This document shows, one piece after another, positions 1 through 64,000 of a stretch of 64,000 nt of DNA. The stretch is from contig NZ_GL892076.1 in NCBI RefSeq assembly GCF_000213975.1, positions 163,854-227,853 on the forward strand, written 5' to 3'. The notes beneath the pieces were generated by a model. It worked only from the letters and a program-made list of their open reading frames with translations, made no database searches and was not told the origin of the DNA. Source of the stretch: Centipeda periodontii DSM 2778. GTDB lineage: Bacteria; Bacillota; Negativicutes; Selenomonadales; Selenomonadaceae. The position numbers were made by a program, and so were the translations under genes. Positions within the stretch are counted from its first letter, which is position 1; the number at the start of each line of letters is the position of its first letter.

Positions 1-609
1 GATGTCGAGCGACGATTTCTGACCGCTCGCCGTATAGCGCGCATTGTTGATGCGGTTTGCAAGATCGTTGAGGGTGAGGTTCTTGTTAAAGACCTCATCT
101 GCCGTGAACTTCACCTCTGCCGAGCCCGTTCCGTTCGAGATCTTGAAGCTGAGCGCCGTATCCCCGGGTGACATGCCCGGCGGCATCGTGCCGCCCGTGA
201 ACGCTACGTCCTTGAGCTTGACGCTTGTCGAAGCGCCGGTGTTCGTACGCGCAATATGCTGTCCCGCCGCCGTCATGAAGTAGGCGTTCGTCGCCGCCTG
301 CATGACCTCGACGGAGTGCGTCATCACACCTGCACTCGCATTCGCCGTCGCCGAGACAGCATCCGCGTTCGAGCTCGTCGCTGTCATTGGTTTCGTCGTA
401 GCACTCAGTCGATAGTCCGACATGCGCGAACGGAATGTATTGACCTTATCATAGACGTTCGCATAGGCTTCTTTACGCCATTCGGTTTCGACTTCTTTTT
501 TGTAGATGCGGTCATATTTCTTCTGCTGCGAGATCATTCCGACCTTGACCAACGATTCAACGTCCAGCCCCGAACCGGAAAGTCCATAGATTCCTTTTGC
601 TCCTGCCAT
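1..609 (-). CDS. fliD: Flagellar hook-associated protein 2 (filament cap), N-terminal part
   Basis: The reading frame is open from the ATG at 609 to the left edge of the window (203 codons), so only the N-terminal part is seen. The protein begins MAGAKGIYGLSGSGLDVESL, the typical FliD start, followed by a coiled-coil-like stretch and the region of the FliD_N domain that forms the helical leg of the cap. FliD caps the growing filament and helps flagellin fold. It is the last gene visible in a minus-strand run of late flagellar genes, 21 bp after flaG; flagellin or fliS would be expected beyond the edge. The truncation is due only to the window boundary. Confidence 0.9.
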   Translation of the reverse strand, partial: MAGAKGIYGLSGSGLDVESLVKVGMISQQKKYDRIYKKEVETEWRKEAYANVYDKVNTFRSRMSDYRLSATTKPMTATSSNADAVSATANASAGVMTHSVEVMQAATNAYFMTAAGQHIARTNTGASTSVKLKDVAFTGGTMPPGMSPGDTALSFKISNGTGSAEVKFTADEVFNKNLTLNDLANRINNARYTASGQKSSLDI

Positions 610-630
610 ATTATTTCTCCTTCTGCATCC

Positions 631-1053
631 TTATGCCGTCTTGTCCAAAAATGCACCGATCCAATCGTGCACCTTAATCATATGTTCCACCATTGCCTCG
701 GGCGGGATCTCGCGCAGGACCTCACCGGTCTTCTTGTCAAGCATCCGCACGGACATAAAGTTGACCTCTTTATGGTACTGGAACTGCAGATTGACGTTGA
801 TATTGCGCATGATCTCGTTGAGCTGCTCTGTAAGGTATGCGGTCTGCTCCTCCGTGAGCGGTTCATGCTGCGGTTTCTGTTCCGCAGCATCCGCAGCCTT
901 TGCCTTTGCGGCGTCAGCAGCGGTGTTCGCAAGAGGAGCCTGTGCCTCCCGTACAGCTGCTTCGGGCGGATCGGCCTCGGGCACGTCCGCCCCCCTCATT
1001 CCGCTGACAGGTACTGCCGTCAGCATAACATCCTGAACATTTTTTACGGTCAT
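631..1053 (-). CDS. flaG: FlaG-family flagellar protein
   Basis: A 140-residue protein. Residues 1-65 are Ala/Pro/Glu-rich and probably disordered; residues about 68-138 form the FlaG (YvyC) domain with the motif LQFQYHKEVNFMSVRMLDK and a C-terminal IPPEAMVEHM segment typical of the family. FlaG proteins lie next to fliD and affect filament length; the molecular role is poorly known. The ATG at 1053 has GGAGGGGTG upstream. It sits between csrA and fliD in the same orientation, with 68 bp after csrA. Confidence 0.85.
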   Translation of the reverse strand: MTVKNVQDVMLTAVPVSGMRGADVPEADPPEAAVREAQAPLANTAADAAKAKAADAAEQKPQHEPLTEEQTAYLTEQLNEIMRNINVNLQFQYHKEVNFMSVRMLDKKTGEVLREIPPEAMVEHMIKVHDWIGAFLDKTA

Positions 1054-1121
1054 AAGGCACCCCTCCGTGTGTCATTGGAAACGCACTCGGCGCTCCCTTC
1101 AATTCTTCCTTGACAATTGTT

Positions 1122-1343
1122 TCAGATCTTGGGCAATGCACTGAGATCAACGTTTGCGGGCGCTGCCGCAGCCTTTTGATTCTCCTCCTGAATTGCCCGA
1201 TATATCTCACCGCGGTAGATCTTGACGCTGCGCGGCGCATCGATCGCAATGCGCACGTTGTCGCCCTGAACTTCCACGATGTTGACAACAATATTATCGC
1301 CAATCATGATCTGCTGTCTGGGTTTCCGTGTGAGCACGAGCAT
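1122..1343 (-). CDS. csrA: Carbon storage regulator CsrA
   Basis: A 73-residue RNA-binding post-transcriptional regulator. The N-terminal MLVLTRKPRQQIMIGDNIVV and the VRIAIDAPRSVKIYRGEIY core are classic CsrA; the family dimer binds GGA motifs in mRNA leaders, in Firmicutes typically that of flagellin. The ATG overlaps the last base of the fliW stop (TAATG) and has AAGGAGG within the fliW end, so the two are translationally coupled. FliW is the protein antagonist of CsrA, so the pair forms the known partner switch that ties flagellin synthesis to export. Confidence 0.95.
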   Translation of the reverse strand: MLVLTRKPRQQIMIGDNIVVNIVEVQGDNVRIAIDAPRSVKIYRGEIYRAIQEENQKAAAAPANVDLSALPKI

Positions 1344-1789
1344 TACCGTTCCTCCTTTTCGGCGGGGAACAGCCGATGCTTTGTCGTATACGCGCTGCGG
1401 TCAAGCACAATCTGCTTCGCTTTGCGCGTCTTCGCGTTGATGACGATCGGCGCCATAAGATTGGCTGTCAGATCGCGGATCTCATTGCCCGACAGGGTGA
1501 GAATTGCATAGATTAGCACCTCCTCCGGAGATGTCAGACCGAGCTCCGCCTCCACCTCATCATCGATGGTGAACTCATAGTCGGGGAAGAATGTGAGCGG
1601 CATCGTCATCAGGAAGGCGAGCCCCGGTGTCTTGACCGACTGCAGAAAGACATACGGGCTGTCCTCCTCATACGGGATGATGATGAACTCCCGTTCCTCC
1701 TCGAAGGCGGGGATCCCCGCCTCAAAACAGATGATGGACTCCTCTGCCGCCTCGATCTCACCAAAGCGGCTCGTCATAATCTTCTTCAT
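1343..1789 (-). CDS. fliW: Flagellar assembly factor FliW (CsrA antagonist)
   Basis: A 148-residue protein with the FliW fold. Recognisable segments are TSRFGEIEAAEESIICFEAG near the N-terminus, PYVFLQSVKTPGLAFLM in the middle and NLMAPIVINAKTRKAKQIVL near the end. In Bacillus FliW binds flagellin or CsrA, releasing CsrA-mediated repression of hag. I start at ATG 1789, six bases after AGGAG; a TTG three bases upstream is less likely. It is followed by csrA with a one-base overlap. Confidence 0.95.
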   Translation of the reverse strand: MKKIMTSRFGEIEAAEESIICFEAGIPAFEEEREFIIIPYEEDSPYVFLQSVKTPGLAFLMTMPLTFFPDYEFTIDDEVEAELGLTSPEEVLIYAILTLSGNEIRDLTANLMAPIVINAKTRKAKQIVLDRSAYTTKHRLFPAEKEER

Positions 1790-1801
1790 CAATGACTCCT
1801 A

Positions 1802-2386
1802 TTATGCACGTATATCGTATTTGCCTTCACTGACCCACCGGCGGATATCGCCTTTCTGCTGCAAGTAGGTCTCAATGCTGCCGCGCTTATACTCAAGGCG
1901 CGGCTTTCCCTCCGTGTGCCAGTGAGGCGTTGTGCGACCGACCGTCGGCTCGCCAACTGCCTGCCCCACATCAAAGTGGATCTCGGGGTCAGGGATGTGC
2001 GCCGCAACCAGCGTCCGCTGACGCGTGACGCGGTTCTCCATATCGCGCTTTGCAAACTCGATGCCGACCTGCCGTCCTGCCTTCGGTCCGTCCTCAGCGA
2101 GTGCCCATGCCATCTGTGTGTGCTTTGATGTGCCCTTCTGTACCTCGCGCATGCCGCGCTCGAGATTCTCACGGGCAAAGTCCGTGTGATTCGTATAGCC
2201 GTAGCTGTGCCGACTCGGATAGCTGTCAATCGTGAGTTTCGGCTGCGTTGCGCCGCGGTTCGAGCGTGCCTGCTGCGTTTCCTGTTCGTAGTGCGGCTGT
2301 ATCATGCCGGAATCCAGCCGATTCGGCTGAATACGCATCCCGATCATCGGAAGCGTGTGGCGTATATTCAGATAGAGCATAGGCAT
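1802..2386 (-). CDS. DUF6470 family flagellar-region protein
   Basis: A protein of about 194 residues between flgL and fliW, the position held in Firmicutes by YviE/DUF6470 proteins. It opens with short repeats of the form LNIRHTLPMIGMRIQPNRLD, then a helical region with Arg/Glu-rich stretches (FARENLERGMREVQKGTS), and ends with a basic, aromatic tail. No catalytic motif is visible and its role is not established. The ATG at 2386 is chosen because AAAGGA lies eight bases before it; the ATG at 2395 overlaps that site. Confidence 0.7.
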   Translation of the reverse strand: MPMLYLNIRHTLPMIGMRIQPNRLDSGMIQPHYEQETQQARSNRGATQPKLTIDSYPSRHSYGYTNHTDFARENLERGMREVQKGTSKHTQMAWALAEDGPKAGRQVGIEFAKRDMENRVTRQRTLVAAHIPDPEIHFDVGQAVGEPTVGRTTPHWHTEGKPRLEYKRGSIETYLQQKGDIRRWVSEGKYDIRA

Positions 2387-2417
2387 AAAGGGCATCCTTT
2401 CCCATTAGCTTAAGAAA

Positions 2418-3755
2418 TTACCGCAGATAATCCACGAGCGAGAGCGGCAGGATGCGCGCCCCCATCGAAAGCGACATACTCATGATGGTCTGCTGCTGCA
2501 TCATCTTTGTCGCGAGCTCCGCCACATCCGTACCGGTGGTATTCGTGATATCACGCGTGATATTCTCCTTGTGATTCGTGAGAATATCCGTCATATCCGT
2601 GTAGAGGGCGCTGCGCGAGCCCGTCTCCGTATGCGCCTGCAGCGTGACCTGATTGGCGACATCGGCGAGCGTCACGCCGTCCGAGCTGAGCCAGTGTGCG
2701 TCGCACGCCTTCGTCTTGGCATAGACGGTCAGCATATTGTTGACCATCGCCGTACCCGAGGGCTCGTTGCCAGAATTTTTATCATCGAAAAGATCACGTC
2801 CGAAGATATCCTGCCCCGTCTTGTTGACCGTATCCGCCGACGGCTCCGTCGAGCCGTTCTGCTTGACCATCGAGATGTAGCGCATATCGCCGTTGTAGGT
2901 GACAATCTGCTGGCGCACAGAGGAGAATTTCAGCGTCACACCGGACACCGCCGTGTTATTGGACCAGTTTACACCCTGTCCCGGATCGCTGACCAGCTCC
3001 CCCGTGTTCTTGAAATTGTTCTTGATAAAGTTCGTACCCGTCGTGATGTTGCCGACGCGATCCGCTGCGGAAACGGTCTTGCGCCCGTTGGCAATGACAT
3101 CCTTGTAGCCTTCCTGCACGAATTTCTTCGTGTAGATATCACCCGTCAGCGTGTTGAGGTAGTATGTATTGCCGTCGTCGCCGTCGAGCGAGAGCATCTG
3201 GTGCAGGAAATCCGCGCTGTTGTTGTTGCTCGCATCGTTGAAAAAGGCTGCCTGACGGTCATCGAGCGTCTTCGTCACGCCACGGTTCTTCAGATCCGCC
3301 TCGCTCGACATGACAAAGGGCTGCTTGAGATCCGCCTGTCCCGCGAAGATGTAGCGGTCGCCGAGCTGCGTATTGCCGAGCGAAACGGCCTGCTCAATGT
3401 TCGCCTTCATCTCGCGTGCAATCGCGGGCCAGTCGCCGCCTTTCTCGTCCTTATCGTCGTTTGCGCCCTGGATGGTCTTTGCCTTGAACGTCTTCTGTAT
3501 GTCCTCCATCGCAGAGAGCGAGGTCTGCGTCGCGTTCATCCACGAGATCCCAGCCTTAACGCTGGCCTGATAGCGGTCATTTTCGCCCTCGGAGACATCG
3601 TAGCGCAGGAAGCGCGAATAGTCCACGGAGTTGTCCGAGGGGCGGTGCAGTTTGCTGCCGTCGCCCTGCTCCATGAGTTTCGACTTCGTGTAGTCGAGTG
3701 CGTTCAGATCCCTCTGATAGCGCCGCACCATGTAGTTGCTGCTAATGTGAACCAT
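2418..3755 (-). CDS. flgL: Flagellar hook-associated protein 3
   Basis: A 445-residue hook-filament junction protein. The N-terminal helix (ISSNYMVRRYQRDLNAL) and C-terminal segment (LATKMMQQQTIMSMSLSMGA) are the two coiled-coil ends shared with flagellin and FlgL; between them lies a long variable domain (residues about 130-350). FLRYDVSEGENDRYQASVKA and the NTQLGDRYIFAG motif are characteristic. It lies 11 bp after flgK. It is longer than the common 300-residue FlgL because the middle domain is enlarged. Confidence 0.9.
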   Translation of the reverse strand: MVHISSNYMVRRYQRDLNALDYTKSKLMEQGDGSKLHRPSDNSVDYSRFLRYDVSEGENDRYQASVKAGISWMNATQTSLSAMEDIQKTFKAKTIQGANDDKDEKGGDWPAIAREMKANIEQAVSLGNTQLGDRYIFAGQADLKQPFVMSSEADLKNRGVTKTLDDRQAAFFNDASNNNSADFLHQMLSLDGDDGNTYYLNTLTGDIYTKKFVQEGYKDVIANGRKTVSAADRVGNITTGTNFIKNNFKNTGELVSDPGQGVNWSNNTAVSGVTLKFSSVRQQIVTYNGDMRYISMVKQNGSTEPSADTVNKTGQDIFGRDLFDDKNSGNEPSGTAMVNNMLTVYAKTKACDAHWLSSDGVTLADVANQVTLQAHTETGSRSALYTDMTDILTNHKENITRDITNTTGTDVAELATKMMQQQTIMSMSLSMGARILPLSLVDYLR

Positions 3756-3766
3756 TATGTCACCTC

Positions 3767-5497
3767 TTACCTTCCGACGACGCCCGTGCTGTTGATCAGA
3801 CGATCGAGCATCTCATCCATTGACGTGAGCACACGTGAGCACGCGCCATAGCCCGTCTGGAACTTGAGCATGTTCGTCAGCTCCTCGTTCCAGTCAACCC
3901 CCGAGGTGGACTGCCGCCATTGCTCGATCTGCGTCATGAGATCATCCTGCTGCTTGAGCGTCTTGTCGATGTTTTCGGCATCTGCACCGAGCTTGCTCAT
4001 CATGCTGTTGTAGTACTGGTTGATCGAGACATCGCTGACCGCACGCTCCGTGCCACGCGGGTTCATCGTGCCCGCCTTGTCAATGTTGAAGAGCTTGCTC
4101 AGCTCCACCGCCATCGTTCCATCGCCCGTGCCGTTGACCTCGGAAAACTTATATTTGTAAGTCGAACCAGTGCCACTCAGCGCAGTCGGAACGACCTTTG
4201 TCCCGTCCGCCTTCGTGATCTGACGCGCGGCGACGAGATTCTGCCCGCCCGGTTCCGTCAGTTCATCTGCGATCTTGAGTGCGTTGATGATCTGCATCGA
4301 CTGGAGCCTGTCCGGACTGCCCGTAACGTTCGTCTGCACCGTCATCTCACCCGGGGGGCCTACCGTACGCGTGAGTGTTGCGCCCGCAGCCTCCATATAG
4401 CGCTCCCCTGTCAGCGGGTCGATATGCCATGTGTACTGCATCTGGTCGTAGGTCGTGCCTGTCTCAGACTTGAACTTGTTCTTCCCGAAAAAGTTCAGCC
4501 ACGTCGTCGGTCCATTGGTCGTGTCGTTATCAATGCCCGCGCCGAGCTTGTGCACATCGTTGAACGTCGTGAGAAGCGTCGCGGAGATATCCGCGAGCTG
4601 GTCGATGTGTCCCTTATCCTGCACGATCGTATCCTGCAGAGCTTTCAGGATGCCGCTCTGCGGGACGTAGCCGATGCCGCCCGCCTCCTTAATGCGCAGG
4701 GTATAGTCCGTGAGCCCGTACTGCTTATTGTTGATCGGCTCGCTCATCTCAAGCGTCAGCGAGCTCTCGCGCTGAACGAGCGACATGCCGTTCGAAACGA
4801 CGGTATACTGTCCATTTGCTTCTTCATAGACATTGACGTTCGTGATCTCAGAGAGCTTATCCACGAGGAGGTCGCGCTGGTCGCGCAGGTCGTTCGCCTT
4901 GCCTCCGTTCGTTTCGGCAAACAGGATGTTCTTGTTCAGACGTGCGATCTCCTTTGTGAGACCATTGACCTTGCCAACCTGAATGCGCATTTCCTCGTAC
5001 TGTGACTCGATCTGAGACTGCAACTGCCGTGCATTCGTCTTAATGCGGTCGATGAGGTTGTTCCCCTTCGCGATGACCGACGTGCGCGAAGCCGAATCAC
5101 TTGCATAGTTGGAGAGGTTTACCCACGCGGAGTAGAACTGCTGCATCGCGTTCAGCACACCCGTCTTCTTGGAGTCGTTAAAGATCGTTTCCACCTTGTC
5201 GTAGTTCGTCTTGTACGTCTGGTAGAGGTTCTGCGTCGAGTTCTCCGACCAGTACTGCTTGTCCGCGTAGACATTGCGTGCACGGTTCAGCGCCACGACA
5301 TCCACGCCGCCGCCGACATAGACTCCCCCATAGAGGGATGGGCGCTCCTGATAGTTCGTCGCCGCCGAGTCGACGCGCTGGCGCGAATACCCCTCTGTCG
5401 AGGCATTTGTGATGTTGTGTCCCGTGGTGTCGAGCGAGAGCTGATTGTTCTGGATGCCCCGCACCATCGTATTGAGTCCGGCAAAAGTTGACCGCAT
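3767..5497 (-). CDS. flgK: Flagellar hook-associated protein 1
   Basis: A 576-residue protein that joins hook and filament. The N-terminus (FAGLNTMVRGIQNNQLSLDT, then GHNITNASTEGYSRQRVD) matches the rod/hook N-terminal motif, residues about 110-210 form the FlgK coiled-coil, and the C-terminal end (VDWNEELTNMLKFQTGYGAC...TSMDEMLDRLINS) is the conserved axial-family terminus. The usual glutamine after QTGY is replaced: the motif reads GYGACSRV rather than QYQAAARV, as seen in some Firmicutes. ATG 5497 has GAGGGA upstream. Downstream is flgL. Confidence 0.95.
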   Translation of the reverse strand: MRSTFAGLNTMVRGIQNNQLSLDTTGHNITNASTEGYSRQRVDSAATNYQERPSLYGGVYVGGGVDVVALNRARNVYADKQYWSENSTQNLYQTYKTNYDKVETIFNDSKKTGVLNAMQQFYSAWVNLSNYASDSASRTSVIAKGNNLIDRIKTNARQLQSQIESQYEEMRIQVGKVNGLTKEIARLNKNILFAETNGGKANDLRDQRDLLVDKLSEITNVNVYEEANGQYTVVSNGMSLVQRESSLTLEMSEPINNKQYGLTDYTLRIKEAGGIGYVPQSGILKALQDTIVQDKGHIDQLADISATLLTTFNDVHKLGAGIDNDTTNGPTTWLNFFGKNKFKSETGTTYDQMQYTWHIDPLTGERYMEAAGATLTRTVGPPGEMTVQTNVTGSPDRLQSMQIINALKIADELTEPGGQNLVAARQITKADGTKVVPTALSGTGSTYKYKFSEVNGTGDGTMAVELSKLFNIDKAGTMNPRGTERAVSDVSINQYYNSMMSKLGADAENIDKTLKQQDDLMTQIEQWRQSTSGVDWNEELTNMLKFQTGYGACSRVLTSMDEMLDRLINSTGVVGR

Positions 5498-5531
5498 AGA
5501 TCCCTCACTCTTTCCTTATATACTCGCTCAT

Positions 5532-6023
5532 TTATACATCTGCATCAAACATTGCAATCTCGCGCCGCACCCCGGGTGCGGGTCCCGCAACGGGCTGCGA
5601 TCTGCCGTAGGTGTCGTCCGCAGCCGTGCCTGAGATGACGTTCAGCTGATAGTTCACGAAATCCGCACTCCTCTGCAGCAGCTCCGCGCAAATTTGTATG
5701 CGTTCTTGCAGTTCCTTCTGCCGTGCAGCAACGGCGCGCAAAACGCGCTCCACAGCGAGCCGTTCACGCAAATTCGGCTCACGGGAGACGATATCAGAGA
5801 GGCTTGTCGCCCCTGTCCGGAGCAAAAAGTCCGACTGCCGACGTGCAAGCGTACGCACCTCACTCAGGCTGCGTTCCGCTGCCGCCGTCGGCTCCGCAAG
5901 CCCCCCGCCCGAAGCACTCCGACAAAATGCTTCTCTCAGCGCAACAAAGCGAAGCGTCGCCTCTTCGTAGGCGGCGAGCTGCTCTTTCAGGAGCACAAGT
6001 GCCTCGCGAATCTCATTTGTCAT
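5532..6023 (-). CDS. FlgN-like flagellar protein (second copy)
   Basis: A 163-residue, almost entirely alpha-helical protein with long Glu/Arg/Leu heptad-like runs (ERLAVERVLRAVAARQKELQ) and an end that mentions NYQLNVISGTAADDTYG, similar to the end of the neighbouring FlgN (LIEGALIAVNRQLGRI...VYGSSG). It sits between flgN and flgK, 6 bp from flgN. FlgN-type proteins are export chaperones for FlgK and FlgL. Two adjacent FlgN-like genes may give separate chaperones for FlgK and FlgL, or this copy may be another small flagellar protein; that is inference from position and architecture. Confidence 0.6.
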   Translation of the reverse strand: MTNEIREALVLLKEQLAAYEEATLRFVALREAFCRSASGGGLAEPTAAAERSLSEVRTLARRQSDFLLRTGATSLSDIVSREPNLRERLAVERVLRAVAARQKELQERIQICAELLQRSADFVNYQLNVISGTAADDTYGRSQPVAGPAPGVRREIAMFDADV

Positions 6024-6029
6024 CGCCGC

Positions 6030-6518
6030 TCACGCCCTATAGTCCAAGTTTTTCTTCAGATGCCGCACCTGCTCTGTGCCGCTGCTCCCGTATACGGGGT
6101 CGACAACGGCACCGCCGATCCTGCCCAGCTGCCGGTTCACTGCGATGAGCGCTCCCTCAATGAGGAGGGAATTCGCCTCACTGAGCTCCTTCGTTTCCTT
6201 GACGATGAGGCTCAGCTTCCGACTCGCTGCGAGCACGGAGCGGTGAACGGCATCGGTCGGAGCAAGCAGTGCAAGCTCCTCCATATCGGTCTCGGCGCTG
6301 ACGCCGGGCGTATCCTTTGCGATCTGCGCGAGCTGCGTCAGGCGTTGTGTCTCAAGTTCCTGCACCGCATTTGCGAGAAACTCCTCCTCGGCGGTCAGCT
6401 TCTCCAGCGCCGCCATGTCAAGTGCCACGAGAACGCGGCGCTTTTTCCCCTGCAGATCACGGATCTTCTCGTACTGCCGATGAAGTTCCTTGAGTGTTGC
6501 AGCGAACGTATTCCACAT
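6030..6518 (-). CDS. flgN: FlgN family flagellar export chaperone
   Basis: A 162-residue helical protein with the FlgN pattern: LKELHRQYEKIRDLQGKKRR at the N-terminus, a KLTAEEEFLANAVQELETQR helix, and a C-terminal helix pair with SLLIEGALIAVNRQLG. FlgN binds the C-termini of the hook-associated proteins FlgK and FlgL in the cytoplasm before export. It is 13 bp after flgM and 6 bp before the second FlgN-like gene, and is followed by the presumed clients flgK and flgL. Confidence 0.8.
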   Translation of the reverse strand: MWNTFAATLKELHRQYEKIRDLQGKKRRVLVALDMAALEKLTAEEEFLANAVQELETQRLTQLAQIAKDTPGVSAETDMEELALLAPTDAVHRSVLAASRKLSLIVKETKELSEANSLLIEGALIAVNRQLGRIGGAVVDPVYGSSGTEQVRHLKKNLDYRA

Positions 6519-6531
6519 GACCTAGCCCCTA

Positions 6532-6801
6532 TCAGTAACGCATTGCGAGCATCTTTGCCGCAATGTCGGCCGGTGCGGGTTCCTGCTCACGTGCCCGAAG
6601 CGCCTCCACACGCTCAGAACGCACATCGTCTATGCCCCGCAGTTTTTGCAGAATATCACCAAAGCTCTGTGCCTCGCCGGAAAGTTCGAGTGCATCCGGA
6701 CGCTGCACAGCTCCTGCCGCATCCAGACGACGCATTCCTGCCGACTGACTGCCCGCATAGAGACGGCTCACCGCCGCAACTGCATGATTGCTGATCAACA
6801 T
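6532..6801 (-). CDS. flgM: Anti-sigma-28 factor FlgM
   Basis: An 89-residue protein. The C-terminal half (DALELSGEAQSFGDILQKLR, then VRSERVEALRAREQE...AAKMLAMRY) matches the FlgM sigma-28-binding region (DxVxLSxxAQxF ... VRxExVxxLR). FlgM holds the flagellar sigma factor inactive until the hook is complete. The ATG at 6801 has AGGTGG eight bases upstream; the GTG 12 bases earlier overlaps that site. It is the first gene of the flgM-flgN-flgK-flgL run, directly after a terminator and a sigma-28-like promoter. Confidence 0.85.
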   Translation of the reverse strand: MLISNHAVAAVSRLYAGSQSAGMRRLDAAGAVQRPDALELSGEAQSFGDILQKLRGIDDVRSERVEALRAREQEPAPADIAAKMLAMRY

Positions 6802-6856
6802 ATTCTTCACCACCTAATATATCAACTCCAAAAAATTTGGAGCCCTTTCACACTCT

Positions 6857-6883
6857 TTATCGAAAAAAAAGACGTGTACTTAA
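6857..6883 (-). promoter_or_regulatory. Sigma-28-like promoter before flgM
   Basis: On the minus strand TTAA (6880-6883), a 15-base spacer and TTCGATAA (6857-6864) resemble the flagellar sigma-28 pattern TAAA-N15-GCCGATAA. It is 56 bp upstream of the flgM start and overlaps the downstream end of the terminator of the preceding gene. The -35 match is imperfect, so this is a candidate. Confidence 0.4.
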
Positions 6884-6906
6884 GAAGATTTTCCCAAGTA
6901 CCCGTC
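6863..6906 (-). terminator. Intrinsic terminator after the zinc-ribbon flagellar gene
   Basis: Minus-strand hairpin with arms at 6896-6906 and 6871-6881 (11 bp with one mismatch), followed by eight Ts at 6863-6870. It separates the 6918-7346 gene from flgM. Confidence 0.85.
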
Positions 6907-6917
6907 TGCACTTTTAC

Positions 6918-7346
6918 TCATTTACCCATCTTATCACCGAGTGTCACATATCCGCGGCGTCCGCTTGCAGCATCAGCAGCGGGCTTTGCAGCCGCGCCGC
7001 TCTTCTTCGCAATCGCGGCGGTCAGTTCCTCGCGCATCTCCTTCTGGCACTTCTCGCAGTACTGCCCTCTCTGGATGGGCGAGCCGCATTTATCACACGG
7101 ATAGTAGAGCTCGACTCCCGTTGCCACAAAGCGACCCTCGCGGATCATCCGCCGAATCAACGGCTCCTGTGCACCGGTTTCCTCAACAATCTGCGCGATC
7201 GTGCTCTTGGGGTTGTCGCGCACATACGCGATAATCTCCTTTTCGTACTCCTCTTCCTTCGCGCGGCAATCCATGCAGATACGAGAATTGTTGATCGAAA
7301 CAAATACCTTCCCGCAACTCGAGCAGTTCTTCATCTTTCCTGCCAT
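6918..7346 (-). CDS. TIGR03826-type flagellar operon zinc-ribbon protein (YvyF-like)
   Basis: A 142-residue cytoplasmic protein. An N-terminal zinc ribbon (NCSSCGKVFVSINNSRICMDC), a winged-helix-like segment (DNPKSTIAQIVEETG...LIRRMIREGR) and a second CxxC pair (YYPCDKCGSPIQRGQYCEKC) give the architecture of the YvyF proteins found before flgM in Bacillus and relatives, where they are thought to regulate flagellar genes. The ATG at 7346 is preferred over a TTG six bases upstream; GAGAGGAG precedes both. It has its own sigma-A promoter and a terminator. Confidence 0.8.
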   Translation of the reverse strand: MAGKMKNCSSCGKVFVSINNSRICMDCRAKEEEYEKEIIAYVRDNPKSTIAQIVEETGAQEPLIRRMIREGRFVATGVELYYPCDKCGSPIQRGQYCEKCQKEMREELTAAIAKKSGAAAKPAADAASGRRGYVTLGDKMGK

Positions 7347-7416
7347 TGACAAAACACTCCTCTCAAATAGCGGATCGGTAAATGCATGATCCGAAACTAT
7401 CTCCTATTTCTCTCGT

Positions 7417-7445
7417 ATTCTACAACAGGTTTGCGGAAAAATCAA
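7417..7445 (-). promoter_or_regulatory. Sigma-A promoter of the YvyF-like gene
   Basis: Minus strand TTGATT (7440-7445), 17-base spacer, TAGAAT (7417-7422), 71 bp upstream of the ATG. It lies just beyond the stop of the ATPase gene. Confidence 0.65.
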
Positions 7446-7449
7446 GCAT

Positions 7450-9561
7450 TCATCGCTGTGTGCGCCGCGCGAAAAGCCCACCCTCCGGCGTCAGGATGCG
7501 GCAGCTGTTCAAGACGACGGCGAGCGTCGCTGTGTTGTGGATCGCCGCCGCTGCGAGAGGGCTGATCGACCCGAGTGCGCCGAGCAGCATCGCCGCCGAG
7601 TTGACGAGCAGTGTCGCCTTGAAGTTCTGATGTACGAGGTGCATCGACCGCTGTCCGAGGCGCAGTGCCTCCACAAGCCGCGTCGGATCCTCGGAATGAA
7701 TGGTTACCGCCGAGGACTCCGCCGCGATGTCCGTCTGGCGTCCGCCAAGTGAAACGCCCACATCGGCAAATGCAAGCGCAGGCGCATCGTTGATGCCGTC
7801 ACCGACCATCATGACGGTGCCGCGCTGCTTGAGTTGATTGACGTAGCGCGACTTATCCTCGGGCAGGATCTCCGCATGATAGGAGTCCACATCCATCTCG
7901 CGCGCCACGTCTGCCGCGACCGCCTTTGCATCGCCCGTGAGCATGACAATTTCATCCACGCCGCAGCGCCGCAGCTGGTTCAGCGTCTTCTTCATCTTCG
8001 GGCGGATCGGATCCTCGATGCCGATGATGCCGATGAGCTTCGTATCCCGCGCGACGTAGAGGAGGTTCTTCCCCGTCACCGAGGCAATCAAATTCTCCTC
8101 GTCCGTAACGCCGTTCTCCTGCAGGAAGCGACGGCTGCCGACACGCACGATACCGCCCGCAAAGCCCTCGAAATCCGGCACCTCGGCAAGCATGCCGCGC
8201 GCTACAATTGTTTTGGAGGATCGGTGCTGCGGTGCCTTCCACGCCTGTTCCTCCACGTATTTCTGAATGGCGACAGCGAGCGGGTGCACGGAGTGCTCTT
8301 CTGCCGATGCCGCGAGAAGGATGACTTCCTTCTCCGTCACACCCGCTGCCGTGCGGACGAACGTGATCTCCGGCACGCCGACCGTCAGTGTTCCCGTCTT
8401 GTCGAGCACAACCGTATCCGTGCGTGCAAGCGCCTCAATGTAGTTGCCGCCCTTGACGAGGATGCCGCGCTTTGCCGCCGCCGCAATCGACGCCGACATT
8501 GCCGTCGCCGTGGAAAGCTTGAGGCCACAGGAGAAGTCAATAAAGAGCAGATTCAGCACACGTCCCCAGTCACGCGTCGCACCGTAGACGATCGCCGCGC
8601 CGAGGAAGGACACGGGTACGAGATAGTTCGCCATCTGATCGGCAAAGTTCTGCACGGGCGCGCGGCGCGTCTGCGCCTCCTCGACGAGGTGAACGATGTG
8701 CGCGAGCGAGGTATCGCCGCCCACCTTCTCCACCGCGACGACGAGCTCGCCCGCCTCAACCACACTGCCCGCATACACCGGTGCACCCTCATGCTTCATC
8801 GCGGGTGCCGATTCGCCCGTGATGGATGCCTGCGTCACCGCCGCATCACCGCGCAGGACACGCCCGTCGATCACAATCTTCTCGCCCGCGTGCACGGCGA
8901 TCGTATCACCGGGGCGCACTTCCTCCACGGGCACCTTGCGCTCGACCTCGCCGTCCGGCGTCTCTTCGACGAGCCAGACATCGCGCTGTCCGAGCGAGAG
9001 GAGTCCCGAGATATGCGTACGCGCCTTCTCCGCCGCATAGCTCGTCAGCATCTCAGAGCCGTTGCTGAGTGCGAGCAGCATGAGGCTCGACTCGGGCTTG
9101 CCTGCGAGCACGGAGGCGATGACCGCCGTCGTCGTCAGCGTATCCGCATTCGGCTGCCGATTCTCGATCAAACCGCCGATCCCCGTCTTGATGAAATTAC
9201 GTGAAATACCAAGCACGAGAAGAGCGCGCAGAATTTTCAGCGAGGCGAAGAGCTCGGGCGCACCGCGCCGAAGCAGTTCCATCGCCGCAAAGCTCGCGAG
9301 CGAGATCACGGCATCGCGGCGGAACTCCGCGAGGCGTTCCGTCGGTGTCACCGCCTTTTCTGCCGCATCGCGCACGGCACGCTCTGCTGCCGCGAGGATG
9401 CGTGCGGCGGGGATTGTGCCCTCGTGCCAGAGCTCGACGTGTGCATCGCGCACGGATGCCGCCGTCACCGCAGGGAAGCGGCGGATACGCGCCGCAAGCC
9501 GCAGAGCATCCTCACGCGGGAGGGCAGTGCTCAGACGAATTCGCGTGTTCACGAGCTTCAT
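7450..9561 (-). CDS. Heavy-metal-type P-type ATPase
   Basis: A 703-residue membrane transporter. Residues about 6-70 form an HMA-like domain without the CxxC metal site; then membrane helices, the actuator motif (ITGESAP), a transmembrane metal motif in FIDFSCGLKLST (SCG where classical members have CPC), the phosphorylation loop (VLDKTGTLT), the P1B-type HP motif (SVHPLAVA), and the hinge (MVGDGINDAPALA). The start at 9561 overlaps the stop of the upstream gene (ATGA). Metal specificity cannot be read from the sequence; Mn or Fe/Zn export are possible. It is the last gene of a four-gene operon with HMA-like proteins. Confidence 0.9.
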   Translation of the reverse strand: MKLVNTRIRLSTALPREDALRLAARIRRFPAVTAASVRDAHVELWHEGTIPAARILAAAERAVRDAAEKAVTPTERLAEFRRDAVISLASFAAMELLRRGAPELFASLKILRALLVLGISRNFIKTGIGGLIENRQPNADTLTTTAVIASVLAGKPESSLMLLALSNGSEMLTSYAAEKARTHISGLLSLGQRDVWLVEETPDGEVERKVPVEEVRPGDTIAVHAGEKIVIDGRVLRGDAAVTQASITGESAPAMKHEGAPVYAGSVVEAGELVVAVEKVGGDTSLAHIVHLVEEAQTRRAPVQNFADQMANYLVPVSFLGAAIVYGATRDWGRVLNLLFIDFSCGLKLSTATAMSASIAAAAKRGILVKGGNYIEALARTDTVVLDKTGTLTVGVPEITFVRTAAGVTEKEVILLAASAEEHSVHPLAVAIQKYVEEQAWKAPQHRSSKTIVARGMLAEVPDFEGFAGGIVRVGSRRFLQENGVTDEENLIASVTGKNLLYVARDTKLIGIIGIEDPIRPKMKKTLNQLRRCGVDEIVMLTGDAKAVAADVAREMDVDSYHAEILPEDKSRYVNQLKQRGTVMMVGDGINDAPALAFADVGVSLGGRQTDIAAESSAVTIHSEDPTRLVEALRLGQRSMHLVHQNFKATLLVNSAAMLLGALGSISPLAAAAIHNTATLAVVLNSCRILTPEGGLFARRTQR

Positions 9562-10313
9562 ACCTTCCATCCCCTCATGAGCGTCAGTGCCCACCAGAGC
9601 ATCTGCGAACCCGACGGCGTATTGTTCGTGAGCAGGAGCTGGCGAATCCCGCGCAGGACAAAGATCACCGCGACCAGCGAACTGAGATCGAGCGCCCCGC
9701 CCGTGTGCCGCTGAATCCAGCCGCTGAAATCACGCACCGAGCGGCGCACGCTCTGCGCAACCGTCGCAGGCGGCGGTGCGGTGCGTCCCTCTGCAAAGAT
9801 CGCCTCCAACCCCTCCGCGAGCACGAGGATATGCGCCTCGTCCTCCGGCGGGTAAATAATGAGAATGCTGCCGGACACCGCGTTTGCCCGCAGAGCCGTC
9901 ACAAACGGGAGACGCGGCAGAAGCTCCTCAAGCACCTTTGCGAACTCCGGTGTCAGATACGGCGTCCGATAGCGACGACGCCCCGACGATGCGTGCACCA
10001 CAGCAAAGGGAGACACCGAGGGATCGCTTGCCCGCTGAGGAACAGCATTCTTATCCGACACGCCCGCATGCAGGAGGGGCGTATTTCCACCCATCCGCCC
10101 CATGCTGCCAAAGAGACTCGAAAATGCAGATGCACCGCTCGAAAAATTCCCGAGCGATGCAGCGCCCGACAACAGATTGCCATCCTGCATCGCGCGCCCG
10201 TGTCCTCCTCCCATGCCCTGCCCGGCAAAGCCGGACGTACTGCCCGCGCCGAGCATCTGCCGCAGCATATTGGCAACGGATGCGCCGAGCATCAACCCTG
10301 AGACGTAGTTCAT
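9558..10313 (-). CDS. HMA-like domain protein with Gly/Met-rich N-terminal part
   Basis: A 251-residue protein. Residues 1-75 are rich in Gly, Met, Ser and Ala with a weakly hydrophobic start; residues about 105-175 (YRTPYLTPEFAKVLEELLPR ... ANAVSGSILIIYPPEDE) resemble an HMA_2-type ferredoxin-like fold without cysteines; a hydrophobic helix follows near 220-235 (LSSLVAVIFVLRGIRQLLL). ATG 10313 has GGAGG upstream and overlaps the stop of the upstream gene by four bases. Tight overlap with both neighbours suggests it works with the ATPase, perhaps as a membrane-bound metal-handling or regulatory subunit; this is inference. Confidence 0.65.
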   Translation of the reverse strand: MNYVSGLMLGASVANMLRQMLGAGSTSGFAGQGMGGGHGRAMQDGNLLSGAASLGNFSSGASAFSSLFGSMGRMGGNTPLLHAGVSDKNAVPQRASDPSVSPFAVVHASSGRRRYRTPYLTPEFAKVLEELLPRLPFVTALRANAVSGSILIIYPPEDEAHILVLAEGLEAIFAEGRTAPPPATVAQSVRRSVRDFSGWIQRHTGGALDLSSLVAVIFVLRGIRQLLLTNNTPSGSQMLWWALTLMRGWKV

Positions 10314-10621
10314 GATGCCCGCCTCCTCGCGTGCGTGCGCATATAGTCCTCTACGCGGCGCAGCTCCGCATTCCTGCGCAGGCGCTCCGGCTCATACGTA
10401 ATGAGGATCGAGCCCGTCGCGATATTCGTATCCACGCGCTCAATCTCCGCGAGTGCACCAAGATGTGCCTGCACCTGCGCCTCGAGCGCCGCATTGTTTA
10501 CGAGCTGCTTGCTGTAGAGGCGCACACGCCCCGGCATATACGACGCAATGTCCGTCGTGCGGACGAAGACATCCATCGCCGACTGTGGAATCGCGTTTTT
10601 GATCGTATCGAAAATATTCAT
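10310..10621 (-). CDS. HMA_2-like small protein
   Basis: A 103-residue protein with the motif YMPGRVRLYSKQL followed by ALAEIERVDTNIATGSILIT, the pattern of cysteine-free HMA_2 domains (PGRxRL ... GSxLIxY) that accompany a subgroup of P-type ATPases. The ATG at 10621 has GAGGG upstream; an in-frame ATG at 10642 lies in the T-run of the terminator before it. The end overlaps the next gene. Role unknown beyond the association with the ATPase. Confidence 0.7.
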   Translation of the reverse strand: MNIFDTIKNAIPQSAMDVFVRTTDIASYMPGRVRLYSKQLVNNAALEAQVQAHLGALAEIERVDTNIATGSILITYEPERLRRNAELRRVEDYMRTHARRRAS

Positions 10622-10640
10622 GAAAAGCCCTCTTACTTTC

Positions 10641-10676
10641 AAAAAGGGACTGCGCGCGATTCCGCGCAGCAGTCCC
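10641..10676 (-). terminator. Intra-operon intrinsic terminator
   Basis: Minus-strand hairpin with outer arms at 10669-10676 and 10646-10653 (GGGACTGC / GCAGTCCC) and further GC pairs inside, followed by five Ts at 10641-10645. It stands between the small membrane protein gene and the HMA_2 gene, so only part of the transcripts should continue into the ATPase genes. Confidence 0.8.
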
Positions 10677-10692
10677 CACCCCTACGGAACTC

Positions 10693-10893
10693 TTACTGCT
10701 CCGACGCGGACTGCGCCGCAATCAGATCCTCCAGTTCCTCCTTCTGGCGCTGAAGCTCCGCCAGCGAGAGATCCGCCTGACCTGCCTCGAGCGCGGCGAG
10801 CTGCTGCGTGCGCTCCTGCATGAAGCGATAGCCAAAAATACCTGCCACCGCACCGACCGCAAGGCCAATCCAAAAATCTGTCTTTGAGAACAT
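10693..10893 (-). CDS. Small single-span membrane protein (DUF6110/YtxH-like)
   Basis: A 66-residue protein: a helix FWIGLAVGAVAGIFGYRFM (residues 7-25) that reads as a membrane span with Gly zipper spacing, then a charged coiled coil (LAELQRQKEELEDLIAAQ). ATG 10893 has GGAGGA upstream. It is the first gene of the ATPase operon. Proteins of this look often accompany HMA_2/P-type ATPase clusters. Family name is tentative. Confidence 0.6.
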   Translation of the reverse strand: MFSKTDFWIGLAVGAVAGIFGYRFMQERTQQLAALEAGQADLSLAELQRQKEELEDLIAAQSASEQ

Positions 10894-10972
10894 GACAATT
10901 CCTCCTCTGTTCTATCGCCCGAGCGGGCTGTTTACACTCTGGCGCCTTGCCTCGAACTGAGTTCACCGATGG

Positions 10973-11000
10973 AAAAGAAAAGCCGCCGTATGGCAGCTTT
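10973..11000 (-). terminator. Leader attenuator of the ATPase operon
   Basis: Minus-strand hairpin AAAGCTGCC (10992-11000), loop ATAC, GGCGGCTTT (10979-10987), followed by TCTTTT. It lies inside the 5' leader, about 80 nt after the predicted transcription start and 80 nt before the first ATG, so it could act as an attenuator. Confidence 0.6.
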
Positions 11001-11073
11001 GAAAGATTTCACACGGTGATGACAATTCCTGCGCCGTGAGAACATCGTCGGTCCTCTCCGGAATCATCTGTTG

Positions 11074-11137
11074 TTCTCAGTATATGTGAGAATAGGCGTA
11101 AAGTCAATAGTTTTAAGGTAATCAGGAATAACTATTG
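11074..11137 (-). promoter_or_regulatory. Promoter and palindromic operators of the metal ATPase operon
   Basis: Minus strand TTGACT (11102-11107), 17-base spacer, TATACT (11079-11084), a near-consensus sigma-A promoter. The -10 is embedded in the palindrome TTCTCAGTATATGTGAGAA (11074-11092), and a further TGAGAA half-site lies at 11037-11042. A second inverted repeat, CAATAGTT (11105-11112) and AACTATTG (11130-11137), covers the -35 edge and upstream DNA. This arrangement suggests repression by a dimeric, possibly metal-sensing regulator not encoded in the window. Confidence 0.7.
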
Positions 11138-11140
11138 ACA

Positions 11141-11302
11141 TCATGGATAACGATTAGCAGTGTCCATGTGCGCGGGGATTGCGATCCGCCCCGCCGCCAC
11201 ACCTTCGCGTACGAACTCCGGTGTTACCCGCTCCTCCTCCGCCACAATGCGCATTTCCTCCGTCGTCTCTCCCGCACGTGCGCGCTGCATCTATGTTGCC
11301 AT
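11141..11302 (-). pseudogene. thiC: Remnant of the 5' end of thiC (phosphomethylpyrimidine synthase)
   Basis: A 54-codon remnant read on the minus strand. AGGAGG precedes the ATG at 11302 by eight bases; codons 1-5 read Met-Ala-Thr-stop-Met, where ThiC proteins normally have M-x-T-Q-M, so a CAG to TAG change is likely. The following codons give QRARAGETTEEM and AEEERVTPEFVREGVAAG, then RIAIPAH, matching the conserved ThiC N-terminus (A-R-x-G ... ITxEM ... VAxxExxxxExxRxxxAxGxxxIPAN). Similarity ends there and a stop follows at 11141-11143. No THI-box is visible upstream. The rest of the gene is absent, replaced by the promoter region of the ATPase operon. Confidence 0.7.
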
Positions 11303-11419
11303 AACGATCGCCTCCTAAAATAAAAATCCGATACTTTCTCCACACTTCTTCATCAAAATATCATCATTGTTCTATATGATAATTCCGATCATTTCCACAT
11401 GCATGAAAGGTGCATTTCC

Positions 11420-12556
11420 ATGAAAATCCATTCGCAGCGCTTTGCACGCTTCCTTGGCATCTGCCTCGCCCTCATCGTCATTCTCTATGCACTCTTCCAC
11501 CTGCCCGCCGGCGAGGACGGCGACCCGCCCACCTACAAGGCAGAAGTGCTTTCCGTTGCGGAGAGCGAAAACGACATCGCTGCATTTGCGCCGGGCAGCG
11601 CACAGTATAGGGTACAGATTCGTATCGACTCAGGCCCCGCAGAGGGAACAGAGGCAACGATCACACACCGGACGCTGAACAATCCCGCCTTTGATATCCA
11701 CCCGCAGGAGGGCGACAACATCATCGTCCGCACGGAGAACGAGAGCTACGCCATCGTCGACTACGACCGCCTGCCCGCAATGCTCCTCCTGCTGCTCGGC
11801 TTCGCCGCGCTCCTCATCCTCTTCGGCGGCGTCACCGGCGCAAAGGCGCTCCTTGTCCTCCTCTTCGCCGTCCTTCTCATCGCAAAGGGACTCATCGGCT
11901 TCATCCTTTTCGCACCGTCGCACATCCTCCTCTGGACGATCCTCATCGGCGCCGTCATCACGCTTGCGACACAGCTCATTGTTAACGGGCGCAACGTCAA
12001 GTCCGCAGGCGCGATCATCGGCACGATCGGCGGCATACTCATCGCGGGGCTTCTCGCCATCCTTGCCATCCACTTTTCCTATCTCACGGGCGTCGCTGAG
12101 GAGCAGGCAGGTATGCTCAAGGTACTCTATCTGAAAGACGTGGACTTTCGCGAGCTGCTCTTTTCGGGCATCGTCCTCGGCGCACTCGGCGCCGTTATGG
12201 ACGTAGCGGTATCCATCGCCTCTGCGCAGTATGAGATGAAGCAGCTCGCACCCAAGACCAGATTTCGGGAGCTCGTCGCCTCAGGGCTGAACGTCGGACG
12301 CGATGTCATGGGCACGATGGCGAATACACTCGTCCTCGCCTACATCGGCGGCGCACTCCCGCTCATCCTCCTCATCTCCGCGCAGCCCGATATCTCCCTG
12401 CTGCACGTCATGAACCTCAACATGATCGCAACCGAAGTTGTGCGCTCCCTTGTCGGCAGCATCGGCCTCCTCTGCGCCATCCCCATCACTGCCTACGCCA
12501 CCGCCTTTCTCATCACGGTCCGCCCACGGCGCAAAAGGAAAAAGGCAGAGGACTAG
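11420..12556 (+). CDS. YibE/F family membrane protein
   Basis: A 378-residue protein. An N-terminal membrane anchor (residues about 10-27) is followed by a soluble domain (residues 35-115, with a GDNIIVRTENE end), then at least seven membrane helices, including GVTGAKALLVLLFAVLLIAK and LGALGAVMDVAVSIASAQ typical of YibE/F. Function of the family is unknown. I start at ATG 11420 because AAAGGTG lies seven bases before it; an in-frame ATG at 11399 lacks a good site. It is alone on the plus strand, and its stop is immediately followed by a palindromic repeat shared with the convergent gene. Confidence 0.85.
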   Translation: MKIHSQRFARFLGICLALIVILYALFHLPAGEDGDPPTYKAEVLSVAESENDIAAFAPGSAQYRVQIRIDSGPAEGTEATITHRTLNNPAFDIHPQEGDNIIVRTENESYAIVDYDRLPAMLLLLLGFAALLILFGGVTGAKALLVLLFAVLLIAKGLIGFILFAPSHILLWTILIGAVITLATQLIVNGRNVKSAGAIIGTIGGILIAGLLAILAIHFSYLTGVAEEQAGMLKVLYLKDVDFRELLFSGIVLGALGAVMDVAVSIASAQYEMKQLAPKTRFRELVASGLNVGRDVMGTMANTLVLAYIGGALPLILLISAQPDISLLHVMNLNMIATEVVRSLVGSIGLLCAIPITAYATAFLITVRPRRKRKKAED

Positions 12557-12586
12557 GGAATCGCTGATAAAATTATCAGTGATTCC
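12557..12586. repeat. Solo fused ends of the small inverted-repeat element
   Basis: A 30-bp palindrome made of GGAATCGCTGATAA, AA and TTATCAGTGATTCC. These are exactly the two outer ends of the longer copies at 16766-16924 and 37496-37653 with the interior missing. It lies between convergent genes, begins next to the stop of the YibE/F gene, and supplies the last two codons and stop of the dehydratase gene. It could also work as a weak bidirectional terminator. Confidence 0.75.
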
Positions 12587-13637
12587 TAAAGAATTCTCGC
12601 ACTTGTTCCTCTGTCACTGCACGCATATCACTGTCTGCCGCCCACGCCTTTGCCCATTCCACCGTTTTCTCCACGGCATCAGCAATATGCCAACGTGGTT
12701 TCCATCCGAGTTCACTCTTGATCTTCGAGCAGTCGAGCTTAAGGAAATGAGCCTCATGCGGGCCATTGTCCGCGTGTGTCTGCCAGTGTGCGCCCTCCCC
12801 CCAAGTCCGACAAAAGATATTGGCAAGTTCGCCCGTCGTCACACAGTCTGCATCGTCGGGTCCCACGTTCCACGCGCCGACGAGGGAGGCGTCTGCCGCC
12901 TGTCGTGCCGCAATCGTAAGATAGACGGAGAGTGGCTCCAAGACATGCTGATAGGGACGCGTCGAGTGGGGGTTGCGGATGTCGATCACCTGCCCGCGCA
13001 CGGCTGCGCGGATGCAGTCGGGTATAATGCGGTCGGGCGCAAAATCCCCGCCGCCGATCACGTTGCCCGCGCGCGCCGTTGAGAGGCGTACTGCTCCATC
13101 GGCAAAAAAACTCTGCCGATAGCTGTAAACCGCAAGCTCGGCACAGCTCTTGCTCGCGGAATAGGGATCGTACCCCATCAACGGCTCATTCTCACGGTAG
13201 CCCCATGCCCATTCCTTGTTTTCATAGACCTTGTCCGTCGTCACAACAAGTACCGAGTGTACGGTGTCCGATGCGCGGACACATTCGAGCAGATTGACCG
13301 TCCCCATCACGTTCGCCGCGAACGTATCCACGGGGCGACGGTAGCTCTCGCGCACGATCGGCTGTGCCGCAAGGTGGAAGACAATCTCGGGATCTGCTTC
13401 ATCAAATGTGCGGCGCAGCGCTGCAAGATCACGCACATCCCCACGCACATCCCGCATTTCCTTCAAGATACCAAGATGGCTCAGTGCCTGTGCGCCGCCC
13501 TTGGTGGGTGCATCGAGGGAAAATCCCGTGACCTCCGCACCTGCCCTCAGAAGCAGGAGAGAGAGCCACATGCCCTTGAATCCCGTATGTCCCGTGAGGA
13601 ATACGCGCTTCCCCTCGTAAAAGTTTAAGTCGCCCAT
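12576..13637 (-). CDS. rfbG: CDP-glucose 4,6-dehydratase-like NAD-dependent sugar dehydratase
   Basis: A 353-residue short-chain dehydrogenase/reductase. The NAD site reads VFLTGHTGFKGMWLSLLLL, a hallmark of CDP-glucose 4,6-dehydratase; then VVTTDKVYENKEW with the catalytic Thr, and YDPYSASKSCAELAVYSYRQ with the Tyr-x3-Lys pair. It would convert a nucleotide-glucose to the 4-keto-6-deoxy form for a surface glycan. ATG 13637 is chosen over a TTG at 13745 because the protein fold begins here and GGAGG precedes it. Its neighbour upstream is a sulfatase-fold protein; other CDP-sugar genes are not in the window. The last codons lie in a repeat. Confidence 0.8.
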   Translation of the reverse strand: MGDLNFYEGKRVFLTGHTGFKGMWLSLLLLRAGAEVTGFSLDAPTKGGAQALSHLGILKEMRDVRGDVRDLAALRRTFDEADPEIVFHLAAQPIVRESYRRPVDTFAANVMGTVNLLECVRASDTVHSVLVVTTDKVYENKEWAWGYRENEPLMGYDPYSASKSCAELAVYSYRQSFFADGAVRLSTARAGNVIGGGDFAPDRIIPDCIRAAVRGQVIDIRNPHSTRPYQHVLEPLSVYLTIAARQAADASLVGAWNVGPDDADCVTTGELANIFCRTWGEGAHWQTHADNGPHEAHFLKLDCSKIKSELGWKPRWHIADAVEKTVEWAKAWAADSDMRAVTEEQVREFFRNH

Positions 13638-13741
13638 TGCCCCTCCATTTCTTCCCAATTCCATAGCTACGTCCAGGTTTACGATTCCTGTGCGTCGTGA
13701 TTTTTCCATATCTCTTTGCACTTTTCTGCATCCTGCTCGAC

Positions 13742-15820
13742 TCAATCCGTTTGCTCAGGCCAGCGATGTCCCTCGTGATCGATCGTGCCGCGGGTAAATC
13801 TCATTGCAATGTCATAGAAGTACTCGAATACGGCATCATCATCGACGTTCTCATGCGCAGGAGTTCTCTTCCATACAGCCATCTTCGCCCCCGCAAGATC
13901 AACGGTGCCGTCCATGCCGACGATATCCTCCGAGCTGAGCCGGAATTCATAATCCATCGTGCGGATCCCAAGCTCATAGCGCTTGCTCGGATAGATGGAA
14001 TTAGAGATGACATAGGCGCGCTCTTTCCCGCCGAGCGCTGCGGGGAGATTGCCGTCCGTATTCTCACCGACCGGGAAGCCGACATTATGCGCCATGATAT
14101 TGTAGATGTCGACGCCGCTCGTCAGCTCCTGCACAATGCCGCGTGCAGGAATATCCCCGCCGCGCATCATGAGCGTCGCCCCCGCCTGTTTCTCACTCGT
14201 GAGATACGGCTCCGCCTCATAGACGGGAACGCCGTGATCCGAATACAGATGCACAATGTATTCATCGTCGCTGAAATGATGTTCCAAATAGTCAAAGAGT
14301 ACGCCGAGCACACGATCCGCATGGCGGATGTTGTGTCGATTCGCAGCGATATAGATGGGACGGCTCGGCAGATTCACGCTGGTCTCCCGATCGTCGCTCC
14401 CCTCCATGCGCTGCGCGAGCGGCAAATGTGTCTGAATGGAGCTCGGAGGTGCCTGCGCGCCCGCAGAGTACACATGCGAATCGGCAAAATGTATCCACAG
14501 GAACTGATCGCATTCATCAAATGCCTCGATGTGACGGATCGTCCGTTCCACTGCCTCATATCCCGGCAGATAGGTTGCGTCCACAATGATGTGGTCAAAC
14601 CCGCGCGTCACACCGTTGTATATGCCATCCCCTGACCCCATGACATTCACGCAGAGATAGCCGAGTTCCTTCATGCGCTGAGAGATGGTCACATAGGACG
14701 GATCGATCTCCTGTCCGAACACCTCGTTGAACACCTGATTGTGATGCAGATACATCCCCGTCTCAATCGACGCGAGCGAGGGATAGGTATACTCCGCCGC
14801 AGAGAAGTGATTGTTGAAAATAATGCCCTTGGAAAAGAAGCGCATGATGTTCGGCACATCTGCGTATTGGAATTCTTTGATCGCACCCCAGCTCAGCGCG
14901 TCCACAAGGATGTTCAGCACCAGCTTTTTGCGTTTCGGACTGTGTCCGAGGCGGATGGGGCGTGCTGCCGCAAAGGGCTGCTCGGAGCAAATCCGAACGG
15001 GCTCTTCCACGCGATAAAACAGATAGCGATACTGCCCGCCACGGTCAAAGAAGCTCTGCTCCCCCACGGAAAAAACGATCTTCTGCGACGGCTCTGTTCC
15101 GGCTACAGGCAGCAGGTATGTCTCTCCGGGCGCACACGGAACCTCCAGTTCGGTCTGCACGGTCGAGCGCCAAATATCAAAGGTAAAATCCGCGCCATAG
15201 TGTTTGGCAAAGGCGGAGTCCGCACGGCTACGTGCGAGCAGCCATCCGTGCGAGTTCAGTTCCCCGCGCTCGAGGTAGGCTCCCACCCAATACGGATACG
15301 GTTCCGGCAGGACATGCGGGATCCATTCGCCCGCATATACGCCGGACTTCCATTCGATGCTGCCCTGCGCAAAGTTGGCCCGCGAAATATATGGTGCATA
15401 ACTCCCCAATCGAGCGGCACATGTGAACAGATCAAGATACCGCTGCTCCTCTCCCTCCGGTATGGACATCCGCAGCGGGCGGCGGCAGTGCACACGCAGA
15501 TAGGCACGGTAAAGAGCAGCTTCGTAGAACATCCCAAGCCGCTCATAACACTCCGCCAAGAGTTCCCACACGACAGGACTCACCCTGCGCTTGCGCTCGC
15601 CGTCGCGTGCAATCGCAAGCGCCAGCTGTGTATTGCCGTGCGCCAGTGCATATTTTGCATAGAACACTTCGAATTTTTCTGACGCCGGATATAGTTTTTG
15701 ATATTCGATCAAAAGGAGCAGATATTCGTCGTCCCACTCCTCATTGGCGACCTTTGCCAACAGTTCGTCAAACAGACGCCGCCCCGTTGAATTTCCCTTA
15801 TGCCATTGATAGATTTTCAT
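13742..15820 (-). CDS. TPR-like plus sulfatase/alkaline-phosphatase-fold protein
   Basis: A 692-residue protein without signal peptide or membrane span. Residues 1-125 form helical repeats (ALAHGNTQLALAIARDGE, WELLAECYERLGMFYEAALY); residues about 290-650 form an alkaline-phosphatase superfamily domain with metal-binding NILVDALSWG, a nucleophile region YTYPSLASIETG where Thr or Ser would replace the formylglycine Cys, and YSDHGVP near the end. A phosphotransferase or phosphatase acting on glycan intermediates is plausible. It lies 104 bp before the sugar-dehydratase gene in the same direction, suggesting a role in surface or flagellar glycan. Substrate unknown. Confidence 0.65.
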   Translation of the reverse strand: MKIYQWHKGNSTGRRLFDELLAKVANEEWDDEYLLLLIEYQKLYPASEKFEVFYAKYALAHGNTQLALAIARDGERKRRVSPVVWELLAECYERLGMFYEAALYRAYLRVHCRRPLRMSIPEGEEQRYLDLFTCAARLGSYAPYISRANFAQGSIEWKSGVYAGEWIPHVLPEPYPYWVGAYLERGELNSHGWLLARSRADSAFAKHYGADFTFDIWRSTVQTELEVPCAPGETYLLPVAGTEPSQKIVFSVGEQSFFDRGGQYRYLFYRVEEPVRICSEQPFAAARPIRLGHSPKRKKLVLNILVDALSWGAIKEFQYADVPNIMRFFSKGIIFNNHFSAAEYTYPSLASIETGMYLHHNQVFNEVFGQEIDPSYVTISQRMKELGYLCVNVMGSGDGIYNGVTRGFDHIIVDATYLPGYEAVERTIRHIEAFDECDQFLWIHFADSHVYSAGAQAPPSSIQTHLPLAQRMEGSDDRETSVNLPSRPIYIAANRHNIRHADRVLGVLFDYLEHHFSDDEYIVHLYSDHGVPVYEAEPYLTSEKQAGATLMMRGGDIPARGIVQELTSGVDIYNIMAHNVGFPVGENTDGNLPAALGGKERAYVISNSIYPSKRYELGIRTMDYEFRLSSEDIVGMDGTVDLAGAKMAVWKRTPAHENVDDDAVFEYFYDIAMRFTRGTIDHEGHRWPEQTD

Positions 15821-15858
15821 TTATCTGCTCTTTTCCAACCTGCTCTTCTGTCATTCCA

Positions 15859-16710
15859 TCATAACCGCTTCTTCGCGATCACCTCGCGCATCTTCTTGAG
15901 GTTGCTGCGGTACTCTTTCGGCTCCCTCATCGCAATGACCGTATAGAGGGCATCGGTGATCGCCATGTGGATGAGGCGCGAGGAGACGGCCTCGGAGCTG
16001 TAGTGCACCTCGCGTCCCATGCCGTGCAGCACAACATCGCCAAGTTTCGCCAGAGGCGCATGAGCATGGCTCGTGATGACGACGACGGAGGCGCCCGCCG
16101 CCCGCGCCGTACGCACGGAGTCGAGGAGCTCGAGGGTCGCACCCGTATGCGAAACGGCGATTACGGCATCCTTCGCCGTGAGGAGCGACGCCGAGGTCGC
16201 CTGCTGGTGCGCGTCGCTATACGCCTGTACGACCATGCCAAAACGCAGGAAGCGTGTCTCGATGTCGCGGCAGACGGTCGCCGAGTTGCCGAAGCCGTAG
16301 ACGGCGATGCGCCGCGCGCTGCGGATGATGTCAACAGCGCGGTCAATCGCTGCATAGTCGAGCAGCTTCAGCGTGTCCGTGAGTCCGTCCGTGATGTTGC
16401 GAAAGACCTTCTGCACGACCATCTCGCTCGTGTCAGCGGCGTCGATGTCCTGATAGACTGTTTCCTCCTGCGTATAAAGCTCTGCCGCGAGCGCGATCTT
16501 GAAGCTCTGCAGCCCGCTGAATCCAAGCTTCTTACAAAAGCGCGAGATCGTGATCTCAGAGCTGCCGACCGCAGCCGCAAGATCCGAGATTGTCTGCTCC
16601 ATCACCTCACTCACATGCGCGGACACATAGTCCGCGATGCGCTTTTCCGTCCGTGTCATATGCGCATAACTGCCGCGCATCACGGGCAGCGGCAAACTCT
16701 CCGCCATCAT
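15859..16710 (-). CDS. MurR/RpiR family transcriptional regulator
   Basis: A 283-residue regulator: N-terminal RpiR helix-turn-helix (residues 1-77, with TISDLAAAVGSSEITISRFC) and a C-terminal SIS phosphosugar-binding domain (residues about 125-260, with IAVYGFGNSATVCRD and AVSHTGATLELLDSV). It follows the sugar-acid operon in the same direction but beyond that operon's terminator, so it has its own promoter (TATAAT at 16741-16746). It is the likely sensor of a phosphorylated sugar-acid intermediate controlling the gntP and gntK promoters; this is inferred from position. Two consecutive ATGs are possible starts. Confidence 0.9.
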   Translation of the reverse strand: MMAESLPLPVMRGSYAHMTRTEKRIADYVSAHVSEVMEQTISDLAAAVGSSEITISRFCKKLGFSGLQSFKIALAAELYTQEETVYQDIDAADTSEMVVQKVFRNITDGLTDTLKLLDYAAIDRAVDIIRSARRIAVYGFGNSATVCRDIETRFLRFGMVVQAYSDAHQQATSASLLTAKDAVIAVSHTGATLELLDSVRTARAAGASVVVITSHAHAPLAKLGDVVLHGMGREVHYSSEAVSSRLIHMAITDALYTVIAMREPKEYRSNLKKMREVIAKKRL

Positions 16711-16765
16711 TCCACTCCCCTTCGATGTTACTTTCTTATCATTATAACAAAAAGATTAGCATAAA

Positions 16766-16924
16766 GGAAGCACTGATAACTTCAGCACCGCCATCTTAGC
16801 GCATCTTTTTTGCCCGCTTTTCGTTAGCAAATCCTCCACATAGCTTTGGCTATGCGTCCGGTTTGCTGCCTCAATCGGACGAAAAATCTGCGCCAATCTG
16901 AGGGTCTATTTTATCAGCGATTCC
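16766..16924. mobile_element. Small inverted-repeat element (MITE-like), copy B
   Basis: A 159-bp non-coding element with ends GGAAGCACTGATAA and TTATCAGCGATTCC, flanked by TAAA on both sides (16762-16765, 16925-16928). The interior contains an AT-loop hairpin around CATAGC...GCTATG. It is the inverse of the copy at 37496-37653. It sits between the aldolase gene terminator and the RpiR promoter, whose -35 region overlaps the element edge. Confidence 0.8.
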
Positions 16925-16925
16925 T

Positions 16926-16963
16926 AAAAAAACACCTCCTGCAAAAAACCTTGCAGGAGGTGT
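16926..16963 (-). terminator. Terminator of the sugar-acid operon
   Basis: Minus-strand hairpin with 13-bp perfect arms (16951-16963 and 16932-16944) followed by a T-run at 16926-16931, 29 bp after the aldolase stop. Confidence 0.9.
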
Positions 16964-16991
16964 TGTCATAATTTCGCCGTTCACTCTTCAC

Positions 16992-17879
16992 TTAATCAAG
17001 ATCGGCGAGAATCGCGCAAATCTCCCGATCCTCGGCCTCCGTGAGTGTCGTCCCCGGTGCGCGTGTGTCGGTGGAGATGGGCAGCCCCATCGCGCGCACC
17101 GCCGCCTTCATCCCCGTGATAAAGAGCGGTGTCACGGCGTAGATGCGCATGAGCCCCGCGATCTTCTCGGCACAGCAAACTGCCGCAGCAAAATCACCGC
17201 GCTCATAGGACGTGTGCATCTTGACGAAAAGCTCGGGCACAACATTCGTAAGTCCGCAGAGGACACCGTCACCGCCGGAGATGCGGTTCACAACATAGTA
17301 TTCATCAAAGCCCGAGAGAACGGCGAAATCTTGGCGTACGGGCTTGACCGCCTGACAGATGCGCCGCGTGTGGCTGATGTTGTCCACCGTGTCCTTGATG
17401 CCCGTGATCGTGGGACAACGCAGTGCGATCTCGCGCACGATCTCAGGAGAAAGGTCGCTGCCCGTACGATCGGGGAAGTTATAGAGCATGATCGGCAGCG
17501 TGGTTCTCTTTGCAATGCGCTCAAAATAATCAATCGCCGCCGCAGCAGGCGGTCCGAAGTAGTAGGGTGAAACGATGTTGAGTGCATCTGCCCCCGCCTC
17601 CGCAGCATGGGCAGCAAGACGGATGACCTGCTCCTCCTCCGTGTGACCGACACCGATCACAACCTGCGTGCGTCCCGCAACGGTCTTGACGGCGAAGTCG
17701 ATCAGTGCGCGCTTCTCCGCATCGCTGAACGCGTAGAACTCGCCGAGACTGCCGAGGAAGAGCAGTCCGTTCAGTCCCGCCTCGACGAGATGATTGATGT
17801 GCCGCTCCATGTTTTCATAGTCGATTGTGCCGTCATCCTTCAATATCGTAATGACGGGTGAGTTGACTCCCTTGAACAT
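16992..17879 (-). CDS. DapA-family aldolase (2-dehydro-3-deoxy-pentonate/gluconate type, YjhH-like)
   Basis: A 295-residue TIM-barrel lyase. FLGSLGEFYAFSDAEKRAL has the GxxGE motif of the family, MLYNFPDRTG the catalytic Tyr, and ITGIKDTVDN the Schiff-base Lys. YNFPDxTGxDL and GIKDTxD are shared with E. coli YjhH/YagE, which split 2-keto-3-deoxy sugar acids into pyruvate and an aldehyde. ATG 17879 is used. It directly follows the xylonate-type dehydratase (16 bp), which would supply its substrate. N-acetylneuraminate lyase or dihydrodipicolinate synthase are less likely from the context. Confidence 0.8.
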   Translation of the reverse strand: MFKGVNSPVITILKDDGTIDYENMERHINHLVEAGLNGLLFLGSLGEFYAFSDAEKRALIDFAVKTVAGRTQVVIGVGHTEEEQVIRLAAHAAEAGADALNIVSPYYFGPPAAAAIDYFERIAKRTTLPIMLYNFPDRTGSDLSPEIVREIALRCPTITGIKDTVDNISHTRRICQAVKPVRQDFAVLSGFDEYYVVNRISGGDGVLCGLTNVVPELFVKMHTSYERGDFAAAVCCAEKIAGLMRIYAVTPLFITGMKAAVRAMGLPISTDTRAPGTTLTEAEDREICAILADLD

Positions 17880-17895
17880 AGTATCCTCCGCTTCC

Positions 17896-19879
17896 CTATC
17901 TTCCTGATCTCTCCTGTAGCGCTTTCTTTCCGGCCTCAAGCACGGCGAGAATGCGCTCCACATCGTAGACGCAACCGCGCCATGTACCGCCACTGACCTC
18001 CTGCAGCGCCGCCCAGAGGCGCGTATCGTCAGGGAGTTCCGCATCGGGACCGACGCCGTCCTGCATCGTGCGTTCCGCAAGTACACGCGCCCCCTCTTCG
18101 CAGCTCAGAGGCCTCTCCTCCGTGCCAATAAAGTTGAGACTGCCCTCCAGCTTCTCGGTATCAACAATGATCTCGACAACATCGCCGTCGCGCAGCTTAC
18201 CGATGGGGCCGCCCGCAAGAGCCTCGGGTCCCACATGTCCGAAACAGGCACCCGTCGACACACCAGAGAAGCGCGCATCCGTGATGAGGGAGACATGCTT
18301 GCCGAACGGCAGGTGCTTGAGTGCGGAGGTGAGCTGATACGTCTCCTCCATGCCCGTCCCCTTCGGCCCGCCGCCCATGACGATCATGATGTCCCCCGCG
18401 ACGATGCGCCCGTGTTCCTTGAGCGCAGCAATCGCCGCTTTTTCTGATGTAAATGTCTTGACCTTGCCCGTGTGACGAAACACCTTGTCCGCGCCGATCA
18501 CAGAGGGATCGATCGCCGTGGATTTTACGACGGAGCCCTCGGGCGCAATGTTGCCCGTAGGGAAGGTGACGGTTGAGCCGATGCCGCGCCGCTTTGCTTC
18601 ATCCGGGCTGAAAATCACCTCATCGGGCGAAAGGCCGTCCACCTCTTCGAGACGCTTGCGTAAGATGCTGCGTCGCTCGGACTGCTCCCACCAGTCAAGG
18701 TTTTCTCCAAGTGTCGCACCTGTGACGGTGCGCACATCCTCATGCAGAAGTCCCAATTTCCTGAGATGCAGCATAACCTCGGGTACGCCGCCCGCCATGA
18801 AAGCGAATACCGTCGGATAGTTGACGGGGCCGATCGGCAAAACGCTCACGAGGCGCGGCACCTCCCTGTTGATGCGCGACCAGTCGGCAACGTCGGGCAT
18901 GTGGCAACCCGCCGCATGTGCAACGGCGGGGAGATGGAGCAGTAGGTTCGTGGAGCCGCCGAATGCGGCATGAATGACCATTGCGTTCTCGATCGCGTGA
19001 TCGGTCAGGATATCGCACGCCACGATATTTCGCGCGGCGAGTTCCATCACCGCACGCGCCGATGCACGCCCGAGTTCCCGCCAGATCTCCTCTCCCGACG
19101 GTGCAAGCGCCGCGTGTGTGAGCGTCAGTCCGAGTCCCTCGGCGACGACCTGTGACGTACCCGCCGTACCGAGGAACTGACAGCCGCCGCCCGGGGACGC
19201 GCAGGAGCTGCAGCCCGTCCGCGCAGCATAGTCGAGCGTGATCTCGTCGTTCGCATAGCGCACCCCGAGTGTCTGCACCGTGCCGAGATCCTCACTATCC
19301 GTCGGCGAGAGTGTCGCGCCGCCGGATAGTGAGGATGACGGGACGGTCGTGCATACCCGCGAGCGCCATCATCATCGCGGGCAGCCCCTTGTCACACGCG
19401 GCGACGCCGATGATCGCACGCCGTGTCGGCAGCGAGCGCATGAGTCGGCGCATGACGATCGCAGCATCATTCCGGTATGGCAGCGAGTCAAACATGCCCG
19501 TCGTCCCCTGACTGCGTCCGTCGCAGGGATCAGTGACAAAGGCGGCGTGTGGGACATAGCCCTCCGCCTTTAGTTCATCGGCAGCAGAACGCATGAGATC
19601 GCCAAGCTCGAAATGTCCATTGTGCAGGCCTACCGCCGCCGTTGTCCCGTCATCGCGGCGGATGCCGCCCTGTGTGCCGATGATGAGTACATCGCCGCCC
19701 GCCAGATCGTCGGGATTCCACCCCATACCCGCGTTGATTGTCATGCCGAAAATATTGCCGCTCGGCGATTTCCGCAGCATTTCATCCGTCAGCGGCAGGC
19801 GCCCCTTCGGTCCCGCCTTGCGCGTGCGCACCTCGTACAGCCCTGCCGGCTCCCGTGCGTAAAGTTCCTCCATCGACAT
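17896..19879 (-). pseudogene. yjhG: Xylonate-type dehydratase (IlvD/EDD family, YjhG/YagF-like), interrupted by a frameshift
   Basis: Two adjacent reading frames together form one protein of about 660 residues. The first (19879-19295) carries DPCDGRSQGTTGMFDSLPYR and ACDKGLPAMMMALAG; the second (19278-17896, the homologous frame being open from about 19323) carries GCSSCASPGGGCQFLGTAGT and the rest, including DWSRINREVPRLVSVLP. The Fe-S cysteines and the length match E. coli YjhG/YagF D-xylonate dehydratase. Around 19323-19333 one extra base shifts the frame: the first frame ends after DTLADG, while the other frame reads GGATLSPTDSEDLGTV, as in intact relatives. Either the gene is broken in this strain, or it is a sequencing error. 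ATG 19879 has GGTGGAG upstream. Confidence 0.8.
19291..19333. repeat. Perfect inverted repeat at the dehydratase frameshift
   Basis: CTCACTATCCG at 19291-19301 and CGGATAGTGAG at 19323-19333, a perfect 11-bp inverted repeat with a 21-bp loop. One arm coincides with the frameshift and the other with the codons for Asp-Ser-Glu-Asp. Confidence 0.8.
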
Positions 19880-19956
19880 CGCAGCTCCACCTTTCACTCA
19901 ATACACAGACAAAACGGGACCACTGCACAAGCAGCGTGCAGCAGTCCCGATGAAAA

Positions 19957-21054
19957 TCAGCCTTTTGAAATCACAAGATCCGGATGACGCGCAATGTCCT
20001 CCGCAATCTCCTCCATGTGGGGAACAACCGCGACGCGCATCCCTGCCCGGTGCTCTACAAGCTCGAACCCGTGCACGATGTCATCCAATGCGACGGCATG
20101 TGTGAGGATGCGGTCGGCATTGATCTTGCCGCTGCGGATCAGTTCCACGGCGAGCGCGTTGTGACGCGGCGCGGATGAGAATGTGCCGTACAGCGTGATC
20201 TGCCGATAGTGAACAAAGTTCACGTCGAACGAGAGCTCGGGCGTATCCTTCGGCAGCCCTGCAAAGAGGCAGACCTTGCCCATCTTGCCCGTCATGGCGA
20301 TGCCCGCACGCTGCGCCGCAGCGCTGCCCGCCGTGACGATGACGACGTTCGCGCCGAGACCGTCCGTCGCATCGAGTACCGCCTGCACGCCACCGTCCTC
20401 ACCCGTTTCGATGTAGGCGTCATAGTTCAGATCGTGTGCTGCGTCCAGACGGTTGCGGCTGCGGTTCAGCAGGAAGATCTTCCCCGCGCCGCGCGCACGC
20501 GCGAGCTCGGCGTGCATGATGCCGATCGGACCCGCACCGATGACGGCGACGGTATCACCGAGTTGGATGTCCATCGCCTCCTGCCCGTTGATGACACAGG
20601 CAAGGGGTTCTGAGAGCGAGGCGGCGAGATAGTCAACCTCGTTGGGGATGAAGTTGACATTGCCCGCACGGACAGCGCTTGCAGGAATGCGCACGTACTC
20701 GGCAAAGCCGCCGTCGTAGCCGTGTGCGATGGTTTCACGCGTATAGCAGAGATGCTGGCGTCCCGAGAGACAGTAAGAGCATGCACCGCAGCCGATGCCC
20801 GGCGCAACGATAACGCGGTCGCCTACGTGGTAACGATCAACGCCCGCACCGACCTCCTCGATCACGCCCGCAATCTCATGTCCGAGGATGATCGGCGGAT
20901 GAATCGCCTTGTGCCCATGGCGGAATGTCCTGAGATCGCCGCCGCAGATGGCGCACGCCTTGACCTTGATGAGGAGTTCCCCCGCACCGATCACCGGCTT
21001 TGCGACCTCCTCCACGCGCACGTCTGCCGTGCCGTGGTACACTGCTGCTTTCAT
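19957..21054 (-). CDS. Zinc-dependent medium-chain alcohol/polyol dehydrogenase
   Basis: A 365-residue dehydrogenase of the threonine/sorbitol dehydrogenase group. The catalytic zinc site reads CAICGGDLRTFRHG ... LGHEIAGVI, the structural zinc site GIGCGACSYCLSGRQHLC, and the NAD site VAVIGAGPIGIMHAELARA. It oxidises a secondary alcohol of a sugar alcohol or sugar acid; substrate unknown. It lies 14 bp after the 2-hydroxyacid dehydrogenase gene. ATG 21054 follows GGGAGGAGG. Confidence 0.85.
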   Translation of the reverse strand: MKAAVYHGTADVRVEEVAKPVIGAGELLIKVKACAICGGDLRTFRHGHKAIHPPIILGHEIAGVIEEVGAGVDRYHVGDRVIVAPGIGCGACSYCLSGRQHLCYTRETIAHGYDGGFAEYVRIPASAVRAGNVNFIPNEVDYLAASLSEPLACVINGQEAMDIQLGDTVAVIGAGPIGIMHAELARARGAGKIFLLNRSRNRLDAAHDLNYDAYIETGEDGGVQAVLDATDGLGANVVIVTAGSAAAQRAGIAMTGKMGKVCLFAGLPKDTPELSFDVNFVHYRQITLYGTFSSAPRHNALAVELIRSGKINADRILTHAVALDDIVHGFELVEHRAGMRVAVVPHMEEIAEDIARHPDLVISKG

Positions 21055-21067
21055 AGCTGCCTCCTCC

Positions 21068-22132
21068 CTATTTGAGTCCCGAAAAGTCGGTCGAAACGGC
21101 ATCCGCATTGACGACCCAGCGCGGCGCACTCCCGCTGATCGTGCTCTTGATCTCCTCGAGCAGGAGGTAGGGCGTACGGTTGAATGCGTCGCGTGTCGAT
21201 CCCGCGAGATGGGGCGTGATCGTGACGTTCTCAAGCGTCATAAACGGATGATCCGCCGGCGGCGGCTCCGTCCAGAACACGTCAATTGCCGCGCCGCCGA
21301 TCTTCTTGTCATGCAGCGCTTTGATGAGTGCCTGCTCATCGATGAGTCCTGCGCGCGCTGTATTGATGACATATGCCGTCGGCTTCATGCGCGCAAACTC
21401 CTTTTCACCGAGGAGTCCCTGCGTCGCCTCGGAGAGACGCGCATGCATACTGATAAAGTCCGCCTCCGCACACAGTTCCTCGAGGGGAACGAGGCGTGCG
21501 CCCGACGCCTCGACGTCTGCCGCGTTCGCATATGGATCGTAGACGAGGATCTCTACGTCGAAGCCTTTGAGTTTCTTTGCCACGAGATGCCCGATGTAGC
21601 CGAAGCCGACGAGACCGATCTTCTTTTCGAGCATGTCGCCGACAAAGGCGGCGTTCGAATACTGCTTCTTCCAATGTCCCTGCTTCAGCTCTGCGTGTGC
21701 ACGTCCGATGTTGCGCATCTCGGCGAGCATGAGTCCGATCGTGTAGTCCGAAACCGCGTGCGCGTTGCGCCCCATCGTGTGAAACACGGCGATGCCCTGC
21801 TTCGATGCCGCCGCGACATCCACATTCTCGACACCCGCGCGGCACGCGCCGATGATGCGGCATTTCTTTGCCGCTGTTACAATCTCTGCATTGATCGGCG
21901 TGTGATGTGTGATGATGATATCGACATCGCCGACATGATCGAAGATCTCCACAGGCGGCTTTCCTGCCGACGGTCCTTTCTTCTCGACCTCGCTGCGCAG
22001 GAACCAGAACTCCTCATCGCTTGCGGGCTTCCAGTCCACGCGCGCGACTTCGACATCGCCCAATATCTTCTTGACGGCGGCCTCCAGGCGCTCGGATGAG
22101 AGCAGAGGATCGCCGATTACCAATACCTTCAT
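21068..22132 (-). CDS. D-isomer-specific 2-hydroxyacid dehydrogenase
   Basis: A 354-residue NAD-dependent dehydrogenase. The Rossmann site is IGLVGFGYIGHLVAKKLKGF; the catalytic residues appear in INTARAGLIDEQAL (Arg), DVFWTEPPPADHP (Glu) and TPHLAGST (His). Close to the phosphoglycerate dehydrogenase/glyoxylate reductase branch but without an ACT domain. In a sugar-acid operon it could reduce a 2-keto acid or oxidise a hydroxy acid. Ten bp separate it from the upstream EIIA-like gene. Confidence 0.85.
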   Translation of the reverse strand: MKVLVIGDPLLSSERLEAAVKKILGDVEVARVDWKPASDEEFWFLRSEVEKKGPSAGKPPVEIFDHVGDVDIIITHHTPINAEIVTAAKKCRIIGACRAGVENVDVAAASKQGIAVFHTMGRNAHAVSDYTIGLMLAEMRNIGRAHAELKQGHWKKQYSNAAFVGDMLEKKIGLVGFGYIGHLVAKKLKGFDVEILVYDPYANAADVEASGARLVPLEELCAEADFISMHARLSEATQGLLGEKEFARMKPTAYVINTARAGLIDEQALIKALHDKKIGGAAIDVFWTEPPPADHPFMTLENVTITPHLAGSTRDAFNRTPYLLLEEIKSTISGSAPRWVVNADAVSTDFSGLK

Positions 22133-22142
22133 GTGCCCCTCC

Positions 22143-22502
22143 TTATTCAAAGCGAATGACATCGCCGACCATGAAGCGCGGCACGCCGTCGCCCTTGACC
22201 ATGATCTGCCCCGGCAGTTCCACTGCGTCCTTGCCCGTAAACACAATCGTGCAGTGTCCGTTTGCGCGCAGCGTCTTCATCGCCTCATCGCCGACCGCCG
22301 TCACCGTATAACTGCGATCTGCGAGGGTCAGCCGATCTCCCGGCACGATATCTGCCGAAAGCTCCCCCTTTGTGTGCGCCACGACCATGTTCTCGTACTC
22401 GTACGGTACATCCTTGTTAAAGAGGATGACAGACTCGCGTGTCTGCATAAAGGGCAGTACAAAATCCCCGATTGCCGTGACCGTTGCTTCATATTTCATC
22501 AT
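22143..22502 (-). CDS. PTS glucitol/sorbitol-type EIIA domain protein
   Basis: A small beta-rich protein of 119-120 residues. VVAHTKGELSADIVPGDRL and YTVTAVGDEAMKTLRANGHC correspond to the GutA EIIA segments (IHCHGELxxxLxPG, YPVTAVGxxAxxNLxxLGH); the first of the two histidines is kept, the second is Lys. No EIIB or EIIC partner is in the operon, whose transporter is a GntP permease, so it may be a regulatory or phosphorylation-signal domain rather than a transport subunit. GAGGAG precedes ATG 22502, and the upstream kinase stop is nine bases away. Confidence 0.75.
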   Translation of the reverse strand: MMKYEATVTAIGDFVLPFMQTRESVILFNKDVPYEYENMVVAHTKGELSADIVPGDRLTLADRSYTVTAVGDEAMKTLRANGHCTIVFTGKDAVELPGQIMVKGDGVPRFMVGDVIRFE

Positions 22503-22510
22503 AGCTCTCC

Positions 22511-24025
22511 TCACTTCGTTTCATTTGTCCCCTGCGCGCGCGTCACCGCCGCGTTGAACTCCCGCAGTGCGGGATAGAGCGCTCGGTTCAGCGTCTCATA
22601 GAGCTCCATATACTGTGCGTGACGTGCCTCATCCGGCACATACTCCCGCTCGGCAAAGCGCACGCGTGCGACGGCTTCCTCCGGACTCGCATAGACACCG
22701 GCGCCGAGTCCGGCGAGCATCGCCGCACCGAGCGCCGCAGCCTCCGGAACATCCTTGCTGCGCACGGGAATGCCTGTGACATCCGCCTTCATCTGCATCC
22801 AGAACGTACTCTTTGCCGCACCGCCGATGGCGTAGATCGACTCGACGCTCTGCCCTGAGAGCTCCTGCATCGCCTGCACGATGCTGTGCATCTCGTAGCA
22901 GAGCCCCTCGAGAATGGCTCGCACAAAGGTGCCGCGCGTCGTCGCGCGTGTAAGTCCGACGAACGCCCCGCGTGCGGCGGGGTCGCTCCCCATCGTGTGA
23001 CGCCCCGAGAAATACGGCAGCATCATGCAGCCGCGCGCACCGATCGGCTCGAGCGATGCCTCCCCGACCAGCTGGTCGAAGGACGCACATGCGAACGTAT
23101 TCTTGAACCACTCGAAGATCCCGCCCGACGCGACGATCATGCCCATGATGTAGTAGGCGTCATTGACCACATAGGCGACGGACGTGAAGTTCTTCTCCAT
23201 GCTCGCGGCGCTGCTCTCGGGCGCATCCAGAATCGCAAGCAGCTGCTCGCTCGTCCCTGTGGAGTCGAGCATCTGCCCCGGACGGATGATCCCCGTCGCA
23301 AAGGTGCCGCAGGCATAGTCCACACCGCCCGCAAAGACCGGCGCCCCTTCTTTGAGTCCCGTCGCTGCGGCAGCGGCGGGCGTAAGCGTGCCGATCTGCT
23401 CGCCCGGGCGGATGGGATCGGCGAGCATGGAGCGATCGATCCCCGCCTCCGCAAGGATCTCCGTCGACCAGTCGCGGCGCGTTAGATCAAACGCCATCGA
23501 TCGGCACGCATTCGTCCACGGCGCACGCGCTGTGCCCGTCAGTTTCAGACTGATGAAGCCCGCGATCGGGATCCAAAGCCGCGCCCGCCCCCATGCCTCA
23601 GGAACATAGCGTTTAATCCACTGCATCTTTGTGATGCTTGCCACGGGATTTGGATTGATCCCCGTAATCCGATAGATGTGCTCTCGCCCGAACGGCTCCC
23701 ACGCAGAGGCGATTGCCTCCGTGCGCGTATCGAACCATCGGATTGCAGGATACACCGATTGCACAGCGCCGTCAAGCAGAACATCCTCGCCTGAACTCGC
23801 AACTGCAACACCGTCGCACGTCTCACCGGGCAGCTGCGCCGCAATCTCCGCGATACAGGCGGCGACGCCCTCCCAGATCAGCTCAGGCGAGGTCTCCGCC
23901 CAGCCGTTTTCATGATACTTCGTATTTGCCGGTCGACGTGCAGAGGCGAGAAAACGCCCCGTCTTGTCACACGCGATCGCCTTGTAGTTTGTAGAGCCTG
24001 CATCAATGCCCAGAAGATAGCCCAT
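22511..24025 (-). CDS. FGGY-family carbohydrate kinase
   Basis: A 504-residue kinase with the FGGY N-domain (LLGIDAGSTNYKAIACDKTG), the central ATP-binding region (LDSTGTSEQLLAILD) and the C-domain (YAIGGAAKSTFWMQMKADVT with the GG/AxS phosphate motif). Substrate cannot be read; xylulokinase-, gluconokinase- or YgcE-like are options. ATG 24025 with AAGGAG ten bases upstream is preferred over the GTG at 24034. It follows gntP by 42 bp and precedes the EIIA gene in the operon. A second FGGY kinase, gntK, is encoded at 27056-28603, so the two probably act on different substrates. Confidence 0.85.
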   Translation of the reverse strand: MGYLLGIDAGSTNYKAIACDKTGRFLASARRPANTKYHENGWAETSPELIWEGVAACIAEIAAQLPGETCDGVAVASSGEDVLLDGAVQSVYPAIRWFDTRTEAIASAWEPFGREHIYRITGINPNPVASITKMQWIKRYVPEAWGRARLWIPIAGFISLKLTGTARAPWTNACRSMAFDLTRRDWSTEILAEAGIDRSMLADPIRPGEQIGTLTPAAAAATGLKEGAPVFAGGVDYACGTFATGIIRPGQMLDSTGTSEQLLAILDAPESSAASMEKNFTSVAYVVNDAYYIMGMIVASGGIFEWFKNTFACASFDQLVGEASLEPIGARGCMMLPYFSGRHTMGSDPAARGAFVGLTRATTRGTFVRAILEGLCYEMHSIVQAMQELSGQSVESIYAIGGAAKSTFWMQMKADVTGIPVRSKDVPEAAALGAAMLAGLGAGVYASPEEAVARVRFAEREYVPDEARHAQYMELYETLNRALYPALREFNAAVTRAQGTNETK

Positions 24026-24067
24026 GACACCCACGCTCCTTTGGATATGATCCGCGCAGCGCCTTCA

Positions 24068-25387
24068 TCAGCCGATGAATACGTTGAGGATCAGGACGCC
24101 CGCGAGACCGAGCACCGAGATGATGGTCTCCATCGCGCACCACGTACGTACCGTCTCCTTTACCGTGAGGCCGAAGAACTCCTTGAAGAGCCAGAAGCCG
24201 GGATCGTTCGGCGGCGAGATGATGAGACTGCCCGCGCCCGTCGCGAGCACCATGAGCTCGGGGCTGACACCCGTGAGCGCAACCACGGGTGCAGCGATAC
24301 CACCCGCCGTAAGCGCTGCGACCGTCGCACTGCCGCAGGCAATGCGGATGACGGCGGCGATCGACCACGCGAGGACAAGCGGCGAGAGGTCGGAGCCCAT
24401 GAGGAGGTCGCCGATGTAGCGGCCGACGCCGCTGTCGATGAGGATCTGCTTGAGCGCGCCGCCGCCGCCCACGATGAGCAGGATCATGGCAATGGCAAGG
24501 ATTGCAGACTCGGAGATCTTCATGATCTCCTGAATGCTCTTGCCGCGCGAGATACCAAATGTGTAGAACGCGATGAAGATGGAGATCGTGAGCGCCATAT
24601 CCGGCGAGCCGAGGAAGGTCATGATCGCCAGCGCGTGCGAACCGGCAGGAAGCGTCATCTTTGCAATCGCCGAGCCGGCCATGAGCACAACAGGCACGAG
24701 CGCGGTGAATACGCTGACGCCGAAGCTCGGCATCTCCTCATCCGTAAACACCTTCGGGTTATACAGCCCCTCGGGGATCGCGGGGTTGAGATCCTTGACG
24801 AAGTTGTAGAAGATCGGCCCCGCAATGATTGCAATTGGAGCTGCGAGAAGTGCACCATAGACGAGTGTCAGACCGATGTCCGCATTGTAGATGACCGAGA
24901 TCGCCGTCGGTCCCGGATGCGGCGGCAGGAAGCCGTGCGTCACGGAGAGCGCCGCTGCCATCGGAATGCCGACCTCGAGCAGGCGGATCTGCGCCGATGC
25001 CGCGATTGTAAAGACGAGCGGGATGAGGAGGACGAAGCCGATTTCATAGAAGAGCGCAATGCCGACAATGAAGCCCGTAAGGCAGACCGCCCACTTGACC
25101 TTTTCCTTTCCAAACATATTGATGAGCGTCATGGCAATGCGCTGTGCACCGCCGCTCTCTGCCATCAGCTTGCCGAGAATCGCGCCGAACGAAACGACGA
25201 TGGCAAGCCCTCCGAGTGTCCCGCCAAGCCCCTTTTGGATGACGGGGATGATCTGCGTGACGGGCAGTCCTTCGGCATAGCCGACGAGACCTGCGACGAT
25301 GAGCAGCGAGATGAAACTGTTCAGCTTCACGCGAACGATGAGGAAGAACAGCAGCAGGATGCCCACAGCTAGAATAATCAGCGGCAT
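24068..25387 (-). CDS. gntP: GntP-family gluconate/sugar-acid permease
   Basis: A 439-residue integral membrane protein with about 12-14 helices. VVSFGAILGKLMAESGGAQR, VTHGFLPPHPGPTAISV and SLIISPPNDPGFWLFKEFFG are the GntP family motifs. It imports gluconate or related aldonates by proton symport. It is the first gene of a seven-gene operon behind a promoter at 25482-25510. E. coli YjhF, the GntP member next to YjhG/YjhH, gives a parallel for a pentonate substrate. Confidence 0.92.
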   Translation of the reverse strand: MPLIILAVGILLLFFLIVRVKLNSFISLLIVAGLVGYAEGLPVTQIIPVIQKGLGGTLGGLAIVVSFGAILGKLMAESGGAQRIAMTLINMFGKEKVKWAVCLTGFIVGIALFYEIGFVLLIPLVFTIAASAQIRLLEVGIPMAAALSVTHGFLPPHPGPTAISVIYNADIGLTLVYGALLAAPIAIIAGPIFYNFVKDLNPAIPEGLYNPKVFTDEEMPSFGVSVFTALVPVVLMAGSAIAKMTLPAGSHALAIMTFLGSPDMALTISIFIAFYTFGISRGKSIQEIMKISESAILAIAMILLIVGGGGALKQILIDSGVGRYIGDLLMGSDLSPLVLAWSIAAVIRIACGSATVAALTAGGIAAPVVALTGVSPELMVLATGAGSLIISPPNDPGFWLFKEFFGLTVKETVRTWCAMETIISVLGLAGVLILNVFIG

Positions 25388-25481
25388 AGGATTCCTCTCC
25401 TTTCATGTATGGGGATCTCATCCCCCACCGTCTTTCCGCCCCCATTCCCCGGCAGAAAGACTTGCAACAATTCCTAACGTA

Positions 25482-25510
25482 ATTATAGACGATTGTTTTT
25501 CATTTGTAAA
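25482..25510 (-). promoter_or_regulatory. Promoter of the gntP operon
   Basis: Minus strand TTTACA (25505-25510), 17-base spacer, TATAAT (25482-25487), 95 bp before the gntP ATG. The -35 overlaps one member of a 15-bp direct repeat (25507-25521 and 25545-25559, one mismatch). Confidence 0.75.
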
Positions 25511-25537
25511 TAGCATTTCATTTATTTAATCTATTTT

Positions 25538-25553
25538 TGTTTATTAAATATCA
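25538..25553 (-). promoter_or_regulatory. Candidate operator shared with gntK
   Basis: TGTTTATTAAATATCA on the plus strand, 28 bp upstream of the gntP -35. The same 16-mer with two changes lies 29 bp upstream of the gntK -35 (28716-28731). Likely site for a common regulator such as the RpiR protein; not proven. Confidence 0.5.
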
Positions 25554-25562
25554 TTTCATGGC

Positions 25563-25593
25563 AAAAAAATTGCTGCACGATTTCATGCAGCAA
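25563..25593 (-). terminator. Terminator after gnd
   Basis: Minus-strand hairpin TTGCTGCA / TGCAGCAA (arms 25586-25593 and 25570-25577) followed by seven Ts, 22 bp after the gnd stop. Confidence 0.9.
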
Positions 25594-25615
25594 CCCGTTC
25601 GTGGTGAACCACGCC

Positions 25616-27040
25616 CTATTCTTTTGGATAATGCTCCTGCCACTGATGGTGGAACGATCCCGCCTTGTCCGTGCGCTCGAAGGTATGCGCACCAAAATAG
25701 TCGCGCTGTGCCTGAATGAGGTTTGCCCCGAGCTGTCCGCTGCGCAGTGCATCGATGTACTGCATGGCGGCAGAGAGTGCGGGGACGGGCACGCCATGCT
25801 GCACAGCAAGGCAGACGGTACCGCGCAAACTCTCCATGTTCGCATTGATGGAGGAGAGGAAGAAGTCATCGAACATGAGATTCTTGAGATTCGGCTCGCG
25901 CTCATAGGCGTCCGTGATGCGCTGCAAAAATTCCGCCTGGATGATGCAGCCCGCACGGAAGATGGAGGCAATCTTTCCGAAGTCAAGCGACCAGCCGAAT
26001 TCCTCCTTTGCCGCACGATAGAGCGAGAACCCCTGTGCGTAGGCGACGATCTTCGCCGTATACAGGCTGCGGCGCACGGCTTCGATAAAGTCCGCACCAA
26101 CCTCGCCCGCGGCGGCAGGTGCGCTCATGACCGCTCCCGCATGGGCGCGCTCCTCGGTGAGGTTCGAGAGCACACGCGCGTTGCACGCCGCCGAGATCAT
26201 GGAGAGATCCACGCCGCACTGCAGCGCCTCAAGGCTCGTCCAGCGCCCCGTCCCCTTCTGCCCCGCACGGTCGACGATAATATCGACGAGCGCCTTGCCC
26301 GTCTCCGCATCCTGCTCGGCAAAGATGTCCGCCGTGATGCCGATGAGGTAGCTCTTCAGCTCGCCTGCATTCCACTCGTGAAAGATCTCGCCGATGCGCG
26401 CATTCGACAGGCTGCCTACGTGCTTCAGGATGAGGTATGTCTCCGCAATCAGCTGCATATCCGCATACTCGATGCCATTGTGCACCATCTTGACATAGTG
26501 TCCCGCGCCGTCCTCGCCGATGTAGGTGCAGCACGGCGCATCCCCCGCACGCGCCGCAATTCCTTCTAGGATCGGGCGCACGGCCTCGTACGCCGCGCGG
26601 TCACCGCCCGGCATGATGGCGGGGCCAAAGCGCGCGCCCTTCTCGCCGCCCGAAACTCCCACACCGAAGTAGCAGATCCCCTGCTCTCTGAGCGCGTCAT
26701 GCCGACGGCGCGTGTCCGCATAGAAGGAGTTGCCGCCGTCGAGGATGATATCACCCGCCTCGAGCAGTGGGGCAATCTCCCCGATCGCCCAGTCCACGGG
26801 CGCTCCCGCAGCGATCATGAGGAAGACGCGGCGCGGCTTCTTCAAGGAACCGATGAATTCCTTCAAATCGTAGCAAGCATGGAAATTCGCGGGTGGATTG
26901 CGTTTCTCTGCCGCCTCCGTCAGATCCGATGTGCGGTTCCACCCCGCCACCTGAAAGCCATGATCCGCCATGTTGAACGCGAGATTGCTCCCCATGACAC
27001 CCATGCCAACGACACCAATATCCATCGTTCCATTACTCAT
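25616..27040 (-). CDS. gnd: 6-Phosphogluconate dehydrogenase (decarboxylating)
   Basis: A 474-residue enzyme converting 6-phosphogluconate to ribulose 5-phosphate with NADP. N-terminal IGVVGMGVMGSNLAFNMADH (nucleotide site), LDGGNSFYADTRRR, GVSGGEKGARFGPAIMPGGD and KMVHNGIEYADMQLI with the catalytic Lys and the substrate His/Asn are all present, as is the C-terminal FSLYRAAKEEFGWSLD region. It is 16 bp after gntK, so gluconate is phosphorylated by GntK and enters the pentose phosphate pathway here. Confidence 0.97.
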   Translation of the reverse strand: MSNGTMDIGVVGMGVMGSNLAFNMADHGFQVAGWNRTSDLTEAAEKRNPPANFHACYDLKEFIGSLKKPRRVFLMIAAGAPVDWAIGEIAPLLEAGDIILDGGNSFYADTRRRHDALREQGICYFGVGVSGGEKGARFGPAIMPGGDRAAYEAVRPILEGIAARAGDAPCCTYIGEDGAGHYVKMVHNGIEYADMQLIAETYLILKHVGSLSNARIGEIFHEWNAGELKSYLIGITADIFAEQDAETGKALVDIIVDRAGQKGTGRWTSLEALQCGVDLSMISAACNARVLSNLTEERAHAGAVMSAPAAAGEVGADFIEAVRRSLYTAKIVAYAQGFSLYRAAKEEFGWSLDFGKIASIFRAGCIIQAEFLQRITDAYEREPNLKNLMFDDFFLSSINANMESLRGTVCLAVQHGVPVPALSAAMQYIDALRSGQLGANLIQAQRDYFGAHTFERTDKAGSFHHQWQEHYPKE

Positions 27041-27055
27041 CTCGATTTCCTCCCC

Positions 27056-28603
27056 TCAGTGTCCCGCCTGATACGCCGCAATCTCGGCGAATTCCTTCTG
27101 CAGATTGTGATAGAGCCGCCCGCTGATGTCGACGAGCTGCGCATATGTCTTGTGATTCGACGGGTCGGGCGCGTAAACCTTCTTTGCGTGTACGAGATCT
27201 GCCGTATCCGCGATCCCCTTCATTTCGCCTGCCGAGATAAAGCCCAGCACCGCCGCACCGTACGCCGCTCCCTCGCTGTTATCGGGCAGAACGAGCGGCT
27301 CGCCGAGCACGTCCGCGAGGATCCGCATCCAGAGCGGCGACTTCGTAAAGCTGCCGCTCATACGGATGTCACGCACCGCACCGAACCCCTGCAGGGCATC
27401 AAAGACGTTGTGCATGCCGTAGCAAATCCCCTCCATCACGGCGCGAATCATATGGGAGCGGCTGTGGTTCAGCGAGAGCCCGAAGAAGAGCCCGCGCAGA
27501 TCGGAGTTCCAATACGGCGCACGCTCGCCCGTGAAGAATGGCAGGAGGATCAGCCCGTCCGAGCCGGCAGGAATCTTGGATGCCTTCATCGTCATGAGGT
27601 CGTAAGCATCCACATCGAGCGCCGCCATCTGTGCCTCGCTGAAATGGCAGATCTTATCGCGCATCCAGCGCAGGATCATGCCGCCGTTGTTGATCGCGCC
27701 GCCCGCGACCCAGAGCCCGTCCACGAGGTTGTAGCACCATGTACGCATCTTCTCATCGGTGCGCGGCTCACCGACGAGCATGCGCATGGCACCGCTCGTG
27801 CCGATGGTCGCACTCAGCTGTCCCGCCGCGACCGCACCGATCCCCACGTTGACGAGCACGCCGTCCGTCGCACCGATCACAACGGGCAGACCTGCCGTGA
27901 GGTGCATCCGCTCCGCCGCAGCCGCCGTGAGCGCACGTGCCTCGGTTGTCGAGACGACGGGCGGCAGCATATCCTCCGTGATGCCGATGAAGTTCAGGAT
28001 CTCCGTGTCCCACGCAAGCTGACGTGCGTTATAGAGCGCGGTCGTGCTCGCCGTCGAACGGTCGATGAGGAACTCCCCCGTGAACGCATGGAAGAGATGA
28101 TCCTTGATCGAGCCGATGAACTTCGTGCGTGCGAACAGTTCGGGGCGATTCTGTTTCAGCCAGAGGATCTTTGCCAGCGGGTAGCAGGCGTGCATGGGGC
28201 AGCCTGTGCGCTCATAGAACGAGCGGCAGAGTGCGGGTTCCGTTTCCTTCAGCGCGCGCACGATGCCTGCACTGCGGCTGTCTGCCCACGTCTGCATATC
28301 CGTGAGCGGCTGCTTCTCCGCATCGAGCGGGATCAGGCTGTGCATGACCGTACTGAGTGCGATGCCGGATGGTATCCGCCCCTGATGGCGCAGTGCATCC
28401 GCCACCTTGCCCACCACCTGCTCCGTCGCCGCAAGGATCTCTGACGGGCGTTCCTCCGCCCAGTCCGGATGTGGCGTGCGCAGTGGATAGAATGCCTCTG
28501 CTGAGGCACGGCTCAACCCGGATGCCTCGTATGCGATTGCGCGTACACCCGTCGTCCCGACATCCACGCCGATCCATATGTTTTGTTCTTTCACACTGCC
28601 CAT
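27056..28603 (-). CDS. gntK: Gluconokinase (FGGY family)
   Basis: A 515-residue sugar-acid kinase. WIGVDVGTTGVRAIAYEASG and the C-terminal IRMSGSFTKSPLWMRILADV match the Bacillus-type gluconokinase of the FGGY family; SATIGTSGAMRMLVGEPRTD lies in the ATP-binding core. ATG 28603 with AAGGCGG upstream is chosen; the longer frame reaches into the promoter. It forms an operon with gnd and shares a candidate operator with the gntP operon. Confidence 0.88.
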   Translation of the reverse strand: MGSVKEQNIWIGVDVGTTGVRAIAYEASGLSRASAEAFYPLRTPHPDWAEERPSEILAATEQVVGKVADALRHQGRIPSGIALSTVMHSLIPLDAEKQPLTDMQTWADSRSAGIVRALKETEPALCRSFYERTGCPMHACYPLAKILWLKQNRPELFARTKFIGSIKDHLFHAFTGEFLIDRSTASTTALYNARQLAWDTEILNFIGITEDMLPPVVSTTEARALTAAAAERMHLTAGLPVVIGATDGVLVNVGIGAVAAGQLSATIGTSGAMRMLVGEPRTDEKMRTWCYNLVDGLWVAGGAINNGGMILRWMRDKICHFSEAQMAALDVDAYDLMTMKASKIPAGSDGLILLPFFTGERAPYWNSDLRGLFFGLSLNHSRSHMIRAVMEGICYGMHNVFDALQGFGAVRDIRMSGSFTKSPLWMRILADVLGEPLVLPDNSEGAAYGAAVLGFISAGEMKGIADTADLVHAKKVYAPDPSNHKTYAQLVDISGRLYHNLQKEFAEIAAYQAGH

Positions 28604-28658
28604 CGTGCCGCCGCCTTTCTTCGAAAAAACAACAAAATCACTCGCATGAATTATCTGC

Positions 28659-28687
28659 ATTGTAGCACATCCACACGCAGAAAGCAA
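28659..28687 (-). promoter_or_regulatory. Promoter of gntK-gnd
   Basis: Minus strand TTGCTT (28682-28687), 17-base spacer, TACAAT (28659-28664), 56 bp before the ATG. Confidence 0.7.
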
Positions 28688-28715
28688 TATAATTATCATA
28701 TTTTATTTTATAAAA

Positions 28716-28731
28716 TGTTTATTTTATATCA
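28716..28731 (-). promoter_or_regulatory. Candidate operator upstream of gntK
   Basis: TGTTTATTTTATATCA, two bases different from the site before gntP and at nearly the same distance from the -35. The surrounding 50 bp are very AT-rich compared with the genome. Confidence 0.5.
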
Positions 28732-28746
28732 GTTTATGCATATGAC

Positions 28747-28781
28747 AAGGGCTGTTGCACGACTTTCGTGCAACAGCCCTT
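28747..28781. terminator. Long-stem hairpin after the YitT gene
   Basis: Arms AAGGGCTGTTGCACGA (28747-28762) and its complement (28766-28781) make a 16-bp perfect stem with a three-base loop; there is no long T-run. It follows the stop of the minus-strand YitT gene by five bases. Confidence 0.65.
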
Positions 28782-28786
28782 GCTTG

Positions 28787-29707
28787 TTAGTGTATCGCCT
28801 TTTTCTTAAACCGCCCGCCCACAATGTCGTGCACGGCATTGATTGTGACGAAGGCACGCTCGTCCTTGTCAAGAACGATCTCCTTGAGCTTGTCGAGTTC
28901 GAGGCGCGTGACGACACAGTAAAGGATTTCCTTTGCATCGCCCGTGTAGCCGCCCGCGCCGTGCAGCAGTGTCACACCGCGCCCGAGGCGTTCGTTGAGC
29001 GCTTCGGTCATCTCCTCATGCTCGCTCGTGACGATCATCACGGCGTAGGACTCATCGAGTCCCTTGAGGACGACATCGATCATCTTCGCGATGACGAAGT
29101 AGGCAAAGAGCGAGTACATCGCCTTGTCCCACCCGTAGAGCAGCCCCGCCGAAGAGAGGATGAAGAGATTGATGAACATGACAACCTCGCCGACGGAGAA
29201 CTGCGTGCGTGCGTCCATGATGATCGCGACGATCTCCGTTCCGTCGAAGCAGCCGCCCGTACGCATGACAATGCCGACGCCAAGCCCCGTCACGACGCCG
29301 CCGAAGATCGCGGCAAGGAACGGATCGTTCGTCACCTGCGGCACATCGTGCAGTACACTCGACCAGATCGAGAGCATGATGATGGCAAAGATGGTCGAAA
29401 GCGCAAAGCTCTTGCCGATCTGCTTGTAGCCCATGTAGACGAACGGAATGTTGTAGAGCACGAGGAATACGCCGAGCCCCATCCCTGTGATCGTCTGCGA
29501 CATGATCGAGAGGCCGACCACGCCGCCGTCGATGACATTGTTCGGGATCAGGAAGAGTTCCAATCCCACTGCTGTGATGAGCGCGCCGAGGATCAGGCGC
29601 AGCCCCTTCTTGATGTAGAACATGATCCCCTTCGGTGCTGGCGCTTTCTTCGGTTTTTCCTCCGTCTGCACGCTCCCCTGCTCCATCGTTTCCATTTCTG
29701 CTGTCAT
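28787..29707 (-). CDS. YitT family membrane protein (DUF161/DUF2179)
   Basis: A 306-residue protein with about five to six membrane helices (LILGALITAVGLELFLIPNN, FAIIMLSIWSSVL, FGGVVTGLGVGIVMRTGGCF) and a C-terminal soluble DUF2179 domain (GVTLLHGAGGYTGDAKEILY) that ends EIVLDKDERAFVTINAVHDI. Function of YitT proteins is unknown; transporters are suggested. It is transcribed divergently from fruK, from a promoter at 29742-29770. Confidence 0.88.
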   Translation of the reverse strand: MTAEMETMEQGSVQTEEKPKKAPAPKGIMFYIKKGLRLILGALITAVGLELFLIPNNVIDGGVVGLSIMSQTITGMGLGVFLVLYNIPFVYMGYKQIGKSFALSTIFAIIMLSIWSSVLHDVPQVTNDPFLAAIFGGVVTGLGVGIVMRTGGCFDGTEIVAIIMDARTQFSVGEVVMFINLFILSSAGLLYGWDKAMYSLFAYFVIAKMIDVVLKGLDESYAVMIVTSEHEEMTEALNERLGRGVTLLHGAGGYTGDAKEILYCVVTRLELDKLKEIVLDKDERAFVTINAVHDIVGGRFKKKAIH

Positions 29708-29741
29708 ATATACGCCCCTGTTCCGTTATATTTTCTTCTCC

Positions 29742-29770
29742 ATTATAGAGGAAAGAAAAAGCGCTGACAA
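29742..29770 (-). promoter_or_regulatory. Promoter of the YitT gene
   Basis: Minus strand TTGTCA (29765-29770), 17-base spacer, TATAAT (29742-29747), 35 bp before the ATG. Confidence 0.7.
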
Positions 29771-29794
29771 GTCGGAGATGTGGAACTGGATTCC

Positions 29795-29823
29795 TTGACT
29801 TTGGCATGTCTAGAATATATGAT
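29795..29823 (+). promoter_or_regulatory. Promoter of fruK
   Basis: TTGACT (29795-29800), 17-base spacer, TATGAT (29818-29823), 54 bp before the fruK ATG and only 24 bp from the divergent YitT promoter. Confidence 0.75.
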
Positions 29824-29877
29824 GGTTTTAATGGGGAATATTATCATTTCATCGAAAATCTAGGGAGGGATAATTAC

Positions 29878-30786
29878 ATGATCTACACCGTCACCTTCAA
29901 TCCGTCGATTGACTACATCGTCCGATTGGAGGATCTCACTGTGGGCGAGATCAATCGCGTGAACTACGAGCAGATCCTGCCGGGAGGCAAGGGCATCAAC
30001 GTCTCCATCGTGCTGAAAAATCTCGGACACGACAGTGCGGCGCTGGGCTTCCTCGCGGGGTTCACGGGCGTCGCGATGCAGCAGATGCTGCACTCATTCG
30101 GCGTCAAAGACGATTTCGTGCGCCTCGATGACGGCTTCTCGCGCATCAACGTCAAGATCAAGGCGGGACGCGAGACCGAGATCAACGGACAGGGGCCCGT
30201 CATCACGGAGGAAGCGCAGCGTACACTCTTTGAAAAGCTTGGCCGCCTGAAGAGCGGCGACACGCTCGTCCTCGCAGGATCGATTCCGAACACGCTGCCC
30301 GATGACATCTACGAGCGCATCATGGAGCATCTCGCGGGGCGCGGCATCCGCATCGTGGTCGACGCGACAAAGAATCTCCTGCGGCGCGTGCTGAAGTATC
30401 GCCCGTTCCTCATCAAGCCAAACAATCACGAGCTCGGTGAGATGTTCGGCGTGGATCTGAAAACGGACGACGAGATCGTCTACCACGCAAAGAAGCTGCA
30501 GGAAGAGGGCGCAACGAATGTGCTCATCTCCATGGCGGGCGACGGCGCAATCCTCCTCACGTCCGAGGGAGTCTTCTACCGCTCCGCCGCACCGAAGGGC
30601 ACGCTCGTCAACTCCGTCGGCGCGGGCGACTCGATGGTCGCCGGCTTCCTCGCAGGCTTCATGGAGTCGAACGGCGACTATGAGCGCGCGTTCTACATGG
30701 GCGTCGCAACCGGCTCCGCCTCCGCATTCTCCGAGAACCTCGCCACGCGTGAAGAGGCACTTGCGCTACTGAAGACGATTGTTTGA
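29878..30786 (+). CDS. fruK: 1-Phosphofructokinase
   Basis: A 302-residue PfkB-family kinase. It opens MIYTVTFNPSIDYIVRLEDL, as in FruK/LacC proteins; GGKGINVSIVLKNLG binds substrate, and SVGAGDSMVAGFLAGFMES contains the GAGD catalytic Asp. It phosphorylates fructose 1-phosphate delivered by the PTS. ATG 29878 has AGGGAGG upstream. FruA follows after 258 bp, which hold an imperfect palindromic element; a DeoR-type FruR regulator, usual before fruK, is not seen here. Confidence 0.92.
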   Translation: MIYTVTFNPSIDYIVRLEDLTVGEINRVNYEQILPGGKGINVSIVLKNLGHDSAALGFLAGFTGVAMQQMLHSFGVKDDFVRLDDGFSRINVKIKAGRETEINGQGPVITEEAQRTLFEKLGRLKSGDTLVLAGSIPNTLPDDIYERIMEHLAGRGIRIVVDATKNLLRRVLKYRPFLIKPNNHELGEMFGVDLKTDDEIVYHAKKLQEEGATNVLISMAGDGAILLTSEGVFYRSAAPKGTLVNSVGAGDSMVAGFLAGFMESNGDYERAFYMGVATGSASAFSENLATREEALALLKTIV

Positions 30787-30834
30787 TGTAACTGCGGCAT
30801 ACATCCCAGGCAAATGAATGTAAACCTATCGCAG

Positions 30835-31004
30835 CTGTGCAATACTCCGTAGCAAACCCTAGTGGAGCAAGCGGAAGAGAGGGCACGTTCTGCCCCCTGC
30901 GGATTTTATTCGTTCAAGCGAAGCGCGTTTGGAATCCGCAGGTATTTCGGCAGATAAGTGCCCGACCGCTTGCGTAACGAGGGTTCTGCGAGGAGTATGC
31001 ACAG
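30835..31004. repeat. 170-bp imperfect palindromic element between fruK and fruA
   Basis: Left arm 30835-30886 and right arm 30958-31004 are imperfect inverted copies (CTGTGCA, TACTCC, AACCCT, GCAAGCGG and GGGCAC are kept in both in the same order). Inside, CTGCGGATT (30897-30905) and AATCCGCAG (30933-30941) form a second inverted repeat. No ORF is seen. It could be a remnant of a small mobile element or a folded mRNA segment that sets the fruK to fruA ratio. Confidence 0.7.
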
Positions 31005-31044
31005 TGAATAAAACTCAGCACAATGAAAAAGGAGGGGGTTTCCC

Positions 31045-32946
31045 TTGCATATCAACGATCTTCTTAACCCTAAGAGCATCGCCCTCGGCGTTTCTGCCCC
31101 TGCCTCGAAGGAGGCGGCAATTCGCCTGCTTGCCGACTACATGGAAAAGGGCGGCAACCTCAGCGACAAGGAGCAGTACGTCAAGGACGTGCTCGCCCGT
31201 GAGGAGAGCGGCACCACCGGCCTTGGCGACGGCATCGCAACGCCGCACGCCAAGAGCGACGGCGTGCAGGCGGCGGGACTCGCCGCCATGACCATTCCGG
31301 ACGGCATGGACTTCGCCGCGATGGACGGCAACCCGAGCCGCCTCTTCTTCATGATCGCGGCTCCAAACGGCGCGAACGACGAACATCTCGCCATCCTCTC
31401 GAAGCTCGCGACCATGATTATGGATCCCGACTTCAAGGAGGCGCTCATCGCCGCCAAGAGTGTCGAGGAGTTCCGTCGCCTCATCGACGACAAGGAAAAC
31501 GACCGCTTCGTTGCGCCCGGTGCCGACACGGCAGACGAGGAGACGAAGCCTGCCGCCGACCACATCCAGATCCTCGCTGTCACCGCCTGCCCCACGGGCA
31601 TCGCGCACACCTTTATGGCAGCGGAGAGCATCGAGCAGCACGCGAAGAAACGCGGTCTCACGGTCAAAGTCGAGACGAACGGCTCAGCGGGCGTCAAGAA
31701 CGTCCTCACGCCGGAGGAGATCGCCGCCGCGGACGGCATCATCGTCGCGGCGGACAAGAATGTCGCCATGTCCCGCTTTGACGGGCGCCGCGTCGTCATC
31801 ACGAAGGTCGCGGACGGCATCAACAAGGCAGATGAACTGATCGACCGTGCACTCTCCGGCAGTGCCCCCATCTACCATGCAACCGGTGCGGACACGGCAG
31901 AGGGCGCAGACGATGCAGAAAACGAGAGTCTTGCCCGCCAGATCTACAAACATCTCATGAACGGCGTCTCGCATATGCTCCCGTTCGTTGTGGGCGGCGG
32001 TATCCTCATCGCGCTCGCCTTCCTCTTTGACGACTACACCATCGATCCGTCAAAGTTCGGCTCGAACACCCCGCTTGCCAAGTTCTTCATGCAGGTCGGC
32101 GGAGCCTCGTTCGGCTTCATGCTCCCCGTCCTCGCGGGCTTCATCGGCATGTCGATTGCCGACCGCCCGGGACTTGCCGTCGGCTTCGTCGGCGGTTCAC
32201 TCGCAGGCGCAACGGGCACGGGCTTCCTCGGCGCACTGCTCGCGGGCTTCGTCGGCGGCTACGCCGTCAACGCCCTCAAGAAGGTATTCGCGGGACTGCC
32301 CGCCTCCCTCGACGGCATCAAACCCATCCTCCTCTATCCGTTCTTCGGCATCCTCATCATGGGGCTGATCTCGCTCTACATCATCGCGCCGCCCGTCTCT
32401 GCCATCAACAACTGGATGATCGAGACCCTCGGCGGCATGGATCCCTCGGCGCGCGTCCTCATGGGACTGATCGTCGGCGGCATGATGGCAGTCGATATGG
32501 GTGGTCCCATCAACAAGGCGGCATACGTCACGGGCACGGGACTCCTCGCGTCGGGCGAGTATCACGTCATGGCTGCGGTCATGGCGGGCGGCATGGTTCC
32601 GCCGCTGGCGATCGCACTTGCGACCACGTTCTTCAAGAACCGCTTCACCGAGAGCCAGCGCAAAGCGGGCATCACAAACTACGTCATGGGACTCTCCTTT
32701 ATCACCGAGGGCGCGATCCCATTCGCGGCATCCGATCCTGTGCGCGTCATCCCCTCCATGGTCGTGGGTTCTGCGCTCGCGGGCGCACTCACCATGTTCT
32801 TTGACTGCACCCTGCGCGCACCACACGGCGGCATCTTCGTCGTCCCGACCATCGGCAACCCGCTCATGTACCTCGTGAGTATCATCATCGGCGCCGTCGT
32901 CGGTGCCGTCATCCTCTCCCTGCTCAAGAAACCGATCAAGGAGTAA
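31045..32946 (+). CDS. fruA: PTS fructose transporter subunit EIIABC
   Basis: A 633-residue fused transporter. Residues 1-150 form EIIA with the phosphorylated His in DGIATPHAKSDGV; residues about 170-270 form EIIB with the Cys in ILAVTACPTGIAHTFMAAES; residues about 300-630 form EIIC with eight or more helices (LPFVVGGGILIALAFLF, GAIPFAASDPVRVIPSM). It imports fructose as fructose 1-phosphate for FruK. The start is TTG at 31045, eight to nine bases after AAAGGAGG; no ATG fits. A strong terminator follows. Confidence 0.95.
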   Translation: MHINDLLNPKSIALGVSAPASKEAAIRLLADYMEKGGNLSDKEQYVKDVLAREESGTTGLGDGIATPHAKSDGVQAAGLAAMTIPDGMDFAAMDGNPSRLFFMIAAPNGANDEHLAILSKLATMIMDPDFKEALIAAKSVEEFRRLIDDKENDRFVAPGADTADEETKPAADHIQILAVTACPTGIAHTFMAAESIEQHAKKRGLTVKVETNGSAGVKNVLTPEEIAAADGIIVAADKNVAMSRFDGRRVVITKVADGINKADELIDRALSGSAPIYHATGADTAEGADDAENESLARQIYKHLMNGVSHMLPFVVGGGILIALAFLFDDYTIDPSKFGSNTPLAKFFMQVGGASFGFMLPVLAGFIGMSIADRPGLAVGFVGGSLAGATGTGFLGALLAGFVGGYAVNALKKVFAGLPASLDGIKPILLYPFFGILIMGLISLYIIAPPVSAINNWMIETLGGMDPSARVLMGLIVGGMMAVDMGGPINKAAYVTGTGLLASGEYHVMAAVMAGGMVPPLAIALATTFFKNRFTESQRKAGITNYVMGLSFITEGAIPFAASDPVRVIPSMVVGSALAGALTMFFDCTLRAPHGGIFVVPTIGNPLMYLVSIIIGAVVGAVILSLLKKPIKE

Positions 32947-32972
32947 CGCATCGTACCCAGTATAATAAATGA

Positions 32973-33014
32973 GCTGTTGCGTGAAGTTAAAAAACTTCAT
33001 GCAACAGCCTTTTT
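32973..33014 (+). terminator. Terminator of the fru operon
   Basis: Arms GCTGTTGCGTGAAGTT (32973-32988) and its near-perfect complement (32993-33008), then CTTTTT. The 33015-33162 stretch after it contains no gene I can support. Confidence 0.9.
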
Positions 33015-33162
33015 CGTTCCTCTTCCCCGCCGCTGCGTGGGAGGCATTGGAGAATCCCTCTGCGTCCGGTTCGCTTCCTTGTCCGGCTGAAAAAGCTGTA
33101 CTGAATTGCAATTATAGCACAAAAGGGGATTTTTCTGCTGCGTAACACCACCCGAGGCATAC

Positions 33163-33200
33163 AAAAATCCCGTTCTGCCGATGATAGCAAGATGGGATTT
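33163..33200 (-). terminator. Terminator after the Rpn gene
   Basis: Minus-strand hairpin with arms around AAATCCC/GGGATTT (33194-33200, 33165-33171), extended with mismatches, followed by TTTTTG; 16 bp beyond the Rpn-family stop. Confidence 0.75.
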
Positions 33201-33215
33201 ATGATCGGTATTCCC

Positions 33216-34142
33216 TCATAGCAGACTGTGCATTCGTCCAAGCTCCCGCACCTTCTCGAGCGAGAGATTCGAGACCTTCGCGATCATCTCAATCGGCATC
33301 TTCTCACGCAGCATATTGAGGATCATGACGCCTCTCTCCTCATCGCGCCCCTCCGCACGCCCTTCCGCACGCCCTCGTTCAAGCCCCTGCTCAAGCCCCT
33401 GCTCAAGCCCCTGCTCAAGCCCCTCCTCAAACTTTGCCGCCTCGAACAGTTCCTGATTCCACTCAAAATTCACCATATCAACAACCTCCCTCTCGTGCGC
33501 TTTCAAAAACGCACGCATAATATCGCGTTCCATACAGGTGTGCATCGCGGCGCGGATGGCGTCCGCCGGCAGCATTCCTGCCGCACGGTTCGCCTTGATC
33601 TCTCCAATGAACCGGCTGTAGTCATGTAGGGCACGGCTCTCCATGAGCAGTTTTTTTCGGTCACGATAGACGATGTTATGCACCGTCACCAAAAGCTCAA
33701 GGTGTATCTTCTCCTCACCCTCACGCCGATATGCATCCGAGAGACGCATCACGAACTCCTCGGGCAGTTCCTTCGTGCCCGTATAAAATACGTGAAACTC
33801 AGGCGCAGGAAGTAAAACACTCCGATTGCGATAGAGCAGGCTGCTATCAATTTCCTCACGCAGTTGCTCACATACATAGTAGAGACACCGCAGTGGCATA
33901 TTCTCATTTGGCGTGCTCTGGTGCTCGATGAAAACGAGATACCGCCCCGCCAGCAGAAATGAAATATCGTTTTTGACCTGCGAGAGGAATGTCCCTTCAA
34001 GTGTCACAATCTTCACAGGATCGCTCGCCGCATACGTTCTCCCATGCAGGGCGCCCGCAAGTTCCCGCAGTCGATCCGCATCGTTAAAATACGCGCGAAA
34101 TACCGTATCCTGATACTGTCGTCCTTCCGCTTCCTTGCCCAT
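33216..34142 (-). CDS. Rpn family recombination-promoting nuclease/putative transposase
   Basis: A 308-residue protein of the PD-(D/E)xK Rpn family. DTVFRAYFNDADRLRELAGA at the start, ISFLLAGRYLVFIEHQST with the E-x-Q part of the nuclease core, and MPLRCLYYVCEQLREE are family motifs; the tail ends MLREKMPIEMIAKVSNLS. Residues about 238-256 are a repeat of EGLEQGLEQG units, encoded by near-identical 12-bp DNA repeats (33379-33431), so repeat number may vary. Such genes are mobile and often present in many copies. Confidence 0.85.
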   Translation of the reverse strand: MGKEAEGRQYQDTVFRAYFNDADRLRELAGALHGRTYAASDPVKIVTLEGTFLSQVKNDISFLLAGRYLVFIEHQSTPNENMPLRCLYYVCEQLREEIDSSLLYRNRSVLLPAPEFHVFYTGTKELPEEFVMRLSDAYRREGEEKIHLELLVTVHNIVYRDRKKLLMESRALHDYSRFIGEIKANRAAGMLPADAIRAAMHTCMERDIMRAFLKAHEREVVDMVNFEWNQELFEAAKFEEGLEQGLEQGLEQGLERGRAEGRAEGRDEERGVMILNMLREKMPIEMIAKVSNLSLEKVRELGRMHSLL

Positions 34143-34203
34143 AGCTGCTCCCTTATTTGCAATTCTTTTTTATATTGTACGTTCTTTCCAGTCAATTCGC
34201 AAG

Positions 34204-34228
34204 AAAAACCGCCGAATTTCTTCGGCGG
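34204..34228 (-). terminator. Terminator after the chemoreceptor-like gene
   Basis: Minus-strand hairpin CCGCCGAA-GAAA-TTCGGCGG (34209-34228) followed by TTTTTC. Confidence 0.9.
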
Positions 34229-34247
34229 CATGAACGCAATGATGGGA

Positions 34248-35450
34248 TTACACCTTAAACCGTCCGACAAGCTCATCCAGTTCGCCCGAAAGCCCCTTGA
34301 GGTGCTCGGCGGTTGCGGCAAACGCCTCGAGGGAGGCGGTCTCCTGCTCGATGGCAGCGGCAGAGTCCTCGGTAAGCCCCGTGATCTCCCGCGACGCTTT
34401 CGCAACGTCCTCGGAAGCTGCAGCTGCGACCTGCACACAGGCACGCACCGCCTCGATGGAGGTGATCAGGGCGGCGCGGTTGATCTCATCGGCCTTCATG
34501 GATGTCTGCATCTCTTCCATATGCGCGGAGATGCCGCCGACACTCGCAGCAAGCAGCTGAATATTTTCATTCTGCTCGTGTGCGTGATTCGCCACATTCG
34601 TGATGGCAACGGCGTTGTACTCAACCGCCTTGCTGTTTTCGATGCTCGCCTGCCATAGTGTGTCCGAGAGTCCCGAGACCTCCGTGGAACATTCCTGCGC
34701 GCGCTGCACGATTTGGCGCAGATCGCTGACAAAACTGTTGAACGAGTGAACAATGCGCCCGATCTCGTCATAGCGCTTCGCAGTCAGCTGCTGCGTAAGA
34801 TCCGCCTCCTTGCCCGCGACCTCGTGGAAGGACGCAGTAAGCGCCGCCAGCGGACGCAGAACCTCGGTAATGATGCAGTAGGAGGAGATGACGAAGATGA
34901 GGAAGGCAAGGAAGATCACGCTCACGCCAATCTTTTCCGAAGCCTCGATCTTTGCCTGACTCGCGTGGTCATACGCTGTAACGAGCTTGTCCACCTCTGT
35001 CACATAGCCTACAACCTCAGCGGCGACCACAGCATTTGCCGCATATTTCTTCTCGGGCGTATCCGCCCTCAGCACATCAAAGACGTGCTCGCGATAACTC
35101 TCCCACAGGGGCTGCACAACAGCCAGCTGCGCCTTTACCGCATCGTCCGAGGACGCCTCAAGATGCATCTCCGCACAGCCCTCGTTGAGCCCCGTGAGAA
35201 CGCGTTCATACTCCTCAATCCGCGTCCGCATACTGCGTCGGATATCCACCGCCTCGTCTGCATCGGCAGGAACAAGGCGCGCCGAGAGCCACGCAAGCTG
35301 ATAGGCACGCATGCGCAGGGAACCGGACGCGTTGACGGCAGGAGAGTCTCCCTCCAGTTTTTCAAATGTATAAAAGTTCAGGGCAACGAGTCCGACAATG
35401 AATGCGAAAAGCACCAACAGTGTGGCGCGCAGTCGATTTCGAATAATCAT
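34248..35450 (-). CDS. Chemoreceptor-like membrane protein with shortened signalling domain
   Basis: A 400-residue protein. TM1 at residues 7-27; a periplasmic NarX/PilJ-type four-helix sensor (GSLRMRAYQLAWLSARLVPA); TM2 about 175-197; HAMP; then a coiled coil ending EQETASLEAFAATAEHLKGL, the normal C-terminal end of methyl-accepting proteins. The highly conserved hairpin tip that binds CheA and CheW (consensus E-x-x-N-L-L-A-L-N-A-A-I-E-A-A-R-A-G-E) is absent; between the two coiled-coil legs there are only about 60-70 residues without this motif. It may therefore act as a decoy, or be a non-signalling receptor. Alternatively it is a deletion derivative. Confidence 0.75.
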   Translation of the reverse strand: MIIRNRLRATLLVLFAFIVGLVALNFYTFEKLEGDSPAVNASGSLRMRAYQLAWLSARLVPADADEAVDIRRSMRTRIEEYERVLTGLNEGCAEMHLEASSDDAVKAQLAVVQPLWESYREHVFDVLRADTPEKKYAANAVVAAEVVGYVTEVDKLVTAYDHASQAKIEASEKIGVSVIFLAFLIFVISSYCIITEVLRPLAALTASFHEVAGKEADLTQQLTAKRYDEIGRIVHSFNSFVSDLRQIVQRAQECSTEVSGLSDTLWQASIENSKAVEYNAVAITNVANHAHEQNENIQLLAASVGGISAHMEEMQTSMKADEINRAALITSIEAVRACVQVAAAASEDVAKASREITGLTEDSAAAIEQETASLEAFAATAEHLKGLSGELDELVGRFKV

Positions 35451-35546
35451 ATATATTCTCCTAAACGCGTTACCTCCATCACTTCTTTGATTATATCATA
35501 AAATTAGACGCAAGAAATGAGAAATTAAAAAAAATAGTTACAATGG

Positions 35547-35582
35547 AAAAGATCGTCGACGATTTATTGTCAACGATCTTTT
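35547..35582 (-). terminator. Terminator after the MsrA-like gene
   Basis: Arms AAAAGATCGTCGAC (35547-35560) and GTCAACGATCTTTT (35569-35582), one mismatch; ends in Ts on the minus strand. Nine bp after the stop. Confidence 0.8.
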
Positions 35583-35591
35583 CCGTATGCT

Positions 35592-36149
35592 TCAAAGTTT
35601 AACAAGCGCACGCAGGCGTGCGAGGTCGATGTAGGTCTCGGTCTCGGGGTGACGGCTGAGATAGCCCTGATGCTCGTCTGCCGCCGGCTGAAAGGACGTA
35701 AGCCGTTCCATTGTCGCGTGCAGTACGCGCCGCGCCGCCGCACTGCTGTTCGGATCGTTGAGCGTCAGATGTTCGCCCGTCGCGGGACAACGCCCCTTCC
35801 CCGCAAGGAAGGTGAGGTAGAGCGCGATCTGCGGCTCGTCCTCGGCGCTTTCGTAAAAGATACCCGCGCGGTACATACTGCCGCGCACATAACCCTGCCC
35901 GTCAATGCTGTATGGTGTCACAACGGCGAAGTGCAGGTCGAGGAGCTGCGAGATGTCGATCTTCTTCGGATCGTAGCAGATCTCAACGCCCATACGCCCG
36001 CCCGCCGTACCCGTTGCCACGTCGTCATGCGCGGCGTTCGGTGCAGCGTTGATGTAGCCCGTGCGGACGGAGATGATGCCACGCCACTCCTTGAAAACCT
36101 CCTCAAGCTCGTACATATCCGCGCCCGAGAGGCAGATGCGTTTGTGCAA
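35592..36149 (-). CDS. MsrA-like protein without the catalytic cysteine
   Basis: A protein of about 185 residues that aligns along its length with peptide-methionine (S)-S-oxide reductase: RTGYINAAPN for the TGYTGG region, MGVEICYDPKKIDISQLLDL, YVRGSMYRAGIFYESAEDEP for GTQYRSAIYxxxxEQ, and EHQGYLSRHPE for DHQQYL. Where MsrA has GCFWGVE the sequence reads SGADMYELEEVF, so the catalytic Cys is Ala and the Phe-Trp pocket is lost. Reductase activity by the normal mechanism is not expected. The start is TTG at 36149 after GGGGG; upstream in-frame starts lie in a hairpin. Confidence 0.75.
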   Translation of the reverse strand: MHKRICLSGADMYELEEVFKEWRGIISVRTGYINAAPNAAHDDVATGTAGGRMGVEICYDPKKIDISQLLDLHFAVVTPYSIDGQGYVRGSMYRAGIFYESAEDEPQIALYLTFLAGKGRCPATGEHLTLNDPNSSAAARRVLHATMERLTSFQPAADEHQGYLSRHPETETYIDLARLRALVKL

Positions 36150-36185
36150 TCTAAGTCCCCCTTCCACCACGCTTCGCGCGGTCCC

Positions 36186-36227
36186 GGGGCTGTTGCACGA
36201 AGCTAGAAAACTTCGTGCAACAGCCCC
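36186..36227. terminator. Long-stem hairpin between meaB and the MsrA-like gene
   Basis: Arms GGGGCTGTTGCACGAAG (36186-36202) and its perfect complement (36211-36227). No T-run follows on the minus strand, so termination may be partial. The stem matches those at 28747-28781 and 32973-33008. Confidence 0.65.
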
Positions 36228-36235
36228 CCTATTTC

Positions 36236-37414
36236 TCAATTCGCAAACAGATCGACCTGCCGCCCCGCCGCGCGGCGCACATCGAACACGCCAAGGAGTT
36301 CGGCGACCGCCTGTGTCGGCGAGATCTCACCCGAGAGGATTGCCTCGCGCACCTCGGGCATGCGTCCGCGCACGACCGCATCGTCGAAGAAGAGGTTGTG
36401 CAGGTGCTCGTCGATCATGCTGTTCATCCAGTCGAGCAGCTGTCCGTCACGACGTTTCTTCCAAACGCCCGTCTCCGTGGTCTTCTCGCGGAAGATGCGG
36501 ATGAGCTCCCAAAGTTCGGCGAGTCCTGTCTTCTCGATGGCAGAGGCAAGATAGGCGTGCGTCTCCCACCCCGGCGTCGCGGGACGGATGAACTCGATCA
36601 TGCGCTCGTACTGTCCGCGTGCGACCTTTGCCTTGATGAGGTTATCCCCGTCCGCCTTGTTGATGACGATGGCATCCGCAAGCTCCATGATCCCCTTCTT
36701 GATGCCCTGCAGCTCATCGCCCGCACCCGTCAGCACGACGAGGAGGAAGAAGTCGACCATGGAGCGCACGGTCGTCTCGGACTGTCCGACACCGACCGTC
36801 TCAATGATGATGACATCGTAGCCCGCCGCCTCACAGAGCAGCATCGTCTCGCGGCTCTTGCGCGCGACGCCGCCGAGTGTGCCGCCGGCGGGCGAGGGGC
36901 GGATGAATGCCTCGGGACGACGCGAGAGCGTACCCATGCGCGTCTTGTCGCCGAGGATGGAGCCTTTCGTGACGGAGCTGGTCGGGTCGACGGTGAGAAC
37001 GGCGATGCGATGCCCCAGATCACAGAGCATGTTGCCGAACGCCTCGATCATCGTGGACTTGCCCGCGCCCGGTACACCCGTGATGCCGATGCGCAGGGCG
37101 TTGCCCGTCTTTGGCAGCAGCCTCTGGAGCACGCGCTGGGCGAGTTTGAAGTGGCGGCTGCTGTTGCTCTCGATGAGTGTGATCGCGCGCGAGAGCGTCA
37201 TGCGGTCGCCGCGCTCGACGCCCGCAACATAGTCGTCCTCCGATAGGACGAGCTTGCGGCGGGGCATCCCCTGCCCGTTCAATAGTTTCGGATTGATATT
37301 GCCGACGGTCAGATCCTTGATCCCCTCGATGCCGCCCATGACACTTGTCGTGAATTTGCAGTCGGCATCCTCGGGCACCCAGTCGGGTCGTTCCGTTGTA
37401 TATTTTTCGCTCAT
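36236..37414 (-). CDS. meaB: Methylmalonyl-CoA mutase-associated GTPase MeaB
   Basis: A 392-residue G3E-type GTPase that protects and loads methylmalonyl-CoA mutase with adenosylcobalamin. Walker A GITGVPGAGKSTMIEAFG, VLTVDPTSSVTKGSILGDKT, the switch region ETVGVGQSET, and the NKAD nucleotide motif (VINKADGDN) are present. ATG 37414 has GGAGG upstream. It is the third gene of the mutA-mutB-meaB set, but a 326-bp stretch with repeats separates it from mutB; cotranscription is uncertain. Confidence 0.95.
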   Translation of the reverse strand: MSEKYTTERPDWVPEDADCKFTTSVMGGIEGIKDLTVGNINPKLLNGQGMPRRKLVLSEDDYVAGVERGDRMTLSRAITLIESNSSRHFKLAQRVLQRLLPKTGNALRIGITGVPGAGKSTMIEAFGNMLCDLGHRIAVLTVDPTSSVTKGSILGDKTRMGTLSRRPEAFIRPSPAGGTLGGVARKSRETMLLCEAAGYDVIIIETVGVGQSETTVRSMVDFFLLVVLTGAGDELQGIKKGIMELADAIVINKADGDNLIKAKVARGQYERMIEFIRPATPGWETHAYLASAIEKTGLAELWELIRIFREKTTETGVWKKRRDGQLLDWMNSMIDEHLHNLFFDDAVVRGRMPEVREAILSGEISPTQAVAELLGVFDVRRAAGRQVDLFAN

Positions 37415-37432
37415 AGAGCCTCCTTCTATGGT

Positions 37433-37491
37433 ATTGAGGCGCCCCTATCGACTCGCTTCGCTCGCCACTTCCCCCGTAGCGACGGGGGAAG
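37433..37491. repeat. Palindromic GC-rich repeat, left member
   Basis: Contains the hairpin CTTCCCCCGT-AGCG-ACGGGGGAAG preceded by a segment with CGCTTCGCTCG. It resembles, in inverse orientation, the segment at 37676-37728 on the other side of the small inverted-repeat element. Confidence 0.55.
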
Positions 37492-37495
37492 CTAA

Positions 37496-37653
37496 GGAAT
37501 CGCTGATAAAATAGACCCTCAGATTGGCGTAGATTTTTTCGTCCGAACAAGGAGAGAGTCCGACGCATAGCCAAAGCTATGTGGAGGATCGCGGGCGTAG
37601 TGCGGGCAAAAAAGATACGTCAAGATGGCGGTGCTGAATTTATCAGTGCTTCC
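37496..37653. mobile_element. Small inverted-repeat element (MITE-like), copy C
   Basis: A 158-bp element in opposite orientation to copy B, with ends GGAATCGCTGATAA and TTATCAGTGCTTCC, flanked by CTAA on both sides (37492-37495, 37654-37657), which looks like a 4-bp target duplication. It lies between mutB and meaB. No transposase is encoded in it. Confidence 0.8.
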
Positions 37654-37675
37654 CTAATATCCCGTAATTCAAAGC

Positions 37676-37728
37676 CTCCCCCGCACGGGGCGGGGGAGGG
37701 GGACCGCGCAAGCGGTGGAAGGGGCGTT
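37676..37728. repeat. Palindromic GC-rich repeat, right member
   Basis: Contains CCTCCCCCG and CGGGGGAGG arms followed by ACCGCGCAAGCGGTGG and GGGGCG. Similar architecture to the left member in inverse orientation. Confidence 0.55.
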
Positions 37729-37740
37729 TTATTTATTTCC

Positions 37741-39938
<2,198 letters not shown>

Positions 39939-39939
<1 letters not shown>

Positions 39940-42122
39940 TACGCAATCATCCCTTTCTTTTTCTGAAGGCTCTCGAGCACCTCATAGCAGTTCGCACGGA
40001 CGGAGATGTATTCGTCAATGCCCGCTTCCTTGTAAGTCTCAAGCAGATCTTTCGGCGCGGCGCCCGCGAGGAATACGCGCGCGTTCGGCAGCACCTCATG
40101 GAGCTTCGGTGCGAGCGCGGGCACGATCTCGGGATAGGTCGCATCCGTGGAGCAGATGACAACCGCATCCGCGCCGCTCGCACGCGCTGCCTCTGCAGCC
40201 TCCTCGACGGTCTTGAAGCCGTCGTTCGTGAGCACCTCGAATGCGCCGACCTGCAGGAAGCCCGTGGTAAAGTCCGCACGTGCCTTGTGCTGCGGGATGG
40301 GACCCATGTTCGCGAGGAAGATCTTCACGTTGTCGTTCTTCTCCGCCTTGTAGTCCTCCGTGCGCCGGCGTAGCGCCTCGAAACGCTCGCTCCAACGGTG
40401 CGGCGCGATTGCGGTAACGGTCTCCGCGCCCTTCCCCTCGTTGACTGCGTTCATCAGCTCTGCAATCGTTGCGCCCGCAAGCGCCGCCTCCGTCGCATTC
40501 TCAACACTGAGCGCTCCCCTCAGTGCGGCAAGCGCCTCGTCACGATGCTTTGCATCAATGTCGGAGAGATAGGCGTCGATGTCTTTCGTGCGCTGTGCCT
40601 TGAGCGCCGCCGTATCCTCCGCACGCGTCTCCAGCAGCGTCTCCGTCATGTTCGGATACATATTGTTGCCGACAATGCGGTCTTTGCGGAGGTTGGCACT
40701 CTTGAAGCGGTCGGCAAGCACTTTCGCGATGGCATCCTGCACCGTACCGCTGCGCAGAGCCTCCACGATACCGCCCTGCTTCTCGATGCTTTGGAACTCT
40801 TCCCAGATCTTTTCCTTCATCTGGCGTGTCAATGTTTCGACTGCCCACGAGCCGCCGGCGGGATCGATGGGTTGGAGAAGTCCGAATTCCTCCTGTAGCA
40901 TGATCTGAATATTGCGCGCGATGCGGCGCGAGAATTCATCGCCCTTGCGGATGGGTTCGTCGAACGGCGCACTCTCAAAGGAGTCGATGCCGCCCACGAC
41001 GCCCGAGAAGATCTCCGTTGTATTGCGGAGCATATTGACATACGGGTCGTAGATGGTCTTGAAGAAGAGCGCAGGGCGCGCATGGATGCGCATCTTCTGC
41101 GCCTCTGCGCTGCCGCCGAACGCCTTCACGATCTGCGCCCAGATCGGACGCACGGCGCGCAGCTTTGCAATCTGCAGGAAGAAGTTCGCGCCCATTGAGA
41201 ACCCAAAGGCGATCTGCGATGCCGCCTCGTCAATCGTAAGACCACGCTCGCACAGCGCCCTGAGATACGCCGTCGCCGTAGCGAGGACGGAGGCAACCTC
41301 CTGCACATCGTTTGCACCGCCGCTGCTGTAAACATCGCTGCGTACGAACACCGTACGCAGACGCGGTGCATTCGCCGTCGCCCAGCGCGCCGCCGCAGCG
41401 AGGCTGTCATAGTGTGCGTCCAGCGAGGCGGGGAGTTTCCCGTCCGTCACGAGCGCTCCGATGGGGTCTGCGCCGACGATGCCCTGCACGTTCGCCATAT
41501 CCTCGCCCGCCGCGCGGCGTGCCGCCGCCACGAGTGCGAGGAGGGGCACGGCATTTGCGCCCGCATAGACATAGAGCGGGAACTTCTTGAGGTCAAGCCC
41601 CGTGAGCAACGTGTGCATATCATCGACCGTCGTCACGCTCGTGCCCGTGTCACCGACCTTCTCCGCCTGACGTGCGTCGATGCCTGCACGGGACGCCGAG
41701 TCCAGCACGATGTGATAGATCGTCGATCCCTTGTCGTTCTCGTGACGCAGGAGTTCGTTGTTCTCGGAGGGCAGCGTCTCGTCGCACGCCTGCGCAATGC
41801 CCCACGGCTTTCCGATGTAGCCCGCCGCATCGACGCCGCGCAGATAGTCCCCCATGCCGGGCATAACGCTCTTCGGCAGGATTTCTTCCGTGTGTTTACG
41901 CGTATACATGGGATCGAAGGTGATCCCCTCGTACGTCTTTGTAAACATCTTCTTTTCAAACGGCGCGCCTTTGAGGAGCGCTTCGCATGCGGCTTTCCAC
42001 TCCTCATCCGTGGGCGGCGTGAATTCATCGAGCGGAACGTCGGGGAAGTCCTCGACATCCGCCGATTTTTTCAAAAGCTTCTGAAGCTCTTCGTCGCTCG
42101 ACCGCTCTTTTTCTTCCGGCAT
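39939..42122 (-). CDS. mutA: Methylmalonyl-CoA mutase small subunit
   Basis: A 727-residue partner of MutB. It keeps the overall mutase fold ([40 protein letters not shown]) but the C-terminal domain lacks the DxHxxG cobalamin motif ([20 protein letters not shown] in its place), as expected of the non-catalytic subunit. ATG 42122 follows AAAGGAGG. It is the first gene of the operon, after a leader of about 670 nt with a cobalamin riboswitch. Confidence 0.96.
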
Positions 42123-42174
42123 AGTATGTCCTCCTTTATATTTTTAGGGAAATTAGACCGAAACTAACTTCTCT

Positions 42175-42200
42175 AAAAAATCATCATATGATGATTTTTT
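42175..42200. terminator. 26-bp perfect palindrome in the mutA leader
   Basis: AAAAAATCATCA followed by TATGATGATTTTTT, symmetric over 26 bp. On the minus strand a hairpin ending in six Ts, 53 bp before mutA. It may be a terminator or an RNA stability element. Confidence 0.55.
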
Positions 42201-42202
42201 GT

Positions 42203-42236
42203 AAAAAAAGCGCTCTGAGCTTCCACCCTCAGAGCG
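42203..42236 (-). terminator. Second intrinsic terminator in the mutA leader
   Basis: Minus-strand hairpin CGCTCTGAG (42228-42236) / CTCAGAGCG (42211-42219) followed by C and seven Ts, 80 bp upstream of mutA. Confidence 0.8.
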
Positions 42237-42237
42237 T

Positions 42238-42395
42238 AGCTTCCATATAGGAAGCAAAACGAGAACTGAAAAGATGAGCAATGTTTCCCCAAGGAGCGCA
42301 TACTCCTTCATCCCGGGGAAATCTCTGGGCATGGGATACTTTTCACATGCACACAGATCTCCTCAGGATCGTTCATGCACGCCGGAAACGGGTTT
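42238..42395 (-). other. Structured leader segment of unknown kind
   Basis: Between the two leader terminators the RNA contains several stems: GGAAGC/GCTTCC (42239-42255), and a nested pair TTTCCCC/GGGGAAA (42284-42290, 42315-42321) around AAGGAG/CTCCTT (42291-42296, 42303-42308). It is not part of the cobalamin aptamer. Together with the terminator that follows it could be a second regulatory element. Confidence 0.45.
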
Positions 42396-42401
42396 ATACA
42401 A

Positions 42402-42441
42402 AGAAAAAGCCCATTCCACGGTGTGCAGAACGGGCTTTTTC
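42402..42441 (-). terminator. Riboswitch expression-platform terminator
   Basis: Minus-strand 13-bp stem (one G-U) with arms at 42429-42441 and 42404-42416 ending in five Ts, then CTTTG. It lies about 115 nt after the cobalamin aptamer. Confidence 0.8.
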
Positions 42442-42556
42442 GGTATCGTTACTCAGTTCCCGACATGGTTTGGTCTATCCGTGCCAAACTCTCTCTCGAG
42501 GCGAACGAATCCGCAAAATCTCCATCCCCATCACTCGCAGGTCAATCGGTGATTGT

Positions 42557-42762
42557 TAATCAAGCAGGTCTCCTGGCTCCAGTTCATCGCTCTTTCGCAT
42601 CTTCCCAGAGATCTCTCCCCAGTGACTGCCGACTTTCATCGACGTGCGAAATCACTCCCTGTTACAGTGGCGTGACCGCTCCGGCTTATGAAATCAGTGA
42701 TTCCCATACCGGATTCCCTATGAAGCATCTGAGGCTCTGCACGCAGAACCTCTGCACTTGAT
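42557..42762 (-). ncRNA. Cobalamin riboswitch
   Basis: On the minus strand the conserved blocks appear in order: GGGAATCCGGT, GCCACTGTAACAGGGAGTG, AGTCACTGG, GGGAAGATGCG, and the B12-box-like GAACTGGAGCCAGGAGACC followed by TGC. This is the standard adenosylcobalamin aptamer. It lies about 435-640 bp upstream of mutA, downstream of a sigma-A promoter, and precedes an intrinsic terminator. Confidence 0.95.
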
Positions 42763-42797
42763 CCATCATCAATATTTAGTTTTTATGGTACGATAGA

Positions 42798-42826
42798 ATA
42801 GTAACACTGAAACGGCTTCTTGTCAA
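42798..42826 (-). promoter_or_regulatory. Promoter of the mutA-mutB operon
   Basis: Minus strand TTGACA (42821-42826), 17-base spacer, TACTAT (42798-42803). The predicted start, near 42791, gives a leader of about 670 nt. Confidence 0.85.
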
Positions 42827-42837
42827 TAAAGATTCGC

Positions 42838-42877
42838 GCAAAAAAGAATCACTGCGTGAATTATCGCACAGTGATTC
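42838..42877 (-). terminator. Terminator after the 3D-domain gene
   Basis: Minus-strand arms GAATCACTG (42869-42877 complement) and CAGTGATTC with a T-run at 42839-42845; 20 bp after the stop of the 3D gene and next to the mut promoter. Confidence 0.8.
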
Positions 42878-42896
42878 TCCATGTGTATAATTTTCA

Positions 42897-43706
42897 TCAG
42901 TCGATGACATAGACCTCGACGTTGCGGCGTCCGAACCGGATCGCCTCATCGTAACTCTCCATACAGAGATCAATTGTGTTGCCGACAATCGCGCCGCCCG
43001 TATCTGCGGCGATTTCCTCGCCGTAGCCCGGGATGAAGAGGCGCGTGCCGAGCGGAATGACATCCGGATCGACCGCCGCGACGCCGTGCCCTGCGGGAAT
43101 CCCGGTTGCCGTCATGCCGCTGCCGCCCCCGTCACTCGGGAGGTAGGCGGACGCATGCATCGTATATGCCGCACGGTAGCGCGGAATGCCACGGCTGACG
43201 CGATCCACCTCACGCTCACGCGCGCGGCGCTGCTCGGCAGCCTGCTCGTTCTCCGTAAGCTCGATCGCAAGACCTGCCGTGATCGGTGTATCCATCGACG
43301 GCGTCACATCGACCTCATGCGGGTTATAGCCGTACTCTGCGATGACATCGCCGACCGTGCGTCCGCTCGTCATGACCTGCTGCGTGTCATCCCAGAACGA
43401 AATGCTGACGGGAACGGCACGGTGTACGGAAATCTCGGTATGGCGCTCGTCCTCGTTGTGGAAGACCTCGTAGGTATCCTTCGCGCCGAGTTTCACGCCC
43501 AGTTTCTCAAAAATATCGTTGGGTCTCGTCTGCACCGTCATATCGGTGATGGTCTCGCCATCGACATGCACGCTCACGCGCTGCATATTCTTCGGCAGTC
43601 CGTTCATCGTGAATCCGCTGGAGAGGAGCATCATCCCCGCCAAGATGGCGCAAAACAACATGTTTCTCTTGATCTGAATCAGCTGTCCCAGTTTCTTCCA
43701 CTGCAT
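42897..43706 (-). CDS. Secreted DUF348/3D-domain cell-wall protein
   Basis: A 269-residue protein. N-terminal membrane anchor or signal (residues about 13-32, MLFCAILAGMMLLSSGFTM), two ubiquitin-like DUF348 segments (VDGETITDMTVQTRPNDIFE; VMTSGRTVGDVIAEYGYNP), and a C-terminal 3D domain (GIPAGHGVAAVDPDVIPLGT ... AADTGGAIVGNTIDLCMES) with the three Asp residues that name the family, related to MltA-type lytic transglycosylases. Likely acts on peptidoglycan. ATG 43706 has AAGGAGG upstream. An 8-bp inverted repeat (43743-43750, 43781-43788) lies in the promoter region. Confidence 0.88.
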   Translation of the reverse strand: MQWKKLGQLIQIKRNMLFCAILAGMMLLSSGFTMNGLPKNMQRVSVHVDGETITDMTVQTRPNDIFEKLGVKLGAKDTYEVFHNEDERHTEISVHRAVPVSISFWDDTQQVMTSGRTVGDVIAEYGYNPHEVDVTPSMDTPITAGLAIELTENEQAAEQRRAREREVDRVSRGIPRYRAAYTMHASAYLPSDGGGSGMTATGIPAGHGVAAVDPDVIPLGTRLFIPGYGEEIAADTGGAIVGNTIDLCMESYDEAIRFGRRNVEVYVID

Positions 43707-43835
43707 AGAATTCCTCCTTTGCTGAAAGCATTTTCCCACTTTACGCTGAATTTTTCATGAAAAATGGGATTCAGAATAATTTCAGCGTGTGTTTTCATAT
43801 TTTACTCGCCACTTGAAAGGGATTATCGTCCCACA

Positions 43836-43874
43836 CAAAAACCCTGTGCGTGGAGGATTCCTCCATACACAGGG
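43836..43874 (-). terminator. Terminator of metG-tatD
   Basis: Minus-strand hairpin with 15-bp arms (43860-43874, 43842-43856) followed by TTTTTG, 58 bp after the tatD stop. Confidence 0.9.
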
Positions 43875-43931
43875 CGACGATTTGCGAAAGAACAATATAA
43901 GTGTTGCAATTTTCACGCAGTAATTTAGGAG

Positions 43932-44714
43932 TTATTTCCCCAGCTTTGGATACAGTCGCCGCGCGTTCTCCGTCGTGTACGCCGCAACCTCCTCCACCGA
44001 TTCGCCGCGCAGCTCCGCAATCTTCGCCGCGACATGCACGACGTAGGCGGGCTCATTGCGCTTGCCGCGCTTTGGCACGGGAGCGAGATAGGGGCTGTCC
44101 GTCTCGATGAGGAGCCTCTCCTGCGGTGCCTCCCGCACGATGTCGGGGAGTTTTGCCGCATTCTTGAACGTAAGAGGACCGTCGATGCCGATGTAGTAGC
44201 CCATCTTCCACAGCTCGCGCGCTGTCTCAAGGCTGCCCGAGTAGCAGTGGAGTACGCCCGTGAGATCACGCCCCTCCGCCTTTAGGATTGCGAGCGTATC
44301 CCCGTGCGCCTCGCGGTCATGGATGCAGACGGGAAGACCTGCTGCACGCGCAACACTGAGCTGCGCGACGAAGAGCTCGCGCTGCACGGCACGCACCTTT
44401 GGATCTTTCTCCCAGTAGTAGTCAAGCCCGATCTCACCGATGGCGACCACCTTCGGATGCTTTGCCCATGCGAGGAGCTGCGCCCGCTCTGCATCCGTCA
44501 GTACGCACGCACTCTCGGGATGCACGCCGACGGCGGCATAGAGTGTGGGGTACTGCTCCGCATCGGCGATGACCTGCGCGGATGCCGCCATCGTGTCGCC
44601 CATGCTGATGATCTGTGTGACTCCCGCCGCCTCGGCGCGCGCGATCATGTCTGCACGGTCATCATCGTAGCGCTCGTCATACAGATGCGCGTGCGTATCA
44701 ATGAATGTCATCAT
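43932..44714 (-). CDS. tatD: TatD family metal-dependent hydrolase
   Basis: A 260-residue TIM-barrel DNase-type hydrolase. Metal ligands appear in FIDTHAHLYDE (HxH), AIGEIGLDYYW (Glu), PVCIHDREAHGD (His), GVLHCYSGS (His) and LIETDSPYLAP (Asp). Probably a 3'-5' DNase acting in DNA repair or turnover. The ATG overlaps the metG stop (ATGA), a common metG-tatD arrangement in Firmicutes. Confidence 0.93.
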   Translation of the reverse strand: MMTFIDTHAHLYDERYDDDRADMIARAEAAGVTQIISMGDTMAASAQVIADAEQYPTLYAAVGVHPESACVLTDAERAQLLAWAKHPKVVAIGEIGLDYYWEKDPKVRAVQRELFVAQLSVARAAGLPVCIHDREAHGDTLAILKAEGRDLTGVLHCYSGSLETARELWKMGYYIGIDGPLTFKNAAKLPDIVREAPQERLLIETDSPYLAPVPKRGKRNEPAYVVHVAAKIAELRGESVEEVAAYTTENARRLYPKLGK

Positions 44715-46255
44715 TTTTCGATCTCAATGCGCGGGAAGAGCTGCTCCGCCGAGCCGACCGTGTGCCCGTCCGGCGTGCCGCCCCACGCAGCGTCCGCGAG
44801 CCGCACGCTGTCAAAGTCCGACGTAAATCCCAGCTGCTCGTGGATGCGGCGCGCGGTCACGGGCAGGAACGGGGAGATCAGGACGCTCGTAATGCGCAGC
44901 GACTCGACCAGATGATAGAGCACGGAGTCGAGCTCCGCCGCCTTCGCCTCATCCTTTGCGAGTGTCCACGGCGCGGTTTCGTCAATGTACTTGTTCGTGC
45001 GCGAGATGAGCGCCCACGCAGTCTTGATTGCGGCGGAGAGTTCCATGCGCTCCATCTGCTCCGTGTAGTCCGCAAATGTCGCTGCCGCCATGTCCTCAAG
45101 TACCGCGTCGAAGTCCGTACGTCCTGCACCCTTCGTGATAACGCCCCCCCGATACTTCTTTGCCATCGAGAGCGTGCGGTGAAGCAGATTGCCAAGGTCG
45201 TTCGCAAGGTCGGAGTTGATGCGCCCGATGAGCGCATCGCGCGAGATGTTGCCATCCTGCCCGAGCGTGATCTCGCGCAGGAGAAAGTAGCGCACGGCGT
45301 CCGCGCCGAACTCCTCGATGAGCGCAATCGGATCGACCACGTTGCCGACGGACTTCGACATCTTCGCCCCGTCCACAATCAGCCAGCCGTGCCCGTACAC
45401 CTTTTTCGGCAGATCAAGCCCGAGTGCCATCAGCATGCAGCCCCAGATGATCGTGTGGAAGCGCACGATCTCCTTGCCGACGAGATGCACGTCCGCCGGC
45501 CAGTAGTGATTGAATTTTGCCTTGTCGTCCATGTAGCCGATCGGCGTGAGGTAGTTCGTAAGTGCGTCGAACCAGACGTAGACGACGTGCTTCGGGTCGA
45601 ACGGCACGGGGATGCCCCAGTCGAACGAGGTGCGCGAGACGCAGAGATCCTCAAGCCCCTGCTCGATGAACGCGATCATCTCGTTGCGGCGCGAGACGGG
45701 CTGAATGAAGTCCGGATGCTCATTGATGTACGCAAGCAGACGATCCGCGTACTTGCTCATGCGGAAGAAGTACGCCTCCTCGGAGACCTCCTGCACAGGG
45801 CGGTGGCAGTCGGGGCAGCAGCCGTTCTCGTCGAGCTGCAGCTTCGTCCAGTAGCTCTCGCACGGCGTACAGTAGAGCCCCTTGTACTCGCCCTTGTAGA
45901 TGTCGCCCTGATCGTAGATCTGCTGAAAAATAGCCTGCACAAGTTCGTGATGGCGTTCCTCCGACGTGCGGATGAAGTCGTCGTAGGAGATGCCGAGCAG
46001 TCGCCACAGCTCCTGAAAGCCCGCGACGATGCGGTCAACGTATTGGAGCGGCGTCACACCCTCCTTCTCCGCCGCCTGCTGAATCTTCTGCCCATGCTCA
46101 TCCGAGCCGGTCAGAAAGAACACATCGTAGCCCGCGAGCCGCTTGAACCGCGCGATCGTGTCCGCAACCGTCGTGCAGTAAGCGTGTCCGATGTGCAGCT
46201 TCGCACTCGGGTAGTAGATGGGTGTGGTGATGTAAAACGGAGTTTTTTCACTCAT
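44711..46255 (-). CDS. metG: Methionyl-tRNA synthetase
   Basis: A 514-residue class I synthetase. HIGH motif (SAKLHIGHAYCTTVADT), a zinc knuckle CTPCESYW...CCPDCHRP, the KMSKS loop (GAKMSKSVGNVVDP) and the anticodon-binding helical domain are present. The C-terminal tRNA-binding (EMAP/Trbp111) extension of many bacterial enzymes is missing, so the protein is the short type. It is cotranscribed with tatD. Confidence 0.96.
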   Translation of the reverse strand: MSEKTPFYITTPIYYPSAKLHIGHAYCTTVADTIARFKRLAGYDVFFLTGSDEHGQKIQQAAEKEGVTPLQYVDRIVAGFQELWRLLGISYDDFIRTSEERHHELVQAIFQQIYDQGDIYKGEYKGLYCTPCESYWTKLQLDENGCCPDCHRPVQEVSEEAYFFRMSKYADRLLAYINEHPDFIQPVSRRNEMIAFIEQGLEDLCVSRTSFDWGIPVPFDPKHVVYVWFDALTNYLTPIGYMDDKAKFNHYWPADVHLVGKEIVRFHTIIWGCMLMALGLDLPKKVYGHGWLIVDGAKMSKSVGNVVDPIALIEEFGADAVRYFLLREITLGQDGNISRDALIGRINSDLANDLGNLLHRTLSMAKKYRGGVITKGAGRTDFDAVLEDMAAATFADYTEQMERMELSAAIKTAWALISRTNKYIDETAPWTLAKDEAKAAELDSVLYHLVESLRITSVLISPFLPVTARRIHEQLGFTSDFDSVRLADAAWGGTPDGHTVGSAEQLFPRIEIEK

Positions 46256-46319
46256 AATGCATGCCTCGTTTCGATCATTTTTTCCTTATATAGTAGCACA
46301 GCATTTGCGTGCTTTCAAT

Positions 46320-47744
46320 CTATATCTCCTCTCCGGACACGAGCCGCACATTCTCCCGTGCCGCGGCCTCCCGCAAACGCTCGGTAAAGCCGTAGAAGGA
46401 AAAGATCACATAGTGATAGTTTCCGGGATATTTCTTTTGAGGAAATTTGTCCTGCAACTGTCGAAGTACGTCAAGATCGGCGGGTGCATGGCGAAATTTA
46501 CATTCCGCGAGCAAGAAGTTCCGCTCCGCGCGATCTGCAGCAACAATGTCGATCTCCTCCGACACGGTACGCCTTTTCCCATCTACGGTGTGCGTGACCT
46601 TCTCCCACCATCGACCGATCTTGACAAAGTGAAATGGCAGCGTCCCTGCCTGATTACACACACGCAGATGCTCCACACAGATCTTCTCAAAGGCACGCGC
46701 GACATACGCATGCAGCTGCGGCGCAATGAGATGCTGCCACACACCGCGCACATCGCCCGCCTCAAGCTCCGAGTGGCTGCCGTAGAGGAACGCGTACCAG
46801 AAGCGAAAGTACGCGTCCGTCAGCTGATACAGCCCCCGCCCACTGCCCGCACGCTCCTTCACGGTGAAGAGCACAGAAAACTCGCGCTCGATGATGCCAA
46901 TCTCCATGAGGTTCTTCAGATAGACGCTGATTTTCGTTTTCTCGATCTGCGTCTTGCTGTGGATGAGTGCGAGCGTATTGTTGCCGAGTGCCACCGCTTC
47001 AATGATGGCATTGTAGACACTCGTCTCGCGCAGCTCCTGTCGAAGCAGAAACTCCACCTCGCTGTAGAGTACGCAGCCCTTTTGCAGGATGTTCTTGCAG
47101 ATATTTTCTTCGAGGGATTTCTCGGATTGGAACTGAATCAAATAGTAGGGTATACCGCCAAGAATCGCATAGACTGCGACCTGATCCTCCACACTGTACT
47201 GCGGGAAAAACTCCCGTACGCTTACAAAGGGCAGCGGCAACAGCTTGTAGATGCCCGTCGCTCGTCCGTACAACGGATTTCGTTCGGCAAGCAACTCATT
47301 CTCGATAAAGCTCATCGCACTGCCGCAGAGAATGAGCATGACGTTCGCACGCGAGAGCTCATGATCCCAAAGATTTTGCAGGATGGACGGCAGCGCTGGA
47401 TGGCTTGCGCACATATAGGGGAACTCGTCGATGATGAGAAGCTTCTTCCCCTCGGACGGAACCTCCTGTATGCTCCTGAGTGCCGTCTCCCAATCCGAAA
47501 ATGCGGTCAGAAATCGCGCCGCAGGAAGACCTGTCTGCAAGATGCGCTTTGAAAAGCGGGCAAGCTGCTCCTGATCGGTACACTCCGTACAGGCGTAGAA
47601 CACGGCTGCCTTATCCCGCGCAAACTGCTGCAGCAGCTCCGTCTTACCGATGCGCCGCCGTCCATAAAGAACGATAAGTTCAGCGCGCGGGGAGTCGTAG
47701 CACTCTTGTAGAAATTCAAGTTCGCGGGCACGCCCAATAAACAC
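46320..47744 (-). CDS. ATPase_2/DUF234 family ATP-binding protein
   Basis: A 474-residue AAA-type protein. Walker A YGRRRIGKTELLQQFARD, Walker B KKLLIIDEFPYMC, sensor LILCGSAMSFIENEL, a winged-helix region, and a C-terminal DUF234 nuclease-like domain (TVSEEIDIVAADRAERNFLL, then AECKFRHAPADLDVL with the E-x-K of a PD-(D/E)xK fold). The family is common in archaea and anaerobes, usually of unknown role. The start is GTG at 47744 with AGAGGGGG upstream. It has a strong promoter with two operator repeats. Confidence 0.85.
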   Translation of the reverse strand: MFIGRARELEFLQECYDSPRAELIVLYGRRRIGKTELLQQFARDKAAVFYACTECTDQEQLARFSKRILQTGLPAARFLTAFSDWETALRSIQEVPSEGKKLLIIDEFPYMCASHPALPSILQNLWDHELSRANVMLILCGSAMSFIENELLAERNPLYGRATGIYKLLPLPFVSVREFFPQYSVEDQVAVYAILGGIPYYLIQFQSEKSLEENICKNILQKGCVLYSEVEFLLRQELRETSVYNAIIEAVALGNNTLALIHSKTQIEKTKISVYLKNLMEIGIIEREFSVLFTVKERAGSGRGLYQLTDAYFRFWYAFLYGSHSELEAGDVRGVWQHLIAPQLHAYVARAFEKICVEHLRVCNQAGTLPFHFVKIGRWWEKVTHTVDGKRRTVSEEIDIVAADRAERNFLLAECKFRHAPADLDVLRQLQDKFPQKKYPGNYHYVIFSFYGFTERLREAAARENVRLVSGEEI

Positions 47745-47759
47745 AGAACCCCCTCTTTC

Positions 47760-47820
47760 TAATCGTGATTAGTATAATCGTGATTAGAAAGATTATACAT
47801 CGATGGCGAACAAAGTGCAA
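47760..47820 (-). promoter_or_regulatory. Promoter with tandem operators before the DUF234 ATPase gene
   Basis: Minus strand TTGCAC (47815-47820), 17-base spacer, TATAAT (47792-47797). Between the -10 and the GTG two identical 12-mers, TAATCGTGATTA at 47760-47771 and 47775-47786, are spaced by 15 bp. Each is a near-palindrome (TAATC/GATTA). They cover the transcription start, as expected of repressor sites. Confidence 0.7.
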
Positions 47821-47823
47821 GCA

Positions 47824-48669
47824 TCACGCATCCTCCGCCAGCAGCGCCTGATACACATCCCGCCGCGCGATGCCAAGCTCCTGCGCGGTGCGCCGCATGG
47901 CTTCCTTCTTGTCCAAACCTTTGGCGATATGCGCCTCGTAGCGCTCCATGAGGGTCATCTTCGCTGCCGTATCCGCAACACTGGCAACGCTCTCATCCGC
48001 GCCCGCAACGATGAGGACGAACTCGCCGCGCGGTTCGTTTTCCCCATAATACGCGAGCAACTGCCCAAGCGACGCACGTCGAAATTCTTCAAACTTTTTC
48101 GTCAGCTCGCGAGCGGCACACGCGCGCCGCTCCGTACCGAATGCCGCGACGAGCGCGGCAAGTGTCTCCTTCAATCGATGCGGCGCCTCGTAGAAGATGA
48201 GTGTCTCGGGGTAGGCAGCAACACGCGCGAGCAGTTCGCGCCGCTTCTTCTCCTTGCGCGGGAGAAAACCGACGAAGGTAAAGCCATCGAGCGGCAACCC
48301 CGCGCAGATGAGCGCGGAGAGCGCAGCGTTTGCACCCGGCAGCGGCGTGACGGGGATGCCCTCCGCGATGGCACGCCGCGCAAGATCCCCGCCGGGGTCG
48401 GCGATGCCCGGCAGCCCCGCGTCGCTGACGCAGACGATGTTCTCACCCGCCTGCATGCGCGCGATCAGTTCCGCGCCCTTTCCCTCTTTGTTGTGCTCGT
48501 GATAGCTGGTCATGGGCGTGTGGATGTCGTAGTGCGAAAGCAGCCCGCGCGTGTGCCGCGTGTCCTCGGCAGCGATGAGGTCTGCCGTGCGCAGCGTTTC
48601 AACCGCGCGATAGGTGATGTCGCCGAGGTTGCCGATGGGCGTCGCACAGAGATAGAGCCGTCCGGTCAC
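47824..48669 (-). CDS. rsmI: 16S rRNA (cytidine-1402-2'-O)-methyltransferase
   Basis: A 281-residue SAM-dependent methyltransferase of the tetrapyrrole-methylase fold: LYLCATPIGNLGDITYRAVE, IAAEDTRHTRGLLSHYDI, VCVSDAGLPGIADPGGDLAR and VTPLPGANAALSALICAGLP. RsmI modifies C1402 in the ribosomal decoding centre. GTG 48669 is placed seven bases after GGAGG; ATG 48675 lies only one base after it, so I prefer the GTG. Transcribed divergently from the two-component system. Confidence 0.93.
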   Translation of the reverse strand: MTGRLYLCATPIGNLGDITYRAVETLRTADLIAAEDTRHTRGLLSHYDIHTPMTSYHEHNKEGKGAELIARMQAGENIVCVSDAGLPGIADPGGDLARRAIAEGIPVTPLPGANAALSALICAGLPLDGFTFVGFLPRKEKKRRELLARVAAYPETLIFYEAPHRLKETLAALVAAFGTERRACAARELTKKFEEFRRASLGQLLAYYGENEPRGEFVLIVAGADESVASVADTAAKMTLMERYEAHIAKGLDKKEAMRRTAQELGIARRDVYQALLAEDA

Positions 48670-48849
48670 GGTCATTCCTCCCGTTTGTTTTTCTCCCATT
48701 GTGGGGCACAGATGACACATTGTCAAGCGAGCCTTATGAAAACTCCTCCGCTCTTAAAATTTCGATTATATTTCTCATTTTTGGCTTTTCATTTCCACGC
48801 CATTCATATATAGTAGGGACAGAAACAAGGAATCATGAGGGGGATAACG

Positions 48850-49536
48850 ATGGACGAAAAGACGAGAGTCCTCATTGTAGAGGATGAAGTGCGCATTGCA
48901 CGATTTTTGCAGATGGAGCTTGAGCACGAGGGCTTTGAGGCAGAGACCGAGGGCAACGGCACACGCGCCTATGAGCGCATCATTCAGGAGAATTTCGACA
49001 TCATTCTGCTCGATGTCATGCTGCCGGGCATGGACGGCATCGAGATCTGCCGCCGCGTGCGCACGGTCTCAAACGTCCCCATCATCATGCTGACGGCACG
49101 CGATGCGATCGAGGATCGCGTGGAGGGTCTGGACATCGGGGCGGATGACTACATCACGAAGCCGTTTGCCGTGCCCGAGCTCCTAGCGCGCCTTCGGAAC
49201 GCGCTGCGCCGCCGTGACATCTCCACCGAGGATGCCTCCGACCGCCTCACGGTGAAGAATCTCATCATGTTCCTCTCACGCTACGAGGTACAGGTGGACG
49301 GTGAGACCGTCGCCCTCACGAAACGCGAATACGATCTCCTCGAGTATCTCCTGCGCAACAAGCGCACGGTGCTGACACGCGACCAAATCCTGCAGGAGGT
49401 ATGGGGATTCGACTACACGGGCGAGACCAATGTGGTCGACGTCTACATCCGCTACCTGCGCGCCAAGTTGGATGACCGCTTCCACAAGAAGTACATCTAC
49501 ACGGTGCGGGGCGTCGGATATGTTGTCCGCGACTAG
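48850..49536 (+). CDS. OmpR/PhoB-family response regulator
   Basis: A 228-residue regulator. Receiver residues EDE (IVEDEVRIARFLQ), phosphorylated Asp in ILLDVMLPGMDGIE, and Lys in ITKPFAVPELL; the C-terminal winged helix ends TNVVDVYIRYLRAKLDD...YTVRGVGYVVRD. ATG 48850 has GAGGGGG upstream. The kinase gene overlaps its 3' end. It resembles the ArlR/CssR group; the signal is unknown. Confidence 0.93.
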   Translation: MDEKTRVLIVEDEVRIARFLQMELEHEGFEAETEGNGTRAYERIIQENFDIILLDVMLPGMDGIEICRRVRTVSNVPIIMLTARDAIEDRVEGLDIGADDYITKPFAVPELLARLRNALRRRDISTEDASDRLTVKNLIMFLSRYEVQVDGETVALTKREYDLLEYLLRNKRTVLTRDQILQEVWGFDYTGETNVVDVYIRYLRAKLDDRFHKKYIYTVRGVGYVVRD

Positions 49537-50950
49537 GACGCATCTCGCACGCTGGATCGATCGTTATTTCTACGTCCGCATCTCCACAAAGATCACACTG
49601 CTGTACGCGGCAATCCTCTTTTTCGTACTCATCTTGTCGACGGCGATTCTGGGGATTGGCGCGTACATCTATTTTTATCGGCAGGCAGAGGTCGATCTCG
49701 ATCGCAGCATCCAGCATGTAATGAGCAATATCGAAACCGGCAATGCCACGGAGGCAAAGTTCTGGTTCGAAGGACCCGTGATCCCCGGCGTTATTGTGCG
49801 GATCACGGATAGTTCGGGACGCATTGTACTCGACACAGACACCCACTTCCCCTCCATTGAACGCATTGAGCAGGGGCGTGTCACAACGCCGATCTGGGCA
49901 AACCCCGATATGGAGGTCTCCGAGTTCCAAGGCGGGGCGGTTTATCACGCGCGGCGCTACGTCGAGTACGGCGGCATTCCCTATCAGGTTCATTTCTTCC
50001 GCACGATTATGACCGAGAAGGACTTTTTCAGCTCGCTGCAGCGCCTGATCTTCTACACCGTCGCCATCGGCTTTGTGCTCGCGCTTCTTGCGGGACACTT
50101 CATCAGTCGGCGTATCCTGAAACCCATCCGCGAGTTCACGTGGACGGCACGCAGCATCGAGGTGGAGCGCCTCGGCAGGCGTCTTGACGTACCGCGTGCC
50201 CGCGATGAGCTCTCCGAGCTGGCGCGCACATTCAACCGCATGCTCGATCGTCTGCAGGAGGGTTTCTCGCAGCAACAACGCTTTGTATCCGACGCCTCAC
50301 ACGAGCTGCGTACGCCTCTCACCGTCATCCTCGGCTACTCCGATATGCTTTCGCGCTGGGGGCGCGAGGACAAAAACATTCTGGATGAGGGCATCACCGC
50401 CATTCGCTCGGAGGCGGAGAATATGCAGCAGCTCATTGAAAAGCTGCTCTTCCTCGCACGCGCCGACCAGAAGCGACAGGCAGTCAACAAGGAGGCGGTC
50501 GATCTCGCAGAGCTCCTCGCCGACACGATAGAGAAGATGCATACGGTCACGACCTCACACGAGGTCACCCTCGGCAGGAACGATCCCGCGACCGTAAGCG
50601 CTGATCCCGTGCTGCTGCGTCAGCTCCTGCGCATCTTCCTCGAAAACAGCGTAAAATACACGCCTCCCGGCGGTCACATCCACGCCTACTCCATTCGATC
50701 GAACGACGGCAGCTCGGTCACCGTCACCCTCACGGACGACGGCATCGGGATTGCACCGGAACATCAAGCGCGCATCTTTGACCGCTTCTACCGCGTTGAC
50801 TCCTCGCGTACAAAGGAAACGGGCGGCTCGGGGCTGGGTCTCTCGATCGCGCGTTGGATTGCCGAGCGCCATGACATCAAACTTGTGCTCAAGAGCGCGG
50901 TGGACGAGGGCACGACAATCACGCTCAACATCCCGCTCATACACGAATGA
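49520..50950 (+). CDS. Sensor histidine kinase with HAMP domain
   Basis: A 476-residue membrane kinase. TM1 near residues 23-50 (YAAILFFVLILSTAILGIG), a periplasmic sensor of about 125 residues, TM2 (YTVAIGFVLALLAGHF), HAMP, the phosphorylated His in FVSDASHELRTPLTVILGY, and the ATP-binding boxes FLENSVKYTPPGG, TDDGIGIAP and GGSGLGLSIARWI. The start ATG 49520 overlaps the response-regulator stop by 17 bp, so the pair is translationally coupled. Confidence 0.93.
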   Translation: MLSATRTHLARWIDRYFYVRISTKITLLYAAILFFVLILSTAILGIGAYIYFYRQAEVDLDRSIQHVMSNIETGNATEAKFWFEGPVIPGVIVRITDSSGRIVLDTDTHFPSIERIEQGRVTTPIWANPDMEVSEFQGGAVYHARRYVEYGGIPYQVHFFRTIMTEKDFFSSLQRLIFYTVAIGFVLALLAGHFISRRILKPIREFTWTARSIEVERLGRRLDVPRARDELSELARTFNRMLDRLQEGFSQQQRFVSDASHELRTPLTVILGYSDMLSRWGREDKNILDEGITAIRSEAENMQQLIEKLLFLARADQKRQAVNKEAVDLAELLADTIEKMHTVTTSHEVTLGRNDPATVSADPVLLRQLLRIFLENSVKYTPPGGHIHAYSIRSNDGSSVTVTLTDDGIGIAPEHQARIFDRFYRVDSSRTKETGGSGLGLSIARWIAERHDIKLVLKSAVDEGTTITLNIPLIHE

Positions 50951-50953
50951 AAC

Positions 50954-50999
50954 AAAGGTTGCTGCACGAGGTAAAATTATTTCGCGCGGCAACCTTTTT
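50954..50999 (+). terminator. Terminator of the two-component operon
   Basis: Arms AAAGGTTGCTGCACGA (50954-50969) and CGCGCGGCAACCTTT near 50983-50997, with two mismatches, ending in Ts. Only four bp after the kinase stop. Confidence 0.8.
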
Positions 51000-51041
51000 A
51001 TGGTACAATGAAATAACAAACAGAAAGAAAGGTGGATTGCT

Positions 51042-51896
51042 ATGAAGATCCTCATCACCGGCGCGACGGGTCAGCTGGGTCATGACTGCGTCGAAGAGTG
51101 CAAGGCGCGCGGACACGAGGTACACGGTGTCTCCTCGGAGCTCTTCCCCCTATCCGACGAGAACGTCATGCGTGCCGTCCTCGAAGCGGTCGAGCCGGAT
51201 GCCATTCTCCACGCGGCGGCATACACTGCCGTCGACAAGGCGGAGGACGAACCGTCCCTCTGCCGCAAGATCAACGCGGCGGGCACGGAGATTCTCGCAC
51301 GCCTCGCACGCGAACGCGATGCAAAGCTCCTCTACGTCAGCACGGACTACGTCTTCCCCGGCACAGGCGAGACGCCGTACGAGACGAACGCACTCACATC
51401 GCCGCACAACGTCTACGGCGCGTCAAAACTCGCAGGTGAGGAGGCGGTGCAGCAGCATCTCGAGAAATACTTCATTGTGCGCATCTCATGGGTGTTCGGC
51501 GCACATGGCAAGAATTTCGTCAAAACTATGCTCGAACTCGCCAAAACGCACAAGAGCCTCTCCATCGTCGCCGACCAGATCGGCTCGCCCACGTATACGC
51601 GCGACCTCGCGCCGCTGCTCGCGGATATGCTCGAGAGCGAGAAGTACGGCATCTACCACGCGACGAACGAGGGCTTCTGCTCGTGGGCGAAGTTTGCTGC
51701 CGAGATCTTCCGGCAGGCGGGCAAGGAGGTCAACGTCACCTCCGTCCCCTCCCACATGTACCCGACAAAAGCCGTGCGCCCGAAGAACTCCCGCCTCAGC
51801 AAAAAATCGCTCGACGAGGCGGGCTTCCATCGCCTGCCGACGTGGCAGGATGCCGTCGGGAGATTCTTGGAGGAGCTGGGAGAGGCGCGGGTATAG
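51042..51896 (+). CDS. rfbD: dTDP-4-dehydrorhamnose reductase
   Basis: A 284-residue SDR-family reductase. [20 protein letters not shown] binds [24 protein letters not shown] and [14 protein letters not shown] give the Thr/Tyr-x3-Lys catalytic set. It makes dTDP-L-rhamnose, the last step of the pathway. The other rfb genes are not in the window. A promoter-like TACAAT lies at 51003-51008, just after the preceding terminator. Confidence 0.92.
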
Positions 51897-51945
51897 GGGA
51901 AACATTGTCCCGCCCTCTCGCCGTATTGTATACCCTGACAACCCC

Positions 51946-51974
51946 GTGACAAGTATGCTCCATTATGGTACAAT
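51946..51974 (+). promoter_or_regulatory. Promoter of sstT
   Basis: GTGACA (51946-51951), 17-base spacer, TACAAT (51969-51974), 35 bp before the start codon. Confidence 0.7.
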
Positions 51975-52008
51975 GGGGCATATTTTTCTGATTAAAGGAG
52001 GAATCTTC

Positions 52009-53256
52009 TTGTTCAGCAACATCAGCCGCAAGTACCGCGAGACAGCACTCATCAAGCTCATCGCGGTCGGACTCATCATCGGTATCGGCATCGCACTCTA
52101 TGTGCCCGCCATCATCCCCATCGTCGCCGTGCTCGGCGATGTCTTCGTCCGCGCCCTCAAAGGCGTTGCGCCGATTCTCGTCTTCGTCCTCGTCATGAAC
52201 GCCATGGCGCAGCGCACCGTCGGCTCAGGCGCGGCACTGAAGCCCATCGTTCGCCTCTACATCGTCGCGACCTTCCTCGCATCCGTCGTCGCTGTCGGCT
52301 TCTCATTCGCCTTCCCCTCGACACTTCATCTGGTCGTGGCAGACGCGACCATTGCGCCGCCGAGCGGCATTGTCGAGGTCGTCCACAACCTCATCATGAA
52401 CGTCGTCGACAACCCGCTCCACGCCATCGCAAACGCCAACTACATTGGCATTCTCGCATGGAGCATCCTGGCGGGCATCGCCCTGCAGAAGGCAAGCCCG
52501 ACAACGAAGAACACCGTACGCGACTTCGCGGTCGTCATGACGCAGATCGTGCTCTGGGTCATCCGCTTCGCCCCGTTCGGCATCATGGGACTCGTGGCAG
52601 ATGCAGTCGGTACGAGCGGTGTGGACGCCCTCATCGGCTATTTGCAGCTGCTCGCCGTCCTGATCGGCGCATTCTTCTCCGTTGCACTCATCATGAACCC
52701 GCTCATCGTCTGGGCACAGATCCATCGCAACCCGTACCCGCTCGTTTTAACGACACTGCGTGAAAGCGGCATCTACGCATTCTTCACACGCAGCTCTGCG
52801 GCGAACATTCCTGTCAACCTCCAACTCTGCAAGCGCCTCGGACTCAACCCCGAGGTCTACTCCATCTCCATCCCACTCGGTGCGACCATCAACATGAGCG
52901 GTGCGGCGATCACGATCGCCATCCTCTCGCTCGCTGCGGCGCATACACTCGGCATTCAGGTGGATCTGCCGACGGCGCTCCTGCTCTGTCTCATCGCCAC
53001 CGTCGGTGCGTGCGGCGCCTCGGGCGTTGCAGGCGGCTCGCTGCTCCTCATCCCGGTCGCCTGCTCCTCGTTCGGCATCAGCAACGACATCGCGATGCAG
53101 GTCGTCGGCGTCGGCTTCATCATCGGCGTGCTGCAGGACTCCTGCGAAACCGCACTCAACAGCTCCTCTGATGTCCTCTTCACCGCGACGGCGGAGTTTG
53201 CCGATCGCGCAAAGGCGGGCACGCTCACGGCGGAGGATATGACGCCGAAGAGCTGA
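52009..53256 (+). CDS. sstT: Serine/threonine:sodium symporter SstT
   Basis: A 415-residue dicarboxylate/amino acid:cation symporter family protein with about eight helices and two re-entrant loops. [20 protein letters not shown] (the SST/SSAA serine motif), [17 protein letters not shown] and [16 protein letters not shown] are SstT hallmarks. The start is TTG 52009, seven bases after AAAGGAGG; the longer frame upstream runs through rfbD and is not coding. Confidence 0.93.
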
Positions 53257-53268
53257 TCCACGACATAC

Positions 53269-53308
53269 AAAAATGGCTTCTGCGCCCGTGTGCAGAAGCC
53301 GTTTTTTT
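53269..53308. terminator. Bidirectional terminator between sstT and bioY
   Basis: Arms GGCTTCTGC (53275-53283) and GCAGAAGCC (53292-53300), with Ts on the plus side (53302-53308) and As on the other side, serving two convergent genes. Confidence 0.9.
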
Positions 53309-53322
53309 CGTCTGTATGGACT

Positions 53323-53877
53323 TCAGAGATACCGCAGCCGTCGGTTCAGCGTGACGCCGAGTGCGGCAGCGGCGACCGCCTTGATAAGGTCACCGGGGAT
53401 GTACTGCACGAGCGCCATAAATGCGGCGACGATTCCCGCGAATTTATCCCCGAAGAGAATCGTCAGCCAGAGCGTCGCAATGAGGTATGTGACGGGCACG
53501 CTCACGAGCGTACCGACGAGCGCATAGCGCGCAAAGGACGGCTCTTTGCCCTTCATCATACTCATGAGCGTATAGGCGAGGAGGAAGCCGATGAAGAAGC
53601 CGCCGCGCGGGCCGAAGATGATGCCAAGCCCGCCGACGCCGCCCGCGAACACGGGCAGCCCAATCGCGCCGAGCACTGTGTAACCGATGAGGACGACCGC
53701 CGTCTGGTGCGGTGTCAGGACGAGCGCCGCAAGGCACATCACAAACGTCTGCATCGTGAGCGGTGCCATAAACGGCACGGGAATTGCGATGTACGCGCTC
53801 ACGCAGATCAGCGCGATACAAAGCGCCATGCGTGTCGTATTGTGGACGGAAAAGAATTTATCATCCAGAGATGTCAT
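53323..53877 (-). CDS. bioY: Biotin transporter BioY (ECF S component)
   Basis: A 184-residue membrane protein with six helices. IPVPFMAPLTMQTFVMCLAA, GLPVFAGGVGGLGIIFGPRG and GGFFIGFLLAYTLMS are the BioY motifs for biotin binding and EcfT contact. It imports biotin with a shared ECF ATPase module encoded elsewhere. ATG 53877 is preceded by AAAGGAG. Confidence 0.95.
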   Translation of the reverse strand: MTSLDDKFFSVHNTTRMALCIALICVSAYIAIPVPFMAPLTMQTFVMCLAALVLTPHQTAVVLIGYTVLGAIGLPVFAGGVGGLGIIFGPRGGFFIGFLLAYTLMSMMKGKEPSFARYALVGTLVSVPVTYLIATLWLTILFGDKFAGIVAAFMALVQYIPGDLIKAVAAAALGVTLNRRLRYL

Positions 53878-53903
53878 AGCAATCGCTCCTTTTTCACGTT
53901 CGT

Positions 53904-53932
53904 ATTCTAACGCGAAAGAAGCGATTCGTCAA
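53904..53932 (-). promoter_or_regulatory. Promoter of bioY
   Basis: Minus strand TTGACG (53927-53932), 17-base spacer, TAGAAT (53904-53909), 26 bp before the ATG. No BirA box is recognised. Confidence 0.7.
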
Positions 53933-53978
53933 CCTGTTTATGAAGAACGAGTAAACAAATTCTCACTTTAAAATGTTA

Positions 53979-54008
53979 CTGACAAAACAAACGTTTCTAT
54001 GATATACT
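53979..54008 (+). promoter_or_regulatory. Promoter of the first structured small gene
   Basis: CTGACA (53979-53984), 18-base spacer, TATACT (54003-54008). The predicted start near 54015 falls exactly on the first base of the pseudoknot. Confidence 0.6.
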
Positions 54009-54014
54009 GAGTAT

Positions 54015-54048
54015 GTTGCTTACCCCATACTGGCAACAGAAAGGGGTG
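54015..54048 (+). other. Predicted H-type pseudoknot at the 5' end of the small mRNA (copy 1)
   Basis: Stem 1 is GTTGC (54015-54019) with GCAAC (54033-54037); the loop carries ACCCC (54022-54026), which pairs with GGGGT (54043-54047) after stem 1. The second strand is also the ribosome binding site of the small ORF. The same topology with different bases occurs at 63894-63927. Confidence 0.65.
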
Positions 54049-54054
54049 TTGGTC

Positions 54055-54144
54055 TTGGAGATACTCACCATTTTTTGTATTTCTGTCGCAGCAAATGTAG
54101 TTTCATACTACATTTGCAAATGGCTGGACAGAGCGATGAGTTAG
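54055..54144 (+). CDS. 29-residue hydrophobic peptide with YYICKW core (copy 1)
   Basis: A TTG start at 54055, six bases after AAAGGGGTG, opens a 29-codon ORF ending TAG at 54142-54144. The peptide is a single hydrophobic helix with core ANVVSYYICKW and a charged LDR end, thus a likely membrane peptide with short cytoplasmic tail. The related ORF at 63935-64000 has ASVVAYYICQW at the same place. Codons for these residues form a perfect 11-bp hairpin (54091-54101 with 54107-54117). It has its own promoter and terminator. A type I toxin or a small regulatory membrane peptide would fit; no antisense RNA has been shown. I cannot name the family. Confidence 0.65.
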   Translation: MEILTIFCISVAANVVSYYICKWLDRAMS

Positions 54145-54188
54145 GCAACCAGCATCGGGCTCAAGCCACCCGCGCAAGAACGGCATAG

Positions 54189-54221
54189 AAAATCCCGGCA
54201 GTGCGACCTGCCGGGATTTTT
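54189..54221. terminator. Bidirectional terminator between the small gene and rpoC
   Basis: A 13-bp perfect stem (54189-54201 with 54208-54220) and a six-base loop, with T-runs on both strands. It ends the small plus-strand transcript and lies 68 bp after the rpoC stop. Confidence 0.92.
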
Positions 54222-54289
54222 GTTGGTTGGAAATCCTCACCAAGATTTCTGGGTATAGTATAACACGTTCAATCGCATATTGCAAGTGC

Positions 54290-58318
<4,029 letters not shown>

Positions 58319-58336
58319 CAGATGCCACTCCCTTCC

Positions 58337-61300
58337 TTAAATATCCTCATTCGGCGCATCGATGTCGTCAAGTCCGTCACGCAGAATGGCGTCCATATCA
58401 TCATCCGCCGAATCTTCGTCGCCGCCAATATGCGCAATGATGTCCTCATCCGAGACCTCCTCTGCGCCCTCATCCTCTTCATCATAGGACTCCTCGGGCG
58501 GCGGAGGCGGAGCCCCCGTCTCATCGACGCCCTCGACATCGAGGTCAAGCGAGCGTGCCTTCTCCCCGATGTCCTCGTCCTCCTCATCGCGGATCGCGAT
58601 TTCCTTCGCATCCTCGTTGAGCACCTTGATATCGAGACCGATTGCCTGCAGTTCCTTGATGAGCACCTTGAACGACTCAGGGACGCCGGGTTCCGGGATA
58701 TTGTCGCCCTTGACAATGGATTCGTACGCCTTGACACGTCCGACCACGTCGTCGGACTTCACCGTCAGGATCTCCTGCAGTGTGTAAGCCGCGCCGTATG
58801 CCTCAAGCGCCCAGACCTCCATCTCACCGAAACGCTGTCCGCCGAACTGCGCCTTGCCGCCCAGAGGCTGCTGCGTGACGAGCGAGTACGGTCCCGTGGA
58901 ACGCGCGTGGATTTTATCATCGACAAGGTGATGCAGTTTCAGCATATAGACGCAGCCGACCGTAACGCGGTTCTCAAACGGCTCGCCCGTACGTCCGTCG
59001 TAGAGCACCGTCTTGCCGTCGTCGGGCAGACCCGCCGCGCGGATCGTCCCAAACACGTCATCGTCGCTCGCGCCGTCAAAGACGGGTGTCGCGATGTGGA
59101 TGCCCGCCACGTCTGGAACGGGCATCCCGTTTTTATCAAAATCATAGCCCGCCGCACGGAGGTCTTCCTCCACCGTCGGATCACCCGCCTTGATGCGCTG
59201 ACCGAGCACGCGGCACGCCATGCCGAGATGCGTTTCGAGCACCTGCCCGATGTTCATGCGGGACGGCACGCCGAGCGGGTTCAGCACGATATCGACGGGG
59301 GTGCCGTCCGGCAGGAACGGCATGTCCTCCTGACGCATGATGCGCGAAACGACGCCCTTGTTGCCGTGGCGGCCGGACATCTTGTCGCCGACCGAGATCT
59401 TGCGCTTCTGCGCGATGTAGACGCGCACAAGGCGGTTCACGCCCGGCGGCAGCTCGTCGTTGTTCTCACGCGTGAAGATCTTCACATCGATGATTTTGCC
59501 CGCCTCGCCGTGCGGCACGCGAAGCGAAGTGTCGCGCACCTCGCGCGCCTTCTCGCCGAAGATCGCACGCAGAAGACGCTCCTCCGCCGTCAACTCCGTC
59601 TCGCCCTTCGGCGTGACCTTGCCGACGAGGATATCGCCGGGGCGCACATCCGCACCGATGGACACAATGCCGTCCTCATCGAGATCCTTGAGCGCGTCCT
59701 CCGCAACGTTCGGGATGTCGCGTGTAATCTCCTCGGGACCGAGCTTCGTATCGCGTGCATCGCACTCGTATTCCTCGATGTGGATCGAGGTGTAGAGGTC
59801 GCGCTTCACGAGATTCTCACTGAGGAGAATCGCATCCTCGTAGTTGTAGCCCTCCCACGGCATATAGGCAACGATGATGTTGTAGCCGAGCGCGAGCTCG
59901 CCGTTGTCCGTCGACGGACCGTCCGCGATGGGCTGCCCCTCCGTGATGCGGTCGCCAACAAACACAAGCGGCTTCTGATTGATGCATGTCGCCTGGTTCG
60001 AGCGGACAAATTTCTGCATTTTATAGTTGTCAAATGCGCCCTCATCCGTACGGACGGTGATCACATCTGCCGTAACCTCCGTGACCTCGCCGCTGTGGCG
60101 TGCAAGCACCATGACGCCCGAGTCACACGCAGCCTTGTACTCCATGCCCGTGCCGACAAGCGGCGCCTGCGTCTTGAGGAGCGGAACCGCCTGACGCTGC
60201 ATGTTCGCACCCATGAGCGCGCGGTTCGCATCGTCGTTCTCGAGGAACGGGATCATCGCCGTCGCGATCGAGAACACCTGACGCGGCGACACGTCCATAT
60301 AGTCCACGCGGTCGCGATGATGCAGCCCCGTCTCCTCGTGGAAACGCGCCGTGACACGCTCGTTGACAAAGAACTCGTTCTCATCGAGCGGCTCATTCGC
60401 CTGTGCGATGATGAGCTCGTCCTCCTCATCCGCCGTCAGATAGCGCACATCCTCTGTCACGCGGTGATGTTCCTTGTCCACGCGGCGATACGGCGTCTCC
60501 ATAAAGCCGAACCGGTTCACGCGCGCATAGTTCGCGAGAGAGCCGATGAGACCGATGTTCGGACCTTCCGGCGACTCGACCGGGCACATGCGCCCATAGT
60601 GCGAGTTGTGCACATCGCGCACCTCAAAGCCCGCGCGCTCACGCGAGAGACCGCCGGGACCGAGCGCCGAGAGGCGGCGCTTATGAGTAAGTTCTGAAAG
60701 GGGGTTATGTTGATCCATAAACTGCGAGAGCTGTGAGGAGCCAAAGAACTCCTTCACCGCCGCCACAACGGGGCGGATGTTGATAAGCCCCTGCGGCGTG
60801 ATGCTCTCCGTCTCCTGAATCGACATGCGCTCACGCACAACGCGCTCCATGCGCGAGAGACCGATGCGGAACTGGTTCTGCAGCAGCTCCCCGACCGCAC
60901 GCACGCGGCGATTGCCGAGGTGGTCGATGTCATCCGTATTGCCGAAGCCGTCCATGAGACCGAGCAGATAGCTGATCGCCGCCATGACATCCTCACGCGT
61001 GATCGTGCGGAACTGATAGTCGCGCGTCGGCGCACAGAGCATGCGGTAGATCCCGCCGTCCTTTTTCTGCACGTCAAAAGAAACGAGTTCTCCCTCGCCG
61101 AAGAGTGCCGTTTCACGCTCCGCGCTCACGGCATCCACCATCTCAGCCGTGATCGGCTCGCCCTGCGGGAAAACGATCTCGCCCGTTTCCTTATCAATGA
61201 CAGGCGCTGCAAGCACCTTGCCGAGCAGGCGGCGGCGCCATCCGAGTTTCTTTGTGAGTTTATAGCGACCGACCGTCGCCAGATCATAGCGACGCGGGTC

Positions 61301-62080
61301 GAAGAACAGCACCTCGAGGAGCTGCCGCGCATTGTCCTCGTTCGCGGGCTCGCCCGGACGCAGACGGCGATAGATCTCGATGACCGCCTTGCCGCGCGTC
61401 TTGACCTCGTCCGTATCGCGCTCAATCGTCGCAAGCATACGCTCATCGTCGCCGAACAGTCCGCAGATCTCCGCGTCACTCTCGTAGCCGAGCGCGCGAA
61501 TGAGATAGGTCACGGGCATCTTGCGCGTGCGATCAATGCGGACGGACACAATGTCGTTTGCATCCGTCTCGAGCTCGATCCATGCACCGCGGTTCGGAAT
61601 CATTGTCGCGTTGAACAGCTCCTTGCCCGTCGTGTCGATCTCGACACCGTAGTAAGTGCCGGGCGAGCGGACGAGCTGGCTGACGATGACGCGCTCCGCA
61701 CCGTTGATGATGAACGTACCCGTGTCCGTCATGAGCGGGAAGTCGCCCATGAAGACCTCCTGCTCCTTGATCTCGCCCGTCTCGCGGTTCACGAGACGCA
61801 CATTCACACGCAGGGGCGCTGCATAGGTCACATCGCGTTCCTTGCACTCGTCGAGATCGTATTTCGGCTCGCCAAGCGCAAACGATTCAAAGGAAAGGAT
61901 GAGATTTCCCGAGAAATCCTGAATAGGCGAGATATCGCGGAAGATCTCCGCGAGTCCCACCTCAAGAAACCACTGATAGCTCGTGCGCTGGATGTCGAGG
62001 AGATGCGGCATCTCCATAACTTCCTTAATGCGCGCGTAGCTGTACCGGGTGCGACGGCCGACCGACACAGGATTGAACAT
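58337..62080 (-). CDS. rpoB: RNA polymerase subunit beta
   Basis: A 1247-residue subunit. It begins [20 protein letters not shown]; the rifampicin pocket reads [20 protein letters not shown] then [11 protein letters not shown], with Asp, His and Ser at the resistance-determining sites in the susceptible form. Switch and C-terminal clamp motifs ([20 protein letters not shown]) are present; the C-terminal tail is a long acidic stretch of Asp/Glu. ATG 62080 is preferred over GTG 62092, which overlaps the AAAGGGTG site. It has its own promoter and is not preceded by rplJ-rplL here. Confidence 0.98.
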
Positions 62081-62270
62081 GAACGCTGTCACCCTTTCGC
62101 TGGATTATCTTAATGAAGCTTTGTGTGCCACAGTAATTAAAAAGACACAAAAAGAACAAGGCAACCATCCGAATACCTTGCTCATTTGTCCTTTCTAACA
62201 CGAGCCGCGAAGGCTGACCCTCCCCGAAAAAAGGCGCACAAATCCCCATTCTTATTCAATAGGTCATTGT

Positions 62271-62300
62271 ATAATACTACATTGGCAATACCCGTGTCAA
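62271..62300 (-). promoter_or_regulatory. Promoter of rpoB-rpoC
   Basis: Minus strand TTGACA (62295-62300), 18-base spacer, TATTAT (62271-62276). The leader of about 180 nt to rpoB contains no ORF I can support. Confidence 0.75.
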
Positions 62301-62333
62301 GAAAAATTTTTCATCGTATGAATTTTTTCGCTC

Positions 62334-62362
62334 AAAAACCGCATGACTTTGCCATGCGGTTC
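62334..62362 (-). terminator. Terminator after the unknown gene, before the rpoB promoter
   Basis: Minus-strand hairpin ACCGCATG-GCAAAGT-CATGCGGT (62338-62360) followed by TTTTG. Confidence 0.85.
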
Positions 62363-62377
62363 AAAGGAGCACATCGC

Positions 62378-63778
62378 TCACACATATTTGTTCTTCTTGC
62401 TCTCTGCCGTCAGTTCCGAGAGGCGCTGTGCAAGGATGGTATTGATGCGATTCTGGATGGAGGTGATGAGCGGCTGTTTCTGATCGTCGCTCATCGCGGA
62501 CTTCTTCACCTCGGCAAGCTGCTTACGCAGGTTCGCCAGTTCCTGATCGAGCGGGTTGTCATGGCGGCGTGCGTTCTTGTCGCTCTGCTGTGCTTCATTC
62601 GCCTTTACCCAACGACCATCCGCCGTCTGGATGAGGTGAAGAGGATCGCGCTGACGGCTGAGACGGTGAAGGAACTTGATTTCATCCACGCCGTCCGAAA
62701 GTGCGCGGCTCATCTCTCCCTGCGTATAGCGAATCGAAGCGTTATCATTGCCGCGCATGGAACGTTGCAAGCGGTCATAGCCGTCCGCATCGTTCGTTGC
62801 CGCCTCCCAGAGTTCGCCATGTGCATAAGAGAAGTTCGCACGCATCGCTTCATCCAAAGAATAATGTCTGCGGGTCAATCCACCAAGAAACTCCTGATAG
62901 GCTACGGCGGTATCGTCACGACCTGACTTCTTGAGCGCCGACACGATCTCTGCATGGTTCTTGTACGCGCCCTGTGCTGCCTTGACCCACACGTCACTCG
63001 CTTCCTTATGACGCGCCATGAAATCCAGTTCCTTGACACCGATGTTCGCAAGCGAACCATTATACTCGTAACGAATCCGCGCGGCAAACCTCGTCGACGG
63101 CGAACTAAAATCGACTGCAACAAAGACACCCGCACGGTTTTGGAGCTCATTTGCGTACGATTTTGCCCGCGTGTACTCCTCCACCGTCGTATGTCCACGT
63201 GCAATACGCTTCCCAAGTTCCTCATCTGCATAGGCGTTGTTTGCAAGCGCCGCCATCCCCGCAAACTTCAGATTGTACTGCCGAAATGCGGATGCACCGC
63301 CCGCACGCACTTTGTCGATGACACTCCGATATGATTCAAAGCGTTCGTCCGCCTCCGCATACAGAGGATTCTCTACACCCTTTTTCTCTGTCCAGTGCTC
63401 GGCGTAGATGTTGATGCCGAGTATCTGATCGCCCTTCCAATACAACTCGTCCGAATATGGCTCAGGCAATATGAGAACAGCGCTGTTCTTCTCCGCCGCG
63501 CGCTCCGTCAACTCCTTCTGCTTCGCACGCCACGATGTGTAGAACTCCTCCATCGAGCCTGCCTTGATCTCGCCGTCGTAGCGCTTGGTGCTGCTCATCA
63601 GACGCGCGATGTATTCGCCGTCGCTCTCATCGCGTCCGCGAGCACTGATCTCGACACGGTAGGCGGGCGCCTCCACGCGCTCCGTCTGTGCCACATCGTT
63701 TTTCTGCGCCGCGTTTGCGTTCGTCGTCTTTGCCGCCGCGTATGCAGACGGCGCTTCTCCATTCACCCGCATTGTCAT
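62378..63778 (-). CDS. Hypothetical protein
   Basis: A 466-residue protein I do not recognise. Residues 1-40 are Ala/Asn-rich and likely disordered; a short conserved-looking segment VEISARGRDESDGEYIARLM follows; the rest is mixed helix with no signal peptide or membrane span (FRQYNLKFAGMAALANNAYA; FAARIRYEYNGSLANIGVKE), ending in a charged coiled coil (LANLRKQLAEVKKSAMSDD). The N-terminal look recalls small flagellar or secreted-substrate proteins with a disordered leader, but this is weak. ATG 63778 has AAAGGAG eight bases upstream. It is flanked by its own terminator and the second structured small gene. Confidence 0.8.
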   Translation of the reverse strand: MTMRVNGEAPSAYAAAKTTNANAAQKNDVAQTERVEAPAYRVEISARGRDESDGEYIARLMSSTKRYDGEIKAGSMEEFYTSWRAKQKELTERAAEKNSAVLILPEPYSDELYWKGDQILGINIYAEHWTEKKGVENPLYAEADERFESYRSVIDKVRAGGASAFRQYNLKFAGMAALANNAYADEELGKRIARGHTTVEEYTRAKSYANELQNRAGVFVAVDFSSPSTRFAARIRYEYNGSLANIGVKELDFMARHKEASDVWVKAAQGAYKNHAEIVSALKKSGRDDTAVAYQEFLGGLTRRHYSLDEAMRANFSYAHGELWEAATNDADGYDRLQRSMRGNDNASIRYTQGEMSRALSDGVDEIKFLHRLSRQRDPLHLIQTADGRWVKANEAQQSDKNARRHDNPLDQELANLRKQLAEVKKSAMSDDQKQPLITSIQNRINTILAQRLSELTAESKKNKYV

Positions 63779-63893
63779 AGTCAGCACTCCTTTGCCGCTT
63801 CCAAAAACGTAACAATGACGAAGTATTCTCTTTCTCTCCCTCGTTTTCCTGCTTCTATATCAAAAAGAATATATTGTATGCTATACCGTTCAT

Positions 63894-63930
63894 GCTACTC
63901 ACCCCAACACTCAAGTAGCAGAGGGTGTGG
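63894..63930 (+). other. Predicted H-type pseudoknot (copy 2)
   Basis: Stem 1 GCTACT (63894-63899) with AGTAGC (63914-63919); loop CACCC (63900-63904) pairs with GGGTG (63923-63927), which overlaps the ribosome binding site. It matches copy 1 in layout but not in stem sequence. A -10-like TATACC lies at 63882-63887. Confidence 0.65.
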
Positions 63931-63934
63931 TGTA

Positions 63935-64000
63935 ATGTCAGTTCGATATTTTGTGCAAGCTGTTACGGCGAGTGTAGTAGCCTACTACATTTGCCAGTGG
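63935..64000 (+). CDS. Small hydrophobic peptide with YYICQW core (copy 2), cut by the window edge
   Basis: An ATG at 63935 opens 22 codons to the right edge without stop. The core ASVVAYYICQW matches ANVVSYYICKW of the ORF at 54055-54144. The codons form a 12-bp hairpin (63968-63979 with 63983-63994) that includes two G-U pairs where copy 1 has A-U pairs. Confidence 0.6.
   Translation, partial: MSVRYFVQAVTASVVAYYICQW

What the first reader, a model, noticed from the sequence alone, without database searches (positions are those of the whole stretch)
54015..54144. Family of tiny self-structured peptide genes: 5' pseudoknot over the ribosome site plus a hairpin inside the ORF
Two loci (54015-54144 and 63894-64000) share an architecture not explained by protein sequence alone. 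At the transcript 5' end, stem GTTGC/GCAAC in copy 1 is GCTACT/AGTAGC in copy 2, and the loop strand ACCCC pairing with GGGGT becomes CACCC with GGGTG: different bases, same pairing. The second strand is the Shine-Dalgarno region. Inside both ORFs an 11-12-bp hairpin covers the codons of A-x-V-V-x-Y-Y-I-C; copy 2 replaces two A-U pairs by G-U and keeps the stem. The peptide is a hydrophobic span with a W-L-D-R type tail. Copy 1 has its own promoter and terminator. Translation hidden in RNA structure together with a tiny membrane peptide is reminiscent of type I toxins, but no antitoxin RNA is evident; a ligand-sensing pseudoknot controlling a membrane peptide is another option.
Basis: partly seen in the sequence, partly recalled or inferred. 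Interest (0 to 1): 0.88.

Follow-up and report, generated by a model that had tools for sequence, protein, structure and literature searches.

The report
Par-type toxin–antitoxin with knotted toxin mRNA

Summary
Repeats beat all 100 shuffles in 87 of 116 family loci and 76 of 101 further sites; copy 2's own repeat is not significant. Where an antisense -10 follows (72 of 91), its median distance is 9 nt. Five classical Fst loci show the same repeats. The peptides have the published Fst/Ldr tryptophan and align in register with Fst, but pass no Pfam or NCBIfam cut-off. The mRNA fold is constrained at RNA level: over 79 mRNAs, 87.8% of cells pair, against 36–46% when slid, and codon-preserving permutations never reach the ORF helices. 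One helix joins the Trp-Leu codons to the 3' UTR as a pseudoknot. The 5' strand has two mutually exclusive partners, which suggests a switch. The family occurs in 155 of 380 class genomes, in Clostridia, Bacilli and plasmids. Rfam's 'sRNA' SpF66 is a relative. Toxicity and transcripts are untested.

The parts
53979..54008 (+). copy 1 toxin-mRNA promoter-like site: CTGACA, 18 nt, TATACT with TG before it (extended -10)
   Evidence: 10 of 12 matches; 3 sites in the region versus a mean of 0.6 in shuffles
54012..54174 (+). copy 1 structured toxin mRNA core (covariance model R1 match)
   Evidence: 118.9 bits, full model; this locus is among the sequences that built R1. Rfam RF02442 matches 54003-54232 at 29.2 bits, E 3.1e-5, cut-off 42
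54015..54019 (+).
54022..54026 (+). anti-Shine-Dalgarno ACCCC, pairs with GGGGT 54043-54047 (helix P2)
54040..54047 (+). Shine-Dalgarno region AAAGGGGT
   Evidence: sequence
54047..54070 (+). translation-start copy of the direct repeat, covers the start codon
   Evidence: score 26; 0 of 100 shuffles reach it
54055..54144 (+). copy 1 toxin ORF, TTG start, 29 aa MEILTIFCISVAANVVSYYICKWLDRAMS, stop TAG 54142-54144
   Evidence: start aligned with the ATG of homologs
54082..54087 (+). helix P3 5' strand TCTGTC (Ser-Val codons), pairs with GACAGA 54127-54132 (Asp-Arg codons)
54091..54117 (+). helix P4, 11-bp hairpin inside the ORF
54122..54126 (+). helix P5 5' strand GGCTG (Trp-Leu codons), pairs with CAGCA 54150-54154 (4 of 5 pairs in this copy); pseudoknot with P1 and P3
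54145..54154 (+). post-stop element GCAACCAGCA: 3' strands of P1 and P5
54189..54221 (+). terminator-like hairpin, A-rich/T-rich arms, plausibly bidirectional
   Evidence: sequence by eye; the scan listed no terminator
54221..54242 (-). antitoxin copy of the direct repeat (RNA II 5' region)
54189..54250 (-). predicted antitoxin RNA II, about 60 nt (start inferred from the -10, end from the hairpin)
   Evidence: inference and the repeat; no transcript data
54257..54285 (-). antitoxin promoter-like site TTGCAA-17-TATACT with TG before the -10
   Evidence: 9 of 12 matches
63882..63887 (+). copy 2 -10-like element TATACC
63894..63927 (+). copy 2 5' region: GCTACT 63894-63899 / AGTAGC 63914-63919 and CACCC 63900-63904 / GGGTG 63923-63927
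63935..64000 (+). copy 2 toxin ORF, 28 aa MSVRYFVQAVTASVVAYYICQWLDSCLR, runs past the window end (stop at window-equivalent 64019-64021)
63968..63994 (+). copy 2 P4 hairpin, 12 bp

Best explanation
The locus is a chromosomal type I toxin–antitoxin system built on the plan of par of plasmid pAD1 (Fst / RNA I / RNA II). The plus-strand mRNA encodes a small membrane peptide (24-29 aa in this genome's three copies) that is presumably toxic (inferred). A convergent promoter whose -10 lies about 113 nt beyond copy 1's stop codon would make a short antitoxin RNA that shares the terminator and whose 5' end repeats, in opposite sense, the toxin's translation-start region. It would pair with that region and block the ribosome; this step is inferred from the repeats and from known par biology. 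The mRNA also protects itself. Once the 3' end is transcribed, the same 5' strand can move to the element just after the stop codon (P1). There it lies next to a pseudoknot (P5) made by the Trp-Leu codons, around a codon-embedded long hairpin (P3/P4). The helices are supported by covariation. The order of folding and the switch are inferred.
For: Direct repeats: 87 of 116 loci beat all 100 dinucleotide shuffles (100 of 116 have at most 5), mean 27.3 versus 14.6; 97 of 116 are in the top 5% of other-locus pairings. Sites found by an ORF pattern alone: 76 of 101 beat all 100 (mononucleotide) shuffles, 85 of 101 are in the top 5% of other-locus pairings. Within genomes the cognate repeat is strictly best in 59 of 69. 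An antisense -10 within 40 nt of the repeat in 72 of 91 loci, versus 11 of 91 in a control stretch further on; median distance 9 nt. Antisense promoter score 11.64 versus 9.98 in mononucleotide shuffles, 67 of 116 loci with at most 2 of 50 shuffles as good; sense strand of the same stretch 10.46 versus 9.97. Five Fst loci show the same repeats, scores 32-43 versus about 14-16. Profile alignment with Fst: probability 85, E 5.9e-6, Trp and Leu-Asp in register. RNA fold: 87.8% of cells paired versus 36-46% slid; 247 cells with double changes versus 86 shuffled, 0 of 500; one P5 pair uses all four Watson-Crick types in 73 of 78 rows, plus one G-U. Codon-preserving permutation reaches the ORF helices in 0 of 1000. 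A covariance model finds 21 loci in 10 of 14 genus genomes, the same 10 as the peptide profile (several of these loci also trained the model). Plasmid carriage.
Against: No transcript, toxicity or antitoxin assay was available. Copy 2's repeat (8 nt) is not significant by itself (26 of 100 shuffles as good) and its cognate score only ties a non-cognate one. About one locus in six or seven lacks a clear repeat (16 of 116 and 16 of 101 have more than 5 of 100 shuffles as good). Pfam Fst_toxin (PF13955) does not match: 0 of 149 genomes, own genome included. The terminator was not listed by the scan. The local 5' stem is a minority feature (23 of 77), so the switch may be lineage-specific. In the five Fst loci the cognate partner of the P1-like and P5-like duplexes is strictly best in only 2 of 5 each, and the fold model meets only one of the five (E 0.009). 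P2's outermost pair fails in 55 of 72 rows; the count of pairs with any double change is only modestly above shuffles (18 versus 15.1, 10 of 500 reach it). 4 of 14 genus genomes lack the family.
Confidence: 0.9

Rival explanations
1. A ligand-sensing RNA (riboswitch-like pseudoknot) controls a small membrane peptide.
For: The 5' region can form an H-type pseudoknot over the ribosome site with sequence changes that keep pairing.
Against: The leader is short and poorly conserved; the only gathering-level Rfam match in the window is the cobalamin riboswitch at 42546-42776. The most locus-specific element is matched by an antisense copy, which a ligand aptamer would not need.
Confidence: 0.03
2. 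Still a type I TA, but activated as in hok/AapA: a 5'-3' clamp makes the full mRNA inert and 3' processing is needed before translation or antitoxin binding. (This shares the TA reading and differs in the activation step.)
For: P1 joins the extreme 5' end to an element after the stop and covaries; local and distal partners compete for the 5' strand. The hok/AapA plan is recalled, apart from the general outline in PMC11228461 (abstract and introduction).
Against: Gene layout is that of par, convergent with repeats. The commentary PMC11295053 (passages) says that no cleavage of fst mRNA has been identified. Processing was not testable here.
Confidence: 0.25
3. The RNA is mainly a non-coding regulator (as 'SpF66 sRNA' is filed) and the ORF is incidental or a fossil.
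For: Rfam files the streptococcal relative as an sRNA; the ORF helices are RNA-constrained.
Against: Amino acids are conserved across a diverged set (Trp 79, Cys 78, Asp 77, Ala 77 of 79) with an SD and in-frame starts. PMC12323649 (passages) reports that F67, the neighbour of F66, is annotated as a Fst-family toxin.
Confidence: 0.05

Closest known systems
par of pAD1 (Fst/RNA I/RNA II) and Fst-family loci of Lactobacillales
   Same: Convergent promoters, repeat of the translation-start region between terminator and antisense promoter, SD-hiding leader, single-span peptide with Trp (Val in pAD1 itself) then Leu-Asp and a charged tail (layout of par from PMC7472228, passages and section 4). A 5'-end helix is published for par; here P1.
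   Different: Ser/Thr/Ala stands for Pro in the membrane motif; an extra long codon-embedded hairpin (P3/P4); no match to Pfam Fst_toxin; hosts include Negativicutes. Whether par RNA I has P5 is only weakly supported.
Rfam RF02442 SpF66_sRNA (pneumococcal F66)
   Same: Full-length model matches: plasmid relatives L177 93.8, L171 65.1, L174 49.0 bits, above the cut-off of 42; L158 42.9; window 29.2 bits, E 3.1e-5.
   Different: Filed as non-coding sRNA. The window locus is below the cut-off; copy 2 scores 19.6 bits, E 0.83.
Clostridioides difficile type I toxins (NCBIfam NF047374)
   Same: Weak similarity of the membrane span, E 2.4e-5 to 0.04 in 4 of 8 peptides; convergent antisense genes (PMC6563280, passages).
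   Different: All far below the cut-off of 60 bits; the C. difficile toxins are 34-59 aa with lysine-rich tails (PMC6563280, passages).
TimP/TimR (Salmonella)
   Same: A toxin mRNA with mutually exclusive folds, one of them with a pseudoknot (PMC11228461, abstract and outline).
   Different: The TimP pseudoknot lies in the leader (PMC11295053, passages); here one lies between coding codons and the 3' UTR.

Membership tests
par/Fst type I TA | convergent antisense promoter beyond the toxin ORF | tested here: met
   copy 1; family: (72 of 91 repeat-bearing loci)
par/Fst type I TA | direct repeats giving antitoxin–toxin pairing over the translation start | tested here: met
   family: 87 of 116 and 76 of 101 beat all shuffles; copies 1 and 3 met, copy 2 alone not significant
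par/Fst type I TA | shared bidirectional terminator | tested here: inconclusive
   hairpin with A-rich/T-rich arms by eye at 54189-54221; the scan listed none
par/Fst type I TA | intramolecular structure hiding the SD and the extreme 5' end | tested here: met
   P2 68.7% of cells paired; P1 89.8% (four pairs) and 83.1% (fifth pair); by covariation, not probing
par/Fst type I TA | peptide signature: Trp between a hydrophobic span and a charged tail (PMC7472228 section 4) | tested here: met
   Trp 79 of 79; 2 to 10 charged residues from the Lys to the end, 2 in 8 rows and 3 in 37 of 79, so the tail is weakly charged in many; span not tested by a program
par/Fst type I TA | P/D/S/TxxxG motif in the span (said of the majority of toxins in PMC7472228) | tested here: inconclusive
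   37 of 79 peptides have S/TxxxG; 25 have SxxxS; the rest N, D, E or Ala variants; copies 1 and 2 lack the Gly (alignment)
par/Fst type I TA | match to Pfam Fst_toxin PF13955 | tested here: not met
   the model also finds only 1 of 14 control genomes, below its cut-off
par/Fst type I TA | toxicity relieved by RNA II; RNA II less stable than RNA I | not testable with these tools
   needs bench work
Rfam SpF66_sRNA | score at or above gathering (42 bits) | tested here: not met
   window 29.2, copy 2 19.6; three plasmid relatives and L158 meet it
C. difficile type I toxin NF047374 | score at or above the curated cut-off (60 bits) | tested here: not met
   best 24.6 bits among 8 peptides; the window's own peptides had no match
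riboswitch | conserved aptamer / Rfam match at the leader | tested here: not met
hok-like type I TA | 3' processing needed for activation | not testable with these tools
   no transcript data

The most novel reading that the evidence does not exclude
Toxin mRNAs of this par-type family are bistable RNA switches whose coding sequence is part of the switch. A local 5' pseudoknot guards the nascent RNA; a full-length form clamps the 5' end to a post-stop element next to a pseudoknot formed by the toxin's Trp-Leu codons. The codons are thus selected as RNA, activation is by refolding rather than cleavage, and the plan is shared from Enterococcus and Clostridia plasmids to Selenomonas-group chromosomes, perhaps also by classical fst mRNAs.
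Probability: 0.4. Interest if true: 0.75.

Novelty: new variant of a known kind. Interest (0 to 1): 0.55.

Why it matters
The family is common (155 of 380 class genomes, up to 8 copies each). Of the 9 relatives on plasmid records that I opened, none has a gene listed at the place (the PLSDB gene tables are incomplete, and one listed E. faecium record has a 'hypothetical protein' there). How fst-type mRNAs become active is open: PMC11295053 (passages) notes that no cleavage has been identified and speculates on a conformational switch. The covarying helices found here name the strands to mutate. Rfam's 'sRNA' SpF66, whose mutant had a nasopharyngeal fitness defect in PMC3395615 (passages), looks like a toxin mRNA of this family, so that phenotype may need rereading.

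Tried and rejected
Riboswitch: Rfam scans gave nothing there but SpF66 and weak, probably chance, matches. A loose duplex test against other loci gave only weak signal: of 72 non-redundant loci, in the top 5% were 11 for 5'-to-post-stop, 12 for 5'-to-local-leader, 3 for SD-to-leader, 3 for a control stretch of the ORF, probably because many loci share GTTGC/GCAAC. It was replaced by aligned covariation. Solved structures: the profile hits none. PADLOC: no match (3 peptides). PHROGs: only phrog_738, unknown function, E 0.012-0.26 in 4 of 4 peptides. Energy folding does not show the pseudoknots and cannot. No AlphaFold model was made: a 29-aa span would tell little. One E. faecium plasmid hit (L173) lacks the repeat. 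Phage records: 14 with a weak match at E <= 10, best 1e-3, not followed. Literature: searches (1 paper, listing only; 67 papers, 30 listed; 0 papers; 5,654 papers, 15 listed, all unrelated microbiome work; 203 papers, 15 listed, all malaria work) showed me no report of this family in Selenomonas or other Negativicutes; only open-licence papers are held, I judged these by their listings, and the Fozo 2010, Weaver 2009 and Shokeen 2009 papers could not be opened.

Full report
What is there. Copy 1 (54015-54144) and copy 2 (63894-64000, cut by the window end) carry the pairings and ORF hairpins described. The genome has a third copy at C1:1675418-1675492 on the minus strand. Homologs place copy 1's start at TTG 54055.

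The antitoxin. After each of the three ORFs comes a terminator-like hairpin and then, by eye, a promoter pointing back at it; for copy 1 the scan lists it: TTGCAA-17-TATACT at 54285-54257 minus. Between them lies a direct repeat of the ORF's translation-start region: in copy 1, 54221-54242 against 54047-54070. I extracted 121 distinct loci from related genomes and tested 116 (5 dropped for missing flank or N). Own repeat score averages 27.3, dinucleotide shuffles 14.6, other loci 14.7. 87 of 116 beat all 100 shuffles, 100 have at most 5, and 97 lie in the top 5% of other-locus scores. Many loci are related, so I repeated this on loci fetched by an ORF pattern alone: from 117 stretches, 101 sites could be tested (10 identical to the earlier set and 8 too near an end were dropped); 76 beat all 100 mononucleotide shuffles and 85 are in the top 5% of other-locus scores. 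This second set is not wholly independent: near relatives of the first set were not removed. Within one genome the cognate repeat is strictly best in 59 of 69. An antisense -10 lies within 40 nt beyond the repeat in 72 of 91 loci with a good repeat, against 11 of 91 in a control stretch, at a median distance of 9 nt. The start region and its antisense copy therefore change together while staying matched.

Against this, copy 2's own repeat is only 8 nt and not significant (26 of 100 shuffles as good), and its cognate score ties a non-cognate one. 16 of 116 and 16 of 101 loci have more than 5 of 100 shuffles as good.

The mRNA fold. In an all-against-all covariation scan of 72 non-redundant mRNAs, 8 of the top 10 column pairs belong to helices P1, P3, P4 and P5; of the other two, one adjoins P5 and one (9-16) is no helix. 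The top pair is paired in 68 of 72 rows, with all four Watson-Crick types. On 79 rows the named structure pairs in 87.8% of cells, against 36-46% when partners are slid by 1-3 columns; 247 cells carry double changes against 86 in shuffles, 0 of 500; the number of pairs with any double change is 18 against 15.1, reached by 10 of 500. P1 joins the 5' end to the element after the stop (89.8% of cells in four pairs, 83.1% in the fifth), P2 the anti-SD to the SD (68.7%; its outermost pair fails in 55 of 72 rows), P3 the Ser-Val to the Asp-Arg codons (91.6%), P4 is the ORF hairpin (90.4%), and P5 joins the Trp-Leu codons to the post-stop element (94.4%). P5 crosses P1 and P3, so the coding sequence takes part in a pseudoknot. 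Permuting codons only among rows with the same amino acid at the same column never reached the observed pairing in P3 (434 versus 391, sd 4) or P4 (786 versus 744, sd 4), 0 of 1000 each. The ORF structure is thus not a by-product of the protein.

It is a perfect 4-bp match in 23 of 77 rows, against 10% in shuffled leaders and 4% in leaders of loci with a different 5' strand. Of 73 rows with letters, 20 can form both P1 and the local stem, 40 only P1, 2 only the local stem, 11 neither, at the stringency used. Because both use the same 5' strand they exclude each other. A switch from local (nascent) to distal (full-length) pairing is my inference.

Relation to known systems. The review PMC7472228 (passages and section 4) gives par_pAD1's layout: convergent promoters, shared bidirectional terminator, repeats over the Fst start, an SD-hiding stem-loop, a helix holding the 5' end, and a Trp between the membrane span and the charged tail, with P/D/S/TxxxG in the majority. 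Five Fst loci fetched as a yardstick (4 annotated as Fst, one found by tblastn) score 32-43 in the same repeat test against about 14-16 in shuffles. They can form P1-like and P5-like duplexes, but the cognate partner is strictly the best in only 2 of 5 for each, so that the codon pseudoknot also exists in classical fst mRNAs is open. Profile-profile alignment joins our peptides with Fst over 28 columns without gaps (probability 85, E 5.9e-6). Ser/ThrxxxGly is present in 37 of 79 peptides. Pfam Fst_toxin does not match, and no peptide tested reaches a Pfam or NCBIfam cut-off. I therefore file it as a variant of the par kind by architecture, with a divergent toxin.

Distribution. Peptide profile: 10 of 14 genus genomes at E <= 0.01, 123 of 189 family genomes at E <= 1e-3, 155 of 380 class genomes at E <= 1e-4, and 14 of 398 sampled phylum genomes at E <= 1e-4, 9 of them outside the class. 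A covariance model of the fold finds 21 loci in the same 10 of 14 genus genomes (several of them trained the model). Of 13 named contigs given to it, out of 117, 12 match at E <= 1e-13 and L200 only at 0.15 (some overlap the training genomes). Plasmids: a tblastn with one relative matches 525 records at E <= 10, 453 of them Enterococcus; the weak hits may include other things. In 8 of 9 fetched plasmid loci the best alignment is the repeat in the expected place, though one (L176) scores 21 against a shuffle maximum of 24; L173 has none.

Naming in databases. PMC12323649 (passages) says that F67, listed next to F66, is annotated as a Fst-family toxin in PneumoBrowse2; PMC6212727 (passages) lists three Fst-family type I systems in strain D39V.

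Limits.

Noticed in passing
window 54013-54290 and L008, L012, L015, L016, L018, L020, L023: In 8 of the 14 genus genomes a copy sits within 1.5 kb of the 3' end of rpoC (8 of 20 loci tested); start region and antisense repeat differ between species but stay matched. A review passage (PMC4147584) says that an rpoC mutation gives Fst resistance in E. faecalis; probably coincidence.
   Followed up: partly
L021 (G013) and L027 (G000:C1:101573-101608, the window's own genome); Decayed copies: L021 has a stop in the ORF and lacks the leader; L027 keeps a leader and part of the ORF only.
   Followed up: no
L009 (G002): Copy 2 type with intact leader and ORF whose downstream, antitoxin-bearing side is replaced by unrelated sequence; the repeat test fails (34 of 100 shuffles as good).
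   Followed up: no
L112, L120, L121, L144, L118: A group with a shorter leader; no convincing repeat in the usual place in L120, L121, L144 and L118, and L112's best match (3 of 100 shuffles as good) lies in the leader rather than over the start codon. The antitoxin may be elsewhere or organised differently.
   Followed up: no
L087, L088, L111, L115, L125, L126, L142, L158-L160: Tandem arrays of two or more copies, mostly about 335-520 nt apart, with different start regions, as with pneumococcal F66/F67.
   Followed up: partly
L263: A strong model match (79.9 bits) on a contig titled Synergistaceae MAG, outside Bacillota; could be transfer or a mis-binned contig.
   Followed up: no
window 42546-42776, minus strand: Cobalamin riboswitch, 91.4 bits.
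   Followed up: no
window 54091-54117, minus strand: The ORF hairpin is so symmetric that the covariance model also scores its reverse strand (21.2 bits); a read-through antisense RNA would carry it too.
   Followed up: no
phage records MT837624.1, MT838020.1: Weak matches of the peptide in unannotated phage records from human faeces (E 1e-3 and 3e-3).
   Followed up: no
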